Source: Amycolatopsis sulphurea
GTDB lineage: Bacteria > Actinomycetota > Actinomycetes > Mycobacteriales > Pseudonocardiaceae
Assembly: GCF_002564045.1 (NCBI RefSeq)
Contig: NZ_PDJK01000002.1
Span: 5,084,001-5,148,000, forward strand
Length of the DNA stretch: 64,000 nucleotides
Reading direction: 5' to 3'
The notes beneath the pieces were generated by a model that made no database searches, had not been told where the DNA came from, and saw only the letters and a program-made list of their open reading frames with translations. Shown piece after piece: positions 1-64,000 of this stretch. Within the stretch, counting starts at the first letter, position 1, and each line of letters starts with the position of its first letter. The position numbers were made by a program, and so were the translations under genes.

Positions 1-1732
1 CGGTCAGGACCGGGTCGCCGGCCGGTTTCCCCAGCCTGGCCTGGAGTTGCTTGTCTGCGCTGTATTTCCGGTCGAACGGTGAAGGTGCTTGCGGGGCGTC
101 GAATGCCCATTGGGCGGGCGAGCTGGTACCAGGGAGGTAAAGGTAGGCGCTGGGCTCGTCAACTGGGTTGATCGTCACTCCTGGCCCGTTGTTCCAGAGA
201 CGCACGCACCAGGTTGCTTCGTGCCGAAACGCGGTGGAGTCGTCGGTCGGGGTGACGTCGGCGAATGCCCGGGGGTCGCCGGCTCGTCGCCAGTGCAGAT
301 AGGAGTTGGGACGGGTGGTGGATTCGAAGGACACGCAGCTCGGATCGGTCAAGCCGGCGACGATCTTCCAGGTCATCTCCGGGTGGCTGCCCGGTGTCCA
401 CTTGACCAGGGTGGCGCTGCCGGCGGAGTCGGTGACGTAGGAGTCGGAGTCGTCGGAGAAGTAGGTGTGGATGGTCTGGTTCTGGTGTTCGTGCTGGCCG
501 GTGGCGACGAATCGGACCCGGTCGAGGGGCTTTCCGGCGAGGGCCGCATCGGCTGCGGCGACGAGGTCGGGATGCACCAGGCTCTTGGCCGCCCGGGTCC
601 GGATCTCGGTGATGGCCGTGATGTTGGCGTCGTCCTGTCTTTTCAGTTCCTTGTCGGTGTCGTGTTGCCAGGCGGCTTGTGCGCCGGTGTCGACGTAGGC
701 TTTCCAGTCCGCCGGGTTGGTGCTGAGGAACGCTTCGTAGGCGGCGGTGTAGACCTCGGTGTCCTTGGCCGCGCGTTTGAGGACTTCGCGCAGGAAGTTC
801 TGGTCGGGCAGCTTCGCCAGGTCGTCATCGACGGTGATGCTGAGCTGCAGCGCGTAGTATGCCGCGGTAACCCGTGCTTGGCGGGCCTTCGCCTCGGCCT
901 TCTGTGCCTCGTCGCGGGTGGTGTCCTCGTCGGTCAGGCGCTTCGTGTCCTTGGCGTGCTCGGCGATGATGCCGTCGGTGAGGAAGCGCCATTGGTCTTC
1001 TGCGCTGCCTTTCAGCGCTGCGCGGGCGGCGGTTTTGACGGCGATGTCGTGGTGGTCGTCGGCTTTGAGGTCGAGCAGGACGATGAAGTCGTAGACGGTC
1101 TTGTTCAGGTCGGAGTCGGTGACGGCGACACTGATCAGTGCGGCGGCCCTGGCTTTCGCTTGGCGTTCTTTGCGCTGCGCTTCGCGGCGGTCCGTGACGA
1201 TCTTCTGGTCGGCGGCGTTGGCCGCGGCCATGCCGGTCTTGACGTAGGTGGTCGCCGCGTCGTCGCCGGAGGTGATCGCGTCGATCGCGCGGTCGCGGAC
1301 GGTCTGGTGCTCTGGCTCGAGAGGGTGCGGCTTGTCCAGGTCGTCGGCGGCCCGGTACATCGCCGAGACGAAGTCGCGGTCGGACAGGATCAGCAGCTCC
1401 GGTCCGGCGACGATACCCAGCAGCGCCGCGGCGCTGCCCTTCTCCACCTCGGAGGACTGCCCTGCCGGTGTCGGCGCTTTGGCCGGTGCCGGGGTCAGAT
1501 CGCCGCCCACGGCGAGCCTGGTGTCCGGGTTGCGATGAGCGGGCCGGGGAGCGGAGGGGCTTACCGGTGCGGCTGGGCTCTCGGCGGAAGCGCCGCGGTG
1601 GTGCGGAGCGGCTTCGGCGGCGATCGGAGCCGCGGCGGCGGCGATCCCGGCGACGAGGACGACGGCGCCCAACCGGGCGAGATGCCATCGTGGTGGTGAA
1701 TACGGAACGGATAGCAGATCGGATCGTGTCAC
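1..1732 (-). CDS. Secreted ALF-repeat protein with AbfB-like C-terminal domain (3' end outside window)
   Basis: Reading leftward from the GTG at 1732 gives 577 codons with no stop before the window edge, so the gene is 3'-partial. A purine-rich GGGGGAG lies just upstream of the GTG. Residues about 17-45 form a signal peptide or membrane anchor (WHLARLGAVVLVAGIAAAAA) after a short basic N-terminus. The middle part is Ala/Asp/Lys-rich helical sequence with degenerate ALF-type repeats such as RDRAIDAITSGDDAATTYVKTG and AVKTAARAALKGSAEDQWRFL. From about residue 405 the style changes to beta-rich sequence containing VSFESTTRPNSYLHW, which resembles the arabinofuranose-binding AbfB domain, so carbohydrate binding is plausible but inferred. 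It is divergent from the ALF genes at 2001 and 3157, with about 270 bp between. It probably belongs to the same secreted polymorphic-toxin family; no toxin domain is visible in the part present. Confidence 0.8.
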   Translation of the reverse strand, partial: MTRSDLLSVPYSPPRWHLARLGAVVLVAGIAAAAAPIAAEAAPHHRGASAESPAAPVSPSAPRPAHRNPDTRLAVGGDLTPAPAKAPTPAGQSSEVEKGSAAALLGIVAGPELLILSDRDFVSAMYRAADDLDKPHPLEPEHQTVRDRAIDAITSGDDAATTYVKTGMAAANAADQKIVTDRREAQRKERQAKARAAALISVAVTDSDLNKTVYDFIVLLDLKADDHHDIAVKTAARAALKGSAEDQWRFLTDGIIAEHAKDTKRLTDEDTTRDEAQKAEAKARQARVTAAYYALQLSITVDDDLAKLPDQNFLREVLKRAAKDTEVYTAAYEAFLSTNPADWKAYVDTGAQAAWQHDTDKELKRQDDANITAITEIRTRAAKSLVHPDLVAAADAALAGKPLDRVRFVATGQHEHQNQTIHTYFSDDSDSYVTDSAGSATLVKWTPGSHPEMTWKIVAGLTDPSCVSFESTTRPNSYLHWRRAGDPRAFADVTPTDDSTAFRHEATWCVRLWNNGPGVTINPVDEPSAYLYLPGTSSPAQWAFDAPQAPSPFDRKYSADKQLQARLGKPAGDPVLT

Positions 1733-2000
1733 AAGACTCCCCCTGACATCAGAATAATCGCGCACAAGAAATACGCACGTCGCCGCGCGCGAAATAGAGA
1801 AGGTTCGACGCTCGAAGAACGAACGGTCGTGAGGCGAGTAATCACACCTTTAACAAAGGGTGCGATCGCCCTGGGGTACCGCGGTGTTACTTTGAGTGAT
1901 GGTCCTCACATGGGTGATTGCGAGTTACTGTTTCGTGCCATGCTTTCCACGATCGGGTGATACCCGGGTCAAGGGCAAGCAAATAAGGGGAGGGCATCGG
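1733..2000. other. Divergent intergenic region between two ALF-repeat genes
   Basis: This stretch carries the promoters for the leftward AbfB-containing gene and the rightward ALF gene. It is visibly AT-richer than the flanking coding sequence (for example around 1740-1860), as expected for regulatory DNA. An in-frame ATG at 1896 could extend the rightward gene, but the sequence from 1896 to 2000 does not look coding. I could not pick a convincing operator here. Confidence 0.4.
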
Positions 2001-3077
2001 GTGTTTTCGCGCGCGCTTGCTGCTGGTGTTGCGGTCACGGCATTGCTGACCACCGCTGGCGTTGCGGATTCCTCTGCAGATCCGCTCGCGGGCCGCGAAA
2101 TTCGGGTTTTCCAACGGTCGGGGATTGAGGAATCGATTTGGTATCCGATGGTGCGGCAGATTGCTCTGTATAACCCAGCGGTATTAGTCCGAGTGGCCGC
2201 ATGGAATGCGATGCGTACCCCGGACGGGGAGGCCGCGCTGAAGGCGTTCGTGCTGACGGGGTTCTCGGGGGCCCAGCAGCGTGCCCTGCAGAACGTGGCC
2301 CGCAACCGCGATTTCGCGCAACGGGTGCTGGCCTCCTTCAGCGCGGCGTACTCGCCGCGGGTACACGAGGCCGCGGACCGGGCGCTGCGTGGCACGGATG
2401 CTGATCGGGAAGCGTTCGCCCGCACGGGTTTCGCCGAGGCCAGGACGCTGGACATGCGGGACCGCGAGGCGGACGAGGCGCATCGGCAGGTGATCGCGCA
2501 GGCCGAGCGGGACTTCGTGGTCTCGCTGGCGCAGAAGGATCCGGGCGAGCAAGTGCGGCTCGCCGCGCAGCACGCGCTGCGTCAGGGCAGCACGGACGCC
2601 GACATCCGGGAGTTCTACGCGACCGGCTGGATGGCTGCGGCGGAGTTGGACATCGAGTTCTTCCGGCAGCACAGCCAGGAAGCAGGAATGCGTTACCTCG
2701 CGCTGATACCCGGGCTGATCGCCGACGCTCAGGAAGCCGAGAAGGAAGCGCTTGCCGCCGGTGGCGCGGCGGCGGCTCAAGCCCGTGCGGTCGCGGCCCG
2801 GGCGTGGACGAGGGCCAAGGACGAGGCCGATGCCGCCCGCATAGCGTGGGAGACCGAGCAGCTGCGGTGCGTCGAGCAGGCTCGCTACTGGCAGTCCGTT
2901 GTGGACCGTTACTCCGGGAAGACCGACCCGATCTGGGTCTCGATCACCGGAGCAGCGGACAAGAACCGCACTGTCTGGACCGGTGAAGACGCTTTCGCGT
3001 CCGGGCAGTCCGGGCATTGGGCCGAGGTTTCGAGCCGGGCTCAGGCCGGCGTCGACCGGATGTCGAACCCCGGCTGA
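2001..3077 (+). CDS. Secreted ALF-repeat protein
   Basis: The frame is open from 1896, but the GTG at 2001 is preferred: it follows a strong GGGGAGGG ribosome site, and the protein then begins directly with a signal peptide (VFSRALAAGVAVTALLTTAGVA). The 358-residue product contains several ALF repeats, short helical units of about 43 residues: VLVRVAAWNAMRTPDGEAAL, VHEAADRALRGTDADREAF, VRLAAQHALRQGSTDADI, each followed by an aromatic-Gly-hydrophobic stretch. The C-terminal third is Ala-rich and probably alpha-helical (residues about 250-330) and ends without a recognisable enzyme domain. ALF repeats are typical N-terminal delivery regions of actinobacterial secreted toxins. This shorter protein may be an accessory or toxin-less paralog of the next gene, 80 bp downstream. 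Function is unassigned beyond the repeat family. Confidence 0.8.
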   Translation: MFSRALAAGVAVTALLTTAGVADSSADPLAGREIRVFQRSGIEESIWYPMVRQIALYNPAVLVRVAAWNAMRTPDGEAALKAFVLTGFSGAQQRALQNVARNRDFAQRVLASFSAAYSPRVHEAADRALRGTDADREAFARTGFAEARTLDMRDREADEAHRQVIAQAERDFVVSLAQKDPGEQVRLAAQHALRQGSTDADIREFYATGWMAAAELDIEFFRQHSQEAGMRYLALIPGLIADAQEAEKEALAAGGAAAAQARAVAARAWTRAKDEADAARIAWETEQLRCVEQARYWQSVVDRYSGKTDPIWVSITGAADKNRTVWTGEDAFASGQSGHWAEVSSRAQAGVDRMSNPG

Positions 3078-3156
3078 GCCTGTTCTTCGCTGATCTTGCG
3101 CGGCTCCGCCGGGGCGGTGCCGTGTGCTCTGTTCCTTTGACGAGGGGTGCTTTGTT

Positions 3157-6100
3157 GTGCGCAGACTGTCCAGAAGACCGAGAAGACACCCTGCGGCGAT
3201 CGCCGGATGGAATCGGGGCTTCGTCGTCGCGATGACGGCGGCCTTGCTGGCCGTGACCGCAGGGGAAGGCGCGGGCGCCGCCGTCGCGTCCGAGGCCAGG
3301 GCGGTTCACGGGCAGTGGCAGCCACCGGCCAAGAAGCCACCTGCTGTCGCCGCGCATGCCGCAGTGGAGCCGGACCCCGACGACGCCGCGCTGATCAAGC
3401 AGATGCAACGGGACTTGGTCACCGACATCGCCGACCATGACGAAGAGCAGGAAGTCCGGGACGCCGCGCGGGACACGCTGCGCCGCACCGACGCAGGCGA
3501 CGCGGGCGCGATCGACGAGTTCTTCGCGCACGGCAACATGGACGCCAGGGCCAAGGCAAGGAAGCGGAAGGCTGATGCGGACGCGGCGAACCGCGCGCTG
3601 ATCGAGCCGCTGGCCGGTCAAGGTGGTCCCGAGTTCAACGCAGCCGTGGAGCGGGCGTTGAAGGGCGATGCCCGGGCCCGGGAGAGCTTCCTTGCCTACG
3701 AGCGTGACATCGCGGCCGAGCGGGATCGCAAGAACGATGCTTTCACCAAGGAATACAACGCACGCCGTCGCGGGTACGTGCAGATGGTCGCCGATCTCGG
3801 CGGACCGGAAGTGTCGGCCGCGGCGAAAGCGGCGCTGGCACAAGGCGACGCCGCGATCGAGCAGTTCTTCGCCACCGGGTACCTCGAGGCGGCCAAACGC
3901 GACGCCGACGCCCGCGAGAAACAGGTAGCGGATCTGGAGCGGCAGCGCAAGGAGGCCGAGGCCGCGTCCGATCTCGCGCAGCGCACGGCGCGGGCGATGA
4001 CTGCGCGCCGCAACCTTCTGTCCGCGCACGCCGACGGCATCCGCGCGCTGGAACGGGCCGCGAACGACATGACTGCCGCCGCGAACACCTCACGCGAGAT
4101 CGCGAAAACCCTCGCCGCCGACCAGGCCGGCCACAGCTACCATCCGGAGCTCTACCAGAGGGCGAAGGACGAAGTCGCCCGCCACGTCGCAAATGCCGCC
4201 ATCGACGCCCAGCGAGCCCAGAGCGCGGCCGGGGCCGCGGCCGCGCAGGCCACCATCCTGGTGCAGAACGGAATGCCGCACGGGTCCGAGTGGGCGACCG
4301 TCGTGCAGGCGATGGCCGCGTCCGCGACCGCCGCGAAACAAGCCGCGGACACCGCGTCGCACGCCGTGGACGCCATCTCCGCGGACGCCGCGGCCACCGA
4401 CGCCAGCGAGAAAGCCAAGACACATGAGGAAAACGCTCGCCAGTGGCGCGCCAACGCCGAGGTGAACGCCGCTGCGGCACGGCAATTGGCCCAGGCTGCC
4501 GCAGACCAGGCCGCCGCCGCGGCCACCGCGGCCGAGCGGGCCAAGCAGTCCCACGCCGACGCCCTCACCGCGCTGCGCCAGGCACAAGAGCACGCGCAGA
4601 ACGTCAAGGACTCCCGCGCCGCGGCCGAGCGCGAACGCGACACCGCCGCGGCCAAGCGCGCCGAAGCCGAGATCAACCGGCAGCAGGCCGCCGCCAAGCG
4701 CGCCGAAGCCGAGGCCAAGCAGCGCGAAGCCGCCCACCAACGCGATATCGCGGTGCGCCAAGCCAACGTCGCCGCTCAGAAGCGCCGCGAGGCCGAACGA
4801 CAGGCCGATATCGCCGCCCAGAAACGCGGTTCCGCTCAGCAGCAGGAACAGATAGCCGCCGACCGGAACAAGGACGCCCGGCACCAGGAGCAGGCCGCTC
4901 TCGACGCTGACACCGACGCCCGCACCCAGGAACTCAACGCGAACCGGGCGCGCGACTACGCCGCCGAGGTCGCAAAGTCCGCCGAGACCCTCAACCGCAA
5001 GGCCCAGGTACTCGAAGGCCTCGCGCAAAAGGCACAGGGCATGGTGCAGGCCGCCCAGGGTGACAAGGACCGTGCCTGGGCTGCGGCGCATCAGGCCCGC
5101 GCCGACGCCGATCAGGCTGCTGCCGCGGCGAGGCAGGCGCGGTCGGACGCGGATGCCGCCGGCACCGCCGCAGTCAATGCTCGCAGCGCGGCCATCCAGG
5201 CGAACTCCGCAGCCAGCAACTCCCGCGCCGCTGCCGACCGTGCTCAGGCTGCGGCCTCCCAGGCTCGCGCCGCCGCCGACGCCGCCGAAGCCGCGGCTGA
5301 GCGCGCCCGCACCGCCGCCACCGAAGCGCAGGCCGCCGCCGCCCGCGCGGACCAGGACGCCACCCGCGCCGAATCCGAGGCCGCACTCACCCACCAGGCC
5401 GCCATGCGCGCCGAGGCCGCTGCCGCCGAGGCCACCGCTGCCGAAGCCCGGGCCGCGCAGAACGCCCGTGCCGCCGCCGACCTGGCCCAGCAGACCGCGG
5501 TCAAATCCGCGCAGGCACTGGAGGCCGCGCAGCGCACCCAGGACGAGGCCAACGCATCGGCTGTGGAAGCCTCGACCGCCGCGCTGCAGGCAGGCATCGC
5601 CACCCGCGCCGCGAGCGCGGCCGTGCAGTCCGCGTCCGGCATCGCCAACCCGGCCGACTCGGCGATCGGCATGGCCGCGCCGTTCGCCGACACCGACGTC
5701 GACGCCGACTTCGCGCAGAACGTCGCCAACCGGGCCCGCGACACCGGCGCCAGCCAGGTCGACACCGCCCAAGCTGCCGCCAAGGACGCCGCCGAACGGG
5801 CCCGTATCGCCGCCGAAGCGGCGAAAAACGCGTCCGGCGAGGTCGCCCCTGCCTACCAGGCAGCCTCTGACGCCGCCGAGTCGGCCTCAACCGCAGCCCG
5901 TTCCGCGGCCGACGCGCAGGCTTCGGCGGCCGAGGCCGCGAAGGAAGCCGCCGGTGCCCGTCAAGCCGCTGCGGACGCGAATGTCGTCGACACCCAGGCC
6001 CAGGCCGATGCCCAGGCCGCCCGTGCCGCAGCCAACCAGGCGGCCGCCGACGCTGCCTTGGCCGGGCTGTCGGCAGACCAGGCCGAAGCCGACGCCCGCG

Positions 6101-7464
6101 CGGCCCGCCACGCAGCCGACAACGCCACCCGGGCCGCCAACGAAGCCTCCGCAGCGGCCACCCGCGCCGCCAATGACGCCGCCGCCGCGCAACGGGCAGC
6201 AGCGCAAGCCGCCAAGGACGCCGAAGCCGCGCGCGCGGCAGCCGACCGGGCACAGCAGCACGCCGACGACGCCAACGACGCAGCCACCAACGCCGAAAAC
6301 TACGCCCGCGACGCCGAAACCCGCGCAAAGAACGCCGCCGGCGACGCCAAGGACATCCAAGCCGAACTCGCCAAACTCCAGGACGAACTCCGCAAAGCCG
6401 ACGAAGAAGAGCAGCGCAAAGCCGCGGAAGAGGCGATCAACGACGACAGCGATGTCCCCGCACTCACCGCGGACGAGGAAACCGCCCTCCGCAAGGCGAA
6501 AGGCCAGCAAGGAGTCGACGACTACAACACCAACCGTGCGAAGGCCAACGCCGGCCTCATGGGCTTCATCACCGAACAGGGCGGCCAGGTCCTGCTCGAC
6601 CTTATCGGCTACACCGACGCGAAAAAGTGCTTCACCGAAGGCGACTTCATCAGCTGCATCATGACCGTCGTGAATGCCCTGCCACTGGCCAAGTTCGTCT
6701 CCGTGCTCAGCAAGATCCCGGACGCCGTATCCGCGACCGTCCGGATCGTCAAGGGAATCCGGTCGTTCAAAGACGCCATCGTCACCGCGCGACGCATCAC
6801 GACCAACCTCAGAAACTACGTACGGCAACTCATCAATTGTCGTGGCCTCGCACGACGCGCCACCACGGCAAACGCCCCTTGCACCCCCATTGACAAAGAA
6901 GAAGAACTTAAAAAACCCACACCCAAAGTCGACCCCGCACCCGGAATCCGGCTCGACCCCACCAAAGACAAAAAGAAGCTCGACGACTGCGCCAACGGCA
7001 CCATGCCCGCCGACACCACCATCAACGACCCACTCGAATCGTTCACCTACCTCGGCGACCCGGCACAACGTGCGCGAGGCGGCATCACCTGCATCGTGAC
7101 ACCTAAGATGGGGAGTGCATATCGAGCGGATCCGGCAGGGTTTGACCCGCGTACCATGCAGCGCGGTCACCTGATCCCCAGAAGGTTTAATGGACCCGGC
7201 ACACTGGCCAACATCGTCAACCAATATATCAAGGTCAACCATCCGGTTATCAGTACCATCGAACGCGCCGTAGCCAAAGCGCTGAGCCCTGGAGGCGACA
7301 CCGAGATTGTCTACCGCGTCTCTGTCCAGTACCCCAGTAACACGGCATGGGTACCGGAATGGATCTTCATCGATGCCATCGGCAACCACGGCTACTACTG
7401 CCGCGCTACCATCGAGAACGTTCCAGACGCCAATGGGAACATCGATACATCGGGCTGCTACTGA
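3157..7464 (+). CDS. ALF-repeat polymorphic toxin with C-terminal DNA/RNA non-specific endonuclease domain
   Basis: Start chosen at GTG 3157 (GAGGGG nine bases upstream); the frame is also open from 3124. The protein is about 1435 residues. The order is an Arg-rich N-terminus with a signal-anchor (FVVAMTAALLAVTAGEGAGA), three ALF repeats (about residues 90-245, e.g. VRDAARDTLRRTDAGDAGAI and VSAAAKAALAQGDAAIEQFF), a very long Ala/Gln/Glu/Arg coiled coil (about 250-1090), and a hydrophobic pre-toxin segment (about 1110-1230, FISCIMTVVNALPLAKFV). After a Lys/Pro linker the nuclease domain spans about 1275-1435. Its core is RGHLIPRRFNGPG followed by NIVNQ, the RGH signature of NucA/EndA-type nucleases (Endonuclea_NS family), where His is the general base. 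The 3' end is less GC-rich than the coiled coil, as in exchangeable toxin tips. The SUKH gene at 7508 is the probable immunity partner. Confidence 0.85.
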   Translation: MRRLSRRPRRHPAAIAGWNRGFVVAMTAALLAVTAGEGAGAAVASEARAVHGQWQPPAKKPPAVAAHAAVEPDPDDAALIKQMQRDLVTDIADHDEEQEVRDAARDTLRRTDAGDAGAIDEFFAHGNMDARAKARKRKADADAANRALIEPLAGQGGPEFNAAVERALKGDARARESFLAYERDIAAERDRKNDAFTKEYNARRRGYVQMVADLGGPEVSAAAKAALAQGDAAIEQFFATGYLEAAKRDADAREKQVADLERQRKEAEAASDLAQRTARAMTARRNLLSAHADGIRALERAANDMTAAANTSREIAKTLAADQAGHSYHPELYQRAKDEVARHVANAAIDAQRAQSAAGAAAAQATILVQNGMPHGSEWATVVQAMAASATAAKQAADTASHAVDAISADAAATDASEKAKTHEENARQWRANAEVNAAAARQLAQAAADQAAAAATAAERAKQSHADALTALRQAQEHAQNVKDSRAAAERERDTAAAKRAEAEINRQQAAAKRAEAEAKQREAAHQRDIAVRQANVAAQKRREAERQADIAAQKRGSAQQQEQIAADRNKDARHQEQAALDADTDARTQELNANRARDYAAEVAKSAETLNRKAQVLEGLAQKAQGMVQAAQGDKDRAWAAAHQARADADQAAAAARQARSDADAAGTAAVNARSAAIQANSAASNSRAAADRAQAAASQARAAADAAEAAAERARTAATEAQAAAARADQDATRAESEAALTHQAAMRAEAAAAEATAAEARAAQNARAAADLAQQTAVKSAQALEAAQRTQDEANASAVEASTAALQAGIATRAASAAVQSASGIANPADSAIGMAAPFADTDVDADFAQNVANRARDTGASQVDTAQAAAKDAAERARIAAEAAKNASGEVAPAYQAASDAAESASTAARSAADAQASAAEAAKEAAGARQAAADANVVDTQAQADAQAARAAANQAAADAALAGLSADQAEADARAARHAADNATRAANEASAAATRAANDAAAAQRAAAQAAKDAEAARAAADRAQQHADDANDAATNAENYARDAETRAKNAAGDAKDIQAELAKLQDELRKADEEEQRKAAEEAINDDSDVPALTADEETALRKAKGQQGVDDYNTNRAKANAGLMGFITEQGGQVLLDLIGYTDAKKCFTEGDFISCIMTVVNALPLAKFVSVLSKIPDAVSATVRIVKGIRSFKDAIVTARRITTNLRNYVRQLINCRGLARRATTANAPCTPIDKEEELKKPTPKVDPAPGIRLDPTKDKKKLDDCANGTMPADTTINDPLESFTYLGDPAQRARGGITCIVTPKMGSAYRADPAGFDPRTMQRGHLIPRRFNGPGTLANIVNQYIKVNHPVISTIERAVAKALSPGGDTEIVYRVSVQYPSNTAWVPEWIFIDAIGNHGYYCRATIENVPDANGNIDTSGCY

Positions 7465-7507
7465 TAGCGTCACCAGCACACCGACCACACCGAATCAGCG
7501 AGGAGTC

Positions 7508-8107
7508 ATGGACCAATCACAAGGCCGGCGATCGATCGACGAACTTGCCGAAGCCGCAGGCTGGACCGGCAGTATCAACCAAGGTCGTGACTGGGATACT
7601 GTCGAGCGAGCTCTCGGTCTGACGCTTCCCGAAGACTACAAAGCCATGATGTCGCGGTTCCCGTCAGGGTTCTTCCGAAACGCCGTTTGGATAACCAACC
7701 CGATAGATGCCCGCGTTGACCTAGGCACGTTTCTGCGGGAGGATGTCCACGAAGTTGTCGAGTCCTTCAGTGGAGAGAATGGCGATTTTATGGAGGATAC
7801 GAACTACGCATTATTCCCGGCTCCGGGCGGCCTCCTGCCATGGGGCAACGACCTTCAAGGAGGAAAATTCTTCTGGCTAACCAAAGGCATCGACCCAAAT
7901 GAGTGGCCAGTGGTTTACTGGAGTCGCGACTTGTTTGAGTGGACAGAGCATGATTCCGGTGTCGTCGACGCCATTATGAAAATCCTCACCTGTGCTGGCG
8001 ACGACAACATCATCCGCATGGACCTCGGTGAAGAAGAGTCCATCTTCCGGGTTCCCTCGACATATATGGGAAACGGCGGTTGGCTACCCCATGAGGAATA
8101 CCGATAA
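7508..8107 (+). CDS. SUKH (SMI1/KNR4) family immunity protein
   Basis: The 199-residue product starts at ATG 7508 behind AGGAG, 44 bp after the toxin stop. The frame is open further upstream but only in the shadow of the toxin. It has the SUKH hallmarks: a predicted helix, WDTVERALGLTLPEDYKAMM, near the N-terminus, then a beta-rich half with LFPAPGGLLPWGNDLQGGKFFW and a C-terminal helix. Such proteins bind and neutralise the nuclease tips of polymorphic toxins, so the likely partner is the nuclease domain encoded immediately upstream. The codon use is less GC-biased than the surrounding chromosome, in line with acquisition together with the toxin tip. It is expected to be cytoplasmic, as it has no signal peptide. 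Confidence 0.85.
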   Translation: MDQSQGRRSIDELAEAAGWTGSINQGRDWDTVERALGLTLPEDYKAMMSRFPSGFFRNAVWITNPIDARVDLGTFLREDVHEVVESFSGENGDFMEDTNYALFPAPGGLLPWGNDLQGGKFFWLTKGIDPNEWPVVYWSRDLFEWTEHDSGVVDAIMKILTCAGDDNIIRMDLGEEESIFRVPSTYMGNGGWLPHEEYR

Positions 8108-8290
8108 ATCTCTTGTGGCTGGAGGAGCCGACTTGCCGAAGTGGTAACCGGGCGGCCGACGTGGCCTCCATGACGGGTGTTTTGGTGCCTGTCGTCTTGT
8201 TGGGGTCGCATCTATTCTATGTCGAAACATTGGGAAATGATGAATCAATAATGGCCGAAGCCGGGTGCTTGATCAAACCCGGGTGTGTCC

Positions 8291-8440
8291 GTGCTTGACA
8301 AGGTGATGGTGCAGTACCCCAGTCCGACAGCAGCTATGCCAGCGTGGGTTTTCATTGATGCTGTAGGGCCCAACGGATTCAACTGCTCCGCGGAAATCCA
8401 GAACGTTCCTTCAGGAAACCAGACGAAGACACGATGCTGA
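8291..8440 (+). pseudogene. Orphan C-terminal tip of a second nuclease toxin
   Basis: A 49-codon open frame (GTG 8291 to TGA 8438-8440) encodes QYPSPTAAMPAWVFIDAVG, then NCSAEIQNVP and a terminal Cys. It aligns with the last 50 residues of the complete toxin (QYPSNTAWVPEWIFIDAIG, YCRATIENVP, SGC). The two copies have diverged substantially, so this is an old or independently acquired variant. The RGH active-site part is absent, so the product cannot be a nuclease. It lies directly before the remnant of a second SUKH gene, which makes the pair look like a displaced alternative toxin-tip/immunity cassette. No ribosome site is convincing. Confidence 0.7.
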
Positions 8441-8882
8441 CACCAGGAGGTCAGGCGTCCTCGCCTGCTGCCGCCAGTCTCCGGGAGAGCCGATGACCGA
8501 AGCCTATGCCCCGTCCCTTGTCGACAAGATCGCTCGACTCCTCGATTGGCGCGAAGATTTCACGCCGGAAAAAGAATGGTCAGACGTTGAACGTGAACTT
8601 CGTATATCGCCGCCAGGCGACTATAAAGAACTCCTAAAAACGCTTCCCGGGCGGCGTATTCCGCGGGATAATTATTCGCAGCCCGGTTGTGAGTGGGCAG
8701 GTCTGGATTGAGTACAAGAATGATCTCGACGAACTCCTGGGAATACTCGGCGACGAGGACCTCGAATATCTCAAGTCGTCGACTACGGTCTCTTCCCCGA
8801 ATCTGGCGGCTTGCTGCCTTGGGGAGCTGATGGTCAACGGAACCCTCTGCTGGATTACCGCATCGACCGACCCGGACACCTG

Positions 8883-9766
8883 GAGCGTTATTCACGATAG
8901 TTACCAGCCGAGTCGGTAGAATTCGAGCGCCGTGATGATACGGATGATGTTGGGAAGCTCGGCGAGTCGGCCTCGGTACCCGGTGGCGAGCATCTTCCAA
9001 TTCTTCAGGTGGGCGATGCATCGCTCGACGGCTGATCGTATCGAGGAGATGGTCTTGTTGTTGGCTTTGTCGCTGGTTGACAGTTCCCCACCTTTTGGCT
9101 TCTTGCGCGGTGTGATGGCGTGAGTTCCCTGATAGGCGGGGTCGGCGATAACAGGGGTATCCGCAAGAAGGTCTTCCCAGCCGGACTCGGTGAACGCCCT
9201 GCGATCGTGCATGGATCCTGGCAGGGGTGCGGATATTCCCAAGAGGTGACCGTCCGTGTCGGCGGCAATCTGGATATTCAGCCCGGATCGGCGGCGTTTG
9301 CCCGAGTAGTTGTCCTCGTGACCAGCGCGGTTGCCGGTTGGGACGTCAGTGCCATCTACCAGGGCAAGCCGCCCGCGAATGGCTTCTTTGAGGTCTGGAA
9401 TGTGCAAACACAGAGCCTGTCCGATCAGGGGAAGCATGGCTCGATGCACTCTCGATACGGTCGACTGGCTGACGTCGAATAGATCGCCCACCGCAGCCTG
9501 ATTCAGATTTTGCCGGACGTACACCAAAGTGAGCGCGACAGCGCGATACAGTCCCACGATCGGAGGCCACGCTTGCTTCTCATGACATTGAACGATCTGC
9601 CTGATCCGTGCGACAAGCTCCTCGATCTGGTCGGTAGCAAGCCCTGTAGTAGACTGATAACGCAACGGCCCCGCCTGTAAGTCGTGTTCTCTGGTAGGAA
9701 AACGATCTTACTCGACTGGGGCCGTTGCCCTATTTTGAGGGTGATCAAGTCGCCAGAATAACGCTC
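8883..9766 (-). mobile_element. IS5-type insertion sequence, 884 bp
   Basis: The ends are inverted: GAGCGTTATTC at 8883-8893 and its reverse complement at 9756-9766, an 11-bp perfect terminal repeat with weaker matches further in. The bases CTG occur at 8880-8882 and 9767-9769, a 3-bp target duplication. Removing one copy with the element restores a continuous reading frame in the interrupted SUKH gene, which independently confirms both boundaries. An internal inverted repeat (CAACGGCCCC at 9663-9672, GGGGCCGTTG at 9718-9727) lies at the transposase 5' end and may form a hairpin that limits outside readthrough. The element carries one leftward transposase gene. Confidence 0.85.
8901..9665 (-). 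CDS. IS5 family transposase (HTH_Tnp_4 / DDE_Tnp_4 type)
   Basis: The 254-residue protein has an N-terminal helix-turn-helix region with DLFDVSQSTVSRVHRAM (about residues 80-100). It then has the DDE-type nuclease: first Asp in RLALVDGTDVPTG, second Asp in ISAPLPGSMHDRRAF or VIADPAYQG, and the catalytic Glu in the RSAVERCIAHLKNWKML motif near the C-terminus (about residues 215-235). The length and motif order fit complete single-ORF transposases of the IS5 group. With intact ends the element could still be mobile. The gene reads against the SUKH gene it interrupts. Confidence 0.9.
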   Translation of the reverse strand: MRYQSTTGLATDQIEELVARIRQIVQCHEKQAWPPIVGLYRAVALTLVYVRQNLNQAAVGDLFDVSQSTVSRVHRAMLPLIGQALCLHIPDLKEAIRGRLALVDGTDVPTGNRAGHEDNYSGKRRRSGLNIQIAADTDGHLLGISAPLPGSMHDRRAFTESGWEDLLADTPVIADPAYQGTHAITPRKKPKGGELSTSDKANNKTISSIRSAVERCIAHLKNWKMLATGYRGRLAELPNIIRIITALEFYRLGW

Positions 9767-9915
9767 CTGGAAGATCGCGTACCACGACCAAAGCGCAGAC
9801 GAGTGACGCGAACATCCAGGACCAACCACGCAACTTCTCTGCGAAATCCTGGCAAACACCGGCGAGGTCAACCTGCTGAAGTGGGATTTCACCGGTCTCG
9901 CCGTGGATTTCATCC

Positions 9916-10056
9916 GATCGTCTACACCGAGGTGAATCCACCGGAGCGCATCTGCATTTCCAGATCGAGATCAACGGACAAGCAGTTGACCAGGTCGCGT
10001 TCTACCGCCAGCAGTCTGCACACCGCCACTTTGTCATTGACCCGGATTCACGCTAG
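9916..10056 (+). pseudogene. 3' remnant of an M23 (LytM) peptidase gene
   Basis: The 46-codon frame ending at TAG 10054-10056 contains GESTGAHLHFQIEINGQAVD followed by QVAFYRQQ. STG-x-HLHF is the conserved C-terminal zinc-site motif of M23/LytM peptidoglycan endopeptidases (HxH), and the Asn-Gly-x-x-Val-Asp turn is also typical. Everything N-terminal, including the first zinc ligands, is missing. The fragment abuts the end of the dead SUKH gene, so a deletion or recombination joined them. Confidence 0.7.
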
Positions 10057-10182
10057 CTCTTCCCCGACCAAGACGCGCCGTGGGTGTTCGCCGTGCACAA
10101 CAGCTGTCCGCACCGCACGCTGCGATTGGACGGTGAGGCGGGGCTCGGGCGGTACCTGCGGTGCCCGTTCCCGCGGCCGTGA
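10057..10182 (+). pseudogene. Possible Rieske [2Fe-2S] domain fragment
   Basis: In the same frame, directly after the M23 stop, 41 codons read to a TGA and include CPHRTLRLDGEAGLGRYLR followed by CPF. This fits the Rieske pattern C-x-H-(16)-C-x-x, but the last His of the CxxH half is replaced by Pro. There is no upstream part or start codon. If the reading is right it is the debris of an oxygenase or ferredoxin gene; the short length leaves room for coincidence. Confidence 0.4.
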
Positions 10183-10299
10183 GTAGGACCTCACCAGGGG
10201 TGCCTGCCGCTCCGGCGACAGCGAACTCCCTTGGCCACATACCGGTGCCGGCTCGAGCGGTGACACCTGTTCGCAGCGCCGTCGGGGCCGGCTCAATGA

Positions 10300-10611
10300 T
10301 CAGGAGAGCACGGTGGACACGTGTTCGACTTCAGGCGTGGCGGCGAAATGAGGCCCGGCGAGTTCCCGCCACCGCGCGAAATCCGGTGATTCGCGGAACG
10401 TCACCATGTGATGCTCGACTGTCTCCCAGTCCACCATGAGCCGGTACCGCTGGGGACGCTCCACGCTGCGGCACAGCCGCGCCCCGAGACAGCCCTGCGC
10501 CCGCTGGATCAGCGGCAGCGCTTCGGCGACGGCGCGTTCGAAGGACGTTTCCTGGCCGGCTTTGACTTCGATCTGGGCGATTTCGGTGACCAACACGGTC
10601 CTTTCCCTCAT
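10300..10611 (-). CDS. ABM-domain (antibiotic biosynthesis monooxygenase family) protein
   Basis: The 103-residue product (ATG 10611; a GTG at 10596 preceded by AGGGAAAGG is an alternative start) has the small ferredoxin-like ABM fold pattern: TEIAQIEVKAGQETSFERAV, then a central Cys-Leu-Gly-Ala strand, RYRLMVDWETVEHHMVTFRE, and SPDFARWRELAGPHF. Members are dimeric cofactor-free monooxygenases, isomerases or simple ligand-binding proteins acting on cyclic or quinoid compounds. The gene lies 66 bp downstream of the solute-binding protein gene on the same strand, so it is probably the last gene of the ABC importer operon and works on the imported substrate or a metabolite. The exact reaction is unknown. 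Confidence 0.8.
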   Translation of the reverse strand: MRERTVLVTEIAQIEVKAGQETSFERAVAEALPLIQRAQGCLGARLCRSVERPQRYRLMVDWETVEHHMVTFRESPDFARWRELAGPHFAATPEVEHVSTVLS

Positions 10612-10676
10612 CGGATGTGACCCGGGCGGCCGGCATATGGTATCGGCCGCCCGGGCATCAACCGTGTGCGACGGGC

Positions 10677-11711
10677 TTAGGGGCGCGGCGTCGCGCACGG
10701 GGTCTTCAGGGAATTGGCGATGACGTCGTCCGTCGGCTCCCAGCGCACGGACTTCGTCGGCTCGGCCGGAGTGTCCACTGCGAACGGGGTCAGGCACAGC
10801 GGGGCCGCGGCGGGTGCGCCGCTGAAGTAGTCGCCGAGCCGCCGCGCCGACAGGACGCCCTCCTGGGTGGGCGACCAGCCGATGCTGGCCTTGATCAGTC
10901 CTTTCCGGAGGTAGTCGACGCCGTCCGGAGAGCCGTTCTGGGTGACGATCGCCACCTGGTTCGCGCGGGTGCCGAGTGCCTGGATCACGCCGATCGCCAT
11001 GTCCTCGTTGTGCACGAAGATGCCGGAGATCTGTGGGTATTTGGTGATCAGGTCCTGGGTGGCCTTGATGGCGGTTTGGCGGTCGTAGTTCCCGTTGAGG
11101 GTCTCGACGATCCGCGAGTCGGCCCCGAGCGTCTGGCGGAATCCCGTGGTGAAGCCGTCGACGTCGGCGCGGCCCGGGGTACCGGTGATGATCGCGACCT
11201 GACCGTTGGGGGCCAGGGCTTTCAGCTGCTCCCCGGCGGCGGCGCCGGTGTCCTGGTAGCGAGTGCCCTGGAAGCCGACCGCGTCCTTCTCCAGCGACGG
11301 GTCGTAGCCGTACAGCACGACCGTCGGGATGCCCGCTTGGTCGAGCGCGCTCAGGTCGCTCTTCACGGTGGCATTGCTGAGTGGTTCGAGCACCACCCCG
11401 TCGACCTTGCTGGTGATGGCGTTCTGCACGTTCGCCACTTCGGCGGAGGCGTCGAGGTTCGAGTTGAAGGTCTTCGGCGTACCGCCCAGTAGTGTCACCG
11501 CCTTCTCGAAGCCCTGTTTCGTGTACTCGTAGTAGGGGATGCTGCCGGTCTGGATGTAGGCGATGGTCTTGCCATGCAGCGGTGCGTCAGGCGATGTCTT
11601 CTGCCCTTCCGAGGGGCCGTGGGTCGTGGTCGGGGTCGCGGTGGAGCAGGCGGCGAGCACGGTCAGGAACGTGGCGGCGGACACGGCCGCCAGCCGGCGA
11701 CGAATGGTCAT
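10677..11711 (-). CDS. Ribose-type ABC importer, substrate-binding lipoprotein
   Basis: The product starts MTIRRRLAAVSAATFLTVLA and continues into the lipobox LAAC, so it is a lipoprotein of the outer membrane face; ATG 11711 is chosen over the in-frame GTG at 11723. The mature part is a type-1 periplasmic binding fold (Peripla_BP_4): TIAYIQTGSIPYYEYTKQGF, VDGVVLEPLSNATV, GTPGRADVDGFTTGFRQTL, and ISGIFVHNEDMAIGVIQALG. The family binds ribose, other sugars, autoinducer-2 or unrelated small molecules. It is the third gene of the leftward ATPase-permease-binding protein set, close behind the permease (stop and start about 10 bp apart). The TetR-type palindrome at 14335 controls the operon. The ligand is not deducible, but the operon is tied to the catabolic genes. 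Confidence 0.88.
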   Translation of the reverse strand: MTIRRRLAAVSAATFLTVLAACSTATPTTTHGPSEGQKTSPDAPLHGKTIAYIQTGSIPYYEYTKQGFEKAVTLLGGTPKTFNSNLDASAEVANVQNAITSKVDGVVLEPLSNATVKSDLSALDQAGIPTVVLYGYDPSLEKDAVGFQGTRYQDTGAAAGEQLKALAPNGQVAIITGTPGRADVDGFTTGFRQTLGADSRIVETLNGNYDRQTAIKATQDLITKYPQISGIFVHNEDMAIGVIQALGTRANQVAIVTQNGSPDGVDYLRKGLIKASIGWSPTQEGVLSARRLGDYFSGAPAAAPLCLTPFAVDTPAEPTKSVRWEPTDDVIANSLKTPCATPRP

Positions 11712-11719
11712 GGGAGGTC

Positions 11720-12718
11720 TCACTTCTCTCGTTGGGCCATGACGGCGACGACGATCACCGCGCCCTGCAGGACGTACCGCAGTTCACCGGGGATCGACAT
11801 GAGGTTGAGTGCGTTGCCGATGAGGCCGAGCAGGATGATTCCGAGGATCGTGCCCGGAATATCGCCGCGACCACCGGCAAGCGGGGTGCCGCCGACGGCG
11901 ACGGCCGCGATCGCGGTCATCTCGAGGCCGGTACCCATCTGCGCCTGAGTCGATGCGAGCTGCACCATGAGCAGGAAGGCCGCGACGCCGACGAGCAGGC
12001 CGTTGCCCGCATAGAGGCAGATCTTCAGTGCGCGCACCGGGATCCCGGCCCGGTAGGCGGCCGACGAAGACGCGCCGAGTGCGTAGATCCAGCGGCCGAT
12101 CTTGCTGTACCGCAACAGGACGTGCACCGCGACCAGCGCTAGGAGCAGCGCCCACACCAGCGGAGGGAGCCCGGCGAACCGCTGCCGGCCCACGGCGAGC
12201 ATGGAGTCGGGAATCGCCGTGATCGGCACGTTCGAGATCAGCAGGGCGGCGCCTTGCAACAGGGTGAGCATTCCCAGGGTGAGGATGAACGGGTGGGAGC
12301 GGGAGAACGCGGCCAGCACCCCGTTGCACAGCCCGACGCCGATCGCGGCGAGGATCCCGACTGTGACCGCCACCGTGGGCGACCAGTGATGCAGCAGCAG
12401 CGTTCCCATGATCATCGCGCTGAACGACACGTTCGAGCCGATGGACAGGTCGAGCCCGCCGGACACCATGAGCGCGGTGGTGCCGGCCGCGAGAATCCCG
12501 AAGATCGCCATCTGCTGAAGGACGTTCGCGAAGTTCCCCCAGGACAGGAACACCGGCGAACGCAGGGACGTGACGAGGACCAGAATGGCGATGACGCCCA
12601 GGAGAGCCAGATGTGAACGCCGGGCGGTCAGCAGGCCGCGCACGTGGTCCCAGGCCGTCGGCCCGGCTTGGGGCGGACCGGTTTGGGTCGAAGTCGGGGT
12701 GACGGTGCTACTGGACAT
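11720..12718 (-). CDS. Ribose-type ABC importer, permease (RbsC-like)
   Basis: ATG 12718 is preferred because GAGG lies about nine bases upstream and it overlaps the 3' end of the ATPase gene by about 11 bp, implying translational coupling; ATGs at 12733 and 12757 are in frame. The 332-residue protein is of the BPD_transp_2 family, with about nine hydrophobic segments and the characteristic GILAAGTTALMVSGGLDLSIGS motif near residues 75-95 and GRGDIPGTILGIILLGLIGN near the C-terminus. It forms the membrane channel for the substrate delivered by the binding protein at 10677 and powered by the ATPase at 12708. Confidence 0.9.
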   Translation of the reverse strand: MSSSTVTPTSTQTGPPQAGPTAWDHVRGLLTARRSHLALLGVIAILVLVTSLRSPVFLSWGNFANVLQQMAIFGILAAGTTALMVSGGLDLSIGSNVSFSAMIMGTLLLHHWSPTVAVTVGILAAIGVGLCNGVLAAFSRSHPFILTLGMLTLLQGAALLISNVPITAIPDSMLAVGRQRFAGLPPLVWALLLALVAVHVLLRYSKIGRWIYALGASSSAAYRAGIPVRALKICLYAGNGLLVGVAAFLLMVQLASTQAQMGTGLEMTAIAAVAVGGTPLAGGRGDIPGTILGIILLGLIGNALNLMSIPGELRYVLQGAVIVVAVMAQREK

Positions 12719-14252
12719 GGGTGGGGTCCTCATCTCGGTCCGGCCGGTGGCTGCCACCGGTGACTGCCAGCTCCAGCACGCGGTGCTCGTCGATCTCGGC
12801 GGCGGCCAGTTCGCCGGAGATGCGGCCGCGCCGCATCACGAGCAGGCGGTCCACCACCGGCACGAGGTCCTGCAGTTCCGACGAGATCACCAGCACCGCG
12901 CAACCGTCGGCGGCCATCTCCCGGATGGCGTGCAGGATCTGCTGTTTCGCGCCGATGTCGACCCCCTGTCCCGGCTCGTCGAGCACGACCACCCGCGGGC
13001 GGGCCTGCAGCGCTTTCGCCAGCGACACCTTCTGCTGGTTGCCGCCCGACATCGCGCGGGGAACGGCCGCCGGGCTCGCCGGTTTCACGTGCAGGCGGTC
13101 CATCAACCTCTTGGTGGCGGTGCGTTCGGCTCGGCCCCGCAGCAGGCCCAGCCGGGACTCGGGGCGGGCGAGCATCACCGTGTGCGTGGACGCCAGATCC
13201 ATCAGCAGTGAGTCGCGCTTGCGGTCTTCAGGCACCACGACGAGGCCGGCCCGCAAGGCATCGCCCGGGGTCCGCGGGCGGTAGGGCCTGCCGTCGACGG
13301 TCATCTCACCCGCCGTCGCCGGGTGCAGCCCGGCCAGGACGTTCGCCAGCCGGGTCCGGCCCGAACCGACCAGCCCAGTGAGACCGACGACCTCGCCGCG
13401 GCGCAGCTGCAGGTCGATGTCGGCGAGCCGCCCGTGCTGGCCGATCCCGCATAGTTCCAGGGCCACTTCGCCCGCCGTGCCGGAGGCCCGGCGGAGGCGT
13501 TCGAAGGCGCCGCCGACCATGCGCTCGACCAGGTCGTCGGGGGTGACCTGGTCGGCCGCGACGGTGTCCACGGTCCGGCCGTCCCGCAGCACGGTCACGC
13601 GGTGCGCGACCGCGAGGACCTCTTCGAGGTCGTGCGAGATGTAGACGACGGCCACGCCGTCGCGGCTCAATTCGCGTACGACATCGAGCAGGCGGGCCCG
13701 CTCCGTGATGCCGAGACTCGATGTCGGCTCGTCCATGAGCACCACCGACGCCCGGCGGTAGATCGCCCTGGCGATCGCGACGAGCTGCTGGTCGGCCGGG
13801 CTCAGGCGATTCACCGGCTCCTTCGGGCCCGCCTGAAAGCCGAGGCGGGCGAAAATGCCGAGCACCTCGGTGCGCTGGCGGCGCGGCGCGAGCATGCCGA
13901 GCCGGGCATGCTCCTGCCCGAGGATCACGTTCGCCACGCCGTCGAGCCACGGGGCAACGCTGAGGTCCTGGTAGATCGTCTCCAGCCCGCGGGCCTGCGC
14001 CGACCGCGGAGTGAGGCCCGATCCGCTCCACGCGCCCAGCCTGAGGCGGCCGCTGTCCTGGTGCTCGGCGCCGGACAGAATCTTGATCAGGGTGGATTTG
14101 CCGGCGCCGTTGGCGCCGACGAGGCCGTGTACCTCGCCCTGGCGCACGAACAACGAGGCGCCGGCCAGCGCCACGGTCGCGCCGTACCGCTTGGAAACGG
14201 CGTCGGCCGCGAGAGCGGGCAGTTCGGAGACCACGGAAACGGGGTCGGTCAT
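12708..14252 (-). CDS. Ribose-type ABC importer, double ATP-binding subunit (RbsA/MglA-like)
   Basis: ATG 14252 follows GAGGTACTC, a good ribosome site; the frame is open 25 codons further up but that part overlaps the promoter/operator side. The 514-residue protein has two ABC domains. The N-terminal one has Walker A GANGAGKST, a degenerate signature LSPADQQLVAIARA, and Walker B VVLMDEPTSSLG. The C-terminal one has the modified P-loop VGSGRTRLANVLAG, the signature MSGGNQQKVSLAKALQ and Walker B VVVLDEPGQGVD. The altered second P-loop (Arg for Lys) is normal for this family. It is the first gene of the importer operon, 83 bp from the palindrome at 14335. Confidence 0.92.
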   Translation of the reverse strand: MTDPVSVVSELPALAADAVSKRYGATVALAGASLFVRQGEVHGLVGANGAGKSTLIKILSGAEHQDSGRLRLGAWSGSGLTPRSAQARGLETIYQDLSVAPWLDGVANVILGQEHARLGMLAPRRQRTEVLGIFARLGFQAGPKEPVNRLSPADQQLVAIARAIYRRASVVLMDEPTSSLGITERARLLDVVRELSRDGVAVVYISHDLEEVLAVAHRVTVLRDGRTVDTVAADQVTPDDLVERMVGGAFERLRRASGTAGEVALELCGIGQHGRLADIDLQLRRGEVVGLTGLVGSGRTRLANVLAGLHPATAGEMTVDGRPYRPRTPGDALRAGLVVVPEDRKRDSLLMDLASTHTVMLARPESRLGLLRGRAERTATKRLMDRLHVKPASPAAVPRAMSGGNQQKVSLAKALQARPRVVVLDEPGQGVDIGAKQQILHAIREMAADGCAVLVISSELQDLVPVVDRLLVMRRGRISGELAAAEIDEHRVLELAVTGGSHRPDRDEDPTHVQ

Positions 14253-14334
14253 GAGTACCTCGACTGTCACGTCGTTGTGAAATGCCGGGCGTTTGAGCGC
14301 TTGCGGAACTGGATCAACGATGCCCAAGGGGCGC

Positions 14335-14352
14335 CTACCGTCCAGACGGTAG
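14335..14352. promoter_or_regulatory. TetR-type operator copy 1 (importer operon)
   Basis: CTACCGTCCAGACGGTAG is an 18-bp palindrome with one mismatch and one of four near-identical sites in the island. On the leftward strand it is directly preceded by TTGAC (14353-14358 region), so it overlaps the probable promoter of the importer operon. The likely binder is the TetR regulator at 14489. Confidence 0.85.
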
Positions 14353-14488
14353 GGTCAAGTATCTACAGGGAATCCGCGCCGTCAAGACCTGCCGAAACAA
14401 AAGCGAAGTGCGGCGATCATCAAGGCACGGGCAGCGCGACCGGCCGCCGGTAAGCAGTCCGGCGGCGCTGACGGTCACGTGTGGCGGC

Positions 14489-15100
14489 TCAGGGCTTCGG
14501 GGCCGCGCCGTCGATGAACAGCTGCCAGAAGTGCCGGGCGACCTGCTCCGCGGTCCAGCCCTCGCCGGGGTGGAACCACTGATACGTCCAGTTGCACATG
14601 CCGAGAATGGCGAAGCTCGTCATGCGCGTGTCCATGGGGCCGAACTCGCCCGTGCTCACCCCGGCTTCGAGGATGTCGATCAGGTATTGGTGGTACTGGT
14701 CCCGTTTGCCGGCGATCGCATTGCGGGCCTGCATCGGCAGTTCCCGGTAGTGCTCGAAGAAGACGCGCAGGTGCCCGGGGTGCGTCTCCATCAGGCCGAC
14801 CAGGTCGGTCATCACGGCCAGCAGCATGTCCTTCGGGCCCAGTGCGGCGGCCGCGGCGCGCTGTTCCTGCCGCTCGACGATGAGGTCGATCATCTCCTCG
14901 TGGATCACGATGAGGATCTCGTCCTTGCTGGAGAAATAGTGGTACAGCGACGCTTTCCGAATACCCACGTGCGCCGCGATGAGGTCCATCGAGGTCTCGT
15001 GGTAGCCGCGCTCGTTGAACAGTCCGGCGGCCACACTGATGATCTGCATCTTGCGCTGGGCGCCCCGGCTGCTGGTGTTCACGGGGGCAGGCGTGGCCAT
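14489..15100 (-). CDS. TetR family regulator, probable repressor of the catabolic island
   Basis: The 203-residue protein begins at ATG 15100 (AGGAG seven bases upstream; an ATG two codons earlier is also possible). The N-terminal helix-turn-helix is canonical: IISVAAGLFNERGYHETSMD, then IAAHVGIRKASLYHYFSSKDEI. The C-terminal half (about residues 70-200) is the ligand-binding and dimerisation region, TetR_C-like. It is the last gene of the CoA-transferase operon, five bases after the CMD gene. That operon has one of four copies of an 18-bp palindrome at its promoter, so the regulator probably controls its own synthesis as well as the importer and both rightward operons. The effector is presumably an acyl-CoA or the substrate; unproven. 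Confidence 0.85.
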   Translation of the reverse strand: MATPAPVNTSSRGAQRKMQIISVAAGLFNERGYHETSMDLIAAHVGIRKASLYHYFSSKDEILIVIHEEMIDLIVERQEQRAAAAALGPKDMLLAVMTDLVGLMETHPGHLRVFFEHYRELPMQARNAIAGKRDQYHQYLIDILEAGVSTGEFGPMDTRMTSFAILGMCNWTYQWFHPGEGWTAEQVARHFWQLFIDGAAPKP

Positions 15101-15110
15101 GGACATTCTC

Positions 15111-15685
15111 CTAATCGTTGCGAAATTCCGGCGTGGTGTGATCGCGAAAGCGCGGGAGTCCCTCGGGTACCGGCAGGCGAAACGCGTTCGTGAGCATAGC
15201 GACCTTGTGGTACTGCGCGGTCACAGTGAGCAGTTCGACCAGCTGTCGCGACGTCCACACCGCCGACAGTCGCTGCCACAGGTCGTCGTCGATCGTCAGG
15301 TGCTCGCACAGCTGCTCGACCGCGCCCAGCAGCATGGTTTCCCTGGGCGTCCAGCATCGCGACTCGGTCGTCGGCGCGAGCGTCGCGGCGAGTTCCGCGG
15401 GCCCCAGCCCTGCCTGCCCGGCGAACAATGCGACGTGCACCGCCCACTCGGGCTCGGCCCCGGTCAGCGCACACACCCGCAGGATCACGATTTCCCGGTG
15501 CCGCACGGAAAGGTCCGTCTCTGCGAGACACGCCTTCGTGGCCCGACGCAGGTCGCCGAGCGCACCCGGGCTGTGTGCGAGCGCGGCGAAGAGCGGAATG
15601 ATCGTCCCGCCCGGAAGCCGGTACGGGCGCAGGGTTTCCGCCTGCTCGACGGTCAGCGGAGCGGGCGGCACCCGGGCCGTGCCCG

Positions 15686-15689
<4 letters not shown>
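15111..15689 (-). CDS. Carboxymuconolactone decarboxylase (CMD/AhpD-like) family protein
   Basis: The ATG at 15689 overlaps the stop of the CoA-transferase beta gene by 4 bp. The 192-residue product has the CMD core: [20 protein letters not shown], then [20 protein letters not shown] followed by [15 protein letters not shown], and a second half with [20 protein letters not shown]. The region with Cys and His in [17 protein letters not shown] is where AhpD-type members keep their reactive Cys, but here there is no CxxC. Family members decarboxylate carboxymuconolactone or act as peroxidase partners; in gene clusters they often accompany ring-cleavage or CoA-dependent pathways. Specific function unassigned. 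Confidence 0.8.
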
Positions 15690-16341
<652 letters not shown>

Positions 16342-16345
<4 letters not shown>

Positions 16346-17127
16346 GACACCTCCATCGGCGCGCGCACCGTGCGCTTCTCGACCCGTTTCTCGACAGCGG
16401 GTGTGTGCAGCACCCGCTGCACGAAGATCCCCGGTACGTGCACGGCATCAGGATCGATCTCGCCGGCCCCCACGAGTTCTTCGACCTCCGCGATGGTGAC
16501 CTGCCCCGCCATCGCGCACAGCGGGTTGAAATTGCGTGCCGACTTGGCGAAGACGAGGTTTCCCTCGCTGTCGCCGAGCGCGGCGTGCACGAACCCGAAG
16601 TCGGCCGTGATCCCGTTCTCCAGCACGTATTCGACCCCGTCGAACAGCTGCGTCGGTTTGGGCGGAGAGGCCACAAGCACGCTTCCGTCGGGCGCGTAAC
16701 GCCACGGCATGCCGCCTTCGGCGATCAGCGTGCCGACCCCGGCGGCGGTGTAGAACGCCGGGATCCCGGCACCACCGGCACGCAGCCGTTCGGCCAGGCT
16801 GCCCTGCGGGCACAACTCGACCTCGAGCTCCCCGCCGAGGTAACGGCGCGCGAACTCCGCGTTGTCGCCGACATAGGAGGCCGTGACCCGGCTGATCCGG
16901 CCCGTCTCCAGCAGGATGCCGAGCCCCCAGCCGTCGGTGCCGCAGTTGTTGGAGATGACGTGCAGGTCTCGCACCCCGCGCCGCCACAGCGCGTCGATCA
17001 GCGCGCTCGGAATCCCGCAGGCGCCGAAGCCGCCGGCCGCGATGCTGGCGCCATCGCCGACACCGACGACGGCTTCGTCCGCATCGGCCACCACCTTGCT
17101 CCGCGGCCCTGGTCGGGTTGCTTCCAC
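16342..17127 (-). CDS. 3-oxoacid CoA-transferase, alpha subunit
   Basis: GTG 17127 is chosen because GGAGGAG lies five bases upstream; the longer frame to 17205 would run through the operator at 17159 and is unlikely. The 261-residue product has [20 protein letters not shown] near its N-terminus (the GGFG-x-x-G oxyanion region of SCOT alpha subunits), [17 protein letters not shown], and [20 protein letters not shown]. It is the first gene of the leftward operon alpha-beta-CMD-TetR. The enzyme activates an acid as its CoA thioester for the beta-oxidation-type enzymes encoded divergently from 17259. Confidence 0.88.
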
Positions 17128-17158
17128 TGGCTCCTCCACAGGCTTGACCACAGTAACG

Positions 17159-17176
17159 CTACCGACTAGACGGTAG
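17159..17176. promoter_or_regulatory. TetR-type operator copy 2 (CoA-transferase operon)
   Basis: CTACCGACTAGACGGTAG, 18 bp with one mismatch to perfect symmetry, lies 32 bp upstream of the chosen GTG of the CoA-transferase alpha gene, in the divergent promoter region. Together with copy 3 (17218) it lets one regulator control both directions. Confidence 0.85.
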
Positions 17177-17185
17177 CGACCTGGG

Positions 17186-17215
17186 TTGACGTAACGACGG
17201 GACAAACCCTAGGCT
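17186..17215 (+). promoter_or_regulatory. Promoter of the hydroxyacyl-CoA dehydrogenase operon
   Basis: TTGACG at 17186-17191 and TAGGCT at 17210-17215 are separated by 18 bp, a plausible housekeeping sigma promoter. Operator copy 3 starts three bases after the -10 box and would cover the transcription start, a simple repression layout. Confidence 0.55.
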
Positions 17216-17217
17216 AC

Positions 17218-17235
17218 CTACCGTCCGGACGGTAG
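17218..17235. promoter_or_regulatory. TetR-type operator copy 3 (perfect palindrome)
   Basis: CTACCGTCCGGACGGTAG is a perfect 18-bp palindrome, the best of the four copies and probably close to the consensus. It lies 24 bp upstream of the ATG at 17259, immediately after the -10 box. Confidence 0.9.
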
Positions 17236-17258
17236 CCCGGTAGTTCGAGGAGAAGATC

Positions 17259-18368
17259 ATGGTCGATCCAGTGGCGGCCCCGTCGTTGCCCGTTCACCTG
17301 CGCTTGCTGCGGGGAATGCTGGCCGACGCGGTGTCCATGCTGCGCTCGGGTTTCGCCACGGCCCAGGACATCGACACCGCCATGCGCCTGGGCGCCGGTC
17401 ATCCGGTGGGACCGTTGACCGTGCTGCGCGATCTGGACGCCTTCGATCGGGAGGCGCTCGGGCTGTCCGAAGTCCCGGCGACCGAGGCCCCGGACGTGAC
17501 CGCGACCTCCGCGGCGAAGGCATGGTGGGGAACCGTGGGGGTCGTCGGCACGGGCACGATGGCGACCGGAATCGCGGAGGCCATCGCGGCGTCGGGAACG
17601 CCAGTACGGGTGCTCGCTCGCTCGGTGCCCGCGCGGGAACGGCTCCACGCCGCAGTGGCGGCGAGCCTTGCGCGCGCAGTCAAGCGCGGGCGGCGGCAAG
17701 CAGACGAGGCCGACCGCATCCGCGCGAGAGTCCACTGTGTACTCGACGCCGCCGCGCTGGCGGACTGTGCCGTGGTGATCGAAGCGGTGGCCGAGCAGCT
17801 GGACGTCAAACGCGAGGTGTGCGCGCGACTCGACGCGATCGTGGCACCGGGCACGCCCATCGCCACCAACACCTCCTCGTTCCGGGTGGCGGAGCTGGCG
17901 GCCGTGGCTCCGGAACGGCCGATACTCGCGCTGCACTTCTTCAATCCCGCCCCGGCCATGAAGCTCGTCGAGGTCGTTGTGCCGGAAGGCGGCTCGCGTG
18001 CGCTGGCCACCGTGGGGGCCGCCTGGACGACCGCGATCGGCAAGACCGCGATCCACTGCGGCGACCAGCGGGGGTTCCTGGTCAACCGGCTGCTCATCCC
18101 GTACCTCAACGACGCAGCGCGGCGGTTCGACGAAGGTGATGTCACACCTGCCGAACTGGACGAGGCGATGACCACCGGCGCGGGCCACCCGATGGGCCCC
18201 CTCGCGCTGATCGATCTGATCGGTGCGGACGTGACGGCCGCGGCGTTGTCGGCGATGGCCGAGGCGTACCCCGACTCGCGCCTGGTGCCGGCGGCGTCGC
18301 TGCGCCGGATGATCGAGGCCGGGCATCTGGGCAAGAAAACCGGCCAGGGCTTCTATCTCTATCGATGA
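17259..18368 (+). CDS. 3-hydroxyacyl-CoA dehydrogenase with an extra N-terminal 3HCDH C-domain
   Basis: ATG 17259 is preceded by CGAGGAGA. The 369-residue protein has an unusual order. Residues about 10-75 resemble the C-terminal helical domain of the family (RLLRGMLADAVSMLRSGFAT, then DIDTAMRLGAGHPVGPL). Then comes the NAD domain from about residue 90 (VGVVGTGTMATGIAEAIAAS, GxGxxxxG) with TNTSSFRVAELA and HFFNPAPAMKLVEVV, where the conserved His and Asn of the active site lie, and finally a second, complete C-terminal domain (RGFLVNRLLIPYLNDAARRF, then EAMTTGAGHPMGPLALIDLIG). It oxidises a 3-hydroxyacyl-CoA to the 3-oxoacyl-CoA with NAD. First gene of the rightward operon. Confidence 0.88.
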   Translation: MVDPVAAPSLPVHLRLLRGMLADAVSMLRSGFATAQDIDTAMRLGAGHPVGPLTVLRDLDAFDREALGLSEVPATEAPDVTATSAAKAWWGTVGVVGTGTMATGIAEAIAASGTPVRVLARSVPARERLHAAVAASLARAVKRGRRQADEADRIRARVHCVLDAAALADCAVVIEAVAEQLDVKREVCARLDAIVAPGTPIATNTSSFRVAELAAVAPERPILALHFFNPAPAMKLVEVVVPEGGSRALATVGAAWTTAIGKTAIHCGDQRGFLVNRLLIPYLNDAARRFDEGDVTPAELDEAMTTGAGHPMGPLALIDLIGADVTAAALSAMAEAYPDSRLVPAASLRRMIEAGHLGKKTGQGFYLYR

Positions 18369-19795
18369 ACGGAGAACGGGTGCGGTACGACAAGCTCTTC
18401 ATTGGTGGTGACTGGGTTCCCGGTCACGGCGACGGTCACGACGAAGTGATCAACGCGGCCGACGAAACCGTCCTGGCCACCGTGTGCCGCGGGGACGCGG
18501 CCGATGTCGATGCCGCGGTGGCCGCTGCGCGCTCGGCCGTCGACTCCGGTGTGCTCGCCGATCCCGCGGACCGCGTCCGGGCGCTGCGGGCGCTGCGGGC
18601 TGCGCTGACCGAGCGGCAGGACCAGATCGCCGAGCTGATCAGCCTCGAAGTGGGTACCCCGGCCAAGATCTCCCAGCGGGTCCAGGTCGGGCTGCCGCTG
18701 GCCGTGCTGGACGCGTTCGCCGAGACGGCCGAGCGCTACGAGTGGCAGACCACGGTGGGCAACTCGACCGTGCTGCGCGAGCCGGCGGGTGTGGTCGGCG
18801 CGATCACGCCGTGGAACTACCCGCTGCACCAGCTGGTCGCCAAAGTCGGCGGAGCGATCGCGGCCGGCTGTGCTGTCGTGGCGAAACCGGCCGGCGTGGC
18901 GCCGTTGTCGGCCTTCGCGCTCGCCGAAGCGGTCCAGGCCGCGGGCCTGCCCACGGGAGTGTTCAACCTGGTGCCGGGCAGCGGGCGTGTGGTCGGCGAG
19001 GCCATTGCCGGACACCCTGGGGTGGACGTCGTGTCCTTCACCGGTTCGACGGCGGCCGGGGCGCGGGTCGCGCAGCTGGCCGCGGCCAACATCACGAAGG
19101 TCGCGTTGGAGCTGGGCGGCAAGTCCGCCAACGTCGTACTGGACGACGCCGACCTCGCGCGCGCGGTGAAGACCGGCGTGGGCAACGCGTTCCTCAATTC
19201 CGGCCAGACGTGCTCGGCCTGGACCCGGATGCTCGTCCCGGAACGGCTACAGGACGAGGTCGTGGACCTGGCGGCGCAGGCGGCGAAACGGCTCACCCTT
19301 GGGCATCCGCTCGAGGAGAACACCCGGCTCGGCCCGCTCGCCTCAGCCGCGCAGCGGGACACGGTTCGCGGCTACATCGACGCCGGCCGCAGTGAAGGCG
19401 CACGGCTCGTGTGTGGCGGGGCGGAACCGCCGGCGGGCCTGGACAAGGGGTTCTACGTCGAGCCTGCGATTTTCGCCGACGTCCGCCCGGAAATGCGGAT
19501 CGCGCAGGAGGAGATCTTCGGCCCGGTGCTGGCGATCATGCCCTACACCGACGACGAGGACGCCATCCGGATCGCCAACGACTCCGACTACGGCCTGGCG
19601 GGCGGGGTGTGGAGCGCCGACACCGACCGTGCATGGGCGGTGGCCAGGCGGATGCGCACTGGCCAAGTGGACATCAACGGCGCCGCCTTCAACCCCGCCG
19701 CGCCGTTCGGCGGCTACAAGAAGTCAGGCTTGGGCCGCGAGTTCGGCGTGTTCGGCATCGACGAGTTCGTCGAGACCAAGGCGGTGCAGTCATGA
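18365..19795 (+). CDS. Aldehyde dehydrogenase
   Basis: The 476-residue product overlaps the previous gene by 4 bp (ATGA). It is a full-length NAD(P)-dependent ALDH: AITPWNYPLHQLVAKVGGAI (Asn of the oxyanion hole), FTGSTAAGARV (cofactor loop), the general-base Glu in VALELGGKSANVV (about residue 250), and the catalytic Cys in NSGQTCSAWTR (about residue 284). The C-terminal EEIFGPVLAIMPY and FGGYKKSGLGREFG are also standard. It would oxidise an aldehyde intermediate of the pathway to the acid that the CoA-transferase activates. Substrate unknown. Confidence 0.92.
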   Translation: MNGERVRYDKLFIGGDWVPGHGDGHDEVINAADETVLATVCRGDAADVDAAVAAARSAVDSGVLADPADRVRALRALRAALTERQDQIAELISLEVGTPAKISQRVQVGLPLAVLDAFAETAERYEWQTTVGNSTVLREPAGVVGAITPWNYPLHQLVAKVGGAIAAGCAVVAKPAGVAPLSAFALAEAVQAAGLPTGVFNLVPGSGRVVGEAIAGHPGVDVVSFTGSTAAGARVAQLAAANITKVALELGGKSANVVLDDADLARAVKTGVGNAFLNSGQTCSAWTRMLVPERLQDEVVDLAAQAAKRLTLGHPLEENTRLGPLASAAQRDTVRGYIDAGRSEGARLVCGGAEPPAGLDKGFYVEPAIFADVRPEMRIAQEEIFGPVLAIMPYTDDEDAIRIANDSDYGLAGGVWSADTDRAWAVARRMRTGQVDINGAAFNPAAPFGGYKKSGLGREFGVFGIDEFVETKAVQS

Positions 19796-20265
19796 CCCAC
19801 CTCGAGACGATCCGCCGCTATTACGACGGCTGCAGCACCGGCGACGTGGAGCTGATGTGCGGCACGCTCACCGACGACGTCGTGCACTACTTCCTCGCCC
19901 CCAACCCGGGCTCGAAACCCGTCGACGGCGGCGAGCACCTGGCCCGCTACTGGCGCAAGGTGCACCGCATGATCGACGCGCGCTGGATCGTCGACCACAT
20001 CGTCGACGGCGACGAGGAGGCCGTGATCGAGTGGTCGATGTTCTGGCGACCGGAAGGTAGGGCCGAGAGGGTCGTCACCCGGGGAGCGGAGTGGTTCCGG
20101 TTCCACAATGGACTGATCAGGGAGATCCGCTCGTACTATCAACAGCGGGAGAGCACCACCGAGCTGGACGGGTTCCGCTACGACGAGCGCGGCTACTCCG
20201 TCCCGGCGCGGGAGACCAGTGCCCTCCACCCGGCGAGCGCAGGTGGTGCCCCGTGCCCGAAGTGA
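19792..20265 (+). CDS. SnoaL-like (NTF2 fold) protein
   Basis: The 157-residue product overlaps the ALDH stop by 4 bp. It shows a SnoaL-like pattern: LETIRRYYDGCSTGDVELM, then LTDDVVHYF, a central KVHRMIDARWIVDHIVDGDE, and beta strands with AVIEWSMFWRP and GAEWFRFHNGLIREIRSYY. The NTF2-like cone fold is used by small isomerases, dehydratases, cyclases and ligand carriers. Placed between an ALDH and an enoyl-CoA hydratase, a hydratase or isomerase role on a pathway intermediate is plausible. No catalytic pair could be assigned confidently. Confidence 0.78.
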   Translation: MTHLETIRRYYDGCSTGDVELMCGTLTDDVVHYFLAPNPGSKPVDGGEHLARYWRKVHRMIDARWIVDHIVDGDEEAVIEWSMFWRPEGRAERVVTRGAEWFRFHNGLIREIRSYYQQRESTTELDGFRYDERGYSVPARETSALHPASAGGAPCPK

Positions 20266-21059
20266 TCTCCCTCCGTACGGACGCGGTGCTGACCATCACG
20301 CTCGACCGGCCCCGGAGCATGAACGCGCTCACCGAGTCCTGCCGCCGCGAACTACTCACGGCGCTGCACGGCGCGGCCGACCCGGCTGTCCGTGCGGTCG
20401 TGCTGACCGGCGCCGGGCGTGCCTTCTGCGTCGGCCAGGACCTGTCCGCGACCGACGAGCTGGTACGCGCCGACGTCACGGTCCGCGACACCTACAACCC
20501 GCTGGTGCGTGCGCTCAAAGAGCTGGACAAGCCGGTGATCGCCGCGGTCAACGGGCCCGCCGTGGGCGCCGGGACAGGGTTGGCGCTGGCCTGCGACCTG
20601 CGGCTGATGGCCGAGACGGCGTACTTCGCGTGTTCGTTCAGCAAAGTCGGCCTCGTGCCCGACACGGGGCTGTCTCACGAGCTGGTGCGGAGCCTCGGTC
20701 ACGCGCGCGCCTACGAGCTGGCTGCGACCGGCCGCACCATCGGCGCGGCCGAAGCCGCACAGTGGGGGCTGGTGAACCGGGTCGTGCCGCTCGAGGCGCT
20801 GGCGAAGGAGGCCGGCGACCTGGCCGGCCAGCTGTCGCGGGGCCCCGGGCTCGCGCTGGCGCTGACGAAACGGCTGTTCACCGCGGCCGCGCACGCCGGC
20901 GGGGACACCATGCTGGAACGGGAGGCACTGAGCCAGGGCGTCGCGGCGGCGACGGCCGAGCACACCGAAGGCGTCGCCGCGTTCCGCGAGAAGCGCGCCG
21001 CGAACCACGACCGCGGCCCGGTCACGGTGCCGGCCACCGTACCCCTCGACGCGATCTAG
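20253..21059 (+). CDS. Enoyl-CoA hydratase/isomerase (PaaG/PaaF-like)
   Basis: GTG 20253 (AGGTGG upstream) overlaps the previous gene by 13 bp. The 268-residue crotonase-fold protein has LTITLDRPRSMNALTESCRR, RAVVLTGAGRAFCVGQDLSA (oxyanion hole 1), and KPVIAAVNGPAVGAGTGLAL (oxyanion hole 2). The stretch FACSFSKVGLVPDTGLSHEL resembles ring-isomerase PaaG-type crotonases, where Asp rather than the hydratase Glu pair is used. It probably hydrates or isomerises the CoA thioester before the hydroxyacyl-CoA dehydrogenase acts. Confidence 0.88.
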   Translation: MPEVISLRTDAVLTITLDRPRSMNALTESCRRELLTALHGAADPAVRAVVLTGAGRAFCVGQDLSATDELVRADVTVRDTYNPLVRALKELDKPVIAAVNGPAVGAGTGLALACDLRLMAETAYFACSFSKVGLVPDTGLSHELVRSLGHARAYELAATGRTIGAAEAAQWGLVNRVVPLEALAKEAGDLAGQLSRGPGLALALTKRLFTAAAHAGGDTMLEREALSQGVAAATAEHTEGVAAFREKRAANHDRGPVTVPATVPLDAI

Positions 21060-21085
21060 ATTCGGAGAAAGAAAGGTACGACCCC

Positions 21086-21883
21086 ATGGAAACCTGGGTC
21101 AACGGAGACCTCCGGTACTCGGCGTACGACCTCAGCTCCCGTCTGTCGAACAAGACGAGCGACTTCGAGCCCAACCCGCACCACATCGAGTACATCCCGC
21201 ACGACAAGACGATCGAGGACTCCGAGAAGCTGTTCGGCATCGGCAAGGAGGCGTGGCGGGGCGGCCGTGGCTGGGCCATCGAGCGCATCACGCTGACCAC
21301 GCACTCCGGCACCCACCTCGATGCGCCGTACCACTACGGCCCCACATCGGGCGGGCGGCCGGCCAAGACGATCGACGAGGTCCCGCTGCGGTGGTGCTTC
21401 GGCCCCGGCGTCGTCCTGGACGTGACCGAGGTGGATCGCCGCAAGGGCGCCGACGAACACGACCTGCAGCGGGAGCTGGACCGGATCGGGTACACGCTCC
21501 AGCCGTTCGACATCGTGCTCATCCGCACCGGCGCGTCGCGGTACTTCGACGAGCCCGGCTACCAGTACAAGCACACGGGTTTGCGTGCCTCGGCGACGAA
21601 ATGGCTCACCGAGCAGGGCGTCCGGATGATCGGCATCGACGCCTGGACGCTGGACCGGGCGTTCGACGTCATGGTCGAGGAAGCCAAGAACGGCGACACC
21701 GAGCAGTTGTGGGAGTCCCACTACCACGGGATGACCCAGGAGTACTGCCAGATCGAGAAGCTCAGCGGGCTCTCGGACCTGCCGCGCCCCCACGGGTTCG
21801 AGGTCTCCTGCTTCCCGGCGAAGATCGAAGGCGCGAGCGGTGGCTGGGCCCGCGTCGTCGCCCTGTTCACCGAACCCGCGTGA
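21086..21883 (+). CDS. Cyclase family protein (kynurenine formamidase-like metal hydrolase)
   Basis: ATG 21086 follows GAAAGG; 26 bp separate it from the hydratase gene. The 265-residue protein has the cyclase/KynB metal-binding motif HSGTHLDAPYHY (about residues 72-83; HxGTHxDxPxH) and a second half with RTGASRYFDEPGYQYKHTGL and MIGIDAWTLDRAF. Family members use Zn or Mn to hydrolyse amides (N-formylkynurenine, isatin) or lactones. In a pathway that begins with a molybdenum hydroxylase it could open a hydroxylated heterocycle; this is inference. Confidence 0.87.
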   Translation: METWVNGDLRYSAYDLSSRLSNKTSDFEPNPHHIEYIPHDKTIEDSEKLFGIGKEAWRGGRGWAIERITLTTHSGTHLDAPYHYGPTSGGRPAKTIDEVPLRWCFGPGVVLDVTEVDRRKGADEHDLQRELDRIGYTLQPFDIVLIRTGASRYFDEPGYQYKHTGLRASATKWLTEQGVRMIGIDAWTLDRAFDVMVEEAKNGDTEQLWESHYHGMTQEYCQIEKLSGLSDLPRPHGFEVSCFPAKIEGASGGWARVVALFTEPA

Positions 21884-21899
21884 CCAGGAAGGGAGCTCC

Positions 21900-22847
21900 A
21901 TGAAACTCGTGACGTTCACCCGAGGGCCGGTACCCGAGGTCGGCGTGCTCGACGGCGGCGATCACGTCGTCGCGCTGCGCCCGGCCTATGCGGATCTGCT
22001 GCGCTCGCGCGGGATCGAGGCCGCACAGGCCGACGCCCTCAGCGAGACGATCTTCCGCGACATGGTCACGTTCATCGGCTTCGGCGAATGGGGCAAGGAC
22101 GAGGCCCGCGCCGCGGCCGGGCACGCGGACGGCGGCCCACACCGGCTGCCGCTGTTCGAGGTGACGCTGCGCGCTCCGCTGCAGCCGGTCGCCCTGCGCG
22201 ACTGCATCGCCTTCGAGACCCACCTGAAGAACTTCTACGAGAACATCAACCGTGCGGAGATTCCGCCGGCATTCTACGAGATTCCCGTCTACTACAAGGG
22301 CAATCCGTCCACTGTGGTCGGTCCGGGGGAGGACGTGCCGTGGCCGCACTACAGCCAGGAGTGGGACTACGAGCTGGAACTCGGGGTGGTGATCGGGCCC
22401 AGCGCGCACAACGTCACCAAGGCTGAGGCCGAATCGCACATCTACGGACTCACCTGCTTCAACGACTTCAGCGCCCGGGACGTGCTGCGCAAGGAGATCT
22501 CGATCGGCCTGGGCCCGGCGAAGGCGAAGGACTTCGCCACCGGTATCGGCCCGTGGCTGGTGACCAGGGACGAGATCGACGACCTGTACGACCTGGAGAT
22601 GGTCGCGCGGGTCAACGGCGAGGAGTGGTCCCACGGCAACTCCGGCCAGATCCACTGGAGCTTCGCCGACATCATCACGCGCATGGCCGACTCGGAACCG
22701 CTGCGGGCCGGCGAGATCTTCGGCTCCGGCACCGTCGCCTTCGGCTGCGGGCTCGAGCTGGGCAAGTACCTCGAACCCGGTGACGTCGTCGAACTGGAGA
22801 TCACCGGGCTCGGAGTGCTGCGTAACCGCGTGGTGAGCGGAGCCTGA
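21900..22847 (+). CDS. Fumarylacetoacetate hydrolase (FAH) family protein
   Basis: ATG 21900 has GGGAG seven bases upstream. The 315-residue protein has an N-terminal small domain (MKLVTFTRGPVPEVGVLDGG) and the FAH core from about residue 95: DCIAFETHLKNFYENINRAE, YYKGNPSTVVGPGEDVPWPH, and YELELGVVIGPSAHNVTKAE, where the ELE triad ligates the divalent metal, then YGLTCFNDFSARDVL and GFGSGTVAFGCGLE-type C-terminal strands. The family includes hydrolases, decarboxylases and hydratases of 2-oxo acids and diketones. It probably acts on the ring-opened product and is the last gene of this rightward operon. Confidence 0.9.
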   Translation: MKLVTFTRGPVPEVGVLDGGDHVVALRPAYADLLRSRGIEAAQADALSETIFRDMVTFIGFGEWGKDEARAAAGHADGGPHRLPLFEVTLRAPLQPVALRDCIAFETHLKNFYENINRAEIPPAFYEIPVYYKGNPSTVVGPGEDVPWPHYSQEWDYELELGVVIGPSAHNVTKAEAESHIYGLTCFNDFSARDVLRKEISIGLGPAKAKDFATGIGPWLVTRDEIDDLYDLEMVARVNGEEWSHGNSGQIHWSFADIITRMADSEPLRAGEIFGSGTVAFGCGLELGKYLEPGDVVELEITGLGVLRNRVVSGA

Positions 22848-22909
22848 CGATGCCCTGGTCGCGCACGGTGCGCACCGGACTGGACACGAGGCGAGTTACC
22901 CCTTGACAC

Positions 22910-22927
22910 CTACCGTCTGGACGGTAG
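22910..22927. promoter_or_regulatory. TetR-type operator copy 4 (molybdenum hydroxylase operon)
   Basis: CTACCGTCTGGACGGTAG, one mismatch from symmetry. It fills the spacer of a likely promoter: TTGACA at 22903-22908 and TAGAGG at 22925-22930. Regulator binding here would block polymerase directly. The hydroxylase genes begin 45 bp downstream. Confidence 0.88.
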
Positions 22928-22972
22928 AGGATCCTGTGATCCAGGTCATTTCGACTGTGACTGGAGATGAAC

Positions 22973-25381
22973 GTGACGGCAACGAGGCCGCCGCCCGCCG
23001 ACGCCGGGTCCCCGCAGTGGGACCCGACCGCGGATGCGGTGGAACAGACCCGGCGCAAGGACGGCGACCAGTTGCTCACCGGTCGCGCCACCTATCTCGA
23101 CGACATCGAGCCGCCAGGCACACTGCACTGCGCGATCCTGCGCAGCCCACACGCCCATGCCCGGATCCGCTCGGTGGACGCGACCACGGCCCGGCAGTGC
23201 CGGTCGGTGCGAGCCGTGGTGACCGGTGCCGAGGCAGTAGCGCTGGCCGAGCCGCTTCCCCACTTCTTTGAACCGTCCATTGTGGGCGGTCGCACCACGA
23301 CCGTGCGGGTGCTCGCGGTGGACAAGGTGCGGTATGTCGGCGACCCGGTCGCTGCGGTGGTCGCCGGCACGCTCGCCGACGCGGAGGCCGCGCTGGCGGC
23401 CATCGAGGTGGACTACGAGGTCCTGCCCGCTGCGGTGGAGGCCGAGCAGGCACTGGCCGAAGGTGCCCCGAAGGTGTTCGACGAGTGGGACGACAACGTG
23501 CTCATCCGCTTGCCGTTCGCCGAAGGTGACGCGGCCGCCGCACTCGCCGCCGCTGCCCACGTGCTCACCGGCGAGGCGCACATCCAGCGTTACCAGACCA
23601 CACCGATGGAGCCGCGCGGCTACCTGGCGCACTGGGAGCGGACCGGCAAGCTGACGTTCTACGCCTCCACTCAGAACCCGCACCCGTTGCGCACCAACCT
23701 GTCCACGATCTTCGGGCTGCCTGAGGACCGGATCCGCGTGGTCGCCACCCGGCTCGGCGGCGGCTTCGGCCACAAGTTCAACGGCTACCCCGAGGAACCA
23801 CTGGTCTGCCTGCTGTCCAGGATGACCGGCGCGCCGGTGAAATGGCTGGAGACCCGGGCCGACTCGCTGCTCGTCGGCGCCCGCGAGTTCTCGCACGAGT
23901 TCTCGGTCGGCTTCGACGACGACGGCCGGATCCTGGCGATCACCGACCGCATCGTCGGCAACGTCGGCTGCCTCGCCACCTGGGGCGGCTGGAGCATGAC
24001 CTACCCGGCCGGCATGACGTTCCCCGGTCCCTACCTCGTGACCGACTACGCCATCGAGTCGGTCGCGGTGGTCACCAACAAGGCGCCGTGGAACGGCGCG
24101 CGCGGTTACGGCAAGGAATCCGCCACGCTGGCCTTGGAACGGATGGTGGACCTGGTCGCGCAGGAGCTTGGCCTGGACCCCGCCGAGGTGCGCCGCCGCA
24201 ACTTCATCCCGCCGGAACGCTTTCCCCATTGGACGGCGGCCAAGCACCTCGACAGCGGTAACTACACCGGCGCGCTGGACAAGGTCATCGAACTGTCCGG
24301 CTACCACCGGCAACGGGACCTGCAGCGCGAGGTCCGCTCGCGGGGCGGGCTGCGCGGCATCGGGGTGTCGTTCGAGCTGACCCCCGAAGGCGGTGACTTC
24401 GCGGGCAGTTTCGTCCGCGGGTTCGACACCTCGACGGTGCGGGTGAGCCCGAAGGGCGCGATCACCGTGCTGACCGGCGTGACCAGTCCCGGCACCGGCA
24501 ACGAGACGAGCATCGCCGCACTGGTCGCCCGCGAGTTCGGGGTGACCGTGGCCGAAGTGTCGGTACTGCAGGGCGACACCGACTCCTGTCCCTACGGCTT
24601 CGGCAACTTCTCCAGCCGCAGCCTCGCCGCCGGGGGCGGGGCCGCGGTCCTGGCAGCCCGCGAGGTGCGGGAGCGAATGGCGCTGGCCGCGGGGATCCTG
24701 CTCGAAACCAAGCCCGAGAGCCTCGTGTTCGCCGCGGGGCGGGTCCACGCCACCGACGGCGAGCGTTCGATGTCCTTCGGCGAAGTCGCCGAGCAGGTCT
24801 ACCGTCGTGCCTACGCCATCCCCGGGCTCGACCAGCCACTACTGGAAGCGACCAAAGTGGGCGGTCCAGGCAACTTCCACCACGTGCCGGACGAGCAGGG
24901 ACGGATGTCGGCGTACCCGACGTACCCGTACTCGACTCACGTCGCCGTGGTCGACGTGGACGGCGAGACCGGTCAGGTGCGGATTCTCGACTACACCTGT
25001 GTCGACGACTGTGGGGTGCAGATCAACCCGAAGTTCGTCGAAGGCCAGCTCTACGGCGGGATCGCGATGGGCATCGGCGGCGCCATGTCCGAGCAGCAGC
25101 CCTACGACGACGCCGGGCAGCCACTGGCCCGCACGCTCAAGCACTATCTCGTGCCACGGGCCAACGACCTGCCGGACATCCGGCTCGGCCACCAATGCAC
25201 GCCCTCGCCCTACACCCTGCTGGGCACCAAGGGCGCCGGGGAAAGCGGGGTGGGTGGCGCGGTGGCCTGCCTCGCGAACGCCGTCAACGACGCGCTGCTG
25301 CCGCTCGGCGTCCGCGTCACCTCGATGCCGCTGTCCCCGCCCCACGTGTTGCGGGCGATCCGTTCGGGAGGCAACTCGTGA
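22973..25381 (+). CDS. Molybdenum hydroxylase (xanthine dehydrogenase family), large Moco subunit
   Basis: GTG 22973 has GGAG at 22963-22966 with normal spacing; the ATG at 22967 touches that GGAG and is less likely. The product is about 802 residues. It carries the aldehyde oxidase a/b hammerhead domain (VEQTRRKDGDQLLTGRATYL, TLHCAILRSPHAHARI) and the molybdopterin-binding domain: LGGGFGHKFNGYPEE, WNGARGYGKES (Arg contact), and the C-terminal LLGTKGAGESGVGGA, where the Glu of GAGES is the catalytic base. It hydroxylates a carbon next to a ring heteroatom or an activated aromatic with water as oxygen source. Purine, N-heterocycle or furoyl-CoA-type substrates are all possible. Confidence 0.92.
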   Translation: MTATRPPPADAGSPQWDPTADAVEQTRRKDGDQLLTGRATYLDDIEPPGTLHCAILRSPHAHARIRSVDATTARQCRSVRAVVTGAEAVALAEPLPHFFEPSIVGGRTTTVRVLAVDKVRYVGDPVAAVVAGTLADAEAALAAIEVDYEVLPAAVEAEQALAEGAPKVFDEWDDNVLIRLPFAEGDAAAALAAAAHVLTGEAHIQRYQTTPMEPRGYLAHWERTGKLTFYASTQNPHPLRTNLSTIFGLPEDRIRVVATRLGGGFGHKFNGYPEEPLVCLLSRMTGAPVKWLETRADSLLVGAREFSHEFSVGFDDDGRILAITDRIVGNVGCLATWGGWSMTYPAGMTFPGPYLVTDYAIESVAVVTNKAPWNGARGYGKESATLALERMVDLVAQELGLDPAEVRRRNFIPPERFPHWTAAKHLDSGNYTGALDKVIELSGYHRQRDLQREVRSRGGLRGIGVSFELTPEGGDFAGSFVRGFDTSTVRVSPKGAITVLTGVTSPGTGNETSIAALVAREFGVTVAEVSVLQGDTDSCPYGFGNFSSRSLAAGGGAAVLAAREVRERMALAAGILLETKPESLVFAAGRVHATDGERSMSFGEVAEQVYRRAYAIPGLDQPLLEATKVGGPGNFHHVPDEQGRMSAYPTYPYSTHVAVVDVDGETGQVRILDYTCVDDCGVQINPKFVEGQLYGGIAMGIGGAMSEQQPYDDAGQPLARTLKHYLVPRANDLPDIRLGHQCTPSPYTLLGTKGAGESGVGGAVACLANAVNDALLPLGVRVTSMPLSPPHVLRAIRSGGNS

Positions 25382-26205
25382 TCCGCACCAGCCTGCGCTA
25401 CCACCGGCCGGCCACGCCGGAGGAGACCAGCGCGATCCTCGCCGGCCATGCCGGGGACGTCGTCGTCCTCGGCGGCGGCACGATGCTGCTGCCGATGATG
25501 AACCGGGCGGAGGTCAACGCCGGTCACATCGTCGACCTGCGCGGGCTCGGCCTCGATACGATCACCGAGCACGGCGACCAGGTCCGGATCGGGGCGAGGG
25601 TCACCTACGACAACCTGTTCTCCTCGGACGTCGTCGCACGCACGGTACCCCTGCTGCGGCGGATGGCGAGCGGCATCACCGGTGGCGGCCAGCTGCGCAA
25701 CCTCGCCACCGCCGGCGGATCCGCCTGCTACGGCAACCCGTCGTCGGATGTGCCCGCCGTCCTGGTCGCACTCGAGGCGACTATGTGCCTGCACGGCTCG
25801 GCGGGACAGCGCCGGGTGCCGGCCGGCGAGTTCTTCGTCGACGCGTTCCGGACCGCCCTCGGCGACGGTGAGTTCCTGATGTCGATGGAAGTGACACGCC
25901 GCGCCGCCCGGGTCGGCTATCACAAGCTCAAACTGTGCGAGGGAAGCTGGCCCATCGTCACCGCGGCGGTGGTGCGGGACGGCGAGCGTGTGATGGCGAC
26001 CGTCGGCGCGGCCAGCCCGACTCCCCGCCGGTTCGACCTCACGTCCTACCTGGACTCCGGCAAGGACACGGTGGACGAGTTCGTCCGCGGCCACATCGAA
26101 AACCCGTGGACCGACGTGCTGGCCGACGGCGCCTACCGCAAGGACGTCTCCGGTGCCGTCGTTCGCCGTGCCGTCGCCGAACTGCAGGAGGCTGAGCGAT
26201 CATGA
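25378..26205 (+). CDS. Molybdenum hydroxylase, FAD-binding medium subunit
   Basis: GTG 25378 overlaps the large-subunit stop by 4 bp. The 275-residue CoxM/XdhB-type protein shows the two FAD contact loops, VVVLGGGTMLLPMMNR (about residues 30-45) and TGGGQLRNLATAGGSACYG (about residues 100-118), then a C-terminal CO_deh_flav_C domain (YHKLKLCEGSWPIVTAAVV). It passes electrons from the 2Fe-2S subunit to NAD or another acceptor. The three subunits are in the order Moco-FAD-FeS with ATGA/GTGA overlaps, so they are translated together. Confidence 0.92.
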   Translation: MIRTSLRYHRPATPEETSAILAGHAGDVVVLGGGTMLLPMMNRAEVNAGHIVDLRGLGLDTITEHGDQVRIGARVTYDNLFSSDVVARTVPLLRRMASGITGGGQLRNLATAGGSACYGNPSSDVPAVLVALEATMCLHGSAGQRRVPAGEFFVDAFRTALGDGEFLMSMEVTRRAARVGYHKLKLCEGSWPIVTAAVVRDGERVMATVGAASPTPRRFDLTSYLDSGKDTVDEFVRGHIENPWTDVLADGAYRKDVSGAVVRRAVAELQEAERS

Positions 26206-26696
26206 CCGGGACCGAACCCGCCGCGCCGGGGCGCACGATCACGGTGCGCGTCAACGGTGTCGAGCACACCACGGCGATCGAAGACCGTGACCTGCTCGTC
26301 GATGCGATCCGCAAGCGCCTGGGGCTCACCGGAACCCATGTTGGATGCTACAACGGCGACTGCGGTGCCTGCACGATCATGCTGGACGGCAAGATCGTGA
26401 AGTCGTGCCTGATGCTCGCGGCGAGTGCCGACGGGGCCGAGATCACCACGATCGAAGGGTTCTCCGGCAGCGACGAGCTCGACGAGATCCAAGAGGCGTT
26501 CTGGGCCGAAGACGGGTTCCAGTGCGGGTACTGCCTGCCCGGCCAGCTCTTCGCGGCGCGCGACCTGCTGGAGCACAACCCGGACCCGTCCGAAGCGGAC
26601 ATCCGCCAGGCGATCAGCGGGAACATCTGCCGCTGCACGGGATACGTCACCATCGTCAAGTCTGTGCAAGCGGCCGCCCAACGACGCGGCTCCTGA
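26202..26696 (+). CDS. Molybdenum hydroxylase, [2Fe-2S] small subunit
   Basis: The 164-residue protein overlaps the FAD subunit by 4 bp. The plant-type ferredoxin cluster motif is complete: CYNGDCGACTIMLDGKIVKSC (first cluster). The second cluster has QCGYCLPGQ and GNICRCTGY. All eight cysteines expected for two 2Fe-2S clusters are present. Last gene of the operon; downstream sequence is degenerate mobile-element DNA, so the catabolic island ends here. Confidence 0.93.
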   Translation: MTGTEPAAPGRTITVRVNGVEHTTAIEDRDLLVDAIRKRLGLTGTHVGCYNGDCGACTIMLDGKIVKSCLMLAASADGAEITTIEGFSGSDELDEIQEAFWAEDGFQCGYCLPGQLFAARDLLEHNPDPSEADIRQAISGNICRCTGYVTIVKSVQAAAQRRGS

Positions 26697-26809
26697 CCAC
26701 AGGTACCGGATCGCGCGCGGTTCCCGCCGCCGGTGGCCTTCGGGGGTTGCGCACCAGACTCGACGCCTTCACAGACCGCATCCTCCTGCGGGAGGCGATG
26801 CACGGCCTG

Positions 26810-27369
26810 CTACCCGCCCAGCTGCCGGCCCGCTACGGTAAGGGCGAGCAGACCACCACCTGGCAGCGCGCTCTGCGTGCCGACCTCGCGGTGGCGCGCG
26901 AGCTGGCCGCCGACGGCGCCTGCGCGGCCGCCGGGCTCATCGACCCGAAACCCGGCGCTGGCCGCGGTGACCACGGCCGCGCCACGCACACCGGGGCGAC
27001 TGTGGTCGGCCTCCCGCACCTTCTTCGACTCGTACTTCACACCCAACAGGTCCCGCACGAACTGTCGGTACCGCTTCGCCGTGCGCCCCACAGCCGCCGC
27101 AACCGCGACATCCTCGCCCCGCTCGAGCTTGCCGCGCACCTCAACTACCACCGTCGGGCACCTCGGCCAGTCTCGGGAAACATCCGAGCCATTGGTAACA
27201 CTTCAACCGGACGAGCAGCGCCGGAAAGCCCTGGGTGTTCTGCGTGCACCGCTGCGCCCACTCCACGTCGTTCGGGGTGAACGCGTCGGCCAGCTCCGGC
27301 GCCGACACCACCCGCTTGCACCGCGGATACGCGGCGCGGCCGATCGATGCCAACCCGGCACTCGAACAA
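26810..27369 (-). pseudogene. N-terminal fragment of a Tn3-family transposase (DUF4158 region)
   Basis: Two leftward frames join into one recognisable domain. The first reads ELADAFTPNDVEWAQRCTQN, then TQGFPALLVRLKCYQWLGCF and PRLAEVPD. The second, shifted near 27150, continues VVVEVRGKLERGEDVA, GRTAKRYRQFVRDLLGV, KYESKKVREA. This is the DUF4158 DNA-binding N-terminus of Tn3-type TnpA proteins, which are normally near 1000 residues long. The catalytic DDE domain is missing and the tail after about 26960 is unrecognisable. Inactive. Confidence 0.65.
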
Positions 27370-27580
27370 CGATTACGGCGGCGACACCCTTAAGCGTCCC
27401 TACGACCTCCGACACGCCTGTGTGTCGACCTGGCTGGCCGCTGGGGTGCCGTCCACGCAGTGCGCGGAGTGGGCCGGCCACTCGGTGGCCGTGCTGCACC
27501 AGATCTACGCCAAGGTGATCGCCGGCCTGGAGTCGGCGGCCCACGATCGCATCGAGCGGGCTCTCGGCTGGGAGAGCTGA
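27347..27580 (+). pseudogene. C-terminal fragment of a tyrosine site-specific integrase
   Basis: The 77-residue frame contains RPYDLRHACVSTWLAAGVPS, then QCAEWAGHSVAVLHQIYAKV and IAGLESAAHDRIERAL. These are the last three active-site boxes of a phage/ICE-type integrase: HxxR-like LRH, the GHS box, and the nucleophilic Tyr in QIYAKV. The N-terminal arm- and core-binding domains are absent, so the product is not functional. It stands about 120 bp from the 3' end of a tRNA gene, the classic position of an integrase next to its attachment site. Confidence 0.75.
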
Positions 27581-27649
27581 CGGCCGGTAGCTGGGGGCGC
27601 ATGGGGGTGGAGGGCCGTAGGCGGCCGGACAGCCCCGGACCATACGACA

Positions 27650-27683
27650 ACGGCCCCGGCCGCCCTGCTTGGTCAGGGGCCGT
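27650..27683. terminator. Hairpin downstream of the tRNA gene
   Basis: ACGGCCCC (27650-27657) and GGGGCCGT (27676-27683) form an 8-bp stem with an 18-base loop. Read leftward it follows the tRNA 3' end by about 20 bases, so it probably terminates tRNA transcription. A weak CTTCT tract on the other side makes it possibly bidirectional. Confidence 0.5.
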
Positions 27684-27703
27684 CTTCTGCAGGTGATCGC
27701 CAG

Positions 27704-27777
27704 TGCCCCCGGAGAGATTCGAACTCTCACTGGACGGGTTTTGAATCCGTTGCCTCTGCCAGTTGGGCTACGGGGGC
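27704..27777 (-). tRNA. tRNA-Leu (anticodon CAA), short variable loop
   Basis: Read leftward, the 74 bases fold as a cloverleaf: acceptor GCCCCCG with CGGGGGC, D-arm with GCC/GGC stem and GG in the loop, anticodon stem ACGG/CCGT, loop TTCAAAA giving anticodon CAA, variable loop CCAGT, T-arm GAGAG-TTCGAAT-CTCTC, and discriminator A. CAA specifies leucine (UUG codons). Unusually for tRNA-Leu it has a 5-base variable loop instead of a long arm, and the pair at position 31/39 is A-C. CCA is not encoded. Confidence 0.85.
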
Positions 27778-27958
27778 GGCTGCCGGTGAACTTTACCGAC
27801 CCCGTGCCCCGACGGTCCCGGCGGGTGCCGGGGTGCGGGTGTAGTGCCCGCCACTTCGTGGTGAACGCCATCGTGGGATGGGCGGTGGCCCCGGTACGCT
27901 TGCGGTTCGCGGGTGACCGTGACGTGAACCGTGCCGTCGAGTGCTCAGGAGGACAGCG

Positions 27959-28561
27959 GTGACCGAAGAGGCCGGCGGTGCCGAAGCCGTGCCGCAGCGC
28001 CGTGTGCTCGTCGCCGAGGACGAAGCGCTCATCCGGCTCGATCTGGTCGAGATGCTGCGGGAAGAGGGCTACGAGGTGGTCGGCGAGGCCGGCGACGGCG
28101 AAGAGGCCATCGCGCTCGCCACCGATCTCAAGCCGGATCTGGTGATCCTGGACGTCAAGATGCCCAAGCTGGACGGGATCGAGGCGGCCGCGCGGATCAC
28201 CGGCGACCGGATCGCGCCGGTCGTCATCCTCACCGCGTTCAGCCAGCGGGATCTGGTCGAGCGGGCCCGGGACGCGGGCACGATGGCCTACCTGGTCAAG
28301 CCGTTCGCCAAGCGGGACCTGGTGCCTGCCATCGAGCTGGCGGTCAGCCGGTTCGCCGAGCTGCAGGCGCTGGAATCCGAGGTCGCCGGGCTCACCGACC
28401 GGCTGGAGACGCGCAAGGTCATCGACCGGGCCAAGGGGCTGCTGATGACCCGGCAGGGTCTCGCCGAGCCGGAGGCCTTCCGCTGGATCCAGCGGACCGC
28501 GATGGACCGCCGCACCACGATGAAGGCCGTTGCCGAGGCCGTGGTGGAGAGCATCGGCTAG
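27959..28561 (+). CDS. pdtaR: ANTAR-domain response regulator (PdtaR-like)
   Basis: GTG 27959 follows AGGAGG. The 200-residue protein has an N-terminal receiver domain (RRVLVAEDEALIRLDLVEML; phosphoacceptor Asp in LVILDVKMPKLDGIEAA; conserved Thr/Lys in ILTAFSQ and YLVKPFAK) and a C-terminal ANTAR domain (LETRKVIDRAKGLLMTRQGL, then EAFRWIQRTAMDRRTTMKAV). ANTAR proteins bind paired RNA hairpins and act as antiterminators when phosphorylated. It closely resembles the mycobacterial Rv1626/PdtaR, partner of kinase PdtaS. No kinase gene is adjacent, as is usual for this pair. A strong terminator follows. Confidence 0.88.
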   Translation: MTEEAGGAEAVPQRRVLVAEDEALIRLDLVEMLREEGYEVVGEAGDGEEAIALATDLKPDLVILDVKMPKLDGIEAAARITGDRIAPVVILTAFSQRDLVERARDAGTMAYLVKPFAKRDLVPAIELAVSRFAELQALESEVAGLTDRLETRKVIDRAKGLLMTRQGLAEPEAFRWIQRTAMDRRTTMKAVAEAVVESIG

Positions 28562-28578
28562 CCGGCCCGCCAGGCCGG

Positions 28579-28620
28579 CGGCGAAGCGGGCGTGACCAGG
28601 GGGTCACGCCCGCTTCGCCG
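28579..28620 (+). terminator. Strong hairpin terminator after pdtaR
   Basis: CGGCGAAGCGGGCGTGACC and its exact complement flank a 4-base loop (AGGG), a 19-bp stem starting 18 bases after the stop codon. There is no U-tract, which is normal for high-GC actinomycetes. Confidence 0.8.
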
Positions 28621-28967
28621 TATCCGCGGTCGCTGCGTGCTGCCCGAACGGGCAGAGTCGCTGCCCCTTTTTTCGGTACTCCTCGTGTGCGGCAGGGGCG
28701 TTCTTAGACTGTGCCGAATCGACTGGTTCGTCCGTCAAGGGGTCTGTTTCGGGCGCATTCTTATACCCAGCGTCATCACTCGATCGTCACTCTCCGACGT
28801 TCGAGGGTTCACCATGGGGCAACTTTGCCGCCACCGTCACGATGTGGATACAAGACGTGCTGTGACTCTGTGCAACGCCCTCACCGGCGGCTACGTTCAG
28901 CGGCCAGTCGAAGTCCCAGTGAGGGACCCGCCGCTCACCGAGCGCGCGGGCGGCATTTGGAGGAAGA
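28621..28967 (+). promoter_or_regulatory. Upstream region of the liv operon
   Basis: About 350 bp without a gene. It contains the promoter for livJ; TTATAC around 28761 looks like a -10 element, but no convincing -35 partner was found. Short frames here lack ribosome sites and protein-like composition. No clear operator was recognised. Confidence 0.35.
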
Positions 28968-30173
28968 GTGCACAGAGCACGACTCACGAAGGTCATCGTG
29001 CTGGCCGCGGCGGGAGCCATCTCGCTCAGCGCCTGCACGGCGCGCAACGACAGCGGCTCGGGTGGGGAAAGTGCCGGTTCGCAGGCCGCGGCGCCCTCGG
29101 CGGCCGCCGACGCGGCGGACCCCGCCGGGGACGGCAAAGCCCAGTGCTCGCCGGTCTCCCTCGCTTACGCGGGCACCATCAACGGCGCGAACGCGGCGCT
29201 GGGCCAGAACATCCTGGACGGCGCGAAGCTCGCCGTGGACCAGCACAACAAGGCCAACCCGGGCTGCCAGGTCAAGCTCGAGCAGTACGACACCGAGGGC
29301 ACGCCGGACAAGGCGCCCGGCATCGTGAACCAGATGGTCAACACCCCGGCCATCCTCGGCGTGGTCGGCCTGCCCTTCTCCGGGGAGTCGAAGGCGGTCG
29401 GCAACATCTTCAACGGGGCCGGCCTGGTCACCATCACCCCGTCCGCGACCGGTCCCGGCCTGAGCCAGAACGGCTGGAAGACCTTCTTCCGCGGTCTGGG
29501 CAACGACAACACCCAGGGCCCGGCCGCGGCGAAGTTCATGACCGGTGAGCTCAAGGCCGGCAAGGTCTGCGTGATCAAGGACGACTCCGAGTACGGCACC
29601 GGCCTGGCCGCCGCGACCGTCCAGGCGCTCGGCGACAAGGTCGCCTGCCAGGACGACGTCAAGACCAAGCAGGTCGACTTCTCCGCGGTGGTGAACAAGG
29701 TCAAGAACGCCAACCCGGACGCGGTCTTCTACTCCGGCTACTACCAGGAAGGCGCCCCGTTCGCGCAGCAGCTGAACGACGCCGGCGTCAAGGCCAAGTT
29801 CGTCGGCCCGGACGGGGTCAAGGACGACGAGTTCGTCAAGGGCGCGGGCGACGCCGCGGCCAACGCGTACTTCACCTGCCCCTGCGTGCCGGCCGACCAG
29901 TTCACCAAGTTCACCGACGCCTACCAAGCGGCGTACCAGAAGGCTCCGGGCACCTACTCGCCCGAGGCCTACGACATCGCCACGATCTTCCTCAAGGGCG
30001 TCGACGCGGGCAAGAAGGACCGGGCCTCGATGCTCGACTTCGTGAAGAACTACGACGGCCAGGGACTCACCAAGCACTTCAAGTGGGACTCGCACGGTGA
30101 ACTGGCGCAGACGACCGTGTGGGCCTACAAGGTCGACAAAGGCAAGATCGTCCGCGACACCGAGATCAAGTAA
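28968..30173 (+). CDS. livJ: Branched-chain amino acid ABC transporter, substrate-binding lipoprotein
   Basis: GTG 28968 follows GGAGGAAGA. The 401-residue protein starts with a lipoprotein signal (VIVLAAAGAISLSACTA; lipidated Cys at about residue 24) and a Gly/Ser/Ala linker, then a type-1 periplasmic binding fold of the LivJ/LivK kind: VSLAYAGTINGANAALGQNI, GVVGLPFSGESKAVGNIF, VCVIKDDSEYGTGLAAATVQ, VFYSGYYQEGAPFAQQL. It captures leucine, isoleucine, valine or related amino acids outside the membrane and delivers them to LivHM. First gene of a five-gene operon; a hairpin separates it from livH and probably keeps its expression higher than that of the permeases. Confidence 0.92.
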   Translation: MHRARLTKVIVLAAAGAISLSACTARNDSGSGGESAGSQAAAPSAAADAADPAGDGKAQCSPVSLAYAGTINGANAALGQNILDGAKLAVDQHNKANPGCQVKLEQYDTEGTPDKAPGIVNQMVNTPAILGVVGLPFSGESKAVGNIFNGAGLVTITPSATGPGLSQNGWKTFFRGLGNDNTQGPAAAKFMTGELKAGKVCVIKDDSEYGTGLAAATVQALGDKVACQDDVKTKQVDFSAVVNKVKNANPDAVFYSGYYQEGAPFAQQLNDAGVKAKFVGPDGVKDDEFVKGAGDAAANAYFTCPCVPADQFTKFTDAYQAAYQKAPGTYSPEAYDIATIFLKGVDAGKKDRASMLDFVKNYDGQGLTKHFKWDSHGELAQTTVWAYKVDKGKIVRDTEIK

Positions 30174-30194
30174 CCCCTTCGGCCCTGCTCGGTA

Positions 30195-30241
30195 CCGGGG
30201 TGTGCGCCCGGCGGCTTGATCCCGCCGCGTGCACACCCCGG
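30195..30241 (+). promoter_or_regulatory. Intercistronic hairpin between livJ and livH
   Basis: CCGGGGTGTGC (30195-30205) pairs with GCACACCCCGG (30231-30241), with a smaller GGCGG/CCGCC stem inside. It sits 22 bases after the livJ stop. Such hairpins commonly act as partial terminators or RNA stabilisers so that the binding protein is made in excess. Confidence 0.65.
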
Positions 30242-30260
30242 ACCCACTTGGAGAACTAGT

Positions 30261-31277
30261 GTGTCGATGACTCATGAGCTCGGCTCCCTCGTCCTGGCCC
30301 AGGGCGAGGGCTGGATCACCTTCGACGTCGATTCGTTCCTGAACCAGTTCTGGTCCAACACGATCGACGGTCTGTCCTACGGCAGCATCTACGCACTCGT
30401 GGCGCTGGGGTACACCCTGGTCTACGGCGTGCTCAAGCTGATCAACTTCGCCCACTCCGAGGTGTTCATCTACGGCGCCTACGCGACGTGGTTCACCTTC
30501 TACGGCCTCGGGTTCCGGCCCGGCACCACTCCCGAGCTACCGGTGTTCGAACTGGTCGGGTTCCTGTTACTGGCACTGATCGCGGCGATGGCCGTGTCCG
30601 GGGGCACCGCGGTGGTCCTGGAACGGGTCGCCTACCGGCCGCTGCGCAAACGCGGGGCACCCCGGCTGGTCTTCCTGATCACCGCGATCGGCGCCTCGTT
30701 CGTGCTGCAGCAGATCCTGTTCATCTGGCGCGGCGGCAACCCGGAGAACAGCATCCGGCTGCTGCGCAACGACGAGGTCTTCCAGATCTTCGGCGCGAGC
30801 GTCACCAACGTCACGATCATCACCATCCTCGCCGCGATCCTGCTGATGATCGGCACGGACATGTTCGTCAACCGCACCCGGTTCGGCCGGGGCATCCGTG
30901 CGGTCGCGCAGGATCCGGACACCGCGACGCTGATGGGCGTGAACAAGGAACGGGTCATCATGACCACGTTCCTCATCGGCGGCCTGCTGGCCGGCGCGGC
31001 CGCGCTGCTCTACATGATGAAGATCCCGCAGGGCGCCTCCTATCAGGGCGGCTTCATCCTCGGCATCAAGGCGTTCACCGCCGCGGTGCTGGGCGGGATC
31101 GGCAACCTGCGCGGCGCGCTGCTGGGCGGCCTGCTGCTCGGGGTCGTGGAGAACTACGGCCAGTCGCTGTTCGGCGGGCAGTGGCGCGACGTGGTGGCGT
31201 TCGTGCTGCTGGTGCTGATCCTGATGATCCGGCCCACCGGCATCCTCGGTGAGTCGCTCGGAAAGGCACGGGTATGA
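30261..31277 (+). CDS. livH: Branched-chain amino acid ABC transporter, permease LivH
   Basis: GTG 30261 is preferred (GGAG seven bases upstream); the product is 338 residues. It is a BPD_transp_2-type membrane protein with about eight hydrophobic segments: TIDGLSYGSIYALVALGYTL, LLALIAAMAVSGGTAVVLER, ITIILTILAAILLMIGTDMF-like segment, and the conserved ABC contact RAVAQDPDTATLMGVNKERV (about residue 215-235), then GFILGIKAFTAAVLGGIGNL. It pairs with LivM to form the channel. The livM gene overlaps its stop by 4 bp. Confidence 0.93.
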   Translation: MSMTHELGSLVLAQGEGWITFDVDSFLNQFWSNTIDGLSYGSIYALVALGYTLVYGVLKLINFAHSEVFIYGAYATWFTFYGLGFRPGTTPELPVFELVGFLLLALIAAMAVSGGTAVVLERVAYRPLRKRGAPRLVFLITAIGASFVLQQILFIWRGGNPENSIRLLRNDEVFQIFGASVTNVTIITILAAILLMIGTDMFVNRTRFGRGIRAVAQDPDTATLMGVNKERVIMTTFLIGGLLAGAAALLYMMKIPQGASYQGGFILGIKAFTAAVLGGIGNLRGALLGGLLLGVVENYGQSLFGGQWRDVVAFVLLVLILMIRPTGILGESLGKARV

Positions 31278-32419
31278 CGGTGACCTCGACCCCGCCCGCG
31301 CGGGCCACGGCGCAGCGCCGCCGCCCGGTGTCGGACTGGTGGAACAACCTGCCCCGGGTCCAGCAGTGGGCGGTGCTCATCCCGCTGGTGGCGCTGGTCT
31401 ATCTGCTGCCGGTGCTCAATCCGCCGCTGCTGACCACGCAGCCCGGGTACGATTTCCCGACCGCGATGTTCGAGGTGGCCCGCTACGCTCTGGTCGCCAT
31501 CGGGCTGAACGTGGTGGTCGGCCAGGCCGGGCTGCTGGATCTGGGCTATGTCGGCTTCTTCGCGATCGGCGCCTACGTGATGGCGTTGTTCACCAGCCCG
31601 GACTCTTCCCTCTCGAAGCTGCCGTTCCTCGTCGTGCTGCCGATCGCGATGGTGGTCACGATGATCTTCGGGGTGATCCTCGGGACACCGACGCTGCGAT
31701 TACGCGGGGACTATCTGGCGATCGTCACGCTCGGCTTCGGCGAGATCGTGCGGCTGCTGGCGGACAACGTCGCACCGCTGCGCGGCAACCGCGGGTTCCA
31801 GAGCGTCGGGCATCCGCCCGGCACGAACGCCGACGGCAGTCCGTTGTTCAGCAATACCAACGGAACCCCCTGGTATTGGCTCTGTGTCACGCTGATCATC
31901 GGGGTGCTGCTGCTGGTCGGGAACCTGGAACGCAGCCGGGTCGGCCGGGCCTGGGTGGCCATCCGCGACGACGAGGACGCGGCCGAGATCATGGGCGTGC
32001 CCACGTTCAAGTTCAAGATCTGGGCGTTCGTCGGCGGCGCGGCGATCGGCGGGCTCTCCGGCGCGCTCTACGCCGGGCAGCTGGGTTTCGTGAACAACCA
32101 GAAGTTCGACGTGGTCACGTCCATGCTGTTCCTCGCCGCGGTGATCCTCGGCGGCGCGGGCAACAAGGTCGGCGTGCTGCTGGGCGCGGTGGTGGTGGCC
32201 TACATCCCGCTGCGGTTCCAGGCGATCGCCGAGTACAAGTACCTGATCTTCGGCCTGGCGCTGATCATCCTGATGATCTTTCGCCCGCAGGGCCTGCTCG
32301 GTGCGCGGCAGCGGCTGCTCACCTACGGCAGACAGGCCTATCGCCGGCTGCTCGGCAAGGGCGAGCAGGTCAGCAGTGACGGTTCACTGGCCACCGAGAA
32401 CCCGGGAGAGAAGGCATGA
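31274..32419 (+). CDS. livM: Branched-chain amino acid ABC transporter, permease LivM
   Basis: The 381-residue protein overlaps livH by 4 bp and livG by 4 bp. It has about ten hydrophobic segments and the LivM-type motif [40 protein letters not shown], and the ATPase-contact loop [20 protein letters not shown] (about residues 215-235), then [20 protein letters not shown]. The C-terminal 35 residues are a cytoplasmic basic tail. Confidence 0.93.
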
Positions 32420-33345
32420 CCGCCCCTGGCAACGGCAGCGGCCCCGAGGTCCCGGCCGAGGGCGGGCTGGTCGCCGAGGTCGCGCAGATGAGCGAGGCCG
32501 AACTCGCCGAGCACGAGGCCGAGGTCGCCGACGTCGTCGCCCCCGACCGCGACATCGACGTGGCGATGGGGGAGACCCTGCTGGCCGTCGACGACGTCAC
32601 GGTGCGTTTCGGCGGGCTGGTCGCGCTGGATTCGGTGTCCTTCGGCATCCGGCGCGGCGAGATCCTCGGCCTGATCGGGCCGAACGGCGCGGGCAAGACC
32701 ACCTGCTTCAACGCGATGACCGGGGTGTACCGGCCCACCTCCGGGCAGGTGCTGCTGGAGGGCCGCCCGCTGGCCAAGGCCTCCCGGCACGCCATCACCC
32801 AGCTCGGCATCGCCCGGACGTTCCAGAACATCCGGCTCTTCGGCGACATGACCGCGCTGGAGAACGTGGTGGTCGGCACCGATGCCCGGCATCGCACCAG
32901 CCTGCTCGGGGCGTTGCTGCGCAGCCCGCGGCACCACCGCGAGGAGAAGCAGGCGATCGAGAAGGGCATGGCGCTGCTGGAATTCGTCGGTATCGCGGAC
33001 CGGGCCGCGGACCGCGCGAAGAATCTGCCGTACGGCTACCAGCGGCGCCTGGAGATCGCGCGGGCGCTGGCCACCGAGCCGAAACTGCTCTGCCTCGACG
33101 AGCCGGCCGCCGGGTTCAACCCGGCGGAGAAGGAGGAGCTCATGGGGCTGATCCGGACGATCCGCGACGACGGGTACACCGTGCTGCTGATCGAGCACGA
33201 CATGAAGCTCGTGATGGGTGTGACCGACCGGATCGTGGTGCTGGAATTCGGCAAGAAGATCGCCGAGGGACTGCCTGCCGAGATCCGGGAGGATCCCGCG
33301 GTGATTGCCGCCTACCTGGGGGTGCCCGACGATGACGTTGCTTGA
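32416..33345 (+). CDS. livG: Branched-chain amino acid ABC transporter, ATPase LivG
   Basis: The 309-residue protein is longer than typical LivG (about 255) because of an acidic N-terminal extension of about 50 residues ([20 protein letters not shown] and on). The ATPase follows: Walker [11 protein letters not shown]-loop region [15 protein letters not shown], signature [15 protein letters not shown], and Walker [17 protein letters not shown]. The signature YGYQ in place of SGGQ is usual in LivG. It energises LivHM together with LivF. The role of the extension is unknown. Confidence 0.92.
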
Positions 33346-34045
33346 ACTGTCCGAAGTGTCGGTCCACTATGGCCGGATCAAAGCGGTGTCCGGCCTGTCC
33401 ATCACGGTGGACGAGGGCGAGATCGTCACCCTGATCGGCGCGAACGGGGCGGGCAAGTCCACCACCATGCGGGCGATCTCCGGGATCCGGCCGGTGTCGG
33501 CGGGCAGCGTCCGGTTCGACGGGGAGGACATCACGCGGCTGCGCGGTGACCTCCGCGTGGTGCGCGGGATCTCGCAGTCGCCGGAGGGCCGGGGGATCTT
33601 CCCCGGCATGACGGTGCTGGAGAACCTGGACATGGGCGCGTACGCGCGCAAGGACCGGAAGGATCTGAAGCCGGACTTCGATCGCGTCTTCGAGCTGTTC
33701 CCCCGGCTGGCCGAACGCCGGACCCAGGTCGGCGGCACGATGTCCGGTGGCGAGCAGCAGATGCTCGCGATCGGCCGCGCGCTGATGGCCAAGCCCCGGC
33801 TGCTGCTGCTGGACGAACCGTCGATGGGCCTGGCCCCGCAGTTCATCCAGCAGATCTTCCGGATCATCACGGAGATCAACCGCCAGGGCACCACGGTGCT
33901 GCTGGTGGAGCAGAACGCGCAGCAGGCGCTCTCCCGCGCGCACCGCGCGTACGTGCTGGAGACCGGGCAGATCACCAAAACCGGCACCGGCCGGGAACTG
34001 CTCGCCGATTCGAGCATCAAGGAGGCCTATCTCGGCGTCGGCTGA
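33332..34045 (+). CDS. livF: Branched-chain amino acid ABC transporter, ATPase LivF
   Basis: ATG 33332 overlaps the end of livG by 14 bp. The 237-residue ATPase has Walker A GANGAGKST, GISQSPEGRGIFPGMTVLEN (LivF-type Q-loop), signature MSGGEQQMLAIGRALMAKP, and Walker B LLLLDEPSMGLAPQF. Last gene of the operon. The long palindrome at 34061-34113, 15 bases after the stop, probably ends transcription. Confidence 0.93.
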   Translation: MTLLELSEVSVHYGRIKAVSGLSITVDEGEIVTLIGANGAGKSTTMRAISGIRPVSAGSVRFDGEDITRLRGDLRVVRGISQSPEGRGIFPGMTVLENLDMGAYARKDRKDLKPDFDRVFELFPRLAERRTQVGGTMSGGEQQMLAIGRALMAKPRLLLLDEPSMGLAPQFIQQIFRIITEINRQGTTVLLVEQNAQQALSRAHRAYVLETGQITKTGTGRELLADSSIKEAYLGVG

Positions 34046-34060
34046 GGGCCCGTTTTCAAG

Positions 34061-34113
34061 GCTGTGAAGGGGTCCTTCACGGACTCTGAGTCCGTGAAGG
34101 ACCCCTTCACAGC
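34061..34113. repeat. Long intergenic palindrome, copy 1
   Basis: A 53-bp perfect inverted repeat (26-bp arms, 1-base centre) built from GTGAAGGGGTCCTTCAC and GGACTC. Each arm also contains a smaller inverted repeat, so cruciform-like branched structures are possible. It lies between the convergent livF and thioesterase genes and could serve as a bidirectional terminator. Related copies are at 45288 and 49860. Confidence 0.9.
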
Positions 34114-34121
34114 TTCCACGT

Positions 34122-34562
34122 TCAGGCGCCCGGCGGCCGGTCGCGGACGACGCAGGTGAGCCGGGCGGTGCAGGTGCGGCGGCCCTCGTCGTCGGTGAGC
34201 ACGATCTCCGCGGTGATCGTGCCGCGCCCGACGTGCACCGGGGTGGCCACCCCGGTGACCGTGCCGGCGCGGACCGCGCGGTGGTGCGTGCAGGACAGTT
34301 CGAGCCCCATCGCGGCGCGTCCGGGGCCGGCGTTGAGCGCGGCCAGTATCGAGCCGAGCGCCTCGGCCACGGTCGCGTTCGCCCCGCCGTGCAGCAGGCC
34401 GTAGGGCTGCAGATTGCCCTCGACCGGGATGGTGCCGACGACCCGCTCGGGGGAGGCTTCGGTGACCTTCAGCCCGATCCTGTCGTTCAGCTGCTGCCCG
34501 GCGGCCGCGGGATCGATGCCCGCGAACGTACCCGGCGAGATTTCGGCGGCCTGTTCGGTCAC
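34122..34562 (-). CDS. PaaI-type hotdog-fold acyl-CoA thioesterase
   Basis: The 146-residue protein has a single hotdog domain: RIGLKVTEASPERVVGTIPV, then LQPYGLLHGGANATVAEALG, where the HGG turn and the Glu after it belong to the active site of the PaaI/YbgC-like group, and THHRAVRAGTVTGVATPVHV. It hydrolyses aromatic or medium-chain acyl-CoA thioesters to free CoA. It is divergent from polA (62 bp between the starts) and convergent with livF. Confidence 0.85.
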   Translation of the reverse strand: MTEQAAEISPGTFAGIDPAAAGQQLNDRIGLKVTEASPERVVGTIPVEGNLQPYGLLHGGANATVAEALGSILAALNAGPGRAAMGLELSCTHHRAVRAGTVTGVATPVHVGRGTITAEIVLTDDEGRRTCTARLTCVVRDRPPGA

Positions 34563-34624
34563 TCAACGCTCCTCAACCTATGCGACCCGCAAGAGTGTCG
34601 GACCCCCACCCTAGACTCGCCCCC

Positions 34625-37360
34625 GTGAGCCCGAGCGAGAACCGAACCGTTGCCAACGCCACAGCCGCCACCACCGCCGAGCGGCCCCGGCTGCTGCTGA
34701 TCGACGGCCATTCCATGGCCTACCGCGCGTTCTTCGCGCTGCCCGCGGAGAATTTCCGCACCAAGACCGGGCAGGTCACGAACGCGGTGTTCGGGTTCAC
34801 CTCGATGCTGATCAACCTGCTGCGCGACGAGGCGCCCACGCACCTCGCGGTGGCCTTCGACCTGTCCCGCAAGACCTTCCGCTCGGAGGCCTTCGCCGGC
34901 TACAAGGCCAACCGCAGTGCCACCCCGGACGAGTTCCGCGGCCAGGTGGACCTGGTGCGGGAGGTGCTCGACGTGCTCGGCATCCCCTCGCTGACCAAGG
35001 AGAACTACGAGGCCGACGACATCATCGCCACGCTGACCACCCAGGCGGGCGCGGATTTCGACGTGTTGATCTGTACCGGCGACCGTGACGCGCTGCAGCT
35101 GGTCGGCGAGCGGGTCACCGTGCTCTACCCGAAGCGGGGCGTGTCCGATCTGGTCCGGTTCACCCCGGAGGCGGTCGAGGAGAAGTACGGCCTCACCCCG
35201 AGCCAGTACCCGGATTTCGCGGCGCTGCGCGGCGACCCCTCGGACAACCTGCCCGGCATCCCCGGCGTGGGCGAGAAGACCGCGACCAAGTGGATCCGCC
35301 AGTTCGGCACGCTGGCCGAGCTGATCGACCGGGTGGACGAGGTGAAGGGCAAGGTCGGCGAGGCGCTGCGCGCGAATCTGTCCTCGGTCACGCTCAACCG
35401 CGAGCTGACCGAGCTGGTGCGGACCGTGCCGCTGGAGACCACGCCGGCCGAGCTGGAGCTGCGCCCGTGGGACCGCGAGGCGGTGCACCGGCTGTTCGAC
35501 GAGCTGGAGTTCCGGGTGCTGCGCGAGCGGCTCTTCGACACGCTCAGCAGTGCCGAACCGGAGGCCGAGGAAGGCTTCGAGGTGTCCGGCTCGGCGCTGG
35601 CGCCCGGGGCGCTGGCCGAATGGCTGGACGCGCACGCGGGGCCGTCCGCGCCGGTTGCGCTGGCGTTCCGCACGACCGGCACCTCTGTCCGCTCCGACCT
35701 GCGCGCGGTGGCCTTCGCGACGGCGGACGGCGAGGGCGCCTATGCCGACGTCACCACGATGGACGAGGCGGACGACCGGGCGCTGGCGGCCTGGTTCGCG
35801 GACGGGGAGATCCGCAAGATCGGGCACGATCTGAAGGTGGCGCTGCACGCGGTGCGGGCACGCGGCTGGACGTTCGCCGGGCTGGCCATGGACACCGCGC
35901 TGGCCGCCTACCTCGCGCGACCGGGCCAGCGCACCTTCGGGCTGGACGATCTGGCGCTGCGGTACCTGCACCGTGAGCTGCGCTCGGAAGCCGACGAGGG
36001 CGACGGTCAGCTGTCGCTGCTCGACGGTGGTGCCGAGGAGGCGGAGCAGAAGGAGATCTCCGCCGAGCTGGTACGCGCCCGCGCGGTGTTCGAGCTGAGC
36101 TGCGCGCTGGGCACCGAGCTGGAGGAGCTGGGCGGGGCGAAGCTGCTCGCCGAGCTGGAGCTGCCGCTGCTGGAGGTGATCACCGAGCTGGAGGCGGCGG
36201 GCATCGCGGTCGACGTCGACCAGCTGACCGAACTGGAGGCGCACTATCTCAGCCGGGTCACCCAGGCCGCGGATTCCGCCTACGAGGTGATCGGCAAGCA
36301 GATCAACCTCGGCTCCCCGAAGCAGCTGCAGGTGGTGCTGTTCGAGGAACTCGGCATGCCCAAGACCAAGCGCACCAAGACCGGCTACACCACCGACGCC
36401 GAGGCGCTGCAGGGCCTGTTCGAGAAGACCGAGCACCCGTTCCTGCAGTACCTGCTGGAGCACCGCGACGCGACCAAGCTGCGCACCACGGTGGAGGGGC
36501 TGATCAAGTCGGTCGCCGACGACGGGCGCATCCACACCACACTGCAGCAGACCATCGCGGCCACCGGCCGGCTGTCCTCGATCGAGCCGAACCTGCAGAA
36601 CATTCCGGTGCGCACCGAGGAAGGCCGGCGCATCCGCGACGCGTTCGTGGTCGGCGCGGGCTGGACCGAGCTGATGACCGCGGACTACAGCCAGATCGAG
36701 ATGCGCATCATGGCGCACCTGTCCCAGGACGAGGGGCTGATCGAGGCCTTCAACAGCGGTGAGGACCTGCACACGTTCGTTGCCTCGCGGGCGTTCTCGG
36801 TGCAGGCCGGGGAGATCACCGCGGAGCAGCGGTACCGGGTCAAGGCGATGTCCTACGGCCTGGCCTACGGGCTGTCCGCGTACGGGCTCTCGCAGCAGCT
36901 GCGAATCTCCACCGAGGAGGCGAAGGAGCAGATGGAGGCGTACTTCGCCCGGTTCGGCGGGGTGCGCGACTATCTGCAGTCGGTGGTCGGCGAGGCCGCG
37001 AAACGCGGCTACACCGAGACGATCTTCGGCCGCCGCCGCTACCTGCCGGACCTCAACAGCGACAACCGGCAGCGCCGCGAAATGGCCGAGCGGATGGCCC
37101 TCAACGCCCCCATCCAGGGCAGCGCGGCCGACATCATCAAGGTGGCCATGCTCAACGTGCACCGCGCGCTGGACGAGGCGAAGCTGCGCAGCCGCGTCCT
37201 GCTCCAGGTGCACGACGAACTGGTGCTGGAAGTGGCCGAGGGCGAACGCGCGGAGGTCGAGAACCTGGTCCGCGAAGGCATGGGCTCGGCCTACCACCTC
37301 GCCGTCCCTCTGGAGGTCTCGGTCGGCTACGGCCGCTCGTGGAACGAGGCCGCGCACTGA
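34625..37360 (+). CDS. polA: DNA polymerase I
   Basis: GTG 34625 begins the 911-residue protein in the position expected for actinobacterial PolA; upstream in-frame residues to 34580 look non-coding. The 5'-3' exonuclease domain is at about 20-310 (LLLIDGHSMAYRAFFALP, YEADDIIATLTTQA, GDRDALQLV, SDNLPGIPGVGEKTA). The 3'-5' exonuclease domain (about 330-510) lacks the DxE residues, so no proofreading. The polymerase domain has motif A MTADYSQIEMRIMAHL (about 684), motif B RYRVKAMSYGLAYGLS (about 737) and motif C VHDELVLEV (about 862). It fills gaps in replication and repair. Monocistronic. Confidence 0.96.
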   Translation: MSPSENRTVANATAATTAERPRLLLIDGHSMAYRAFFALPAENFRTKTGQVTNAVFGFTSMLINLLRDEAPTHLAVAFDLSRKTFRSEAFAGYKANRSATPDEFRGQVDLVREVLDVLGIPSLTKENYEADDIIATLTTQAGADFDVLICTGDRDALQLVGERVTVLYPKRGVSDLVRFTPEAVEEKYGLTPSQYPDFAALRGDPSDNLPGIPGVGEKTATKWIRQFGTLAELIDRVDEVKGKVGEALRANLSSVTLNRELTELVRTVPLETTPAELELRPWDREAVHRLFDELEFRVLRERLFDTLSSAEPEAEEGFEVSGSALAPGALAEWLDAHAGPSAPVALAFRTTGTSVRSDLRAVAFATADGEGAYADVTTMDEADDRALAAWFADGEIRKIGHDLKVALHAVRARGWTFAGLAMDTALAAYLARPGQRTFGLDDLALRYLHRELRSEADEGDGQLSLLDGGAEEAEQKEISAELVRARAVFELSCALGTELEELGGAKLLAELELPLLEVITELEAAGIAVDVDQLTELEAHYLSRVTQAADSAYEVIGKQINLGSPKQLQVVLFEELGMPKTKRTKTGYTTDAEALQGLFEKTEHPFLQYLLEHRDATKLRTTVEGLIKSVADDGRIHTTLQQTIAATGRLSSIEPNLQNIPVRTEEGRRIRDAFVVGAGWTELMTADYSQIEMRIMAHLSQDEGLIEAFNSGEDLHTFVASRAFSVQAGEITAEQRYRVKAMSYGLAYGLSAYGLSQQLRISTEEAKEQMEAYFARFGGVRDYLQSVVGEAAKRGYTETIFGRRRYLPDLNSDNRQRREMAERMALNAPIQGSAADIIKVAMLNVHRALDEAKLRSRVLLQVHDELVLEVAEGERAEVENLVREGMGSAYHLAVPLEVSVGYGRSWNEAAH

Positions 37361-37758
37361 CTTCTTTTTGCCGGTCGTGGCCCGGGTGCGGGTCACGACC
37401 GGCCGAGTGCTTCGCGTGGGTGCGGTGGCGTGCGCGCCCTGTCCGGCCGAACCCTGCCCACCTCATGCCGGTTCACGATGCCCGCCCGTGAGCAGACCTG
37501 CCGGGTTCACCGTCGCTCCGTGATCCGCCCGCTTCGGCCATCCGGACGCCTCGCCGTACTCCCCACGCCGCCGGACGGGTCCGCCCACCGGGCCATATGA
37601 GTCCTTTGTGGACACTTCGCATGCCGCTGCGCGAGCAGGAAACCGTGCAGCTCCACGGTTTCGGCCCGGCACACCCGCCCGGTCAGCGGTACCGGCGGCG
37701 CGCCATGGGCACCTAGCGTGACATGCGCACATGCCCATCTAATTCGGAGGACTGAGAC
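37361..37758. other. Non-coding stretch upstream of the Cys-rich peptide gene
   Basis: About 400 bp with no convincing protein gene on either strand. It contains an inverted repeat GAAACCGTG/CACGGTTTC (37639-37662, 6-base loop) about 100 bp upstream of the small peptide gene, which may be an operator or a leader hairpin. The rest shows nothing I can name. Confidence 0.4.
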
Positions 37759-37851
37759 ATGTTCGAGCGGCTCTTCAGGACCTTCCTGCGTCACGGGTGC
37801 TGTTCCGCGTGCACCGGCAAGGGCTGTGGCTGCTGCGCCAACTGCCACTGA
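37759..37851 (+). CDS. 30-residue cysteine-rich peptide
   Basis: A 31-codon gene (ATG 37759 to TGA 37849-37851) with an ideal GGAGG ribosome site eight to nine bases upstream. The first half is amphipathic and basic (MFERLFRTFLRH); the second half is CCSACTGKGCGCCANCH with seven cysteines and a terminal His in 17 residues. Such density suggests metal binding (Cu, Zn or Fe-S like) or a disulfide-rich peptide, but no known family was recognised. It lies between polA and a leftward TetR gene; about 35 bp separate the two stop codons. A functional transcription unit is inferred from the ribosome site and composition only. Confidence 0.65.
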   Translation: MFERLFRTFLRHGCCSACTGKGCGCCANCH

Positions 37852-37884
37852 TCCGCCCACACGGCTGCGCGAGGGGTGACCCGT

Positions 37885-38457
37885 TCACCCCTTGCCCAGC
37901 CCGCGCACCAGGACCATCACCGAGTCCAGCGCCTCGGCCCGGCTGCGCGCGGGCTGGAAGACCTGCCAGTCGAGCGCGACCACCAGCATGGTGCCGAACA
38001 GGCCCGCGGCCGCGGTCGGGATGCGCACCCCGGCGGGCAGCCTGCCGGCCGCGTCGAGCCGTTCCAGCTGGGTCTTCACGATCGCGATGATCTCCTCGCG
38101 CAGCAGGGAAAGCGTGTCGTGCCACCGGCCCGGCGCACGCCACAGCTCGCTCACCACGATCTGGGAGAACCCCGGGTACTCGCCGATGAACTCCAGCGTG
38201 GTGTCCACCTGCGCCTCGATCACGTCCAGCGGGTCGGCGTCCGAAGCGGCCGCGCGCAGCCGTCCGGCCAGCAGGTCGACGCCGAACCGGAGCAGGGCGT
38301 CGACGAGTCCGTCCTTCGACCCGAAGTTGTAGTACACGGTGCCCTTGGCCACGCCCGCTTCCGCCGCGATGTCGTCGACGGTCAGCCCCACCAGCCCCTT
38401 GCCGGCCGAAAGCCGCAGGGTCGCCTCGAACAGCTTCTGCTTCGTCGCCTCTCTCAC
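37885..38457 (-). CDS. TetR family regulator of the YhgE/pseudo-ATPase operon
   Basis: GTG 38457 overlaps the stop of the membrane-protein gene by 4 bp (GTGA). The 190-residue product has a canonical N-terminal HTH: LFEATLRLSAGKGLVGLTVD, then IAAEAGVAKGTVYYNFGSKD. The C-terminal domain is TetR_C-like. It is the last gene of a three-gene leftward operon, and the palindrome at 41096-41119 in front of that operon is the probable autoregulatory site. The signal is unknown, perhaps a membrane stress or hydrophobic compound. Confidence 0.87.
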   Translation of the reverse strand: MREATKQKLFEATLRLSAGKGLVGLTVDDIAAEAGVAKGTVYYNFGSKDGLVDALLRFGVDLLAGRLRAAASDADPLDVIEAQVDTTLEFIGEYPGFSQIVVSELWRAPGRWHDTLSLLREEIIAIVKTQLERLDAAGRLPAGVRIPTAAAGLFGTMLVVALDWQVFQPARSRAEALDSVMVLVRGLGKG

Positions 38458-40379
38458 AGGCTCAGCTCGGGCTTGAGCGCGGACACCGACCAGACCCGGC
38501 GCTTGCGCGCGGCGAGCGTGGACAGCAGGATCCCGCCGGCAAGGTAGGCCAGGAGCACCCCGACGTCCCCGAGGATCTGCATCGACGCGCCGGAGTAGAG
38601 CAGATGCCGGAACCCGTCGATCGCATAGCCCATCGGCAGCACCAGATGCAGCGGGTACAGCGCGTCCGGGATGGTCTGCCACGGGAACGTGCCGCCCGCG
38701 CTGACCAGTTGCAGCACCAGCAGCACCAGCCCGAGGAATTTGCCGACCGCGCCGAAGAACGCGTTGAGCGCGTGCACCACCGACGTGAACGTGAGCGACA
38801 CCAGGAAAGCGAACCCGATCGCGCCGAGCGGATGCGCCACGTGAATCCCGACGAGCCAGGTCACCGCGGCGAACAGCACCACCACCTGCGCCAGCCCGAG
38901 CACGGCCGAGGACAGCCATCCGCCGATCGCGACCCGCAGCGGGGACGCGCCCGCGGTGAGTGCCCGGGTGGACAGCGGCCGGATCAGCAGGAACAGCACG
39001 AAGGCGCCGATCCAGGTCGCCAGGGCGATGAAGAACGGAGCGAGCCCGGCCCCGTAGGTGCCTGCGGAAGCGACGCCGTTGGAGGTGACCGCGACGGGGT
39101 CGGCGATCGTGTTCGCGGTCGCTGTCCGGGTCGGGTCGTCCGGGTTCGGGATCTGCGAAAGCCCGGCCGACAGTCCGTCACGCAGCTTCGTGGACCCGGC
39201 CGCGAGCTGGTCCGTGCCGGTCACCGCGGTCTTCTCGCCGTCGTCGAGTTCGGCCGCGCCGTCGCGCAGCTGGTTCGCGCCGTCGGAAGCCTTCGCGATC
39301 CCGCTCGCCAGCTGCGGCGAGGCCGAGGCGAGCTGGTGCGCGCCGTCGGAGACCTGGCGCGCGCCGTCCGCGAGCTTCTGCACCTGACCGTTGGCCGACT
39401 GGATCTTCCCGTTCGCCTGATCGACGGGAGAGCGCAGCGCGTCCAGCCGCGCGAGGACGTCGTTGACCTGACTGTCGGACAGCCCGGCGTCGTGCAGCTG
39501 CGTGTTCAGCTGAGCCCGATATCCGTCGAGCCGGCTCTGCAGATCGGACGAGGCCGAGGCGGCCAGCGACGCGGCGTCGGCCACTTTCTGGTTGCCATCG
39601 GCCACTTGTCCGGCGCCACTGGCGAGTTTCTGGGTCTGTGCGGGCAGATCCGCGGTGCTCGACTTCAGCGTGCCCAGCCCGGTGGCGAGCGTGCCTGAGC
39701 CGGCCGCCAGCTGATGCGCCCCGTCGGCGAGCTGGTGCTGGCCCGTCTGCAGTCTGGTCGCGCCGTCGGCGAGTTGCTTGGCGCCGTTGCTCGCCTCGGA
39801 GATCTTGCCGTAGATGGTGGAGAATCCGACGAGGAATCGGTCCGCGGCCTCGCTGCCCACCTTCTTGGCGATGGTCTTGCGGACCTGGTCGGCCACCTGC
39901 TTGGCGATCGTGCCGGACAGATAGTTGTTGGCGTCGTTGGTGGTGAGCGTGATGGTCGCCTGTTGCGGGGTGAAGTTCCCGGACGAGAGCAGCGCCGCGG
40001 AGAACCCGCTCGGAATGCCGATGGCGAACGAGTACTTGTCGTCGCGCACGCCGTCCCGGGCGTCCTTTTCGGACGTTTGATGCCATTGGAAGGTGCCGGA
40101 CTGCAGCAGTTCGCCGGTCACCTCGTGGCCGATGTTGCGCTCCGCGCCGGAAGAATCCTTCGCCCCGGCGTCCTCGGTGAACACGGCCGCGGGCAGTTTG
40201 TCCAGCCGGCCGTAGGGGTCGTAGTTGGCGTAGAGGTAGAACGACGCGTACAGCAGCGGTACCAGCACGAGCGCGGCCATCGCCAGCTTCGGCAACGTCC
40301 CGGTGGACAATCGGCGCAGCTCGTTGCGCGCGATCCGGAACGCGTTCAGGCCACCGGTGCGCTTGTGGGGGGATGTCAT
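38454..40379 (-). CDS. YhgE/Pip-type membrane protein (ABC-2-like)
   Basis: The 641-residue protein has one N-terminal membrane segment (LAMAALVLVPLLYASFYLYA), a long extracytoplasmic part (about residues 55-430) with repeated heptad-like LADGA-x-QL and LASGAGQVADGNQ motifs, and about five C-terminal membrane segments (GLAPFFIALATWIGAFVLFL onward). This is the YhgE/Pip architecture also seen in phage-infection proteins and type VII secretion accessory proteins. The tandem LADGA repeats are degenerate 7-mers predicted to form a stalk. It likely works as a transporter or envelope scaffold with the ATPase-like protein encoded 4 bp upstream by overlap. Confidence 0.88.
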   Translation of the reverse strand: MTSPHKRTGGLNAFRIARNELRRLSTGTLPKLAMAALVLVPLLYASFYLYANYDPYGRLDKLPAAVFTEDAGAKDSSGAERNIGHEVTGELLQSGTFQWHQTSEKDARDGVRDDKYSFAIGIPSGFSAALLSSGNFTPQQATITLTTNDANNYLSGTIAKQVADQVRKTIAKKVGSEAADRFLVGFSTIYGKISEASNGAKQLADGATRLQTGQHQLADGAHQLAAGSGTLATGLGTLKSSTADLPAQTQKLASGAGQVADGNQKVADAASLAASASSDLQSRLDGYRAQLNTQLHDAGLSDSQVNDVLARLDALRSPVDQANGKIQSANGQVQKLADGARQVSDGAHQLASASPQLASGIAKASDGANQLRDGAAELDDGEKTAVTGTDQLAAGSTKLRDGLSAGLSQIPNPDDPTRTATANTIADPVAVTSNGVASAGTYGAGLAPFFIALATWIGAFVLFLLIRPLSTRALTAGASPLRVAIGGWLSSAVLGLAQVVVLFAAVTWLVGIHVAHPLGAIGFAFLVSLTFTSVVHALNAFFGAVGKFLGLVLLVLQLVSAGGTFPWQTIPDALYPLHLVLPMGYAIDGFRHLLYSGASMQILGDVGVLLAYLAGGILLSTLAARKRRVWSVSALKPELSL

Positions 40380-41080
40380 GCCCGGTCTCCTTCGGCGGCC
40401 GCGGTTTCGGCGCCGGTCGCAGTGCTGATTTCCGTGCTTGCTTCGGGGGCGGCGTACCGCACCGGATCCGGCTGTTCGGCCGACCCGATCCGGGCCGGTG
40501 GCTGGGGGAGTGCCGAGAGCGGCGTGGTCGCGGTGAGCACGGCGACCGCGAAACCACGCGTCGCCTGCGTCCGGGCCACTTCGGCCCAGGTCGCGACGTC
40601 GCTGGTGTGCCGGTCGGGCGTGTCCAGCACCAGTACCCGCACGCCGGCCCGCTCGGCGGCCAGCTCCGTCAGCAGCCGAATCCGCAGCGTCGGCACGAGG
40701 TTCTCGAACCGGGTCTCGGCGAACGGTGCCGCGTCGTGCTCGGCCAGCCAGGCAGCCACATCCGGCTTGCCCGCCGGGCGACGCGCCAGCGCGAGTTCCT
40801 CGCCGACGACCACCCGCAGGGGGAGCGCCTCGTCCGGTTCGCTGACCCCGGGCGCGTCCACGACGGCCACCAGGCTCCGCAGCTCACCGGCGGGTTCGGC
40901 GGTCACCGTGCCGGTGGTCGGGCGCATCCGCCCGGCGAGCGCGAGACCCAGCGCGGTGACCCCGACGCCGGGTTCGCCGTGCACCACGGTGAGCCCGCCC
41001 TCCTCGACGATGACCGAGGTCGGCGGCAGCAACGGCCCGTGGGGCCCGTCGAGGGACACCCGGTCGGCGTGGACCCGCAC
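40376..41080 (-). CDS. Degenerate ABC-type ATPase-like protein
   Basis: The 234-residue protein overlaps the YhgE gene by 4 bp. The start of the ABC fold is recognisable (VSLDGPHGPLLPPTSVIVEE, LTVVHGEPGVGVTALGLALAG), but the Walker A Lys is replaced: GEPGVGVTA instead of GxxGxGKST. A Walker B-like VRVLVLDTPDRH has Asp but no catalytic Glu, and no LSGGQ signature is seen. It is therefore unlikely to hydrolyse ATP and may be a regulatory or structural partner of the YhgE protein. First gene of the operon, 16 bp from the operator. Confidence 0.75.
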   Translation of the reverse strand: MRVHADRVSLDGPHGPLLPPTSVIVEEGGLTVVHGEPGVGVTALGLALAGRMRPTTGTVTAEPAGELRSLVAVVDAPGVSEPDEALPLRVVVGEELALARRPAGKPDVAAWLAEHDAAPFAETRFENLVPTLRIRLLTELAAERAGVRVLVLDTPDRHTSDVATWAEVARTQATRGFAVAVLTATTPLSALPQPPARIGSAEQPDPVRYAAPEASTEISTATGAETAAAEGDRA

Positions 41081-41095
41081 GGTCGCACTCCTGTC

Positions 41096-41119
41096 TTTGA
41101 ACTGACTGGTCAGTTCAAA
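41096..41119. promoter_or_regulatory. TetR-type operator of the YhgE operon
   Basis: A near-perfect palindrome of 24 bp, half-site TTTGAACTGAC with its complement GTCAGTTCAAA, separated by two bases. It lies 16 bp upstream of the ATPase-like gene and differs completely from the CTACCGTC sites of the catabolic island. The TetR protein at 37885 is the likely ligand. Confidence 0.85.
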
Positions 41120-41191
41120 ACTTAGCCCGGTCCGTGAGGGCCGGGCAACCTGGGTGGTCGCACGTCACACAACCAGGTGGCGCGGGCTTGT

Positions 41192-42088
41192 TCAGCGCAG
41201 CGCGGAAGCCGGGTGTGCCTCCCACGACGTCCACAAGGGACGGTAGCCCTGCCGGTGCCAGAACACCGAGGAGAGCGGGTTGATCGGGTTGTAGTAGAGG
41301 TAGGTGCCCGCCGTTCCGCGGCCGTTCAGTTCGCGATGCGCTCGGGCCATCAGGGCCCGCCCGATCCCGCGGCTGCGGTGACCAGTCGCGGTGACCACGT
41401 TGTTCACGTACCCCCAGCGGCCCGTCGGCAGCAGCTCCGCGGCCGCGTTCCCCGGCTCGGACTCGACCCAGGCGCACTGGGCGAGGCCGACTGCCGCACC
41501 GTTCTCCTCGGCCAGCCAGGTGGCCGGTTCGTCGAGGGTGTGCCGCAAGGCCGGGCGGAGCAGCTCCGCGGTCTGCGCGCGGCGGCGGTGCGCGACCAGG
41601 CCGGTGTAGTCGAAGGTCGCCGTGCACAGCGCCAGGACGGTGTCCAGGTCCTCCGGTCCCGCGCTGCGGATGGCCGGGCCGTCCGGCTCGGGGGCCGGTG
41701 GCTCCTGCCCGGTGCGCACGGCCAGTGCGGCCATTGGGACCATGCCGTGGTCGAGGAAGGCCCGGATCGCCTCCGCGTCGCGGCTCGGCCAGTTGACCAC
41801 GCAGGCCGAGTCCGGCTCAGCCTGCTCATTGTCCATTCGGGACCGCAGGGCGCCGAGCAGCGCGTCGAACCCGGCGGTGCCGGAGATTCCGGGATTGGGG
41901 AACAGCTGCCACACCTGCTCGGCCGACCACAGCAGCGCGACGTCCCCCGGACCGTGCCGATACCGTTGCAGCACACCGGAAACACGCTCGCCGATGGCGG
42001 TCACGGCCGTGATCCGCTCGCCGCCGGCCTCGGGCGGGGGCGGCGGCAGGAGCGGGTCCAGGGCGGTGAAGCGCTCGGTGGTGCTCAC
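41192..42088 (-). CDS. GNAT family N-acetyltransferase
   Basis: The 298-residue protein has a C-terminal GNAT domain (about residues 140-290): IRSAGPEDLDTVLALCTATF, AAVGLAQCAWVESEPG, NNVVTATGHRSRGIGRALMA (the RGxGxA acetyl-CoA pyrophosphate loop) and YNPINPLSSVFWHRQGYRPL. The N-terminal 130 residues with VVNWPSRDAEAIRAFLDHGM look like a second, degenerate GNAT half, as in tandem GNAT proteins. Substrate unknown. It lies 18 bp downstream of the methyltransferase gene (start 42088, methyltransferase stop 42107) on the same strand, so the two may be cotranscribed. Confidence 0.85.
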   Translation of the reverse strand: MSTTERFTALDPLLPPPPPEAGGERITAVTAIGERVSGVLQRYRHGPGDVALLWSAEQVWQLFPNPGISGTAGFDALLGALRSRMDNEQAEPDSACVVNWPSRDAEAIRAFLDHGMVPMAALAVRTGQEPPAPEPDGPAIRSAGPEDLDTVLALCTATFDYTGLVAHRRRAQTAELLRPALRHTLDEPATWLAEENGAAVGLAQCAWVESEPGNAAAELLPTGRWGYVNNVVTATGHRSRGIGRALMARAHRELNGRGTAGTYLYYNPINPLSSVFWHRQGYRPLWTSWEAHPASALR

Positions 42089-42106
42089 CTGGCGCAGCGT
42101 AATCGT

Positions 42107-42958
42107 TCAGGCGCGGCGAGTGCGAAAGATCGCCGTGCCGGGGAAGAGCCGGCCGCGCAGCGGGCTCCACTGGCCCCACGTACGGGTGTGTCCATCCGGC
42201 CACTCCGGTTCGAGCAGATCCTCCAGCGCGAAGCCGGTCGCATTGAGCGCGCGTACGTAATCGCCGACCGTACGGTGGTATTCGACGTACGTGGCGACAC
42301 CGTCTTCGTCGACCTCCGCGTACGGCGTGCGGTCGAAGTACGGCTGAGTCACGGTCAGGCCTTGCGGCCCCGGGTCGTCCGGGAAGATCCAGCGTATCGG
42401 GTGAGTCACCGAGAACACCCACGGCGCGTCCGGGCGCAGCAGGCGGTGCACCTCCGTGAACACGGTCTCCAGCGAAGGCACGAAGGGCAGCGCGCCGAAC
42501 GCGGAGCACGCAACATCGAAGCTGCTGTCCGCGAACGGCAGTCGCTCGGCGTTGGCCTGTACGAGGGGGACTGCCACGCCGGTGCGCTCGTTGCCCGCGC
42601 GGGCGTGGCGCAGCATCCCGCCGGACAGGTCGGCGGCCACCGCGTACGCGCCTTCCGACGCGAGCCATCGTGAGCACGCAGCCTGTCCGCAACCCACTTC
42701 GAGGACGCGACGCCCGCGTACGTCGCCAAGCAGCCGGGCGTTTTCCTCCCGGACGCCTTCGGGACACCAGACGAAGTCGGCGTCACCGAGGAAGCCGCCA
42801 TGTGTGGCGTTGTAGTCGTCGGCGTCCGCGTCCCACCAAGCGAGGTTCGCCGCTTCGGCTTCCGCCCCGCCGACTTCGCGGTGCGCCACGCCGGTGGTGC
42901 CGAGCCGATGCTCGGTGCTCTCCGTCGGGTCCGCGGGCGGTGCGGCGGGCTCGGGCAT
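42107..42958 (-). CDS. Class I SAM-dependent methyltransferase
   Basis: The 283-residue protein starts at ATG 42958. The Rossmann methyltransferase motifs are in order: motif I VLEVGCGQAACSRWLASEGA, motif II region VAADLSGGMLRHAR, VQANAERLPFADSSFDVACS (acidic loop) and GALPFVPSLETVFTEVHRLL. DADDYNATHGGFLGDADFVW before the core is common in actinobacterial members. C-terminal WPDGHTRTWGQWSPLRGRLF is typical of a family of unknown substrate. Probably cytoplasmic small-molecule methylation. Confidence 0.87.
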   Translation of the reverse strand: MPEPAAPPADPTESTEHRLGTTGVAHREVGGAEAEAANLAWWDADADDYNATHGGFLGDADFVWCPEGVREENARLLGDVRGRRVLEVGCGQAACSRWLASEGAYAVAADLSGGMLRHARAGNERTGVAVPLVQANAERLPFADSSFDVACSAFGALPFVPSLETVFTEVHRLLRPDAPWVFSVTHPIRWIFPDDPGPQGLTVTQPYFDRTPYAEVDEDGVATYVEYHRTVGDYVRALNATGFALEDLLEPEWPDGHTRTWGQWSPLRGRLFPGTAIFRTRRA

Positions 42959-43364
42959 GACAGGCTCCTCGTCGGGGGCGGCGGCGGGTTGGTCATCGGG
43001 GGCGGCGGCGGGTTGGCCCGGCCCGGGAATCGGCTGTACAGAGCCACTTTTCCGGACTCGCGGCGGGTGGCCGGGGCGGCCCGCCCACGGTAGCGGGGGC
43101 CGTTGCCGACCCTGATTGTGTCCGGTACCGGGGCCCGCGTACGATACGTGTTAGCGCAGTGGGTCAGCGCTGCCCGGGGCTCTACCAGCCGGGGCCGCGC
43201 ACCGTCAGCGGGTCATGCCGCGGTCGTTCACTGGTGGAACGTTTGCTCGCCGGACGTTTGAGCAGGGCCGTCGCATGCCTCGTCATCGGGGTTCCGCCGT
43301 GCTTCGCCATCCTGGTAGCCGACCGACCACCTACGATACCCATCCCACCGGAGCAACCCGCCTA
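42959..43364. promoter_or_regulatory. Region upstream of rpsA
   Basis: About 400 bp without a gene. It contains G-rich repeats (GGGGGCGGCGGCGGGTTGG twice near 42973-43016) and, nearer rpsA, the probable promoter and leader of the ribosomal protein gene. The leader from about 43200 is long enough for regulation, but I cannot assign a motif. Short frames here look like shadows. Confidence 0.4.
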
Positions 43365-44858
43365 ATGACCACCGACACCGCCACCGCCCCGACCGCACCC
43401 AGCGCGCCCCAGCAGGTCGCCATCAACGACATCGGGTCGGAGGAAGACTTCCTCGCGGCGATCGACAAGACGATCAAGTACTTCAACGATGGCGACATCG
43501 TCGAGGGCACCATCGTCAAGGTCGACCGCGACGAGGTCCTGCTCGACATCGGGTACAAGACCGAGGGCGTCATCCCCTCGCGTGAGCTGTCCATCAAGCA
43601 CGATGTCGACCCGGCCGAGGTTGTCACCGTCGGCGATGAGGTCGAAGCCCTGGTCCTCCAGAAGGAGGACAAGGAAGGCCGTCTGATCCTGTCCAAGAAG
43701 CGCGCGCAGTACGAGCGCGCCTGGGGCACGATCGAGGAGCTCAAGGAGAAGGACGAGCCCGTCAAGGGCACCGTCATCGAGGTCGTCAAGGGCGGCCTCA
43801 TCCTGGACATCGGCCTGCGTGGCTTCCTGCCCGCGTCGCTGGTCGAGATGCGCCGCGTGCGCGACCTGCAGCCCTACGTCGGCCGCGAGCTCGAGGCGAA
43901 GATCATCGAGCTGGACAAGAACCGCAACAACGTGGTCCTGTCCCGCCGGGCCTACCTGGAGCAGACCCAGTCCGAGGTGCGCAGCGAGTTCCTCAACGCG
44001 CTCGCCAAGGGCCAGGTCCGCAAGGGCGTCGTGTCCTCCATCGTCAACTTCGGTGCCTTCGTGGACCTGGGTGGCGTCGACGGCCTGGTGCACGTGTCCG
44101 AGCTGTCCTGGAAGCACATCGACCACCCGTCCGAGGTCGTCGAGGTCGGCCAGGAGGTCACCGTCGAGGTGCTGGACGTGGACATGGACCGCGAGCGCGT
44201 GTCCCTGTCGCTGAAGGCGACCCAGGAAGACCCGTGGCGCCAGTTCGCTCGCACCCACGCGATCGGCCAGATCGTGCCGGGCAAGGTCACCAAGCTCGTC
44301 CCGTTCGGTGCGTTCGTGCGCGTCGAGGAGGGCATCGAGGGCCTGGTGCACATCTCCGAGCTGGCCGAGCGCCACGTGGAGATCCCGGAGCAGGTCGTGC
44401 AGGTCAACGGCGACGTCATGGTCAAGGTCATCGACATCGACCTGGAGCGCCGCCGCATCTCGCTGTCGCTGAAGCAAGCGAACGAGGGTGTCACGCCGGA
44501 CACCGAGTTCGACCCGACCCAGTACGGGATGGCCGCCGAGTACGACAACGAGGGGAATTACATCTACCCCGAGGGCTTCGACCCGGACACCCAGGAGTGG
44601 CAGGAAGGCTTCGACAAGCAGCGCGAGGAGTGGGAGCGCCAGTACGCCGAGGCGCACACCCGCTACGAGGCGCACATGACCCAGGTCAAGAAGGCCGCCG
44701 AGGCCGACGCCGAGGCTGCTGCCGACGCTGCCACCGGCATCGAGGGCGGGGACCAGAGCTACACCTCCTCCGCTCCCGCCGAGGCGAAGAGCGGCGGCAC
44801 GCTCGCCAGCGACGAGCAGCTCGCCGCCCTGCGCGAGAAGCTCTCCGGCGGCGCGTGA
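43365..44858 (+). CDS. rpsA: 30S ribosomal protein S1
   Basis: ATG 43365 begins the 497-residue protein (GGAG about 12 bases upstream). Four S1/OB-fold repeats are visible: GDIVEGTIVKVDRDEVLLDI (about 37-105), EPVKGTVIEVVKGGLILDIG (about 123-190), GQVRKGVVSSIVNFGAFVDLG (about 208-276), and GQIVPGKVTKLVPFGAFVRV (about 293-362). The tail (about 365-497) is acidic and Ala-rich, as in actinobacterial S1. It binds mRNA leaders during translation initiation. Essential housekeeping gene, single cistron, with a strong terminator after it. Confidence 0.97.
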   Translation: MTTDTATAPTAPSAPQQVAINDIGSEEDFLAAIDKTIKYFNDGDIVEGTIVKVDRDEVLLDIGYKTEGVIPSRELSIKHDVDPAEVVTVGDEVEALVLQKEDKEGRLILSKKRAQYERAWGTIEELKEKDEPVKGTVIEVVKGGLILDIGLRGFLPASLVEMRRVRDLQPYVGRELEAKIIELDKNRNNVVLSRRAYLEQTQSEVRSEFLNALAKGQVRKGVVSSIVNFGAFVDLGGVDGLVHVSELSWKHIDHPSEVVEVGQEVTVEVLDVDMDRERVSLSLKATQEDPWRQFARTHAIGQIVPGKVTKLVPFGAFVRVEEGIEGLVHISELAERHVEIPEQVVQVNGDVMVKVIDIDLERRRISLSLKQANEGVTPDTEFDPTQYGMAAEYDNEGNYIYPEGFDPDTQEWQEGFDKQREEWERQYAEAHTRYEAHMTQVKKAAEADAEAAADAATGIEGGDQSYTSSAPAEAKSGGTLASDEQLAALREKLSGGA

Positions 44859-44884
44859 GCCCGTTCGGCGCCAGCTGATCCACC

Positions 44885-44921
44885 CCCGTGGCCCCGGTCC
44901 CTTGCGGACCGGGGCCACGGG
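44885..44921 (+). terminator. rpsA terminator
   Basis: CCCGTGGCCCCGGTCC (44885-44900) pairs perfectly with GGACCGGGGCCACGGG (44906-44921) around a CTTGC loop and is followed by CCCTTTT, an unusually complete Rho-independent terminator for this GC content. Confidence 0.9.
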
Positions 44922-45538
44922 CCCTTTTCCGGGCCTTTCCGGGGTTTGCTGCCGCTCCGGGGGATGGTGCGAGGCTTGCCGCGGTCGTCGGGCCGGGGCT
45001 CGGCTGGGTCGCCGTTCGGTTCGGAGCGCCAGGCCCGGACGGCCGGGCTGGGTTTCGGCCACGGAGTGCCGCGGCGGGGCGGCGGTGCTGAGGCTCGGCC
45101 GGAGCGGGTGCGGTGTGGGTGTTGGTCAAGATGTCCGGACGTCCGGCTCAGGCGGCACCAGGGCCGCCGTGGGCTCTGCGGGCGGGTGAATATATTGGGC
45201 GAAGTGGCTCGGCGTTCGGGTGGACCGGGCCGGGGCCGCAGACGTCGGTCGGCGGCACCGCCGCCCGCCTACGCCTGGCTTTCGTGGGCTGTGAAGGGCC
45301 CCTTCACAGACTCAGAGTCCGTGAAGGGGCCCTTCACGGACCTCCGCCAGCGCGGCGGGACGGCGATCTCGGTGAGGCGCATCCGGGGTGGCAGTGAGCG
45401 ATGAGGTAGCCGCGCCGTGGGCTACTCCAGCGACTCAGTCGACTCAGTTGTGTAAGCCGGCCGGACTTGGGACGGCGCAAGCCGCGACCGGCCCAGCCAT
45501 GCCCCCAGGACGGCCACGACCCGCCCAGCCCCGGCGGC
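44922..45538. other. Gene-free stretch between rpsA and a TetR gene
   Basis: About 620 bp. Open frames on the plus strand (for example 44946-45404) have no ribosome site, no domain, and a composition like GC-rich noise. The only clear structure is the long palindrome at 45288-45339. Nothing else was seen. Confidence 0.5.
45288..45339. repeat. Long intergenic palindrome, copy 2
   Basis: Arms GTGAAGGGCCCCTTCAC and GTGAAGGGGCCCTTCAC flank ACTCAGAGTC, giving a 52-bp inverted repeat with two or three mismatches compared with the perfect symmetry of copies 1 and 3. It stands in the gene-free stretch rather than directly after a stop codon. Confidence 0.85.
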
Positions 45539-46171
45539 TCAGTTGCGAAGACCCAGCCCCGTGATCATGGCCAGCACCCCGTGCCGGTACATCCGGCCGT
45601 GGGCTTCCGCCGTCGGGTCGAGGAACCAGTCTTCGATGTGGGTCTGGGAGCGGATCGTCAGCTCCACGCTGACCAGGCCGTGCATGGACGTCCAGAGCAG
45701 GTAGGCGCAGTCCCGGGCGCTCACGCCGGGTGGGCTGACCCGGCCGATTTTCGTGACGAATTCCACGAAAGTCGTGGCGACCACGCCTGCGCGCAGGGCC
45801 GGGTCCGGGTCGTAGTCGTGGATCGAGCGCTCGAACATGAGCCCGTACCGGGCCGGGCTCGCCATTGCGAAGCGGCGGTAGGCCTGTGCGACCTCGAGGA
45901 CGTCGGCGATCCCGTCGTCGGTCTCCGGCGGGACGGCCCGCAGGTCCTCGCGCAGCAGGTCGAATGCGCGTTCGTACAGCGCGTCCAGCAGTCCGACCCG
46001 GCCGCCGAAGCGGGTGTACACCGTGATCGTCGACGCGCCGGCGCGTTCGGCGACGCCGCGGACGGTCAGCCCGGCGACGCCGCGGTCGGTCAGGACCGCC
46101 AGGGCCGCGTCGAGGAACCGCCGCCGGTGGTGCTGCTCGGCCGGTTGTGTCGAGAGATGGCGGGTGGCCAC
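45539..46171 (-). CDS. TetR family regulator
   Basis: GTG 46171 is the most likely start (GGAG four bases upstream; GTG 46180 is an alternative), giving 210 residues; the long frame to 46339 is a shadow of the divergent OsmC leader. HTH: FLDAALAVLTDRGVAGLTVR, then VAERAGASTITVYTRFGGRV. The C-terminal domain contains YRRFAMASPARYGLMFERSI and DCAYLLWTSMHGLVSVELTI, which match the WHG domain found in some TetR proteins. It is divergent from the OsmC gene and may regulate it. Confidence 0.85.
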   Translation of the reverse strand: MATRHLSTQPAEQHHRRRFLDAALAVLTDRGVAGLTVRGVAERAGASTITVYTRFGGRVGLLDALYERAFDLLREDLRAVPPETDDGIADVLEVAQAYRRFAMASPARYGLMFERSIHDYDPDPALRAGVVATTFVEFVTKIGRVSPPGVSARDCAYLLWTSMHGLVSVELTIRSQTHIEDWFLDPTAEAHGRMYRHGVLAMITGLGLRN

Positions 46172-46338
46172 GCTCTCCACCCCCTTCACCCGTGCCACGC
46201 GGGAAGAGCATCCGCGTCTCGAAGCAGAAGATACGATATCCGTGGCGTCTTGGGAACGTCGGCCAGTGCCTGGATTCCTCCGGCACCGTCCACACGCGAC
46301 GCCGGGACCCCGGCGCCAGGCCGGAGGGAGCCCCCGCA

Positions 46339-46779
46339 ATGACCCAGCCGGAGCCCGGCACCGTCGTCGTCACCGATGCCGGCAGCGGCCGCTACACACA
46401 GCATGTCGGCACCGCGACGCACGAGTTCCTCGCCGACGAGCCGGCTTCCGCCGGTGGCGGCGACGCCGGACCCACCCCGTACGACCTGCTGCTCGCCGCA
46501 CTGGGCACCTGCACCGCGATGACGGTGCGAATGTACGCCGACCGCAAGGGTATCCCGCTGGTCCGCACCGAGGTCCGGCTCCGGCACGACCGCGTGCACG
46601 CCCGCGACTGCGAACGCTGCGAAACCGAGACCGGCATGCTCAGCCGGATCATCCGGGAGATCTCCTTCCTCGGCGACCTGGACTCGGCCCAGCGCGCGAA
46701 ACTGGCGGAGATAGCGGAGAAATGCCCGGTGCACCGTACGCTGAGCCACGAAATCATGATCGAGACCCACGCGGTGTGA
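46339..46779 (+). CDS. OsmC family peroxiredoxin-like protein
   Basis: ATG 46339 follows GGAGGGAG. The 146-residue protein has the OsmC fold markers: [20 protein letters not shown] with the first redox Cys, [20 protein letters not shown], and the second Cys in [17 protein letters not shown]. Family members reduce organic hydroperoxides. A central insertion [16 protein letters not shown] adds two more cysteines, which is less usual. It is divergent from a TetR gene, an arrangement typical of peroxide- or xenobiotic-controlled detoxification. Confidence 0.88.
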
Positions 46780-46829
46780 CGAGATCAGTCCGAACCGGAC
46801 GGCCGCCACGGAGGGACGCGGCAGCCGGT

Positions 46830-47045
46830 TCAGGAGGGGGACACCGCAGGCACCCAGGCGCGCTCCGCGGCGGCGGCCAGTGCGCGGCGGCGGAGCCCGG
46901 CCAGGCTGTGCTGGGCCGGGACGAGCAGGGCACTCAGCCATGTACGCCGGTGTTCCGCGAGTGCGTCGGCGACCTGACGGTAGGCACCGCAGTGCACCAG
47001 TCCGGGGGTGCCGAGCCGGTGCTTCCCGACGTGCTTGTCCGCCAT
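46830..47045 (-). CDS. Small conserved-looking hypothetical protein (71 aa)
   Basis: ATG 47045 follows GGAGG at good spacing, which supports the start. The product begins [20 protein letters not shown] and continues with an amphipathic helix ([20 protein letters not shown], then [12 protein letters not shown]). No signal peptide and no domain were recognised. It lies convergent to the OsmC gene and divergent from coaE. The ribosome site and third-position GC bias make it more likely real than not. Confidence 0.6.
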
Positions 47046-47266
47046 CCGTTCCTCCGTGTGGGCTGAGTTTCCGCAGCACAAGCTACGCAACCGCGCCCGG
47101 AAAACGGCGGAACCTCGCGGCGTGTCACCCGGATCGGTTCCACATTACGGCGGAATGTACTTGCGTTTCCCTCCTGGATGTGCGACCACCCGTGCTGGTG
47201 CACGTGCAGCGGGTGCCGGGCCGTTCGCCGCACGGGGTGCGAGGCGCGCTGGTTAGGGTGTGGCTC

Positions 47267-48451
47267 ATGTTGCGAGTGGGCCTGACGGGCGGAATCGGTT
47301 CGGGCAAGTCGACGGTGGCGAACCGGCTGGCCGAGCACGGCGCCGTGGTCGTGGACTCGGACCGGATCGCGCGTGCCGTGGTCGAGCCGGGCACGCCGGG
47401 GCTTGCCGCGATCGCCGAGGCGTTCGGCACCGGAGTGCTCGCCGCGGACGGGTCGCTGGACCGGGCGGCGCTGGGCGCCCGCGCGTTCGCCGACGAGGAG
47501 TCCCGCCAGCGGCTGAACGGGATCCTGCACCCGCTGATCGGGCAGCGCACCGGCGAGCTGATGGCCGAGGCCGCCGCCGACGCGATCGTGGTGCACGACG
47601 TGCCGCTGCTGGTGGAGAACGACCTGGCCCCGGCCTACCACCTCGTGGTGGTCGTGGACGCGCCGGTCGAGGTCCGCGTCCGCCGCCTGGTCGAGGCCCG
47701 CGGGATGACCGAAGAGGACGCCCGGGCGCGGATCCGCGCGCAGGCGACCGAGGACCAGCGCCGGGCGGTGGCCGACGTATGGCTCGACAACGGCGGCCGG
47801 CGCGACGCCGTGCTCGCCGAGGTGGACGAGCTGTGGGCGGACCGGCTCGTGCCCTTCGAGGCGAACCTGCGGCTGCGCAAACCGCGGCCCCCGGCGTCGC
47901 CGGTGCTCTCCGCATACGATCCGAGCTGGCCGCTGCAGGCCGAACGCCGGCTCGCCCGGCTGCGTCAGCTCGCCGGGCCGCGCCTGGTCCGCGCCGACCA
48001 CATCGGATCCACCGCGGTGCCCGGACTGCCCGCGAAGGACGTGCTCGACCTCCAGCTCACAGTGTCCACTTTGGACGACGCGGACGCGCTCGCCGAGGCG
48101 CTCGCGGACGCCGGGTTCCCGCAGCGGGAGGGGGAGTGGGTGGACGACCCGCAGGACGGCGGCACGCCGTGGCCCAAGCGGCTGCACGTCGGCGCCGACC
48201 CGAAGCGGGCGGTCAACCTGCACGTCCGGTCCGTCGAGACCCCCGGGTGGCGGCTGGCGTTGCTGTTCCGTGACTGGATCCGCGCGCACCCCGGGGAGCG
48301 GGAAGACTACGCGGCGGTGAAGCAGCGGCTGGCCGGCGAGCACGCCGGGGACGGCACCGTCCAGTACTACGCCGAGGCGAAGCAGGGCTGGGTCAACGAG
48401 GCGTTCACGCGAGCCGAAGCGTGGGCCGCGGACAGCTCATGGAAGCCGTGA
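47267..48451 (+). CDS. coaE: Dephospho-CoA kinase fused to a GrpB-like domain
   Basis: ATG 47267 opens directly into the kinase: [20 protein letters not shown] (P-loop, residues 5-24), [20 protein letters not shown], and [20 protein letters not shown], all standard for CoaE, which phosphorylates dephospho-CoA to CoA in the last step of CoA synthesis. From about residue 215 a second domain begins: [20 protein letters not shown] and [20 protein letters not shown], the UPF0157/GrpB nucleotidyltransferase-like family. The 394-residue fusion is also known in mycobacteria, where the C-terminal part affects CoaE folding or regulation. Confidence 0.93.
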
Positions 48452-49110
48452 CGCGGGGCAAGTACGCGGGATCGCCGAAAGACTGGGCCAACGCCGAGCA
48501 TCTGCTCGCCGAGGCGCAGGAGGGCGTCGAACACGAACGCGCACCGGGCGAGGCCGCGTTCTACAGCCCGAAGATCGACATCCAGTTTGCCGACAGCGCT
48601 GGTCGGGAGTGGACCCTGTGCACCGTTCAGGTCGGCTTCCACCAGCCGGCACAATTCGGTCTCCAGTACCTCGGACCGGACGCCCGCGCGCACCGGCCGG
48701 TCCTGGTGCACCGCAGTATCCTCGGCAGCCTGGAACGCGTACTGGCCCAGCTCGTCGAGGAGCACGGGGGTGCATTCCCGCTTTTGCTGGCCCCGGTCCA
48801 GGTGGTTGTGTTCCTGGTGGGTGACGCCGAATCCCGGCCGACGCGACGCTGGTGCTGTGGTGCCTGGACGCCGGCTGCGTGCCGGGGCCGTGTCCGCCGA
48901 CCATGGCAGCCTCGCCGCGCGAGTCCGTGCCCACCGGCTCGTGCCGTACCAGGCTGTCCTCGGCGCGAGGGAAGCCGCCTCGGGTTCGATCGCGGTGCGC
49001 CTGCGCGACGGGCGGCGGCTGGATCCGTTGTCTGCCGGGGATTTCCTCGCTGCGGTGACCGCGCGGGTGGCGGCTCGCGGCGGGGACCTGTGGCTAGCCG
49101 CGGCTGCGTC
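48439..49110 (+). pseudogene. Remnant of a threonyl-tRNA synthetase gene
   Basis: Frame 1 (ATG 48439) reads NAEHLLAEAQEGVEHERAPG, then GEAAFYSPKIDIQFADSAGR, EWTLCTVQVGFHQPAQFGLQ and HRPVLVHRSILGSLERVLAQ: the second half of a class II ThrRS catalytic core, including the motif 3-like HRSILGSLER. Near 48835 the homology moves to another frame: RLRAGAVSADHGSLAARVRA, VPYQAVLGAREAASGSIAVR, RDGRRLDPLSAGDFLAAVTA, the C-terminal anticodon-binding domain. The N-terminal TGS, editing and motif 1/2 regions are gone. It begins inside the last codons of coaE. Probably a dead extra ThrRS copy. Confidence 0.8.
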
Positions 49111-49735
49111 AAGTGCTGAGCAACCCGCGCCCCAGTGCCACCGCGACTGCTGCGGCCCGGTCTTTCACGCCGAGCTTCGCGTACGCGTGCAGCAAGTGGG
49201 TCTTCACCGTGGCCTCGCTGATGAACAGCTGTTTCGCCGCTTCCTTGTTCGTGGAGCCGCGGGAAACCAGGGTGAGTACCTCGATTTCGCGCTGGGACAA
49301 CGGTTCCTGTGCCGGCGCGCGCAGCTGGCCCATGATCCGGCTGGCCACTGCGGGGGAGAGCACCGACTCACCACGGGCGACTGCGCGCACGGCGCGGAAC
49401 AGCTCCTCGCGAGGTGCGTCCTTGAGCAGGTAGCCGGTGGCCCCGGCCTCGATCGCGGGCAGCACGTCGGAATCGGTGTCGTACGTGGTCAGCACGAGTA
49501 CCCGGGCGGGGTTGCCGAGCCGGGCCAGCTCGGTGATCGCGGCGACCCCGTCGGTGCTGGGCATGCGCAGGTCCATCAGCACAACGTCCGGGTGCAGCGC
49601 TTGGGCGAGGGTGACCGCCTCGGCGCCGTTCGCGGCTTCGCCCAGCACGTCGAAGCCGTGTTCCCCGGTGAAGATCCCGCGAAGACCGTCGCGGACGATC
49701 GGGTGGTCGTCGGCGATGATCAGGGTGACGGTCAT
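49109..49735 (-). CDS. NarL/LuxR family response regulator
   Basis: ATG 49735 starts the 208-residue protein; the longer frame to 49909 runs through a palindromic repeat and is an artefact. Receiver domain: VTLIIADDHPIVRDGLRGIF (acidic pocket), VVLMDLRMPSTDGVAAI (phospho-Asp at about 55), LVLTTYDTD and YLLKDAPRE. C-terminal LuxR HTH: LSQREIEVLTLVSRGSTNKE, AAKQLFISEATVKTHLLHAY. No histidine kinase gene is adjacent, so the partner is encoded elsewhere. Its 3' end abuts the ThrRS remnant. Confidence 0.9.
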   Translation of the reverse strand: MTVTLIIADDHPIVRDGLRGIFTGEHGFDVLGEAANGAEAVTLAQALHPDVVLMDLRMPSTDGVAAITELARLGNPARVLVLTTYDTDSDVLPAIEAGATGYLLKDAPREELFRAVRAVARGESVLSPAVASRIMGQLRAPAQEPLSQREIEVLTLVSRGSTNKEAAKQLFISEATVKTHLLHAYAKLGVKDRAAAVAVALGRGLLST

Positions 49736-49859
49736 CCGGGGGTCTCCTCGTTGTGGGTGCTTCCAGTGTGGCAGCCGGAACGGCGGGCAGGTCGACCGAG
49801 ATCGCGGTGCCGCCGCCTGGCCCGGCGCCGCACGCCGGTTTCCCTGGCCTGGCGCATCG

Positions 49860-49912
49860 GCTGTGAAGGGGCCCTTCACGGACTCAGAGTCCGTGAAGGG
49901 CCCCTTCACAGC
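49860..49912. repeat. Long intergenic palindrome, copy 3
   Basis: A 53-bp perfect inverted repeat with arms beginning GCTGTGAAGGGGCCCTTCAC and centre GACTCAGAGTC. It lies 125 bp upstream of the LuxR-type gene. Copies 1 and 3 differ at only a few symmetric (compensating) positions, so the pairing is conserved rather than the exact bases. Confidence 0.9.
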
Positions 49913-49960
49913 GTTCAGGTAGCGGGTTCACGGCTCCATCCTGTGCTCTGTCCACGGTCG

Positions 49961-50003
49961 GGGCGATGCCCGGCGCCACCCCCAGCGGCGCCGGGCATCG
50001 CCC
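49961..50003 (-). terminator. Perfect hairpin terminator after the 30-codon gene
   Basis: GGGCGATGCCCGGCGCC (49961-49977) pairs with GGCGCCGGGCATCGCCC (49987-50003) around a 9-base loop. It starts seven bases after the stop codon of the small leftward gene at 50011. Confidence 0.85.
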
Positions 50004-50010
50004 GCCGCTG

Positions 50011-50103
50011 TCACGTGGTGAACAGCTTCTGCACCGGCGTACGCGCGAACACCGCCGTGCCCGATTCCGCGGCGGTGCCACGCTGTTTCTCGATGACCGA
50101 CAT
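50011..50103 (-). CDS. 30-residue peptide gene with its own terminator
   Basis: ATG at 50103 follows GGAAGGGGGG, a strong ribosome site; TGA at 50011-50013. The peptide begins MSVIEKQRGTAAESGTAVFA and ends QKLFTT; it has no cysteine and no signal peptide. A perfect 17-bp hairpin terminator follows seven bases after the stop, so the unit ORF-terminator looks genuine. It lies about 180 bp downstream of a frameshifted methyltransferase gene on the same strand. It could be a RiPP-type precursor, a signalling peptide or a small regulatory protein; none can be chosen from sequence alone. Confidence 0.6.
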   Translation of the reverse strand: MSVIEKQRGTAAESGTAVFARTPVQKLFTT

Positions 50104-50280
50104 CTGCGCCCCCCTTCCCGCCGGCTGCTTCCGAGAATCCCGCGAGAGAGAGGCGGAACGGATCGTCGGAACGGTCGGAGGTGCATCAACCGATCGGTGG
50201 ATGCGCGAGTGCCGCTCAGCGCTGTTCGGGCACGCGGAAGAACAGCATCGGGTCGTTCCGCCCGGTGTGCACCGGTTCGA

Positions 50281-50909
50281 TCAGGCCCAGTTCCCGGCGG
50301 AGTTCGCCGAGCCGAGTGTGGGTGCGCGGGCCCGGGCGCGGGCCGCGGTGAAGTACGCGGTCCCGGCGCGGTCGAGCCAGCACAGTACCTCGACGCCTTC
50401 GGTGAACGGCAGCGGGACCGCCCGGTGGAACACGTCGTGCACGCTCACCGGGATGCCCGGCCGCAGCGCCGGGGAGACGTCGGCGAGGTACCAGCGCGCG
50501 AAGCGGGCGCGGTGATCGGCGTCGATGAACAGATAGTCCACATCGGACAGCCAGTCGCCGGTGAGGGTTTTCGCGTCGCCCTTGCGGAATTCCCAGCGGC
50601 CGTCCGACAGCGACTTCGGCACGGTCTCGGTGGCGCGGTCGATCAGGTCGGCGGTGACCAGCCGTCCGGTCTCGTTGTCGACGAGCGTGTGCAGGAGCCA
50701 GCTCGTGGACCAGCCGTGCAGGGAGCCGATCTCCACCACCTTCTCCGGGCGGAAGTGACGCAGCAGCAGGTAGGTGATCTCGGCTTCGACGTCGTCGAGC
50801 CGGGTCTTCGTCGACGGGTGGGCACTGCGGTGGGCCTGTTGCGCCTCGCGGGCGGCCCGCAGCGCGTCATGTGCTCACGGTAGAGCCGTTCGACGAAGTC
50901 CAGCGTCAC
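50281..50909 (-). pseudogene. Class I methyltransferase gene with an N-terminal frameshift
   Basis: The main frame ends at TGA 50281 and reads back through EKVVEIGSLHGWSTSWLLHT (SAM motif I), VTADLIDRATETVPK, LSDVDYLFIDADHRARFARW and SPALRPGIPVSVHDVFHR, a class 24-like methyltransferase. Upstream it continues as [20 protein letters not shown], then meets a stop at 50875-50877. The natural N-terminus, [13 protein letters not shown], is found in another frame starting at GTG 50909. A 2-base difference near 50866 separates the frames. Either the gene is recently inactivated, or this is a sequencing error. Confidence 0.7.
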
Positions 50910-51026
50910 CGGCTCGGCGAGACGTTCACGTTCTCGTTCACGTTCATAGTGATCAGATCGTGGCCGGACGGCGGCGCGCGGGTAATGCGGTTGCCCGCCG
51001 GACAGGGTGGGATTTCCCCCGGTGGT

Positions 51027-51551
51027 TCACCGGGTGGGGTGCCGCCGCCAAGTCGTCGTGATGCCCTTCGCGGACAGCCAGCCGGACAGGTCGTAACCAT
51101 GCGCGGCGATGCCCTCCAACGCGGCGTACGCGGCTTCGAGCGCGTACTCGCCTTCGGCTTGAGGAAGCAGTCCTGCCGCCACTGCGGCGAGCAGCTCGTC
51201 ACTGTCGATGACCCGGATCGAGACTTTGTCCTTGAGCACCAGATCGAGGTACAGGTCCGTGGCCACCCAGCGCGGCCCGTCGCGGTGTACGCGGACGACG
51301 TCCAGATAGAAGTCCTGATCGCGTTCGTGGCCGGGGGAAAACCAGAAGTCGGTGATCCGCAGCCCGAGTCCGGGCAGCAGCCAGGACTCCAGAAAGTGGA
51401 ACTGCGCGCGCCCGGGGGCGGGCCGGGCCAGGTACAGCCCGAACGGCTCCTCGCGGAACTCCTCCACCTCCCGGCGGATGCCCTTGTTGTCCACGTTCAG
51501 GCGGGCGGGCGGGTCGAAGATCTCCACCTTGGGCGGGTGCACGTCGGTCAC
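51027..51551 (-). CDS. DUF402 domain protein
   Basis: GTG 51551 (weak GAG-containing ribosome site) starts 174 residues. The DUF402 pattern is clear: [40 protein letters not shown], and [20 protein letters not shown], the acidic metal-binding strand of FomD/Ntdp-like nucleotide hydrolases, which act on nucleoside di- or triphosphates. C-terminal [17 protein letters not shown] is a helical tail. It is divergent from uvrB with about 100 bp between. The substrate is not known. Confidence 0.85.
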
Positions 51552-51653
51552 CCGCTCATCTTGCCCGCTGCCCCACGCGGGGTCACGGAGGCTTCGCCGC
51601 AGGTCGGACCGGGTGCACCGGAAATTGTCGGGGGTGGCGCCTACCCTGGGGAC

Positions 51654-53813
51654 GTGGCTTTCGCAACCGAACACCCCGTCCTCGCCCAGTCCGACTTCCG
51701 CCCGGTCTCCGAGGTGCCCCGCAGCGGCGGCCGGTTCGAGGTGGTCAGCGAGTACCGGCCGGCCGGCGACCAGCCGGCCGCCATCGACGATCTCGAGCGC
51801 CGGATCACCGCGGGAGAGAAGGACGTCGTGCTGCTCGGGGCCACGGGGACCGGCAAATCGGCCACCACCGCGTGGCTGATCGAGCGCGTGCAGCGCCCCA
51901 CGCTGGTGATGGCGCCGAACAAGACGCTGGCCGCGCAGCTGGCCAACGAGCTGCGCGAGCTGTTCCCGCACAACGCGGTCGAGTACTTCGTCAGCTACTA
52001 CGACTACTACCAGCCCGAGGCCTACATCGCGCAGACCGACACCTACATCGAGAAGGACTCGTCGATCAACGACGACGTCGAGCGGCTGCGGCATTCGGCC
52101 ACGATGAACCTGCTGTCCCGGCGGGACGTGATCGTGGTCGCCTCGGTGTCCTGCATCTACGGTCTCGGCACCCCGCAGTCCTACCTCGACCGGTCCACCA
52201 AGCTGACGGTCGGCGGCACGGTGGACCGCGACGTGCTGCTGCGCGCCCTGGTCGACGTGCAGTACACGCGCAACGACATCGCGTTCGCGCGCGGCACCTT
52301 CCGGGTGCGCGGCGACACCGTGGAGATCATCCCGGCGTACGAGGAGCTGGCCATCCGCGTCGAGCTGTTCGGCGACGAGATCGACAAGCTGTACTACCTG
52401 CACCCGCTCACCGGCGACATCGTGCGCGAGGTCGAGGAGGTGCGGATCTTCCCGGCCACGCACTACGTGGCCGGTCCGGAGCGGATGGAGAAGGCGATCC
52501 ACGGGATCGAGGCCGAGCTGGAGGGGCGGCTGGCCGATCTGGAGAAGCAGGGCAAGCTGCTGGAGGCGCAGCGGCTGCGCATGCGCACCGCCTACGACAT
52601 CGAGATGATGCGGCAGGTCGGTTTCTGCTCCGGGATCGAGAACTACTCGCGGCACATCGACGGCCGTTCCGCCGGGTCCGCCCCGGCCACCCTGATCGAC
52701 TACTTCCCGGAGGACTTCCTCCTGGTGATCGACGAATCGCACCAGACCGTGCCGCAGATCGGCGGTATGTACGAGGGCGACATGAGCCGCAAGCGCAACC
52801 TGGTCGACTACGGCTTCCGGCTGCCCAGCGCGGTGGACAACCGGCCGCTGACCTGGGAGGAGTTCTCCGACCGGATCGGGCAGACGGTGTACCTCTCGGC
52901 CACCCCCGGGCCGTACGAGATGGGGCAGACCGGCGGGGAGTTCGTCGAGCAGGTCATCCGGCCCACCGGCCTGGTCGACCCGAAGGTGGTGGTCAAGCCC
53001 ACCGAGGGGCAGATCGACGATCTGGTGCACGAGATCCGCGAGCGGGCGGAGAAGGACGAGCGGGTGCTGGTCACCACGCTGACCAAGAAGATGGCCGAGG
53101 ACCTCACCGACTACCTGCTGGAGCTGGGCATCCGGGTGCGGTACCTGCATTCGGAGGTGGACACCCTGCGCCGGGTCGAGCTGCTGCGGCAGCTGCGGGC
53201 CGGGGATTTCGACGTGCTGGTCGGCATCAACCTCCTGCGCGAGGGCCTCGATCTGCCCGAGGTGTCGCTGGTCGCGATCCTCGACGCGGACAAGGAGGGC
53301 TTCCTGCGCAGCGGCACCTCGCTGATCCAGACGATCGGCCGCGCGGCCCGGAACGTCTCCGGTGAGGTGCACATGTACGCGGACAAGATCACCGACTCGA
53401 TGCAGTACGCGATCGAGGAGACCGACCGCCGCCGGGCCAAGCAGGTCGCCTACAACACCGAGCGCGGGCTGGACCCGCAGCCGCTGCGCAAGAAGATCGC
53501 GGACATCCTGGACCGCGTCTACAGCGAGGCGGAGGACTCCGCGGAATCGGTCGCGGTCGGCGGTTCCGGCCGCAACGCCTCGCGTGGCAAGAAACCCGAA
53601 CAGGGCGACCGTGTGCGCAGCTCCGGGGTGCTGACCGAGAAGAACGTCTCGGCCATGCCCCGCGCGGAGCTGGCCGACCTGATCCAGCAGATGACCGACC
53701 AGATGATGCAGGCCGCCCGCGACCTGCAGTTCGAGCTGGCTGCCCGGCTCCGCGACGAGGTGTCCGACCTGAAGAAGGAGCTCCGCGGCATGGACGCGGC
53801 GGGGATTAAGTAG
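51654..53813 (+). CDS. uvrB: Excinuclease ABC subunit B
   Basis: GTG 51654 gives 719 residues, the usual length in actinomycetes. Key parts: [20 protein letters not shown], Walker [19 protein letters not shown] (about residue 62), the beta-hairpin with [20 protein letters not shown] (about 115-135), helicase motif [29 protein letters not shown], and [19 protein letters not shown] with [12 protein letters not shown]. The C-terminal UVR domain (about 675-715, [20 protein letters not shown]) binds UvrC. It loads onto damaged DNA with UvrA and verifies the lesion in nucleotide excision repair. Monocistronic. Confidence 0.97.
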
Positions 53814-53842
53814 TTACACCATACCCTGGTACTCTTACACCC
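53814..53842 (+). promoter_or_regulatory. Promoter/operator region of the vapBC module
   Basis: Direct repeats TTACACC at 53814-53820 and 53835-53841, spaced 21 bp (two helical turns), with a GTACCAGGGTA-like inverted stretch between. The module starts at 53843, right after the second repeat, so the antitoxin probably binds here to repress its own operon. Confidence 0.5.
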
Positions 53843-54115
53843 ATGGCCATGAACATCAAGGACGCCGAGACCGAGCGGCTGGCCGCCGAGGTCGCCCAGT
53901 TGACCGGCGCCAGCAAGACCGGCGCCGTCCGCGACTCTCTCCGGTTGCGGAGAGACCAGCTCAGGCAGCGCGAGAACACCGACGAGCGGCTCAAGCGGAT
54001 GCGCCGTGTGCTGGAAGAGGAGATCTGGCCGTTGATCCCGCCGGAGGAGCTGGGAAAGCCGATCTCCAAGGAAGAGATCGAAGACATCCTCGGGTTCGGG
54101 CCGGAGGGCGTGTGA
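53843..54115 (+). CDS. vapB: VapB-type antitoxin
   Basis: The 90-residue product begins MAMNIKDAETERLAAEVAQL (ATG 53843; ATG 53849 is also possible), a ribbon-helix-helix-like PSK/VapB N-terminus: NIKDAETERLAAEVAQLTGA with the basic strand and two helices, SKTGAVRDSLRLRRDQLRQR. The C-terminal part (LIPPEELGKPISKEEIEDIL) would wrap the toxin. The vapC gene overlaps its stop by 4 bp. Such antitoxins autoregulate the operon by binding its promoter. Confidence 0.85.
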   Translation: MAMNIKDAETERLAAEVAQLTGASKTGAVRDSLRLRRDQLRQRENTDERLKRMRRVLEEEIWPLIPPEELGKPISKEEIEDILGFGPEGV

Positions 54116-54513
54116 TCGTCGACAGTTCCGCCATCGTGGCGATCGTGCTCCGGGAGCCCGGGCACGAATCGCTCGAGGAAAAGCTCGCGGAGGCGGTTGC
54201 GCCCCGGATCGGTGCGCCGACTCTCGTGGAGGTCGGCGTGGTCTTGACGGCGAAACTCGGCGGACGGGGCCGGTTGGTGCTTGCCCGGTTCCTCCAGGAC
54301 AACCACATCACGACGATTCCCTTCACCGAGGAACACAGCGAAGCGGCGATCGACGCGTTCGGCCAGTTCGGAAAGGGGCGGCACCCGGCCAGGCTCAACC
54401 TCGGCGACTGCTACTCCTACGCCACCGCCACGATCGCCAGGGAACCGTTGCTTTATATCGGCGACGACTTCCCGCACACCGACCTTCCCCTGGTCGAACT
54501 CGGCGAGAGCTGA
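54112..54513 (+). CDS. vapC: VapC-type PIN-domain ribonuclease toxin
   Basis: GTG 54112 starts the 133-residue PIN domain. The acidic metal-binding residues are in place: Asp4 in MIVDSSAIVAIVL, Glu40 in APTLVEVGVVL, Asp99 in LNLGDCYSYATA, and a fourth acid near 118 (IGDDFPHT). VapC toxins cleave tRNA or rRNA when the VapB antitoxin is degraded. The set is complete and likely active. The convergent S37 peptidase gene ends 31 bp away. Confidence 0.9.
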   Translation: MIVDSSAIVAIVLREPGHESLEEKLAEAVAPRIGAPTLVEVGVVLTAKLGGRGRLVLARFLQDNHITTIPFTEEHSEAAIDAFGQFGKGRHPARLNLGDCYSYATATIAREPLLYIGDDFPHTDLPLVELGES

Positions 54514-54544
54514 CTCGCCGGGAGTCCGGCCCGGAGCGATCCCG

Positions 54545-55948
54545 CTACAGCCGGGGCCGCTCCGTCAGCACCTGATCGGTGTCGAAGTCCGGGAAGCCCG
54601 AAGGCGCGGTCCCCGCGAACGAGCGGGCCGAAGCGGGCGACTCCGGCAGACCCGCCCAGCGCCGGATCGCCGAAGTGGCTTCCGCGGCCTGCGCGGGCGG
54701 CAGCTGCGCGATGGACGACCCGTGGTTACCGCCCGAAACGAAGTAGCGGTGGGAATCCCTGCTCCCGAAGCCGAGCTGGAACGGTTCGGCGCTCCACGGG
54801 TCGTTCGAGCCGTACACGAACAGCAACTGCCGTCCCTGCGACTTCACCCAGAAGTCGATGTCCGGCATGGCCAGGTAGTCGAACCGCGGCAGCCGCACCG
54901 AGGCGGGCACGAAGGTCCGCGGTGTGTCGGCGCCCGGATAGCGCAGCAGGTCGCGCAGGTAGCTGTCGTACGCCTCGGGGGAGCCGAGCTGCACCGCGGC
55001 CTGGTAGTAGTACGGCACGACCGAATCGAGTTCCTGGTCGGAATAGCTGTTGAGGCTCTCCACCTTCTCGAACCAGTTCCACACCGTCGCAGCCGGTGCG
55101 CCGGGCTTCGGCACCGATGCGCAGTCCGAGGCCTTCTGGTACTGCCAGAAGCCGAAGTACGAGTCGATCACCGCGATCTCGAGGGACTTGTCGAGCGAGC
55201 CCACCGTCTTGAAGGTGTAGCCCTTCTTCGCGGCCGCCGCCTTCGCCAGCTCGCCCAGCTCGTCGCGCCGCTTCAGCGCGTCCCGCTGGAGTGCCTTCAG
55301 CGAGGCGCGGCACTCGGGGGTGCCGACGTTCGCGAGGAACCGGTTGTAGTTGTCCACCGGGTCGATGACGTCGTTCGGCGCGACGTAGGGGATCGTGCCG
55401 TTGACGTCATCGGGGAAGAACCGGCGGAAGTACGTCGCGGTCATCCCGCCCTTGCTGCCACCGGTCGCCAGCCACCGGCCCCGGTAGATCTTCTTGAGCG
55501 CCTGCACCGCATCATGCTCGTCGGCCGCCGCCTGCCAGATGGTGAGATCCCGGGACCAGTCCGCCGGTTCCGGGCGCGACGGGGTGAAATAGCGGTACTC
55601 CATGGACAGCTGGTTGCCGTCGACGATCCGGGTCGGCTCGCTGCGATTCGGCGTCTGGGACACGTCGTAGCCGCTGGTGTAGGCCACCGTCGGGGCGGAG
55701 GAATCCCGGTGCAGCAAGGTGAACCGCTGCTCGAACGTGCGCCCTTCCGGATGCCGGTGATCGACCGGCTGCGTGAAGGTCAGCTTGAAGAACTGGAATC
55801 CCGCGGGTGCGGGGTCCTTCGAGACGACGGTGAGCCGCGGGATCGCCGCCAGCTCGGTGGTGATGTCGCTCGCGCTCGCCGCGGGCGCCGCCGTGACGAG
55901 CCCGGCGGTCACGAGGAGAACGGACGAGAAAGTGAGCAGCCTGCGCAC
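54545..55948 (-). CDS. Secreted S37-family peptidase (prolyl tri/tetrapeptidyl aminopeptidase)
   Basis: The 467-residue protein has a signal peptide (RRLLTFSSVLLVTAGLVTAA, cleavage near ASAS at 24-27). The serine nucleophile lies in WLATGGSKGGMTATYFRRFF (Ser165), matching the GGSKGG motif of family S37. VYGSNDPWSAEPFQLGFGSR supplies the Asp loop and FVSGGNHGSSIAQLPP the catalytic His. S37 enzymes from Streptomyces remove Pro-containing tri- or tetrapeptides from protein N-termini. Secreted, probably for nutrient or morphogenetic proteolysis; single gene. Confidence 0.88.
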   Translation of the reverse strand: MRRLLTFSSVLLVTAGLVTAAPAASASDITTELAAIPRLTVVSKDPAPAGFQFFKLTFTQPVDHRHPEGRTFEQRFTLLHRDSSAPTVAYTSGYDVSQTPNRSEPTRIVDGNQLSMEYRYFTPSRPEPADWSRDLTIWQAAADEHDAVQALKKIYRGRWLATGGSKGGMTATYFRRFFPDDVNGTIPYVAPNDVIDPVDNYNRFLANVGTPECRASLKALQRDALKRRDELGELAKAAAAKKGYTFKTVGSLDKSLEIAVIDSYFGFWQYQKASDCASVPKPGAPAATVWNWFEKVESLNSYSDQELDSVVPYYYQAAVQLGSPEAYDSYLRDLLRYPGADTPRTFVPASVRLPRFDYLAMPDIDFWVKSQGRQLLFVYGSNDPWSAEPFQLGFGSRDSHRYFVSGGNHGSSIAQLPPAQAAEATSAIRRWAGLPESPASARSFAGTAPSGFPDFDTDQVLTERPRL

Positions 55949-56063
55949 GCGGTCCCTTTCGACAGCGGAAGATCAACAGGCCGAGGTTATCGGCTCGCCG
56001 ACAACGGCCACACCGGCCGAAGGTAGGGACGCGGCGCTCAGCTCCGGTCCATAGAGGACTTGA

Positions 56064-56780
56064 TCACTTCGAGGGTTTTTCCGCGCACCACAGCCGTTCC
56101 ACCCGGGCGTCGTCGGACACCCGGTTCTCGGCGATCCGTTCGTGATAGGGGCGGCGCAGCTGGGCCTTGGTGTGCGCGAACGCTTCGGCCGGGAGCCCGG
56201 CCAGCCGCGTCGCCAGCTCCACGGCCCGGAACCTCAGCTCCTCGGCGGGCGCGACCTCGTCCACCAGCCCCCGCGCCAGCGCGTCCGCGATGGTCAGGGC
56301 CGCGCCGCTGTAGGCGAGTGCGGGCAACGGGGTCGTGCCGTAGGCGCACCGCAGGATTTCCAGCGCAGCCAACGGAAACGGCACCCCGCGGTGCAGCTCC
56401 GGCATACCGAGCCGGCCCTCGCCGTCAGCGGCCACCCGGTGGTCGCACGCGGCGGCGAGCACCAGCCCGAAGCCCGTCGCGTGCCCGTTGACCGCGGCCA
56501 CCACCGGACGCGGGAAACCGAAGACGGCCAGCAGCGCGTCCGACAGCTCGGACAGGAACTCCTCGATGCGGCGTGCTCCGCCTTCGACGATCCTGGCGAG
56601 GTCGGCGCCGGGGGAGAAGGTGTCCCCGGTGCCGGTCAGCACGACGGCGCGGGACTCCGCCGCGTCCGCCTCCTCAAGGCCGAGCACGAGCTGGCGGCAG
56701 GTCGCGGTGTCCAGGCCCTGCTCCATCTTCACCAGGGCGATGCCCTCGGCGCCTGCGGAGAGTTCCAGTCGGATCGTCAC
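56064..56780 (-). CDS. Enoyl-CoA hydratase/isomerase-family protein
   Basis: GTG 56780 starts a 238-residue crotonase-fold protein (shorter than the usual 260). It has SRAVVLTGTGDTFSPGADLA, PRPVVAAVNGHATGFGLVLA (oxyanion holes) and GRLGMPELHRGVPFPLAALE; the Glu of MPELHRG corresponds to the second hydratase acid, but the first one is not evident, so isomerase or another crotonase chemistry is possible. No metabolic neighbours help. It is downstream of nothing obvious on the same strand, with its own promoter. Confidence 0.82.
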   Translation of the reverse strand: MTIRLELSAGAEGIALVKMEQGLDTATCRQLVLGLEEADAAESRAVVLTGTGDTFSPGADLARIVEGGARRIEEFLSELSDALLAVFGFPRPVVAAVNGHATGFGLVLAAACDHRVAADGEGRLGMPELHRGVPFPLAALEILRCAYGTTPLPALAYSGAALTIADALARGLVDEVAPAEELRFRAVELATRLAGLPAEAFAHTKAQLRRPYHERIAENRVSDDARVERLWCAEKPSK

Positions 56781-56825
56781 GCGCAGCACCGTACCGCCGT
56801 CCGGCCCGGTTCGTCGGGTGAGGAC

Positions 56826-57764
56826 TCAGCTGGTGATGTCCTTGCGGGCGAACCGGCGCCCGGCCAGCAGCAGGAACACCGTCGCGTAGACCAGGGCCGA
56901 AAGCACCCCGCGGACGAGGTTGTTCCAGTCGATGTCGGTGGAGATCAGGTCGATCCAGGCGAACGAGTAGTGCGTGGGCAGGTAGTTCCGCAGGTCGCCC
57001 AGCGCGGTGATCTGGTCGAGGATCTGCGACAGGATCGCCACCAGCACCGTGCCGCCGACCGCGCCCAGCGGCGCCTCGGTGGACACGCTCAGCAGCAGCC
57101 CCAGCCCGGCCACCCAGGCCAGCTGGATCACGATGTACCCGATGGACAGCAGCAGCGCGAGCAGACTGTCGCCGAAGGCGATCGCGTCGCCGGTCGGGCT
57201 GATCGCGTCGCCCGAACCGTAGAAGATCACGCCGACCAGCAACGACATCAGCGGCAGCAGCACCAGCGCGCCGATCGAGAGCAGCCCGGACACCACGGCC
57301 TTCTGCCGCAGCAGCCGGTGCCGCGGCACCGGGATCGCCAGCAGGTATTTCAGGCTCGACCACGAGGATTCGCTGGCGATCGTGTCCCCGAAGAACAGCG
57401 CCACGATCATCGGCAGCAGAAAGGTCCCGGACACGAACAGCGCGAGTACCACGAAGTTCGGCGCACTCGCGGTGGCCAGGTCCACGAACCCGCCGGAGCG
57501 CCGGTTCGGGCTGGCCTGCCCGATCTCGAAGGCCAGCACCAGGATGAACGGCAGCACCGCGACGAACGCGAGTACCAGCTGAGTCCGGCGTCGGCGCAGC
57601 TGCCGCCTCAGCTCCACGCCCAGCCGTAGCGTGCGCGCGGCCCGGTACCCAGCCACCGCGCCGTCGGGGCCGATCTCCGCCGGCTCCGCGGTGGCCAGGT
57701 CGCTCAGCTCCTGCAACGCCGCGGGGTCGGTGTGCACCCCGCTGGCACCGTCGGTGGTGTTCAT
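56826..57764 (-). CDS. ABC-2-type exporter permease
   Basis: The 312-residue protein has an N-terminal cytoplasmic stretch (about 45 residues with LQELSDLATAEPAEIGPDGA) and six hydrophobic segments: TQLVLAFVAVLPFILVLAFE, NFVVLALFVSGTFLLPMIVA, VVSGLLSIGALVLLPLMSLL, LLALLLSIGYIVIQLAWVAG, and two more near the end. SSWSSLKYLLAIPVPRHRLL matches ABC-2 permeases. The ATPase is the C-terminal half of the fusion protein encoded just upstream; the two genes are separated by about 100 bp on the same strand. Confidence 0.85.
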   Translation of the reverse strand: MNTTDGASGVHTDPAALQELSDLATAEPAEIGPDGAVAGYRAARTLRLGVELRRQLRRRRTQLVLAFVAVLPFILVLAFEIGQASPNRRSGGFVDLATASAPNFVVLALFVSGTFLLPMIVALFFGDTIASESSWSSLKYLLAIPVPRHRLLRQKAVVSGLLSIGALVLLPLMSLLVGVIFYGSGDAISPTGDAIAFGDSLLALLLSIGYIVIQLAWVAGLGLLLSVSTEAPLGAVGGTVLVAILSQILDQITALGDLRNYLPTHYSFAWIDLISTDIDWNNLVRGVLSALVYATVFLLLAGRRFARKDITS

Positions 57765-57861
57765 GCGACCTCCACAGGAGTGGTGTTCATGCGTCGCCGG
57801 TGGGCGCCGATGGTGGACAAAGCGCCGTCTTCGCAGGCGGAGATACCTCGCCGGGTGCTCA

Positions 57862-60711
57862 TCAATCGTCTCCCACCAGCTGCAGGAACGCGTCTTCCAG
57901 CCGTCGCCGCGGCCCCGCCTGTGCCACGGCGACGCCCGCGCGGACCAGCGTGGCCACCGCCTCAGCCCGCGGGAGCCCGCCGAGGTTCGCGTGTACCAGG
58001 TCGTCCTCGGTCTCGAGGTCCGAGACGCCGCCGATTCCCTTCAGCGCGGCCGCGGCGGCCGCCGGGTCGTCCACCCGGAAGGTCGCCTCCCCGCTCGCCG
58101 CGGCCAGCTCGCCGACCTCCCCGGCGGCAACGAGCGTGCCGCGGTGCATGACCACCACGTGCGTGCAGGTCTGCTCGACCTCGGCCAGCAGGTGGCTGGA
58201 CACCACGACGGTGCGCCCGGTCGCGGCGTAGCGCTGCAGCACCTCGCGCATCTGGTGGATCTGCGGCGGGTCGAGCCCGTTGGTCGGTTCGTCGAGCACC
58301 ATCAGCTCCGGCAGGCCGAGCATCGCCTGCGCGATCGCCAGCCGCTGCCGCATGCCCTGGCTGTAGGTCTTGACCCGCCGGTGCACCGCGTCGCCCAGCC
58401 CGGCGATCTCCAGCGCCTCGGTGAAGTGCGCCTTCTCCGCGGGCCGCCCGGTGGCCGCCCAGTACAGCTCCAGATTCGCCTGGCCGGACAGATGCGGCAG
58501 GAACCCGGAACCCTCCACGAACGACCCGATCCGCGACAGCACCGGCGCCCCCGGCGTGATCCGGTGGCCGAACACCCGGATCTCACCCGCGGTGGGCGTG
58601 ATCAGGCCCATCAGCATGCGCAGCGTCGTCGTCTTGCCCGCGCCGTTCGGCCCGAGCAGGCCGAGCACCTGGCCGGGCTCCACCCGGAAGGACAGGTCCC
58701 GCACCGCGACGAACCCGCCGCCGTAGTGCTTGCGCAGCCCGGAGATCACCAGCGGCGTCGAGGCCAGCTCCGGGTCGACGTCGTGCGCCCGGCGGCGCCG
58801 GAGGGCGACCACGGTCAGCACGGCCGCACCGGCCAGCAGGGTCCCGCCGATGCCGATCAGCTGCCCGGTGGGCAAGGCCGCCCCGGCCGAAGTGCCCGGC
58901 ACGACCGGGACCTGCAGCGCGCTCCCGGACGCGAGGCCGATGCGGAACACCCCCGGCTGTGGCGGGACCGAATAGGACTGGTCGGTGGTGCCGACCACCA
59001 GCCGCAGCGAGTGCCCGGTCTCGACCGGCCGCACGATGCCCGGCAGGGTCACCGTGACCTCCACGGGGGTGCCGTCCGCGGGCAGCCCGGTCACCCGGAA
59101 CGGGGCCACCGCGTTCGCGGGCAGCGCTCGGTTGCCGTCTTGGCCGACGTCGTAGAGCTTCGCGAACAGCACCGCTTCCGGCAGCGGGTGCGCCGGGTCG
59201 GTGGCGACCTGCAGCCGCACCGTGCTCGCCCCGGCCACGACGACCTGCCGGTCGAACGGCTGGGTGCCGAACTGCGCGCCCTGCCCCGGCGGATCCGTCC
59301 CGAACAGCTGCGACAGCCGTGACGACGAACTGGAGGCGAGCCCGTTGAGCCCGGGGATTCCGCTCACCGCGGCCGGATTCGCCCCGGCAGGCCGCACGGC
59401 CTGCTGCGCGGGACCAGTGAGCGTCAGCTGCTGCCGTTCGGTGTTCCCACCGGCGAGCCCTGGGTAGGCGTCCGCGGAGACCGTCCGCACGGACGGGGTC
59501 CCATTGGCGCGCAACGTGCCCTGCACGTCGTAGCTGAAGCCGTGGCCGGGATCGCCGTCGCCGGTGAGCGCGGACCACAGGAAGTCGCCGATCTTCCCGC
59601 GCAGCTGCGGGCCAGGCGTGCCGCCGTCGTGCCCACCGGCGTACCAGATCGTGCGGACCGAGCCGCCCGCCGCGGTGATCTGCCGCGCCGTCGCGTCGGA
59701 CTGGTCGAGGCCGAACAGCGTGTCGTTCTCGCCCTGCACGAGCAGTGTCGGCACGGTGATCCGGTTCGTGACCGACGCGGGGGAGATCCGGCGCAGCAGG
59801 GCTGTGGTCTGGGCGCTCGCCTTTCCCGTGGTGGAAAGCTCGGTGTAGGCCTGGCAGACCGCAGCGGTGAACCGGCCGCACGGGTCCGCGGCCGGCTGCT
59901 GCGCGCGGCCCGATGGACCGGCCGCCTGGGGCGAGGTGCCGCTGCCGCCTGCCGTGCCCCCGTTGTCGCTGCTTTTCTGTCCGGCCTCGGGGGCTACGGC
60001 CGACGGCGCGCCGCCCGTGGCTCCCGAGCCAGCCGAGAAGAGGATGCCTGCCCAGCTCTTCTTGAAGACACCGTCCTGGGCGAACGCACCGGCCGCCGGA
60101 GTCTTCGCCGTTGCCGTCCGCGCGGCCGTGTTCGGCACGAGACCCTGCGCGAGGTCGTTGTAGGTGATCACCGGGGCGACCGCGCGCACCCGGTGGTCGG
60201 TGCCGGCCAGCAGCAGCGACAACGCCCCGCCGTAGGAAGCGCCCGTGACCGCAAGCTCGGGCGCGCCACCGGGACCGGTGGCGACGTCGTGCCCGGACAG
60301 CAGCCGGTCGATCAGCCGGCTCGCGTCGGCCACCTCGCCGTCCGGATCGTTCAGCCCGATCTGGCCGGTGCTGCGGCCGAACCCGCGTGCCGACCAGGTG
60401 AGCACGAGGAACCCGCGCTGAGCCAGCTCTTCGGCCTGTGCGCCCACGTCCGTCTTGTCCGCGCCGAACCCGTGCGTGAGCAGCACGGCGGGCGCGGGGG
60501 TGTGCTCGGGGTAGTAGGTCGTGGTGTCGATGCGGACCTGCTCGGCGGAGCCGGGCGCGGCCGGCACCGCGACGAAGGCGTCCTGGGTCCGGATCGCAGG
60601 CCGCCCGGAGCCACTGGCGGTCCAGACCACTGCGGCTGCGGCGATCACCACCACCGCGGCCAGCGCGAGGAGCCGGGTGGTGCGCGTGCGGGGGAGTGGG
60701 AATCGGGGCAC
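57862..60711 (-). CDS. Fusion of an S15-like alpha/beta hydrolase with an ABC exporter ATPase
   Basis: The 949-residue protein begins with a membrane anchor (LLALAAVVVIAAAAVVWTAS). The alpha/beta hydrolase (about residues 45-400) has LLTHGFGADKTDVGAQAEEL and the nucleophile elbow VTGASYGGALS (Ser159), then VPTLLVQGENDTLFGLDQSD and WYAGGHDGG (Asp and His). A beta-sandwich XPP/S15 C-terminal domain follows (about 430-610), then one more membrane segment (LIGIGGTLLAGAAVLTVVAL). The ABC ATPase (about 650-949) has Walker [10 protein letters not shown], signature YSQGMRQRLAIAQAML, and Walker B VLDEPTNGLDPPQ. The hydrolase is outside and the ATPase inside the membrane. Confidence 0.88.
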   Translation of the reverse strand: MPRFPLPRTRTTRLLALAAVVVIAAAAVVWTASGSGRPAIRTQDAFVAVPAAPGSAEQVRIDTTTYYPEHTPAPAVLLTHGFGADKTDVGAQAEELAQRGFLVLTWSARGFGRSTGQIGLNDPDGEVADASRLIDRLLSGHDVATGPGGAPELAVTGASYGGALSLLLAGTDHRVRAVAPVITYNDLAQGLVPNTAARTATAKTPAAGAFAQDGVFKKSWAGILFSAGSGATGGAPSAVAPEAGQKSSDNGGTAGGSGTSPQAAGPSGRAQQPAADPCGRFTAAVCQAYTELSTTGKASAQTTALLRRISPASVTNRITVPTLLVQGENDTLFGLDQSDATARQITAAGGSVRTIWYAGGHDGGTPGPQLRGKIGDFLWSALTGDGDPGHGFSYDVQGTLRANGTPSVRTVSADAYPGLAGGNTERQQLTLTGPAQQAVRPAGANPAAVSGIPGLNGLASSSSSRLSQLFGTDPPGQGAQFGTQPFDRQVVVAGASTVRLQVATDPAHPLPEAVLFAKLYDVGQDGNRALPANAVAPFRVTGLPADGTPVEVTVTLPGIVRPVETGHSLRLVVGTTDQSYSVPPQPGVFRIGLASGSALQVPVVPGTSAGAALPTGQLIGIGGTLLAGAAVLTVVALRRRRAHDVDPELASTPLVISGLRKHYGGGFVAVRDLSFRVEPGQVLGLLGPNGAGKTTTLRMLMGLITPTAGEIRVFGHRITPGAPVLSRIGSFVEGSGFLPHLSGQANLELYWAATGRPAEKAHFTEALEIAGLGDAVHRRVKTYSQGMRQRLAIAQAMLGLPELMVLDEPTNGLDPPQIHQMREVLQRYAATGRTVVVSSHLLAEVEQTCTHVVVMHRGTLVAAGEVGELAAASGEATFRVDDPAAAAAALKGIGGVSDLETEDDLVHANLGGLPRAEAVATLVRAGVAVAQAGPRRRLEDAFLQLVGDD

Positions 60712-60879
60712 GTGCCGACGTTAGGCGAGCTTTCCTGAGAATGCCGCCCCGGCTTTACGCGGATCAGACACCGTGCTCACTCGTTCGCGTGGTCAGTGAG
60801 GTGGCTAACACGGCCGTCCCGGTGATGCGGGCTACCCCCGCTGGCATTCGCCGCCGGTAACCGGCAAACTGGACGCGCT

Positions 60880-61001
60880 GTGAGGGGAGTATTCCTTCGC
60901 GGCGGTGTCGTCAGCACGGCGGCCGGTCCCTTCCGCTTGCGGTGAGGTTCGGCCCCCGGCACCGTCGGCCGCGCGTCCGCGTGGCGGGAGAGACCTCCGG
61001 T
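60880..61001 (+). ncRNA. yybP-ykoY-type (Mn2+) riboswitch upstream of the TerC gene
   Basis: The conserved 5' element GAGGGGAGTATTCC (about 60882) and the 3' element GGGAGAGACCTCCGG (about 60986-61000) have the spacing and motifs of the yybP-ykoY family (GGGGAGUA and GAGACCUC pairing), with an internal GC-rich arm between. It ends 36 bp before the TerC start. The family senses Mn2+ and controls Mn exporters such as TerC/Alx proteins; translation or transcription control is possible. Confidence 0.72.
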
Positions 61002-61037
61002 TAGTTGCTGCTGCGCACTATCCGGAGGTTGCGTTTC

Positions 61038-62003
61038 ATGATCGTTCCCGTGTGGCTGTGGTTCGCCACGGTCGGTGGCCTGCTCGCTCTGATCGCCCTC
61101 GACCTGGTGATCGTCGATCGCAAGCCGCACGCGGTGACCACCGGCGAGGCCGCGCGGTGGGTGATCTTCTACATTGCCTGCGCGGTGCTGTTCGGCGCCG
61201 GCGTCTGGTTCTTCGCCGGGCACGACCCGGGGGTCGAGTTCTTCACCGGGTACATCACCGAGTACTCGCTGAGCGTGGACAACTTGTTCATCTTCATGAT
61301 CATCATGGCCTCGTTCAAGGTGCCGGCCATCCACCAGCACCGGGTGCTGCTGGTCGGCATCCTGCTCGCCCTGGCCATGCGCAGCGTGTTCATCGCCGTG
61401 GGCGCCGCGCTGATCAACCAGTTCGTCTGGGTGTTCTTCCTCTTCGGCGGGGTGCTGATCTGGACCGCGATCAGCATGTTGCGCAGCAAGGGCGAGGAGG
61501 AGCAGTACCAGGAGAACGCGCTCACCCGCTGGGTGCGGAAGCTGTTCCCGGTCACCGACGACTACCACGGCCACAAGTACCTGGTGCACCACCAGGGCCG
61601 GCGGATGATCACCCCGATGCTGCTGGTGATCGTCGCGATCGGCTCGGCCGACCTGCTCTTCGCGGTGGACTCCATCCCGGCCATCTTCGGCATCACCCAG
61701 GACGCCTTCCTGGTGTTCACCGCCAACGCGTTCGCGCTGATGGGCCTGCGGCAGCTGTACTTCCTGCTCGGCGGGCTGGTGAACAAGCTGGTCTACCTCA
61801 GCTACGGGCTCGCGGTGATCCTCGCCTTCATCGGCGCCAAGCTGGTGCTGCACGCCCTGCACGAGTATCACGCCGCACCGGACTGGCTGGACATCGACAA
61901 CTGGGTGTCCCTCGGCGTGATCGTGGTCGTGCTGACCGTGACCACGGTGACGAGCCTGGCCAAGGCGCGGCGCGACGAGCGGGCCGGAGTCGAGGCGAAT
62001 TAG
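61038..62003 (+). CDS. TerC family membrane protein
   Basis: ATG 61038 (CGGAGG nine bases upstream) starts 321 residues. About eight hydrophobic segments form the TerC pattern: LWFATVGGLLALIALDLVIV, FFTGYITEYSLSVDNLFIFM, LLVGILLALAMRSVFIAVGA, IVAIGSADLLFAVDSIPAIF with the conserved acidic DSIP and SVDN motifs that line the ion path. TerC/Alx proteins export Mn2+ or load it onto extracytoplasmic enzymes. The riboswitch in the leader would raise synthesis when Mn2+ is high, which fits this role. Confidence 0.9.
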   Translation: MIVPVWLWFATVGGLLALIALDLVIVDRKPHAVTTGEAARWVIFYIACAVLFGAGVWFFAGHDPGVEFFTGYITEYSLSVDNLFIFMIIMASFKVPAIHQHRVLLVGILLALAMRSVFIAVGAALINQFVWVFFLFGGVLIWTAISMLRSKGEEEQYQENALTRWVRKLFPVTDDYHGHKYLVHHQGRRMITPMLLVIVAIGSADLLFAVDSIPAIFGITQDAFLVFTANAFALMGLRQLYFLLGGLVNKLVYLSYGLAVILAFIGAKLVLHALHEYHAAPDWLDIDNWVSLGVIVVVLTVTTVTSLAKARRDERAGVEAN

Positions 62004-62043
62004 GTCGTTCGCTTTGCTAAAGGTCTCGGGTACGGTCTTCGGC

Positions 62044-63963
62044 ATGCGTCCTGCCGACATCGAAGACCTCGTCGTCCCCGGCCCGCCCGCCGTGCGCGGT
62101 GACCTGCTGCTGGCTGCGGTGAGCAGGCCCGATCTGGACGCCGATCGGAGCCACAGCACGCTGCGGCGGGTCTCGCTCGCCGGGGGCGGCGACGTGCCCT
62201 GGACCTACGGCCCGCGCGATTCGTCCCCGGTCATCTCGCCGGACGGCCGCTGGGTCGCTTTTCTGCGCGCGGCCGAGGAGGGCGGTCCGCAGCTGTACGT
62301 GATGCCCGCCGAGGGTGGCGAGGCGCGGAAGCTCACCACGTTCGCGCTCGGTGCGGAAGAGCCGGCGTGGGCACCGGATTCGCAGCGGCTCGCCTGCACC
62401 GCGCGGGTGCCCGAAGCCGGCCGGTACGGCACCGAGGACGCAGACGGCCGCACGCCGGAGTCGCTTGCCGAAGCACCCCGCCGGATCACGCGGTTCGACT
62501 ACCGCTTCGACGACCTCGGCTTCCTGCGGGACCGGCCGAAGCGTCTGTTCGTACTCGACGTGTTCGGCGAAGGCGAGCCCGAGCCGCTGTCCCCGGCGGA
62601 CTACGACGTGAAAAGCCCGGTATGGGCGCCGGACGGCGAACGCGTCGTGGTGGTCGTGCCGCAGGAGTACGACCGGGTCGAGACGCTGTCGAACGACCTT
62701 GTGGCGTTCCCTGCCGGTGGTGGGGAACCGGAGCTCCTGGCGTCGTGCCCAGGGAGCGCGGATCATCCGGTATTCGGTCCCGACGGCACGCTGTACTTCA
62801 CCGGTACGTCCCACACGGACGGAGTGGTGGTGGCGGCCAACTGTGGGCTGTACGCGGTCGTCGCGGGCGCTGAGCCGCGGCGGCTCACCGACGTGGAGAC
62901 AGCCGACGTCGAAAGTGCCGCCGGGACTGCTGTTCCTCTCGGAGACGAGATCTTGGTGGCAGTACGCAACCGTGGCGCGGTGGAGCTGCGCGCGGTGCCT
63001 GCTTCGGCGACGGACGCGAAGCTGGACAGCCTGCGCGTACTGCACGGCGGGCAGGTTGCGGTGCACGGTTTCGCGGCCGACGGTGACACGGTGGTCGTGG
63101 TAGCCGCGACGGTGGAGACGCCGGGCGAGGTCGTAGTGCTCGGCGCCGATGGTCCGCGGGTGCTCACGGACTACGCGAAGACGTTGCGGGACAAGGGAAT
63201 CCGCCGCGTCGAAGAGCTGAACACCACGGCTCCGGACGGCTACCCGGTGCACGGCTGGCTCGTTCTCCCCGAAGGCGACGGGCCACATCCGGTGCTGCGC
63301 GTGGTCCACGGCGGTCCGTTCGCCCAGCAGGAGTGGGCGTTCTTCGACGAAGCGCAGGTCTACGCGTCAGCCGGCTACGCTGTTGTGGTCGGCAACCCCC
63401 GTGGCTCGGCGGGCTACGGGCAGGCGCACGGCCGTGCGATCGTGCAAGACCTCGGCACCGTCGATGTCGACGACGTGCTCGCGCTGCTCGACAAGGCGCT
63501 CGAACGACCCGACATCGACTCTTCCCGCGTCGGCATCATGGGCGGCTCGTACGGCGGGTTCATGACCGGCTGGATCGCCGCGAAGCACCCCGAACGGTTC
63601 CGCGCCGCATGGAGCGAGCGGGCCGTCAACGCGTGGGACTCCTTCGCGGGCAGCTCGGACATCGGCTACTTCTTCGCGGCGGGCTACGTCGGCTCCGACC
63701 CGGAGGAGCTGCGCAAGCGCAGCCCGCTCACCTATGCCGCGGACGTGCGGATCCCGTTCGCCGTCGTGCATTCCGAACACGACTGGCGCTGCCCGCTGGA
63801 GCAGGCGCAGCGGCAGTTCGTCGCTCTGCGGCAGGCGGGCGTCGACACGGAGTTCCTGCTCTTCCCCGGCGAGAGTCACGAACTGACCCGCTCGGGTCGC
63901 CCGCGCCACCGGGTCCAGCGGTTCGCGGCCGTGCTGGACTGGTGGTCGCGGCGGCTCAGCTGA
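62044..63963 (+). CDS. S9 family serine peptidase (prolyl oligopeptidase-like)
   Basis: The 639-residue protein (ATG 62044) has an N-terminal seven-bladed propeller (about residues 20-390) with TolB-like blades such as SPVISPDGRWVAFLRAAEEG and SPVWAPDGERVVVVVPQEYD. The C-terminal alpha/beta hydrolase (about 400-639) has HGGPFAQQEWAFFDEAQVYA, VGNPRGSAGYGQAHGRAIVQ, the nucleophile in GIMGGSYGGFMTGW (Ser502), the Asp in VVHSEHDWRCPLEQ and the His in FPGESHELTRSG. It cleaves short peptides, often after Pro or acylated residues. No signal peptide, so it is cytoplasmic. It ends convergent with a gene cut by the window edge. Confidence 0.92.
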   Translation: MRPADIEDLVVPGPPAVRGDLLLAAVSRPDLDADRSHSTLRRVSLAGGGDVPWTYGPRDSSPVISPDGRWVAFLRAAEEGGPQLYVMPAEGGEARKLTTFALGAEEPAWAPDSQRLACTARVPEAGRYGTEDADGRTPESLAEAPRRITRFDYRFDDLGFLRDRPKRLFVLDVFGEGEPEPLSPADYDVKSPVWAPDGERVVVVVPQEYDRVETLSNDLVAFPAGGGEPELLASCPGSADHPVFGPDGTLYFTGTSHTDGVVVAANCGLYAVVAGAEPRRLTDVETADVESAAGTAVPLGDEILVAVRNRGAVELRAVPASATDAKLDSLRVLHGGQVAVHGFAADGDTVVVVAATVETPGEVVVLGADGPRVLTDYAKTLRDKGIRRVEELNTTAPDGYPVHGWLVLPEGDGPHPVLRVVHGGPFAQQEWAFFDEAQVYASAGYAVVVGNPRGSAGYGQAHGRAIVQDLGTVDVDDVLALLDKALERPDIDSSRVGIMGGSYGGFMTGWIAAKHPERFRAAWSERAVNAWDSFAGSSDIGYFFAAGYVGSDPEELRKRSPLTYAADVRIPFAVVHSEHDWRCPLEQAQRQFVALRQAGVDTEFLLFPGESHELTRSGRPRHRVQRFAAVLDWWSRRLS

Positions 63964-64000
63964 GCAGCGTGTAGTTCAGCTCCTCGCACACCCGGCCGAG
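63956..64000 (-). CDS. 3' end of a leftward gene (partial)
   Basis: The last 14 codons read GRVCEELNYTLLS and stop at TGA 63956-63958, overlapping the S9 peptidase stop by a few bases. The frame is open to the window edge and the codons are GC-biased at the third position, so it is probably the tail of a real gene. Too short to identify. Confidence 0.5.
   Translation of the reverse strand, partial: LGRVCEELNYTLLS

Follow-up and report, generated by a model that had tools for sequence, protein, structure and literature searches.

Within the window, by which we mean the whole 64-kb stretch of DNA that was analyzed, a gene for a TerC family protein begins with an ATG at position 61038. Its leader carries two conserved boxes, GAGGGGAGTATTCC at 60882-60895 on the 5' side and GGGAGAGACCTCCGG at 60986-61000 on the 3' side. 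An earlier reading, made from the sequence only, had these boxes flanking a single GC-rich arm with the TerC start 36 bases further on. The boxes do lie in the proposed layout, but there are two paired arms between them, P3 and P4, and while the start codon is indeed downstream, 37 bases separate it from the end of the 3' box. The core of the ribosome site, CGGAGG, sits at 61023-61028, close to the 3' end of the aptamer at 61000, just as that reading had it. The features of the locus are as follows.

60879..61000, + strand: aptamer, full match to our covariance model R1 (86.0 bits; the window's sequence is part of the R1 training set)
60882..60885, + strand: 5' strand of the switch helix P1.1, GAGG, pairing with 60994-60997
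60886..60891, + strand: 5' side of loop L1, GGAGUA, the end of the GGGGAGUA box
60892..60895, + strand: 5' strand of P1.2, UUCC, pairing with 60986-60989
60900..60910, + strand: 5' strand of P3, pairing with 60957-60967
60911..60917, + strand: loop L3, UCAGCAC, in which A60913 is the putative counterpart of the Mn2+-contacting adenosine
60918..60956, + strand: outer part of the P3 arm, a variable hairpin closed by 60918-60919 and 60955-60956
60957..60967, + strand: 3' strand of P3, pairing with 60900-60910
60969..60984, + strand: P4 hairpin, pairing 60969-60974 with 60979-60984
60986..60989, + strand: 3' strand of P1.2, GGGA, pairing with 60892-60895
60990..60993, + strand: 3' side of loop L1, GAGA
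60994..60997, + strand: 3' strand of P1.1, CCUC, which also lies within the anti-ribosome-site strand
60993..61000, + strand: putative anti-ribosome-site strand ACCUCCGG, exact complement of 61022-61029
61022..61029, + strand: ribosome binding site CCGGAGGU
61038..62003 including the stop codon, + strand: TerC family protein of 321 aa, Alx type (PF03741; TIGR03718, R_switched_Alx)

A search from 60700 to the TerC start codon turned up no hairpin resembling a terminator, and a simple sigma-70-like consensus gave no promoter upstream of the aptamer. On the minus strand, a 949-aa ORF at 57862-60711 fuses an X-Pro dipeptidyl-peptidase/S15-type hydrolase to an ABC transporter ATPase domain; the next ORF (56826-57764, also minus) looks by eye like its membrane partner and had no NCBIfam match.

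The TerC protein of the window matched PF03741 and also TIGR03718 'R_switched_Alx', where its 393.4 bits clear the cut-off of 246.4. It shares 37% identity with E. coli Alx (116 of 310 columns), and a search by sequence found no related solved structure. Alx has been implicated in Mn efflux, and the TerC proteins of B. subtilis are described as having minor efflux activity and a part in the metalation of exported enzymes (PMC10550928). On that account TerC/Alx proteins may be Mn2+ exporters, metal suppliers for exported enzymes, or both, and efflux and metalation alike would fit with Mn2+ control.

We searched 150 genomes of the window's family with a two-box pattern (GGGGAGTATTCC N80-110 GAGACCTCCGG), using the same pattern read backwards as a control. 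The pattern occurred in 44 of the genomes, the window's own included, and the control in 0 of 150. Thirty family loci from this search (L003-L032, the window's copy being L010) were carried forward; 26 were aligned as A2 and 21 as A3, and covariation was counted on A3. Near copies or loci with a one-base deletion were omitted before A2 (L008, L019, L022, L024) or after it (L016, L025, L032), and L003 and L004 were dropped from A3 when MAFFT misplaced their P3 3' strand. The letters of GGGGAGTATTCC and GAGACCTCCGG, one side of the putative ribosome-site lock included, are conserved in alignments A1 to A3 because the search pattern fixes them.

The 21 relatives in the rows of A3 were used to build the covariance model R1, whose E-values are rough because its calibration was short. 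R1 matched 148 of the 150 family genomes and all 46 sampled genera, and at E<=0.01 it matched 73 of 396 genomes across the phylum, a lower bound under the stricter filters applied there. The nine two-box loci left out of the model scored 70.2 to 104.9 bits with it. Several family genomes (e.g. G006, G021, G044, G047, G077, G080) have two or three matches. Named records contained at least 118 core-pattern loci (80 + 38), and R1 matched 117 of the 118 among those listed, missing L096. Among the matches listed, the core pattern was found in records of Actinomycetota, Aeromonas, Shewanella, Paenibacillus, Kroppenstedtia, Chloroflexi and others. The Paenibacillus and Kroppenstedtia copies have GGGGAGUAGC, as does the RF00080 consensus, with TerC behind them, and so join the actinomycete form to the classical family.

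The layout is that of a three-way junction in which P1.1, L1, P1.2 and P3 bearing L3 are followed by P4, with no P2. P1.1 has just 4 pairs in the window, and the position beside it (60881/60998), a U/C mismatch there, is G-C in 20 of the 21 A3 rows. In A3, a MAFFT alignment made independently of the model, 98.1% of 581 cells were paired and 10 of 28 pairs showed two-sided changes, all of them within P3 and P4. None of 500 shuffles was as high on any of five measures, and slid versions of the structure paired in 37 to 60%. P1.1 and P1.2 were nearly invariant in A3, where much of their sequence is set by the search pattern, and they covaried only in two larger alignments that were fitted to the model. 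One of these, A4, holds 30 phylum matches fitted to R1, including the window's copy as L039; 96.1% of its 820 cells were paired and 21 of 28 pairs changed on both sides. The other, A5, was drawn by sequence pattern from the 80 listed named loci (79 matches) and model-fitted, with 95.5% of 2121 cells paired and 21 two-sided pairs, a count that 1 of 500 shuffles reached. Covariation supports the P3 and P4 helices within the family and all helices in the wider model-fitted set. When the leader was folded freely, neither P1.1 nor P3 was present (probability 0.00). The aptamer fold therefore rests on comparison, and we rejected equilibrium folding as a basis for it.

The earlier reading had called the leader a yybP-ykoY aptamer and had named the lack of a significant covariance-model score as a result that would count against this. 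RF00080 from Rfam 15 gave no match at E<=10 in 60700-61100, which formally goes against the assignment; the three families listed in that interval were unrelated and far below their thresholds. Across the whole genome no RF00080 match exceeded the cut-off, two scraps elsewhere scoring 10.2 and 9.3 bits, and the sole Rfam 15 match over threshold in the window was a tRNA gene at 27704-27777 on the minus strand. However, the E. coli alx leader (L034:4375-4500), whose reporter is said to respond to Mn2+ (PMC9603457), was likewise missed by RF00080 at E<=10, so that the model's blank at the window says little. RF00080 scored E. coli mntP at 41.6 bits against a cut-off of 45 and found nothing at E<=5 in seven relatives scanned together. 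Of the 150 family genomes, 8 gave a match at E<=0.01, with none exceeding the cut-off; among 14 control genomes, matches at that limit came from E. coli, B. subtilis and Caulobacter, and two of these did exceed it. With the positive control alx missed as well and mntP below the gathering score, we rejected the silence of RF00080 as a refutation. The gathering cut-off, below which the window falls, is a database threshold and not a biological feature.

R1 did recognize the alx leader, with a full-length match of 28.5 bits (E 7e-6 in 15 kb), and when 50 kb of further E. coli DNA were added (65 kb) alx was still the sole match at E<=10 (E 3e-5). The yybP-ykoY identity was thereby supported, in an alx-like form: the element resembles alx in sequence and structure, its model matches the whole of the alx leader, and it precedes an Alx-type TerC. 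These comparisons support placing the window RNA in the yybP-ykoY (Mn2+) riboswitch family as a sound, if ordinary, member. A yybP-ykoY leader has already been predicted in print for an actinobacterial terC, and NCBI's own name for the protein family includes 'R_switched'. The point of note is that the current RF00080 model leaves a gap for the alx-like form. No study of this actinomycete family was found in the literature searched, a scope that took in few subscription papers.

Like the window, the alx leader has GGGGAGUA and GAGACC boxes, the P1.1-P1.2-P3-P4 layout and a TerC/Alx gene downstream, and L3 has seven bases in both (UCAUUAC in alx, UCAGCAC in the window). The two differ in how the ribosome site would be reached: in the window the 3' strand of P1.1 can pair directly with the site 21 bases on, whereas the alx leader runs 80 bases from the R1 match to the start codon. 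The GC fraction of the R1 match is 0.74 in the window and 0.48 in alx. The RF00080 consensus shares with the window the GGGGAGUAG box and an L3 starting GUCA, but its L3 is longer, GUCAACAUACUUG, and a further small helix separates L1 from P3. RF00080 does not score the short-L3 form, and R1 gave no match to the E. coli mntP leader. Also among the closest known systems is C. glutamicum cg2157, an actinobacterial terC whose yybP-ykoY leader was predicted by Rfam at 49.13 bits (2013 Rfam) and observed in RNA-seq (PMC3890552); the likeness to the window lies in the gene and the predicted leader. The solved aptamers of L. lactis and X. oryzae are four-way junctions, unlike that of the window (PMC6754395). 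The P2 helix belongs to four-way-junction members, and a three-way-junction member has been reported (PMC9495176).

The internal loop formed by GGGGAGUA and GAGA lies between P1.1 and P1.2 (60884-60891 and 60990-60993). GGGGAGUA was present in 29 of 30 rows of A4 and GAGAC in all 30; GGGGAGUA was also in 21 of 21 rows of A3, but there the search pattern imposed it. The UCA of L3 (60911-60913) was found in every row of A3 (21/21) and A4 (30/30) and is not fixed by the two-box pattern; A5 was left out of this count because its search pattern imposed UCA. In the L. lactis and X. oryzae structures, a single invariable adenosine of L3, A41 and A48 respectively, is described as contacting Mn2+ through its N7, with L1 extruding an A against P3.1 (PMC6754395). 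The L. lactis L3 is given as UCA41AU43UC, so that UCA occurs there as in the window, and X. oryzae has ACA with its A contacting Mn2+ (PMC6754395). By correspondence of L3 with these solved relatives, A60913 would be the Mn2+ contact in the window.

We examined the genes behind the element with a TerC profile that drew on 12 of the 30 family loci and on Alx, and with a P-type profile built from five of the phylum loci that it then labels; the Pfam check among the profile-labelled family and phylum loci covered the window's TerC and L043. Riboswitches of the yybP-ykoY type stand ahead of genes for metal transport, for instance terC/alx, mntP or a P-type ATPase, and at all 30 family loci the next gene was TerC. 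Of the 29 phylum loci (the window's copy omitted), 22 are followed by TerC and 6 by a P-type cation ATPase, which at one of them (L061) lies ~500 bases beyond the element; the remaining locus ran into a contig end. Among the at least 118 named loci listed, the profiles assigned TerC to 70 of 80 and 35 of 38 (105) and P-type to 2 and 1 (3). For the 8 leftovers from the 80 listed, Pfam gave three more TerC proteins and, in a Chloroflexi record (L076), a Na/Ca-exchanger family protein (PF01699) behind the element. In the others the core pattern precedes a GreA/GreB-like protein (L135), a 79-aa ORF without a Pfam family (L124), or a Saccharothrix ORF also without one (L127), and L082 has only 17 bases past the match.

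Three Saccharothrix records (L127, L171, L182; R1 65.4, 56.9 and 64.1 bits) have the element ~30 bases before a small ORF that is not TerC, and a fourth (L172) does have TerC. L171 and L182 are the two of the 38 loci to which the profiles assigned neither TerC nor P-type. The small ORFs are alike, with 127-131 aa and a lipoprotein-like N-terminus. This ORF is a possible new Mn2+-controlled gene. The putative lipoprotein gene is not known to concern metals.

Comparison across genomes demonstrates the conserved fold, the homology to the alx leader and the linkage to TerC. We consider it highly probable that 60879-61000 is an alx-like, three-way-junction Mn2+ riboswitch aptamer in the 5' leader of a terC/alx gene, acting as a translational ON switch, with ligand and response taken from its relatives. 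Since ACCUCCGG is the exact complement of CCGGAGGU, a translational ON switch is the likely mechanism, and it is also the natural reading given that Mn2+ is described as stabilizing a weak P1.1 in X. oryzae (PMC6754395). The X. oryzae switch itself is transcriptional, in contrast to the translational one proposed here (PMC6754395). P1.1 and the lock would be mutually exclusive because both use one strand. Judging from the solved relatives, Mn2+ would bind between L1 and L3, touching N7 of A60913, and would dock the two legs and stabilize the weak P1.1 (60882-60885/60994-60997). Without Mn2+, as the complementarity suggests, the region of the P1.1 3' strand (60993-61000) would pair with 61022-61029 and translation would be blocked; with Mn2+ the strand would be kept in P1.1, the ribosome site freed and TerC made, so that high cytoplasmic Mn2+ would raise TerC.

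In folding calculations the ribosome site was paired with the anti-site at a probability above 0.5 in 29 of the 30 family leaders, the exception being L013. Forcing P1.1 opened the site by more than 0.1 in 28 of 30, but only to a mean of 0.33. Nearest-neighbour energies were -100.3 kcal/mol for the free fold, -79.5 with ON forced and -89.6 for OFF with the aptamer arms kept, which gives the OFF folds an advantage of ~10 to 21 kcal/mol over ON. As OFF is far more stable and the free fold lacks the aptamer, the choice between ON and OFF would fall during transcription. Compensatory change between the anti-site and the ribosome site was weak. At 16 of 58 loci the anti-site was not the majority one. 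Scored with their own anti-sites these 16 loci reached 15.4, where permutation gave 14.5 on average and was as high in 74 of 2000 cases; the majority anti-site scored 15.5 on the same regions. Single cases were compensated at L044, L055 and L056 and uncompensated at L041, L046, L049, L050, L051, L052, L058 and L064. We therefore rejected this covariation, weak over permutation, as proof of the platform, which we infer from the complementarity.

That the control is by transcription termination, and not translational, seems to us quite unlikely. Classical-box relatives (L110, L104, L061) do repeat the 3' strand of P1.1 in a hairpin followed by a T run, but the window has no terminator-like site before its start codon and its anti-site matches the ribosome site exactly; control may still involve Rho-dependent termination coupled to blocked translation. 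A stable lock could also work with no riboswitch at all, the leader being a protein-binding site or a thermometer that hides the ribosome site, since the highly stable anti-site pairing would alone reduce translation and no Rfam family reaches threshold at the locus. We regard this as very improbable, because the element matches over its full length a leader with a reported Mn2+ response (PMC9603457) and because the unpaired letters of L1 and L3 are conserved along with the helices. Chance resemblance of GC-rich DNA, to which the silence of RF00080 might point, is already refuted by the occurrence of R1 matches throughout the family and by A3 covariation that was not model-fitted and lay beyond every shuffle, and its probability is negligible.

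A different question is whether the same fold answers to Mn2+ alone or to a joint physiological signal, alkaline pH with Mn2+ or Ca2+ with Mn2+. The element is alx-like, and for alx reporters an increase is described at pH 8.5 by itself, the largest one being seen when Mn2+ is present as well (PMC9603457); a three-way-junction relative from Streptococcus reportedly has a higher affinity for Ca2+ than for Mn2+ (PMC9495176); and some relatives precede the P-type cation ATPases and the Na/Ca exchanger noted above. Against this, the next gene in the window is the Mn-linked TerC and the Mn-contacting adenosine is kept. We think a mixed signal rather unlikely, and prefer the reading as a Mn2+ switch. 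It is likewise a doubtful, speculative suggestion that the short-L3 three-way-junction form is a distinct subtype, near-universal in the family and invisible to Rfam, perhaps with a joint signal (Mn2+/alkaline pH or Mn2+/Ca2+), a minimal 8-pair TerC lock and uptake by the putative lipoprotein gene in Saccharothrix.

Since Rfam 15 alone misses the alx-like form, an RF00080 blank should not be taken to mean that a genome has no Mn2+ riboswitch. For the actinomycete family of the window, in which the element is present in nearly all of the genomes examined, the analysis offers a direct regulatory prediction for Mn2+ handling.
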